The position numbers were made by a program, and so were the translations under genes. The notes beneath the pieces are model-generated. The model worked only from the letters and a program-made list of their open reading frames with translations, was not told the origin of the DNA and made no database searches. A stretch of DNA of 12,741 nt from Phytoactinopolyspora endophytica. GTDB lineage: Bacteria > Actinomycetota > Actinomycetes > Jiangellales > Jiangellaceae. Location of the stretch: the NCBI RefSeq assembly GCF_004138495.1, contig NZ_ML142854.1:42251-54991 (forward strand), in the 5' to 3' direction. Positions 1-12,741 of the stretch are shown piece by piece; position 1 is the stretch's first letter; every line of letters begins with the position of its first letter.

Positions 1-425
1 GCATCACGTCTGTCGCCTCGGCTGGCCCGGGACGACTGCCCTTACATGGGAGATCGCCGCGTGGGTACCCATCTACCGTGCGATGGACCTTTTCTGGTCC
101 GCTACCTCTTTCATAGTTCATCGGCGGCCACTGCGCCAAGGCAAATGCCAGATCTTTACAGTTCGCGGCCTGCGTCGACGGGTGTTCGCGCAGGCGCTGC
201 CGGGGTGCCGACCGTGGTTTCGCGTCGGCGATCTCGCCTCGGCGCGACATGAACCCGGTCACGTGGCGAGGACGGAGTCTGAGACGATCAGTAGACAAGG
301 AGTGCCCGTCTGATCCCTGCCGCTCGTCGCGCCGCTGTGCGCTGGGCGGTATTGCCGTGAAGGAAAGGCACGTGGTGAGGTGGACCACGGGACCAGCCGA
401 GTACGAGACGTGAGGAGCAGACAAG
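1..425. other. Non-coding upstream region of acs
   Basis: No gene is supported here. One frame stays open from position 1 to 252, but its third-codon GC is visibly low and mixed compared with the strongly GC-biased real genes, and it resembles no family I know. The stretch around 80-165 is AT-richer than its surroundings, as promoters are in such genomes. Visible structure: a perfect 10-bp palindrome at 62-71; a possible -10 (TACAGT, 157-162) with no good -35; GTTC-containing motifs at 113-121, 158-166 and 181-189; a 6-bp inverted repeat (GATCAG 286-291 with CTGATC 310-315); and a 6-bp stem with 7-nt loop at 371-389 just before the acs ribosome binding site. Any promoter role is inference. 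Confidence 0.6.
371..389 (+). promoter_or_regulatory. Small stem-loop in the acs leader
   Basis: CGTGGT (371-376) is the reverse complement of ACCACG (384-389), with a 7-nt loop. It ends 22 bp before the GAGGAG ribosome binding site of acs (412-417). It could influence translation or be chance; six base pairs in GC-rich DNA is weak evidence. Confidence 0.25.
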
Positions 426-2390
426 GTGACCAGCGACGCGCTCTCCAATCTGCTGCACGAAGACCGCCGCTTTCCGCCATCCCCGGAGTTCGCCGCTCAG
501 GCCAATGCCACGGATGCGCTATACGACGAAGCCAGAGCCGACCGGCTCGCGTTCTGGGACCGGCAGGCTCGTGACCTGCTGTCCTGGGAGCGGGAGTGGG
601 ACGAAGTACTCGACTGGAGCAATCCTCCGTTCGCGAAGTGGTTCACCGGCGGCCGGCTGAACGTCGCCTACAACTGTGTCGACCGGCACGTCGAGGCGGG
701 GAACGGCGACCGCGTCGCGATCCACTGGGAAGGCGAACCGGGCGACTCCCGGACGCTCACGTACGCTGATCTTCAGCGCGAGGTCAGCCAGGCGGCCAAC
801 GCCCTCACCGCCCTGGGTGTCGGGCACGGGGATCGAGTGGCGATCTATCTGCCGATGATCCCTGAGGTCGTCGTCGCGATGCTGGCGTGCGCGCGGATCG
901 GCGCCATCCACTCCGTGGTCTTCGGAGGGTTCTCCGCGGAGGCGTTGCGCAGCCGTATCGACGATGCGCAGGCCAAGCTGGTCATTACCGCCGATGGTGG
1001 CTTCCGGCGGGGTAAGCCCGCGGCGTTGAAACCCGCCGTCGACGAGGCCGTCGTGCGGTGCCCGTCGGTGGACAAGGTGCTGGTCGTCCGTCGGACTGAG
1101 CAAGAGGTGGACTGGGACGGTACACGCGATGTGTGGTGGCACGACATCGTGGACGCCCAGCCGGTGGACCACACGCCGGAGCCCCATGACTCAGAGGACA
1201 CGCTGTATATCCTCTACACCTCTGGCACCACGGGTAAACCGAAGGGCATCAAGCACACATCCGGCGGATACCTGCTGCAGACGGCGTACACGCACCGCAA
1301 CGTGTTCGACCTGAAGCCGGAGTCCGACGTCTACTGGTGCACGGCCGACGTCGGCTGGGTGACCGGCCATAGCTACATCGTGTACGGCCCATTGGCCAAC
1401 GGCGCCACCCAGGTCATCTACGAGGGCACGCCCGACTATCCAGAGCCTGGCCGGTGGTGGGACGTCGTCGAGAAGTACGGCGTGACCATCCTGTACACGG
1501 CGCCCACCGCCATCCGGACATTCATGAAGCAGGGTGAGGAGATCCCGGGCCGCCGTGACCTGTCGTCCTTGCGGGTTCTCGGTAGCGTCGGCGAACCGAT
1601 CAACCCGGAGGCGTGGATCTGGTACCGGCGCGTGATCGGCGGTGACCGCACGCCGGTGGTGGACACATGGTGGCAGACGGAGACCGGCGCCATCATGATC
1701 AGCCCGCTCCCCGGTGTGACGTCCGCGAAACCCGGATCGGCGCAGGTGCCGTTGCCGGGCATCGTCGCCGAGGTGGTCGACGACGCGGGCAACGTCGTTC
1801 CCGACGGGCACGGCGGCTACCTGGTGCTCACCGAGCCCTGGCCGTCGATGCTCCGCACTATCTGGGGCGACGACCAACGGTTCATCGACACTTACTGGTC
1901 GAGGTTCGAAGCGCAATACTTCGCCGGGGACGGCGCGAAAAAGGACGAGGACGGCGATCTCTGGCTGCTGGGCCGGGTCGACGATGTCATGAACATCTCC
2001 GGGCACCGCATCTCCACCACCGAGGTCGAATCCGCTCTGGTATCCCACGAGAAGGTGGCCGAAGCCGCCGTCGTGGGAGCATCCGACCCGACCACCGGAC
2101 AGGGCATCGTCGCGTTCGTCATCCTGCGCGCCGATGCCGGTGACGGCGGTGCGGACGTGGTGCAGGAGCTGCGTGACCACGTGGCGAAGGAGATCGGCCC
2201 GATCGCCAAGCCGCGGCAGATCCTCGTGGTCGTCGAGCTGCCCAAGACGCGGTCCGGCAAGATCATGCGGAGGCTCTTGCGGGACGTGGCAGAGAATCGC
2301 GAGCTCGGCGACGTCCAGACGCTGGCGGATCCGACGGTGATGAACCTGATCAGCGCGGGCTTAGCGTCGAGCGCCTCAGACGACGAGTAA
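426..2390 (+). CDS. acs: Acetyl-CoA synthetase (AMP-forming)
   Basis: Cytoplasmic acetate--CoA ligase: acetate + ATP + CoA gives acetyl-CoA + AMP + PPi, through an acetyl-AMP intermediate. The 654 residues match the usual length (about 650). Visible in order: an N-terminal ACAS_N segment ([13 protein letters not shown], roughly residues 63-75); the ATP P-loop [11 protein letters not shown] at 264-274; the A5 motif DTWWQTETG at 413-421, whose tryptophans fit the small acetate pocket; the A8 hinge region [13 protein letters not shown]; and the C-terminal [11 protein letters not shown], whose K612 is the adenylation-step lysine that Pat-type enzymes acetylate in this family. The GTG start is supported by GAGGAG at 412-417, 8 nt upstream. 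Codon 646 is a rare TTA leucine. A strong hairpin follows the stop, so it is probably transcribed alone. The neighbouring acetate transporters and sensor genes support the substrate. Confidence 0.97.
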
Positions 2391-2431
2391 GCGCGAGCGC
2401 CCGAGCACCAGAACGCCTGATTTGGGAGGTG

Positions 2432-2457
2432 GGGCGGTCGAGCTTCCTCGGCCGCCC
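2432..2457 (+). terminator. Hairpin terminator after acs
   Basis: GGGCGG-T-CGAG pairs with CTCG-G-CCGCCC around a 4-nt CTTC loop: 11 consecutive pairs with one G-U wobble, 41 bp after the acs stop. There is no T-run, as is common for actinobacterial hairpin terminators. It separates acs from the kinase gene. Confidence 0.7.
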
Positions 2458-2471
2458 GCCGCCTGCTTCCT

Positions 2472-2517
2472 CATGGTCGTCCTGGCGACACCATGCCTCC
2501 ATGAGTCCATGGCGACA
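2472..2517. repeat. Short repeats upstream of the sensor kinase
   Basis: CCATG occurs three times at exactly 8-bp steps (starts 2491, 2499, 2507). TGGCGACA occurs on both sides of this array (about 2483-2490 and 2510-2517). CATGGT (2472-2477) also pairs with ACCATG (2490-2495). The cluster lies about 70-120 bp upstream of the kinase start, so it could be a regulator site. No known operator was recognised. Confidence 0.3.
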
Positions 2518-2553
2518 GCTGGACCTGCGTCCACCCAACCGGAACGGTCCAGT

Positions 2554-2582
2554 GAGCTTGGTTCTCCCGCAGGCGTTAGGGT
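2554..2582 (+). promoter_or_regulatory. Predicted leaderless promoter of the sensor kinase
   Basis: TAGGGT at 2577-2582 fits the actinobacterial -10 pattern TANNNT. It ends 6 nt before the ATG at 2589, so transcription would begin at or next to the A of the start codon. The -35 (GAGCTT, 2554-2559, 17-bp spacer) is poor. There is no convincing Shine-Dalgarno sequence before the ATG, which agrees with a leaderless mRNA. Confidence 0.45.
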
Positions 2583-2588
2583 CCGAGC

Positions 2589-3791
2589 ATGAGTTCGTCG
2601 GTGGCCGTCGTAGGCGTCGTGGTGGTGCTGGCCGTGCTGGCGGCGGTGCTGCTGGTCCGGCTGGTCCGGTCGCGTCTGGTGCTGGGGACGACGGAGAACC
2701 AGACTACGTACCGGGTGCTGCACACCACCAGCCTCGCCTCGCCCGAGTTACGCTCCGGGCTCAGCGCGGGTGCCGAGCGGGCCGTGAAGCACCTGCGTGA
2801 CTTGCTCGCCACACCCTCACTGGCGCTCACCGATGGTGAAGGCGTCCTGGCATGGGATGGGGTTGGCAGGGTGCACGCCGCGGATGTGGATCGGCATGCC
2901 GCTATTGCGCTCGAGGTGGGCAAGACCGAGGTGCTCGGGCCGGAAGCGATCGCGTGTGAACGCGACGACTGCTTGGTGCGCCATGCGGTCGTGACCGCGC
3001 TGACCACTGAGGATCGGGTGGTGGGCGCGCTGGTGGCGTATACGACGGCGCGGCCGTCAGCTGGGTTGGTGCGGGCCGTCGAGGAAGTCGCGAGGTTCGT
3101 GTCCGGCCAGCTGGAGCTCGCGGGGTTCGACCGGGAGCGGGCGAAGCTCGCGGAGGCCGAGATCCGTGCGCTGCGGGCGCAGATCTCGCCGCATTTCATC
3201 TACAACGCGCTCGGCGCGATCGCGTCGTATGTCCGTTCCGAGCCGGAGCACGCACGCGAGCTGTTGCTGGAGTTCGCCGACTTCACCCGCTACTCGTTCC
3301 GCCGGCACGGAGATTTCACAACGCTGGCGGAGGAGCTGCGCTCCGTCGAGCGCTACCTGATGCTGGAGAGAGCCAGGTTCGGCGATCGGCTATCGGTCAC
3401 GCTGCGAGTGGCGCCGGAGGTGCTCCCGGTGGCGGTGCCGTTCCTGTGCCTGCAACCGCTGGTGGAGAACGCTGTCCGGCATGGCCTGGAGGGCCGATCC
3501 GGCGCCGGGCACATCACGATCATCGCGGAGGACGCCGGCAACGAGGCGCTGATCAGTATCGACGACGACGGGCTGGGCATGGACCCGGAGCTGGCCCGCG
3601 GGTTGCTGGCCGGGGGGAGCGACGGCGAGAAGGTCGGCATCGGCAACGTCGACGAACGGCTGCGCGCGGTGTTCGGTGAGGAGTACGGGCTGGTGATCGA
3701 GACCAACGTCGGCGCCGGAACACGGGCACGCATGCGGGTGCCGAAGTACCGCCCCGGCGTACGCGCTACCCCACCTGCTACCCCTAAATGA
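2589..3791 (+). CDS. LytS-type sensor histidine kinase
   Basis: Membrane-anchored histidine kinase of the LytS/YehU (His_kinase, PF06580) class, the class that pairs with LytTR regulators. Residues 4-26 form one hydrophobic anchor. Residues about 45-175 look like a GAF-type sensor domain and carry a cysteine pair, C123 and C128 (CERDDC). A short helix leads to the phosphoacceptor motif QISPHFIYN with H202. The ATPase part has the N-box VENAVRHG (N294), the DDDGLGM box (325-331), GIGN (350-353) and a terminal GAGTRARMRVP strand. The ligand is unknown; the setting suggests acetate, pyruvate or a related state. It converges on the operon encoding a LytTR regulator, its likely partner, with 10 bp between stop codons. 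Codon 54 is TTA. Function as a kinase is sure, ligand and partner are inferred. Confidence 0.93.
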   Translation: MSSSVAVVGVVVVLAVLAAVLLVRLVRSRLVLGTTENQTTYRVLHTTSLASPELRSGLSAGAERAVKHLRDLLATPSLALTDGEGVLAWDGVGRVHAADVDRHAAIALEVGKTEVLGPEAIACERDDCLVRHAVVTALTTEDRVVGALVAYTTARPSAGLVRAVEEVARFVSGQLELAGFDRERAKLAEAEIRALRAQISPHFIYNALGAIASYVRSEPEHARELLLEFADFTRYSFRRHGDFTTLAEELRSVERYLMLERARFGDRLSVTLRVAPEVLPVAVPFLCLQPLVENAVRHGLEGRSGAGHITIIAEDAGNEALISIDDDGLGMDPELARGLLAGGSDGEKVGIGNVDERLRAVFGEEYGLVIETNVGAGTRARMRVPKYRPGVRATPPATPK

Positions 3792-3809
3792 TCATGTTCA
3801 TTTAGGGGT
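3780..3809. terminator. Bidirectional terminator holding both stop codons
   Basis: ACCCCTAAATGA (3780-3791) and its exact reverse complement (3798-3809) flank a 6-nt loop: a 12-bp perfect stem, extendable by pairs at 3777-3779 with 3810-3812 including one wobble. The TGA of the kinase (3789-3791) lies in the left arm and the TAA of the minus-strand symporter (3802-3804) lies in the right arm. It is AT-richer than its surroundings and can work in both directions for these convergent genes. Confidence 0.85.
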
Positions 3810-5562
3810 GGCGCCAGCGGTCTTCGGGGTCCCAATCGCCGCGGTCGAGGTCGAGGTTCTCGGGCGTGTGCAGCCGGACCATGGTGCGGTCCACCCCCGG
3901 CGCGACGTGTCGCTGGGTCAGTAGCGACACCACGATCATCACGGTGAAGGTCATCGGCATCGACCAGGCGGCCGGCTGTGCCAGCAGCGCACCGAGCCAC
4001 CCGTCCTGCGGTCCGAGCACGATGGTCGTCGTGACGGCCGCGGTGGCGGCGCCGCCTCCGGTGATCAATCCGGCCACCGCGCCCGGCCAGGTCAGCCGGC
4101 GCCACCAGATGCCCAGGACGAGTAGCGGGCAGAACGACGACGCCGCGACCGCGAACGCCAGGCCCACGACGTCGGCGATGCTCAGCGTCGGGCTCGACAG
4201 CGCCAGGCCGACAGGTATCAGCAGGGCCAGCCCGGCGCCGAGCCGGAATCCTGTCACCGGGTTGCGCACCCGCCGCCCCAACAGATCCTGGGAAAGCACT
4301 CCGGCCACCGAGACGGTCAGCCCGGAGGAGGTCGATAGGAACGCGGCGAACGCGCCCGCCGTGATGAGAGCGGTCAGCGCTTGCCCCGCGGCGCCGTCGA
4401 CCAGTTCTCCCGGCAGGATCAGCACGACGGCGTCGGTCCTGCCGGTGAGGAGCAACTCCGGCGTGTAGAGCCGGCCGAGTGCGCCGTACAACGGAGGCAA
4501 CACGTAGAACAGGCTGAGCAGGGCCAGCACGGTCAGGGTGGTCCGCCGTGCCGCCCGGCCGTCCGGGTTGGTGTAGAAGCGGACCAGCACGTGCGGCAGG
4601 CCCATGGTGCCGAAGAACAGCGCCAGGATGAGCGAGTAGGTCGAGTAGAGCGGATGGTCGCCGCCGGAACGCATCGGCAGTGCCCAGTGCTCGCCGCTCA
4701 TCGGGGTCAGCTGCGAGGCGTGCGGGATCTGCGCGCCGGCCGGGAACGTCAGTACTGACCCCGCGGTGATGTCGTGCTCGCCGGAGGTCAGAGTGAGCTC
4801 GTCGTCGATGGGCTCGCCGTCGATCGTTCCATCGGCGCGGACGGTGACCGGATCGGTGACGTCGATCGTGACATCGGTGGTGATCTCGACGGCCGTTCTG
4901 TCGGTGAAGGCCGGTTCCTCCGGCGTCGCCAGCTCGGGGCGGCCGTCGGACTGCCAGGCCAGGAGTATGAAGACGACGGGCAAGGCCAGCGCCGTGAGCT
5001 TGAGCCAGTACTGGAACGCCTGGACGAACGTGATACTGCGCATGCCGCCACCGAGCACGCTGACCAGCACCACCGCCGCGACCACCACCGGGCCCACCCA
5101 CGCGGGCGCACCCGTGACAGTGCGCAGGGTGAGCCCGGCCGCCTGGAACTGGGGCAACAGGTAGAGCCAGCCGATCGCCACCACGAGCACGCTCGAGGTG
5201 AGCCGTACGACCGTGGACTCCAGCCGGGCCTCGGCGAAGTCCGGCAGCGTGTACGCCCCAGACCGGCGCAGCGGCGCCGCCACCAGTACCAGGAGCATCA
5301 GGTACCCGGCGGTGTAACCGACCGGGAACCACAACATGTCGGTGCCGTACGCGAGCACCAGCCCGGCGATTCCCAGGAATGACGCTGCCGAGAGGTACTC
5401 ACCGCCGATGGCCGACGCGTTCCACCATGGTGTCACTGTCCGGGACGCCACGTAGAAGTCGCCGGTGGTGCGCACGGCCCGCACACCGTACATGCCGATG
5501 AGTATCGTGGCGATCGCGGTGACGATCACCGCTGCCATGCCGGCCGAGCTGTTCGCGGTCAC
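3802..5562 (-). CDS. Sodium:solute symporter, ActP-like, with extracytoplasmic insert
   Basis: Integral membrane transporter of the SSS family (SLC5 type), predicted to bring acetate or another short monocarboxylate in with a cation. Family signatures: DFYVASR near residue 35, GGEYLSAASFLGIAG (53-67), GTMGLPHVLVRFYT (318-331, the ActP hallmark) and STSSGLTVSVAGVLSQD (410-426), which covers the sodium-site serines. Many hydrophobic helices fit the usual 13. Unlike the second symporter in this window, it has about 100 residues (203-302) between two helices, rich in T, D and V and probably beta-structured, most likely outside the membrane. The tail (LHTPENLDLDRGDW) is acidic. At 586 residues it is longer than canonical ActP (about 535-550). 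The GTG start overlaps the preceding gene's stop by 4 nt (GTGA), so translation is coupled. The exact substrate is inferred. Confidence 0.9.
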   Translation of the reverse strand: MTANSSAGMAAVIVTAIATILIGMYGVRAVRTTGDFYVASRTVTPWWNASAIGGEYLSAASFLGIAGLVLAYGTDMLWFPVGYTAGYLMLLVLVAAPLRRSGAYTLPDFAEARLESTVVRLTSSVLVVAIGWLYLLPQFQAAGLTLRTVTGAPAWVGPVVVAAVVLVSVLGGGMRSITFVQAFQYWLKLTALALPVVFILLAWQSDGRPELATPEEPAFTDRTAVEITTDVTIDVTDPVTVRADGTIDGEPIDDELTLTSGEHDITAGSVLTFPAGAQIPHASQLTPMSGEHWALPMRSGGDHPLYSTYSLILALFFGTMGLPHVLVRFYTNPDGRAARRTTLTVLALLSLFYVLPPLYGALGRLYTPELLLTGRTDAVVLILPGELVDGAAGQALTALITAGAFAAFLSTSSGLTVSVAGVLSQDLLGRRVRNPVTGFRLGAGLALLIPVGLALSSPTLSIADVVGLAFAVAASSFCPLLVLGIWWRRLTWPGAVAGLITGGGAATAAVTTTIVLGPQDGWLGALLAQPAAWSMPMTFTVMIVVSLLTQRHVAPGVDRTMVRLHTPENLDLDRGDWDPEDRWRHP

Positions 5563-5921
5563 CTCCGGCCCACCATCTCGGCGAAGTCACGTTCGATCCG
5601 CTCCGCGTGCCGGACATAGAACCACGCCGCCGTGATCAGGACGGGGTAGACGGCACCGCCGAGCACCACCCACGGGAGCGGAACGCCGAGGAGCTCGAGG
5701 TCGGTCAGCCGTGGCGCGAACGTGAACGCCAGCGGCACCAATGCGACCAACCCGAACACCACACCCGCCACGGTCAGCCCAAGACGCAGCTGAGCCCGCA
5801 GCAGCGCCCGCATGTACACCTCGCCAAGCTGCGTCTGCGCGTCGATCTCGGCGGCGACGGCCTGCCGGCGGGCACGTGGCCGCCGACGGCGGGGCCCGGT
5901 GACCGTGACCCGTTCCGTCAT
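5559..5921 (-). CDS. Small DUF485-like membrane protein, symporter partner
   Basis: A 120-residue protein with a very basic N-terminus (RRRRPRARR, 11-19), a likely cytoplasmic helix (about 22-45), two membrane helices (about 47-69 and 80-102) and a charged tail (HAERIERDFAEMVGRR). Size, topology and position directly before an ActP-like gene match DUF485 proteins, which commonly precede actP in bacteria (E. coli yjcH-actP). Primary-sequence similarity to DUF485 is loose, so the family call rests partly on context. Its start overlaps the regulator stop by 4 nt (ATGA) and its stop overlaps the symporter start by 4 nt. Its biochemical role is unknown; a role as symporter accessory is inferred. 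Confidence 0.8.
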   Translation of the reverse strand: MTERVTVTGPRRRRPRARRQAVAAEIDAQTQLGEVYMRALLRAQLRLGLTVAGVVFGLVALVPLAFTFAPRLTDLELLGVPLPWVVLGGAVYPVLITAAWFYVRHAERIERDFAEMVGRR

Positions 5922-6649
5922 CGCAGATCGCCGGACTCACGGACGAGTAGGTCGCGGAATGCCCGGGTGTGCCGCCGGCTCACTGGGAGAACGGTGTCCC
6001 CGACGACGACGGTGTAGCGGCCTGCGTCCATGCGGATCTCGGAGACGTGCGCCAGAGCCACCAGATGGCTCCGGTGGATCCGGACGAACCCGGCGTCCGC
6101 CCACCGTTCCTCCAGCGTGGACAGCGGTATTCGGAGCAGATGGCTGCCATCGCCGGTGTGCAGCCGCGCGTAGTCGCCCTGCGCGGTGACGTAGCTGACG
6201 TCGCTGCGCCGCACGAAGCGTGTGACGCCGCCGAGCTCGACCGGGATGGTCTCGTCGTCGGGATCGTCCCCTGCAGCCTGCTGGCCCTCGACTGTGCCCG
6301 CCGCTCGCCGGATCGCTTCCGCAAGCCGCTCCGGGCGCAACGGTTTCATGACGTAGTCGACCGCGTGCAGGTCGAACGCGTCGACGGCGTGGTCGTCGTA
6401 CGCGGTGACGAAGACAACGGCCGGCCGGTGACGGAACTGCGCGAGAACACGCGCCAGGTCCAGCCCGGAGAGTCCCGGCATCCGGATGTCGAGGAACACG
6501 GTGTCGACCCGCTCGCGCTCCAGAATCCGCAGCGCGTCGGCGCCGTCGGACGCGGTCAGCACATGTTCGACCCGGTCGTCCCGTCCCAGCAGATAGGCAA
6601 GCTCCGCCAGGGCTGGGGGTTCGTCGTCGACCGCGAGAACGCTGAGCAT
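5918..6649 (-). CDS. LytTR-family response regulator
   Basis: DNA-binding response regulator, the likely partner of the LytS-type kinase at 2589-3791. The receiver domain (1-120) has the acidic pocket D8/D9, the phosphoacceptor D54 (VFLDIRMPG), T82 and K102 (VMKPL). The LytTR DNA-binding domain covers about 138-240, with VRIHRSHLVAL and LPVSRRHTR as its typical motifs. It is the first gene of a three-gene operon with 4-nt overlaps. No Shine-Dalgarno sequence precedes the ATG; a -10 box 7 nt upstream suggests a leaderless message. A LytTR-type direct repeat adjoins the -35 box, so it probably controls its own operon. Close relatives by domain set include E. coli BtsR and YpdB. The family call is certain; the partner and targets are inferred. 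Confidence 0.95.
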   Translation of the reverse strand: MLSVLAVDDEPPALAELAYLLGRDDRVEHVLTASDGADALRILERERVDTVFLDIRMPGLSGLDLARVLAQFRHRPAVVFVTAYDDHAVDAFDLHAVDYVMKPLRPERLAEAIRRAAGTVEGQQAAGDDPDDETIPVELGGVTRFVRRSDVSYVTAQGDYARLHTGDGSHLLRIPLSTLEERWADAGFVRIHRSHLVALAHVSEIRMDAGRYTVVVGDTVLPVSRRHTRAFRDLLVRESGDLR

Positions 6650-6656
6650 GCCGGTG

Positions 6657-6686
6657 AGAGTAGCCCTGAGACGACTCGCTTGTCAG
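6657..6686 (-). promoter_or_regulatory. Promoter of the regulator-DUF485-symporter operon
   Basis: On the minus strand, CTGACA (6681-6686; 5 of 6 to TTGACA) is separated by 18 bp from TACTCT (6657-6662; fits TANNNT). Seven bases then lead to the ATG of the response regulator at 6649, so the start of transcription should fall at or just before the start codon (leaderless). This is the best-looking promoter in the window. Confidence 0.7.
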
Positions 6687-6687
6687 G

Positions 6688-6717
6688 TCCGTTCGTCGCA
6701 CTGGTTCGACCGCTCGT
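6688..6717 (+). promoter_or_regulatory. Predicted LytTR operator (two 9-bp direct repeats)
   Basis: TCCGTTCGT (6688-6696) and ACCGCTCGT (6709-6717) are separated by 12 bp, 21 bp start to start, two helical turns. The LytTR consensus [TA][AC][CA]GTTN[AG][TC], known as paired 9-bp repeats with about 12-bp spacing, is matched 9/9 and 8/9. The second repeat also resembles the E. coli BtsR half-site ACCGCTCA. The site begins 1 bp from the -35 of the regulator promoter, a position suited to activation, and lies about 147 bp before the divergent DUF485-actP start. Confidence 0.7.
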
Positions 6718-6741
6718 CGTCAGGGCGCGGTCCGCGTGGCG

Positions 6742-6782
6742 ACCGGCGAGGCCCTTTCACCGCATCTCACCGGCAAGGCTCT
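6742..6782 (+). repeat. 14-bp imperfect direct repeat in the divergent promoter region
   Basis: ACCGGCGAGGCCCT (6742-6755) and ACCGGCAAGGCTCT (6769-6782) agree at 12 of 14 positions, 27 bp apart start to start. Between them TCACCG also recurs at a 10-bp step (6757 and 6767). These could be sites for a second regulator of the divergent operons. No known consensus was recognised. Confidence 0.4.
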
Positions 6783-6811
6783 CCCGCACGATCCCGGCCG
6801 CGCCTAGCGTG

Positions 6812-6845
6812 ACGGACCACAAGCGGCCATGTGATACGGGCCACA
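6812..6845 (+). repeat. 10-bp direct repeat before the DUF485-actP operon
   Basis: ACGGACCACA (6812-6821) and ACGGGCCACA (6836-6845) agree at 9 of 10 positions, 24 bp apart. They flank GTGATACG (6831-6838), where a -10-like element might lie, so they could bracket the core promoter of the plus-strand operon. Confidence 0.35.
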
Positions 6846-6852
6846 CCACGAC

Positions 6853-6859
6853 GAGGAGG
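6853..6859 (+). promoter_or_regulatory. Ribosome binding site fixing the DUF485 start
   Basis: GAGGAGG, 4 nt before the GTG at 6864. It decides against the alternative in-frame GTG at 6831, which lies upstream of it. Confidence 0.75.
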
Positions 6860-6863
6860 TCGC

Positions 6864-7217
6864 GTGAGTAGTCTCGACAGTCCGACGCCGGAACCGGCTG
6901 TGCCGACGGCGTCGGAGTACGAGCGGATGCAGGCAAGCCCGGAGTTCGCCGAGCTGCGACGCAGGTTCCGGGCGTTCGCTTTCCCGATGACCGTGGCGTT
7001 CATCGCCTGGTACTTCATGTATGTGCTGCTGTCGACGTACGCCGTCGGCTTCATGTCCACGAGCGTCTTCGGCAACGTCAATGTCGGCGTCGTGCTCGGC
7101 CTCGGGCAGTTCGCCTCGACCTTCCTCATCACCTGGCTGTACATCCGGCATGCCAACAGCAGGCTCGACCCCGTCGCGACCCGCATCCGCGAGGAGTTGG
7201 AAGGGGGCAGCGCCTGA
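6864..7217 (+). CDS. DUF485 membrane protein, ActP partner
   Basis: A 117-residue inner-membrane protein of the DUF485 family (E. coli YjcH type). The hallmark is seen at about 24-60: SPEFAELRRRFRAF followed by a first helix containing FPMTVAFIAWYFMYVLLSTYA; a second helix lies at about 74-94, followed by RHANSRLDPVATRIREELE, which stays cytoplasmic. The GTG at 6864 is chosen because GAGGAGG lies at 6853-6859; an in-frame GTG at 6831 has no such site and would add an arginine-rich stretch foreign to the family. The stop overlaps the actP start (TGATG), so the two are co-translated. The molecular role of DUF485 proteins is unsettled; their constant pairing with actP suggests an accessory subunit or helper. 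Confidence 0.9.
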   Translation: MSSLDSPTPEPAVPTASEYERMQASPEFAELRRRFRAFAFPMTVAFIAWYFMYVLLSTYAVGFMSTSVFGNVNVGVVLGLGQFASTFLITWLYIRHANSRLDPVATRIREELEGGSA

Positions 7218-8824
7218 TGGACATCGGCAGCCCTGGCGTCAACATCGCCATCTTCGTGATCTTCGTCGTCGCGACCCTCTTCATCGTGCTGCGGGTCGCC
7301 GGCACCAACAAGACGGCCGCCGACTACTACGCCGGAGGCCGGGCGTTCACCGGCCAGCAGAACGGCACGGCGATCGCCGGAGACTACCTTTCGGCAGCGT
7401 CGTTCCTGGGTATCGCCGGCGCCATCGCCATCTACGGATACGACGGCTTCCTCTACTCGATCGGCTTCCTGGTCGCGTGGCTGGTGGCGTTGCTGCTCGT
7501 CGCCGAGCTGCTGCGGAACACCGGCCGGTTCACGATGGCGGATGTCGTGTCGTTCCGGATGCGGCAACGGCCCGTCCGCACAGCCGCATCGACGTCGACG
7601 CTGGCGGTGTCGTTCTTCTACCTGCTGGCGCAGATGGCCGGGGCAGGCGGCTTGGTAGCGCTGCTGCTCGGTGTCGAAGACGAGGGCGGCCAGGGCGTCG
7701 TCATCGCCGTCGTCGGTGCCATCATGGTGTTCTACGTCCTGGTCGGCGGGATGAAAGGCACCACCTGGGTGCAGATCATCAAGGCGATCCTGCTGATCGC
7801 CGGGGCCGGCGTGATGACCGTCTGGGTCATGGCGAAGCACAACTTCGATCTCTCGGAGCTCATGGGCGCGGCTGTCGACCGCGCGGGCGGCGCGGAGGGG
7901 CTGTTGGAGCCGATGAACCGGTACGGTGTCAGCGGGACGTCAAAGCTGGACTTCATCTCGCTCGCCCTGGCCCTGGTGCTCGGCACCGCCGGATTGCCAC
8001 ACGTGCTCATGCGTTTCTACACGGTTCCCACAGCCAAGGCGGCCCGACAGAGTGTGACCTGGGCCATCGCGTTGATTGGGCTGTTCTACCTGTTCACGCT
8101 GGTGCTGGGGTACGGCGCGGGCGCCTTGGTCGGTCCAGAGGAGATCGCCAGCGCACCGGGAGGCGTCAATTCCGCGGCGCCCCTGCTCGCCTACGAACTC
8201 GGCGGGACGTTACTGCTCGGCATCATCTCGGCGGTGGCGTTCGCGACGATTCTTGCCGTGGTTGCCGGTCTGACCATCACGGCATCCGCGTCGTTCGCGC
8301 ACGACATCTACGCCAACGTCATCAAGAAGGGCGAGGTCAAGGCGGACGATGAGGTGCGGGTGGCCCGCATCACGGCGGTGGTGATCGGAGCAGTGGCGAT
8401 CGGCGGTGGCATCCTGGCCAACGGCCAGAACGTCGCGTTCCTGGTGGCGCTCGCGTTCGCCGTGGCCGCGAGCGCGAACCTGCCGGTGATTCTCTACTCG
8501 CTGCTCTGGAAGCGGTTCAACACGAGCGGGGCGCTCTGGAGCATCTACGGTGGACTGGCCACCGCGGTGACCTTGATCGTCTTCTCTCCCGTGGTATCTG
8601 GAAAGCCGGTGGACCCAGCGACGGGGAGCAGCACCTCGATGATCCAGAACGTCGACTTCCATTGGTTCCCGCTGGACAACCCGGGCCTGGTCTCCATCCC
8701 GGCCGGCTTCCTCTTCGGTTACCTCGGAACCCGGCTGTCGAAGGAGTTCAACGCCGCCAAATACGCCGAGATGGAGGTGCGGTCCCTGAGCGGCGCGGGC
8801 GCGGAGAAGGCGACACAGCACTGA
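7217..8824 (+). CDS. actP: Cation:acetate symporter
   Basis: SSS-family permease (535 residues, the normal ActP length) expected to import acetate and similar short monocarboxylates with sodium or protons. Family marks: TAADYYAGGRAFTGQQNG (33-50), GDYLSAASFLGIAG (55-68), YLLAQMAGAGGLVALLLG (135-152), GTAGLPHVLMRFYTVPTAKAAR (256-277), AGLTITASASFAHDIYANV (350-368) and FHWFPLDNPGLVSIPAGFLFG near the C-terminus. About 13 hydrophobic helices are visible. It starts inside the DUF485 stop (TGATG). It is a closer match to characterised ActP/MctC-type carriers than the minus-strand symporter. Codon 332 is a rare TTA leucine. A long hairpin follows the stop. Assignment to acetate rests on family likeness and the acs/sensor context. 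Confidence 0.94.
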   Translation: MDIGSPGVNIAIFVIFVVATLFIVLRVAGTNKTAADYYAGGRAFTGQQNGTAIAGDYLSAASFLGIAGAIAIYGYDGFLYSIGFLVAWLVALLLVAELLRNTGRFTMADVVSFRMRQRPVRTAASTSTLAVSFFYLLAQMAGAGGLVALLLGVEDEGGQGVVIAVVGAIMVFYVLVGGMKGTTWVQIIKAILLIAGAGVMTVWVMAKHNFDLSELMGAAVDRAGGAEGLLEPMNRYGVSGTSKLDFISLALALVLGTAGLPHVLMRFYTVPTAKAARQSVTWAIALIGLFYLFTLVLGYGAGALVGPEEIASAPGGVNSAAPLLAYELGGTLLLGIISAVAFATILAVVAGLTITASASFAHDIYANVIKKGEVKADDEVRVARITAVVIGAVAIGGGILANGQNVAFLVALAFAVAASANLPVILYSLLWKRFNTSGALWSIYGGLATAVTLIVFSPVVSGKPVDPATGSSTSMIQNVDFHWFPLDNPGLVSIPAGFLFGYLGTRLSKEFNAAKYAEMEVRSLSGAGAEKATQH

Positions 8825-8864
8825 GCCCGAGGCGATTGAGACGCAGCGCTGAAGCCGTAGCGAT

Positions 8865-8918
8865 ATGAAAGGACCCGATGGCGCCGGTGCCGTTGCCCGG
8901 CGCCATCGACCCTTTCAT
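8865..8918 (+). terminator. Long two-part hairpin after actP
   Basis: Outer arms ATGAAAGG (8865-8872) and CCTTTCAT (8911-8918) pair over 8 bp. After a 3x2 internal loop, inner arms CGATGGCGCCGG (8876-8887) and its exact complement (8897-8908) pair over 12 bp around a 9-nt loop. It begins 41 bp after the actP stop. No T-run follows. A terminator is the simplest reading; an operator or RNA element is possible. Confidence 0.65.
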
Positions 8919-8923
8919 GCCGT

Positions 8924-8952
8924 CCCGAATACGGTCACGTGACAGATTCGGG
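8924..8952. promoter_or_regulatory. Nested dyad upstream of the WrbA-like gene (candidate operator)
   Basis: CCCGAAT (8924-8930) and ATTCGGG (8946-8952) are exact reverse complements. They flank the perfect palindrome GTCACGTGAC (8934-8943) with 3- and 2-bp gaps. The whole 29-bp site is centred about 70 bp before the ATG at 9009. Its right arm would overlap the -35 region of a promoter with -10 TACCGT (8970-8975), so repression is a plausible role. The regulator is unknown. Confidence 0.5.
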
Positions 8953-9008
8953 GTGTCCCCAGGTGGCTCTACCGTCGGTGTCCGCTGTACGCGAGAAAGG
9001 GACATCAC

Positions 9009-9617
9009 ATGGGCCAGAACGTCAAGGTCGCGGTCATCTACTACAGCTCCACGGGGAATGTGCACGCGCTCGCCAATGGCGCCGTAGAAGGAGCCGAGAA
9101 GGAAGGCGCCGAGGTGAGGCTGCGCCGCGTGGCGGAGCTCGCCCCGGCTGAGACGGTCGCCTTGAAACCTGAATGGGCCGGTCACGCCGATGCGACGCGG
9201 CATATCCAGGAAGCGGGCGTCAACGACCTGATCTGGGCGGATGCGGTTCTGTTCGGAACGCCCACCAGGTACGGCGTCATGGCAAGTCAGCTCAAGCAGT
9301 TTATCGACACTACCGGCCCGATCTGGGAGAAGGGACTGCTCTCCGACAAGGTCTACTCCGCCTTCACCTCGACCTTCACCAATCACGGGGGCCAGGAGAG
9401 CACGCTGTTGTCCTTGTACAACGTCGTGTACCACTGGGGTGGCGTGATCGTGCCACCCGGCTACACGGATCCCGTCCAGTTCGAACTGGGCAATCCCTAC
9501 GGGACAGCTCACATCAGCGGCGACGGCTCGCCCGCCGACGTGCACTTGCGGACCGTCCGCTACCAGGCCGCCCGTGCAACCGTCATAGCGCGGGCGCTCA
9601 AGCAGGGGCGCAACTGA
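9009..9617 (+). CDS. WrbA-type NAD(P)H:quinone oxidoreductase
   Basis: Cytoplasmic FMN flavoprotein of the WrbA/flodoxin family, which reduces quinones by two electrons with NAD(P)H and is usually tied to redox stress. The 202 residues match the family (about 200). Seen: the FMN phosphate loop YYSSTGNVHALA (11-22), the flavin-contact segment GTPTRYGVMASQLKQFID (83-100), and the family segment TFTNHGGQESTLLSLYNVVYHWGGVIVPPGY (about 121-151). The ATG has GAAAGG at 8995-9000, 8 nt upstream. A nested dyad lies in its promoter region. It is probably a single-gene unit: a hairpin separates it from actP and it converges with the response regulator 18 bp further on. wrbA may be its name, but paralogues are common, so no symbol is given. 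Confidence 0.92.
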   Translation: MGQNVKVAVIYYSSTGNVHALANGAVEGAEKEGAEVRLRRVAELAPAETVALKPEWAGHADATRHIQEAGVNDLIWADAVLFGTPTRYGVMASQLKQFIDTTGPIWEKGLLSDKVYSAFTSTFTNHGGQESTLLSLYNVVYHWGGVIVPPGYTDPVQFELGNPYGTAHISGDGSPADVHLRTVRYQAARATVIARALKQGRN

Positions 9618-9635
9618 CAGATCGGTCAGACCGCC

Positions 9636-10241
9636 TTACATCCAGCCCGCCTCGGTCGCGATCCGGATCGCGTCGATGCGGTTGCGCGCGCCGAGCTTGC
9701 TGATGGCATTCGACATGTAGTTCCGCACCGTCGCCGGTGAAAGCGAGAGCTTGACCCCTATCTCCTCGGTGGTGAATCCCATGGTGGCCACCTTGAGCAC
9801 GTCGGTCTCTCTGATGGTCAGCGGATTCGCGCCGGTTTGCAGAGCTGCGGTCAACAATCTGGGATCGATGACGCGCTCATCCCTCATCACACGGCGGATG
9901 GCCTGGGACAGGGCGTCTGCCGGCGCGTCCTTCATGAGGAAGCCCTGCGCACCTGCCTGGAGCGCCCGGAGCAGGTGGCTCGGCTGGCTGAGTCCGGTGA
10001 GGATGAGGACACGGCAGGCCGGCACGGTGTCGGCCAGGGATTCCGCGGCGGAAAGGCCATCCAGGCCCGGAAGGTCGATGTCCAGGAGGGCGACGTCGGG
10101 CTGGGTACGCAACGCTGCCTGCTGAACCTCGTCGCCTCGTTCCACTTCGGCCACAACCTCGAGGTCGTCCTCGGTGCAGAGCAGGGCCACCAGTGCACCA
10201 CGGATCATGTGCATGTCTTCGGCTATCAGCACTTTGATCAT
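9636..10241 (-). CDS. NarL/DesR-type response regulator
   Basis: Two-component regulator of 201 residues. The receiver domain (1-118) has E8/D9, phosphoacceptor D54 (VALLDIDLPG), T82 and K104 (FLMKD). A LuxR-type helix-turn-helix covers about 137-197 (LTIRETDVLKVA, TTEEIGVKLSLSPATVRNYMSNAISKLGARNR). The ending EAGWM is typical of DesR-like regulators in actinobacteria. Such genes usually follow a DesK-type kinase directly; here the nearest kinase fragment is 2.3 kb upstream on the same strand, beyond two oxidoreductase genes. The ATG is preceded by a G-run (GGGGGGA) that lies very close, so translation initiation is not obvious, but the alignment of MIKVLIAED to the family supports this start. 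Target genes cannot be told. Confidence 0.94.
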   Translation of the reverse strand: MIKVLIAEDMHMIRGALVALLCTEDDLEVVAEVERGDEVQQAALRTQPDVALLDIDLPGLDGLSAAESLADTVPACRVLILTGLSQPSHLLRALQAGAQGFLMKDAPADALSQAIRRVMRDERVIDPRLLTAALQTGANPLTIRETDVLKVATMGFTTEEIGVKLSLSPATVRNYMSNAISKLGARNRIDAIRIATEAGWM

Positions 10242-10342
10242 GGTCCCCCCGTCTGGATCTGCGCGTTCCGGGACGCGTCGCGCCGGAGCGACTGTGAACT
10301 GCAGCCGGCGTGACCGTGACGATATCCCTCTTCGTACTCAAG

Positions 10343-10356
10343 ACGTTGAGCAACGT
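10343..10356. promoter_or_regulatory. Palindrome over the response-regulator promoter
   Basis: ACGTTG (10343-10348) and CAACGT (10351-10356) are exact reverse complements with a 2-bp gap. The site overlaps the predicted -10 box at 10353-10358, about 100 bp before the start codon. This suits a dimeric regulator, possibly LuxR-type autoregulation, but 6-bp arms are modest evidence. Confidence 0.4.
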
Positions 10357-10382
10357 TACGGGAAGGCGCGTACGGAGGTCAT
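10353..10382 (-). promoter_or_regulatory. Predicted promoter of the DesR-type regulator
   Basis: On the minus strand, ATGACC (10377-10382; 4 of 6 to TTGACA), an 18-bp spacer and TAACGT (10353-10358; fits TANNNT). This gives an untranslated leader of roughly 105 nt. A second TANNNT (TATCGT) lies nearer the gene, so the choice is uncertain. Confidence 0.35.
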
Positions 10383-10416
10383 CACCCGAAGGTGGCAATG
10401 GTGGTGTTATTTCGCG

Positions 10417-11343
10417 CTAGGGCCGATCTGTTAGGTCCGTCGTGAAGCCGTCTCGCCAGGACGGGTACGCGGGGCGCCAGTCCAGCTGCGATCGGGCGCG
10501 GGCGTTGTCGGCGCCGCGCAGGTTTGCCATGAAAGCAACGCCCCAGCTGCCGACGGCGGTGCGCGCCAGCCAGGCCGGTGCCTTCTTGGGGGCCGGTGCG
10601 CCCAGCAGCCGTGCCATCTCCGGCAGCCAGGTTCGCATCGGCGTGGGACTGTCGTCGACGATGTTGAGTGCGCCATTGATCGGCGTGTCGAGGGCAGCCG
10701 CGATGGTGATTGCCGCGTCGTAGGCGTGCGTGAATGAGAAGACCGAGTCCCCGCCACCCACGATCGGCACCTTCCCAGCCCGGACCTGCCGGGTGAAGTC
10801 CCCATCCGGGGCGTATGTACTGCCTGGCCCGTACAGGTGGCCGAAGCGTAGGACCAGCCCGCCTGCATCCCGGGTGAGCCGCTCGTGTTCGAGCAGGGCG
10901 GCGACGATCGGGCGGAACTGCTTGGGTCCGTCCGCCCAGAACGTGGTGTCCTCGTCTGCGAGCTGATCGCCGGCGGGTCGGTAAGCATACGCCAGGCCTT
11001 GCGCGATCACCCGGGTTGCGCCCGCCGTCCGTGCGGCGTCGATCAGGTTCTTGGTGCCCTCGGTACGCAGGCGGTTGGTGACCGCGAACTCCGACGCCAG
11101 TCGTTTGGGGTTGAGCTGCTTCGGGATGGCCGTGAGCAGGTGGATCACCGCGTCGGGTTCCGCCTTGTCCACCGCCGACGCCGTCGCGTTCCGATCCAGG
11201 GCGTCGGCGACGACCGTCTCGTAGTCGGCATCCGGCCGGACCGATCCGCGGGTGAGCGCCACCACGTCGTGCCCGGTCCGTTTGAGTACCGGGACGAGCT
11301 GGCGCCCGATGACGCCGGTGGCTCCGGCGACTAGCACTCGCAT
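10417..11343 (-). CDS. NAD(P)-binding epimerase/dehydratase-like protein (atypical SDR)
   Basis: A 308-residue Rossmann-fold protein related to NAD-dependent epimerases/dehydratases. It starts with MRVLVAGATGVIGRQL, the nucleotide motif GATGVIG being at 7-13. Also typical: VIHLLTAIP, LRTEGTKNLIDAA, VLRFGHLYGPGS and a C-terminal LDWRPAYPSWRDGF segment. The catalytic YxxxK of active extended SDRs is not where it is expected (PKQFRPIVAALLEHERL occupies that place), so it may be a reductase with different chemistry or a binding protein. The start at 11343 is chosen because GGGAG (11349-11353) lies 5 nt upstream and the protein then begins at the Rossmann strand; an in-frame start at 11385 would add 14 non-family residues. 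Substrate unknown. Confidence 0.85.
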   Translation of the reverse strand: MRVLVAGATGVIGRQLVPVLKRTGHDVVALTRGSVRPDADYETVVADALDRNATASAVDKAEPDAVIHLLTAIPKQLNPKRLASEFAVTNRLRTEGTKNLIDAARTAGATRVIAQGLAYAYRPAGDQLADEDTTFWADGPKQFRPIVAALLEHERLTRDAGGLVLRFGHLYGPGSTYAPDGDFTRQVRAGKVPIVGGGDSVFSFTHAYDAAITIAAALDTPINGALNIVDDSPTPMRTWLPEMARLLGAPAPKKAPAWLARTAVGSWGVAFMANLRGADNARARSQLDWRPAYPSWRDGFTTDLTDRP

Positions 11344-11348
11344 GTCAG

Positions 11349-11353
11349 CTCCC
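11349..11353 (-). promoter_or_regulatory. Ribosome binding site fixing the epimerase-like start
   Basis: GGGAG on the minus strand, 5 nt before the ATG at 11343. It supports this start over the in-frame upstream one at 11385. Confidence 0.65.
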
Positions 11354-11380
11354 GTTCCTTCTGTCCGATCTGGTGCGTCG

Positions 11381-11409
11381 ACCATAGAGCGGTGGCAGGT
11401 CGCGCCGAA
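11381..11409 (-). promoter_or_regulatory. Possible promoter of the epimerase-like gene
   Basis: TTCGGC (11404-11409), a 17-bp spacer and TATGGT (11381-11386; fits TANNNT) on the minus strand, giving a leader of about 30 nt. The -35 is weak. If real, this gene is transcribed apart from the MDR gene upstream. Confidence 0.35.
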
Positions 11410-11427
11410 TCCGTCGTATGACTGGGC

Positions 11428-11447
11428 CCGCGGCCGCCGCGCCGCGG
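11428..11447 (-). terminator. GC-rich hairpin after the MDR oxidoreductase
   Basis: CCGCGG occurs at 11428-11433 and 11442-11447 and is self-complementary, giving a 6-bp all-GC stem with an 8-nt loop, directly after the stop codon at 11449-11451. There is no T-run. It is a plausible but not strong terminator. Confidence 0.4.
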
Positions 11448-11448
11448 C

Positions 11449-12492
11449 TCAGGAGAGCCGTACCAGGACGGTGCCGACGGAGCAGGTGGACGCCACCAAA
11501 GCTGTGGACACTTGCTCGAGACCCTCGAAGGTGGTCTCGTCGGCACGCAGGTCTCCCTCGGCGAACCAGGTCGCCGCATGCTGGATGTACTCGTCAAAGG
11601 TCGGCAGATAAGTGCTGACCTGCACGCCCCGCAAGGTGAGCTGTTTGTCGATCACCTTGGCGAGGTTGTGCGGACCGGGAACCGGGTGCCTGGCGTTGCA
11701 GCTGCTTTCGGAGTCCACAAGGGCCGCGCGGCCACCGGTGCGGAGAGCGTCGATCGCGGCTACCAGAAGGTCGCCGCCGACGTTGTCGATGAAGACGTCG
11801 ATCCCATCCGGCGCGACCCGGCCGAGCTGAATGCCGACGGAACCGAGGTTGTGGTCGATGATCATGTCGAATCCGGATGCGTCTAGCACCTTGAGCGTCT
11901 CATCCGGCCCGCCTGCCGAGCCGATGACGGTCGAGGCGCCGAGCTTGCGCGCGATCTGGCCGGCTACGCTGCCGACCGGGCTCGCCGCGCCCGATATGAA
12001 CACGACGTCGGCTCGTTGGATTGCGGCCACGTCGATCAAGGCGGCGTAGGCGGTCAGCCCGGGAAGGCCCAGCACGCCCAGGTAGGCCTGTGGCGGGGCC
12101 AGCTCGGCATTCACGACGAGCGCGGCGGCTGCGTCGACGACGGCGTACTCTCGCCATCCCAGCGAGTGCAGGACGGTGGCGCCGACCGGAATACCCGCCG
12201 CCTTGGAGACGACGACCTCGCCCACGGCGCCTCCGTCCAGCGGCCTGCCAGGCATGAACGGCTGCCGGACCGGGGTGGGCACATCGTCCATCCGGCTGAA
12301 GACATGCGGGTCCACCGACATCCAGGTGTTGCGGACCAGGATCTGGCCCTCACCTGGCGGCGTCACCTCGGACTGAGCGAGCTCGAGGTTGGCCGAATGC
12401 AGCATGTTCGGGCGGGAGGCGAACCGTACCTCCCGGCTTCTGGTGGCGAGTCGTGTCATCCTCGGCTCGGTCACATCCGACGTGAGAGACAT
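11449..12492 (-). CDS. Zinc-free MDR NADPH-dependent oxidoreductase (CurA/LTB4DH type)
   Basis: A 347-residue medium-chain dehydrogenase/reductase of the group containing curcumin reductase CurA and leukotriene B4 12-hydroxydehydrogenase, which reduce activated C=C bonds with NADPH. Family marks: WMSVDPHVFSRM (57-68), GRPLDGGAVGEVV, HSLGWREYAVV, YLGVLGLPGLTAYAAL, the nucleotide loop SGAASPVGSVAGQIARKLGA (where many relatives have G in place of the S), IDVFIDNVGGD and PGPHNLAKVIDKQLTLRG. No zinc-site cysteines are seen. The ATG at 12492 fits a leaderless message (TAATCT ends 6 nt upstream); no Shine-Dalgarno sequence is evident. An internal ATG at codon 12 is the alternative, since the first 11 residues are not conserved-looking. 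The real substrate is unknown. Confidence 0.9.
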   Translation of the reverse strand: MSLTSDVTEPRMTRLATRSREVRFASRPNMLHSANLELAQSEVTPPGEGQILVRNTWMSVDPHVFSRMDDVPTPVRQPFMPGRPLDGGAVGEVVVSKAAGIPVGATVLHSLGWREYAVVDAAAALVVNAELAPPQAYLGVLGLPGLTAYAALIDVAAIQRADVVFISGAASPVGSVAGQIARKLGASTVIGSAGGPDETLKVLDASGFDMIIDHNLGSVGIQLGRVAPDGIDVFIDNVGGDLLVAAIDALRTGGRAALVDSESSCNARHPVPGPHNLAKVIDKQLTLRGVQVSTYLPTFDEYIQHAATWFAEGDLRADETTFEGLEQVSTALVASTCSVGTVLVRLS

Positions 12493-12498
12493 GGGCCG

Positions 12499-12527
12499 AG
12501 ATTAGGCTCCGCCTACCGCGGAACGAA
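12499..12527 (-). promoter_or_regulatory. Predicted leaderless promoter of the MDR gene
   Basis: On the minus strand, TTCGTT (12522-12527), a 17-bp spacer and TAATCT (12499-12504; fits TANNNT), ending 6 nt before the ATG at 12492. The same spacing is seen before the LytS-type kinase. If real, the gene is transcribed separately from the kinase fragment upstream. Confidence 0.45.
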
Positions 12528-12555
12528 TCTGTTGAACGACTGGAGTTTTTGGCCA

Positions 12556-12741
12556 TCAACTGTAGGCTGCCTGACCGGGCTCACGAGCTGCCGCAGCGGT
12601 GGCGGCGAGCCACGGGTCCCTGGTGACCGGGACGGTGACCGTAAGAGTGAACCGACCGCTGGGGTCGAGGTCGGTGGTGAGCCGGCCACCGACGGAGTCG
12701 GCGCGCGCCGAGAGGTTGGCAAGGCCGTTGCCGGCGCCGTT
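12556..12741 (-). CDS. DesK-type sensor histidine kinase, C-terminal end only
   Basis: The last 61 codons of a gene that runs in from beyond the window edge, ending with TGA at 12556-12558. The visible part, NGAGNGLANLSARADSVGG followed by RLTTDLDPSGRFTLTVTVPV, is the G2 box and final strands of the HATPase_c domain as found in NarL-type sensor kinases (HisKA_3/DesK class): GxGNGLxNLxxRAxxxGG is highly characteristic. Third codon positions are strongly GC, as in the other real genes. The sensor and phosphoacceptor parts are outside the window. Such kinases pair with NarL/DesR-type regulators, and one lies 2.3 kb downstream on the same strand, but another partner outside the window cannot be excluded. 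Confidence 0.88.
   Translation of the reverse strand, partial: NGAGNGLANLSARADSVGGRLTTDLDPSGRFTLTVTVPVTRDPWLAATAAAAREPGQAAYS

Follow-up and report, generated by a model that had tools for sequence, protein, structure and literature searches.

The direct repeats at 6688-6717 of the window, the whole stretch of 12,741 bases analysed here, are a real conserved DNA element present in many actinobacteria. We consider it likely that they are the two strongest half-sites of a predicted operator array of the DUF485-actP1 (mctC) operon, under a BtsR-like regulator. The prediction of a LytTR-type operator is well supported by conservation, co-occurrence and linkage, and the BtsR-like regulator probably binds the array. 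A literature search by title and start of abstract found no DUF485-actP1 operator of this kind.

Gene content of the window

The window carries acs (+), a LytS-type kinase gene (+), actP2 (-), DUF485b (-), the LytTR regulator gene (lytTR, -), an intergenic region of 214 bp, DUF485a (+) and actP1 (+), in this order:

426..2390, + strand: acs, acetyl-CoA synthetase (ACAS_N, AMP-binding, AMP-binding_C)
2589..3791, + strand: LytS-type histidine kinase (His_kinase, HATPase_c; no 5TMR_LYT match)
3802..5562, - strand: actP2, second SSS-family transporter (PF00474, E 1.3e-47; SSF match in two stretches)
5559..5921, - strand: DUF485b, small membrane protein, DUF485/DUF4212-like, below Pfam cut-offs (DUF485 21.8 of 28 bits)
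5918..6649, - strand: LytTR response regulator, BtsR-like (PF00072, PF04397)
6864..7217, + strand: DUF485a, DUF485 protein (PF04341, E 4.8e-35), with GAGGAGG at 6853-6859
7217..8824, + strand: actP1, MctC-type monocarboxylate symporter (NCBIfam MctC equivalog NF058657, 878 bits, cut-off 670)

The first-pass annotation had described two acetate-type symporters. Both transporter genes are there, but their label changes: actP1 lies above the MctC cut-off and is therefore better named a monocarboxylate transporter, and actP2 reached no named NCBIfam family at its cut-off (264 bits for the VC_2705 family, cut-off 320.75). Among the named NCBIfam families listed, the regulator scored best with BtsR (NF008677), at 160 bits and thus below the cut-off of 246. 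The 5TMR_LYT domain was absent from all six actinobacterial kinases tested and strong in both E. coli kinases. In 68 of the 80 named loci, no more than 3 kb separated actP2 from lytTR.

The repeat pair belongs to a longer half-site array

The repeats read TCCGTTCGT at 6688-6696 and ACCGCTCGT at 6709-6717; they are direct and separated by a spacer of 12 bp. Scored against the LytTR consensus [TA][AC][CA]GTTN[AG][TG], TCCGTTCGT matched at 9/9 positions and ACCGCTCGT at 8/9, so that the layout and scores of the first-pass annotation were reproduced. The 9+12+9 arrangement fits the LytTR-type operator rule on repeat and spacer length, given in PMC4847170 as two direct repeats, each about 9-11 nt long, around a spacer of 11-13 nt.

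Neither strand of the 12,741 bases held a second pair of at least 17/18 (each half at least 8, 21-bp step), and such a pair arose in 1 of 4,000 first-order Markov sequences modelled on the 214-bp intergenic region. Across the 7.6-Mb genome, WCCGYTCGK-N12-WCCGYTCGK without mismatch had a single occurrence, the window site. When up to two mismatches were allowed, the same genome gave 56 matches against 60 for a reversed-pattern control, without excess. Only the best matches are therefore informative, and no wider regulon is claimed.

In the window the repeats reach past 9 bp (GWCCGYTCGTCG), and the 9-bp repeats are two members of a longer half-site array, listed here with the elements that follow it:

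6688..6700, + strand: half-site 1, TCCGTTCGTCGCA, the first repeat (6688-6696) with a conserved extension; 12/13 to ACCGYTCGTCGCA
6709..6721, + strand: half-site 2, ACCGCTCGTCGTC, the second repeat (6709-6717) with its extension; 11/13 to ACCGYTCGTCGCA
6731..6743, + strand: weak half-site 3, TCCGCGTGGCGAC, at offset 43 in the family
6752..6764, + strand: half-site 4, CCCTTTCACCGCA, 11/13, one base off the 21-bp register in the window genome
6805..6810, + strand: putative -10 box TAGCGT of DUF485-actP1, kept as TA[CG][CG]GT in the family
6830..6845, + strand: CRP-like palindrome TGTGATACGGGCCACA, in the expected leader

The array profile was obtained by scoring 15 family sequences (the window and 14 others) against ACCGYTCGTCGCA. 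Mean matches were 12.6/13 at offset 0, 12.8/13 at offset 21 and 11.1/13 at offset 63, over a background of 5.0 ± 1.5 of 13; the peak at offset 43 was weak (mean 9.7/13, minimum 8). The distance from half-site 1 to the TA[CG][CG]GT box was 117 bp in 13 of these 15 sequences and 116 or 118 in the remaining two. This fixed phase between half-site and -10 box therefore argues that the array would act on the DUF485a promoter. That promoter has a conserved -10 without a good -35, and the half-sites lie near -129, -108 and -65 relative to a start expected at ~6817. A generic sigma-70 promoter and terminator scan of 6400-7000 reported neither.

The palindrome TGTGATACGGGCCACA follows the expected start of DUF485-actP1 and precedes its ribosome site. 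CRP-like matches were found at offset 141-144 in all 15 family sequences, and the strict form was present in 4/38 named loci (0.01 expected). For a palindrome downstream of the expected start, repression would be the simpler guess.

The pair is conserved upstream of DUF485a

The regulator was detected in 16 of the 22 genomes of the window's family (E <= 1e-60) and in 137 of 296 genomes sampled from its class (E <= 1e-55). The first-pass annotation had proposed an alignment of genomes with the same divergent arrangement, in search of paired repeats at a 21-bp step. All 16 regulator-bearing family genomes, own included and in both gene orders, carried a forward pair of 17-18/18 at 146-151 bp upstream of DUF485a. 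In the 14 family genomes outside the window's genus, lytTR, DUF485b and actP2 share the kinase strand, as do DUF485a and actP1 in 13 (the fetched stretch of the other, L045, ends before them). Since the site is kept upstream of DUF485a and is absent before lytTR in this other gene order, the repeat goes with DUF485a-actP1. Extra pairs elsewhere were seen in two of 15 family loci (L033 at 11541, L040 at 1783).

A similar picture was obtained with 80 named loci. This set overlaps the others, since L077 and L078 belong to genomes already in the family set and at least L108 is also part of the class sample. Step-21 pairs were present in 48 of the 80, against 5 to 18 for other steps from 12 to 32. 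Where DUF485a was present, a forward pair lay within 400 bp in 36/38 loci and a reverse pair in 0/38, while other steps gave no more than 6 forward. Self-matching of the named loci without any motif also peaked at step 21 (10.74 vs 8.45 ± 0.27). Upstream of the other genes, forward pairs were found at lytTR in 0/79, at the kinase in 1/75, at acs in 2/14, at DUF485b in 3/71 and at actP1 in 2/38; reverse pairs were found at lytTR in 4/79 and at the kinase in 1/75. Conservation beside the regulator promoter was thus not observed in the named loci, divergent layouts excepted. Nor was step 21 a peak upstream of lytTR in 17 named Streptomyces loci, where it scored 8.47 and steps 57, 45 and 12 were the best of the others. 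A pair at L047:7450, which overlapped the beginning of an open frame, was considered fortuitous.

The pair follows the regulator and its linkage to actP1

In the class sample, actP1 was present in 143 genomes: 16 of the family, 126 scored and one, G053, left unscored at a contig edge. One actP1 copy was scored per genome, second copies being left out; the consensus used had been chosen with the family sites already known. The 126 scored loci were composed of 93 (G007 from the family, the other 92 from outside it) and 33 further regulator-bearing loci, whose addition lowered the share of pairs from 44/58 to 58/91. In the first pass, where the regulator search scored only part of its candidates, the pair occurred in 58/91 loci with the regulator (E <= 1e-55) and in 5/35 without (p 8e-7, a statistic that ignores kinship). 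A deeper search detected the regulator in all five exceptions, four of them through two matches set apart by a long linker and one as a protein 47% identical. The pair was then counted in 63/96 loci with and 0/30 without the regulator (p 2e-11, kinship again ignored), five loci having been moved into the regulator-bearing group once their sites were known. Of the 30 loci left without, eight were searched deeply (none at E <= 1e-16) and 22 by the first search only. In G126, G163, G204 and G243 (genus g67), the receiver and LytTR parts of the regulator ortholog gave separate matches, as though a long linker lay between them; G126, G204 and G243 also have a further half-site 28 bp on.

Linkage explains much of the remaining presence and absence. 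With regulator and actP1 within 30 kb the pair was present in 54/60 loci, and otherwise in 4/31, the five moved loci being left out. Six linked loci lacked the pair (G070, G133, G125, G108, G033 and G055). Strong pairs were present in 3/31 non-linked loci (G064, G157 and G184); chance may account for the weak pair in G236 (16/18). Within the single genus g9, the pair was present in 6/6 genomes with the regulator and 0/7 without (p 0.0006, ignoring kinship). In genus g24, none of 18 genomes had a pair upstream of DUF485-actP1; all 18 have both genes by the first search, unlinked according to their coordinates. Regulator presence alone therefore does not predict the pair. Control steps among the 58 regulator loci scored as well (step 28 in 18, step 42 in 20), partly because some arrays have further half-sites at these distances.

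The candidate regulator promoter and the divergent layouts

On its other side, the array meets a candidate promoter of the regulator operon:

6681..6686, - strand: -35-like CTGACA of the lytTR promoter, separated from the repeat by one base; kept in G002
6657..6662, - strand: -10-like TACTCT of the lytTR promoter, 18 bp after CTGACA

The first-pass annotation had built on this proximity, placing the repeat 1 bp from the -35 of the lytTR operon, and as sequence it holds (CTGACA, minus strand, 6686-6681). Between TACTCT and the ATG at 6649 lie 7 bp, so that a leaderless lytTR promoter is likely. The corresponding -10-like box is TACCCT in G002, the sole other genome of the window's genus with a divergent layout, and TAGCCT, TAACCT or TAATCT at roughly the same place in other family loci. 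Family members of the other gene order carry a TAGCCT-like box before the lytTR ATG and no repeat there. Compared with the other family order, the lytTR-DUF485b-actP2 block of the window and of G002 is inverted, and its promoter therefore adjoins the operator.

Divergence of a kinase-regulator operon from DUF485a-actP1 was found in 7/93 loci checked, five in one genus (G217, G131, G288, G209 and G110) and two in another family (G280 and G023). The site of these loci stands at a distance of 30-70 bp from the start of the kinase gene and of 104-161 bp from that of DUF485a, the latter start being estimated. Most have a TANNNT-like box a few bases before the kinase start; in G023 the site is within ~6 bp of this box, which would suit repression. 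The divergent layout recurs, but the regulator-side geometry varies.

Accordingly, we weighed the proposal of the first-pass annotation that the array chiefly autoregulates the lytTR-DUF485b-actP2 operon and so sets the ratio of the two symporters. The good -35-like box abutting the site, kept in G002, and the shared-operator layout of seven other genomes from two families speak for it. As a main role it is nevertheless improbable: pairs upstream of lytTR amounted to 0/79 forward and 4/79 reverse in the named loci, a pair within 100 bp of lytTR was confined among the first 30 loci to two genomes, both of the window's genus, the repeat points away from lytTR, and the other divergent genomes differ in the distance to the regulator-side gene (30 to 70 bp). 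What stands of the autoregulated switch is a possible added role in divergent layouts, in the window and seven other genomes.

A real array might also be bound by another protein, either a paralogous LytTR protein (contig C7) or a member of another family. The intergenic region of the paralogue itself has similar half-sites with a 21-bp step, and cross-binding is therefore conceivable. We regard this as very unlikely, since the pair follows the linked regulator (54/60 linked loci vs 0/30 without the regulator; 16/16 family genomes with this regulator) and half-site type and step match those of a LytTR regulator. Finally, a chance match in GC-rich DNA, to which the degenerate consensus and the level of two-mismatch matches in the reversed control would lend themselves, is negligible given the Markov frequency of 1/4,000 and the same placement in 16/16 family genomes and 36/38 named loci.

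In the paralogous system, lytTR is ~42% and the kinase 41% identical to those of the window, and half-sites at a 21-bp step lie between its two symporter operons. Such sites were located at L071 9814-9965 (own genome, contig C7), L073 4915-5013, L074 4980-5079, L075 2622 and L076 14047-14144, on one strand in L075 and on both strands in the other four.

Comparison with known systems

The predicted DUF485-actP1 operator resembles that of E. coli BtsS/BtsR (YehU/YehT), where a LytS-type kinase and a LytTR regulator likewise go with a site facing a monocarboxylate importer. The btsT (yjiY) site, ACCGCTTA-N13-ACCACTCA, has the half-site type, the 21-bp step and the forward orientation of the window array. 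In the work of Kraxenberger (2012), the BtsR motif is reportedly ACC(G/A)CT(C/T)A, in repeats 21 bp apart. Compared by eye with this 8-nt motif, half-site 2 (ACCGCTCG) differs at 1/8 positions and half-site 1 (TCCGTTCG) at 3/8. The E. coli pair is contained in an oligonucleotide named YehT binding site in PMC4847170, and btsT also needs CRP according to PMC7730263. The two systems differ in several respects: the window target is an SSS/MctC transporter with DUF485 whereas that of E. coli BtsR is CstA-type, the window kinase is without the 5TM domain of BtsS, the window array has three to four half-sites, unlike btsT, and the window regulator, 33% identical to E. coli BtsR, is below the BtsR cut-off.

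Among other systems, Corynebacterium glutamicum MctC belongs to the same NCBIfam transporter family as actP1. Its known regulators, by contrast, are GlxR, RamA and RamB. E. coli YpdA/YpdB (PyrS/PyrR)-yhjX is again a LytS/LytTR pair, to whose regulator that of the window is 32% identical. Tandem direct repeats and a pyruvate response are ascribed to it in PMC4847170; the yhjX repeat given there, GGCATTTCAT, differs from the window-type ACCGYTCG. In the SLC5/STAC kinases (CrbS/CrbR, MxtR/ErdR), a kinase and an SLC5-type protein are likewise linked to acetate or pyruvate genes (PMC9100948, PMC5715377). Kinase and symporter domain form one fused protein there, whereas the window has separate genes and a LytTR-type regulator.

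A model for control of DUF485-actP1

In the model that we favor, the LytS-type kinase would phosphorylate the BtsR-like LytTR regulator, which would bind the direct half-sites ACCGYTCGTCGC spaced at a 21-bp step. This step equals two helical turns and the half-sites therefore face one side of the DNA. Bound regulator may then help RNA polymerase at the promoter with the -10 box at 6805-6810. Uptake of acetate, pyruvate or similar acids would thereby be tied to the signal, itself probably such an acid, a monocarboxylate, by analogy with BtsS/BtsR. Where the regulator operon is divergent, in the window's genus and two other families, its promoter also borders on the operator, which may mediate autoregulation.

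The model gives a LytTR two-component system an operator code that can be tested, the operator being kept, with few exceptions, where regulator and importer adjoin. Half-site type, step and orientation are common with E. coli BtsR, which suggests one DNA code across phyla; the comparison further suggests that transporter family and sensor changed while the shared code stayed. The divergent layouts offer a natural test of how rearrangements could place a regulator under its own operator.

More tentatively, the sensor itself could be split. The actP2 product has an insert of ~100 residues between its two SSF stretches, and actP2 and DUF485b adjoin the regulator in most loci. It is conceivable, though doubtful, that ActP2 senses the acid and signals to the kinase, whereupon the regulator would fill the phased array and switch MctC on. 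If true, this would be the unfused counterpart of the SLC5/STAC kinases, with a BtsR-like DNA code in Gammaproteobacteria and Actinomycetes.

Downstream of actP1, the window also carries a WrbA-type NAD(P)H:quinone oxidoreductase gene (9009-9617) and a gene for a NarL-like response regulator (9636-10241).
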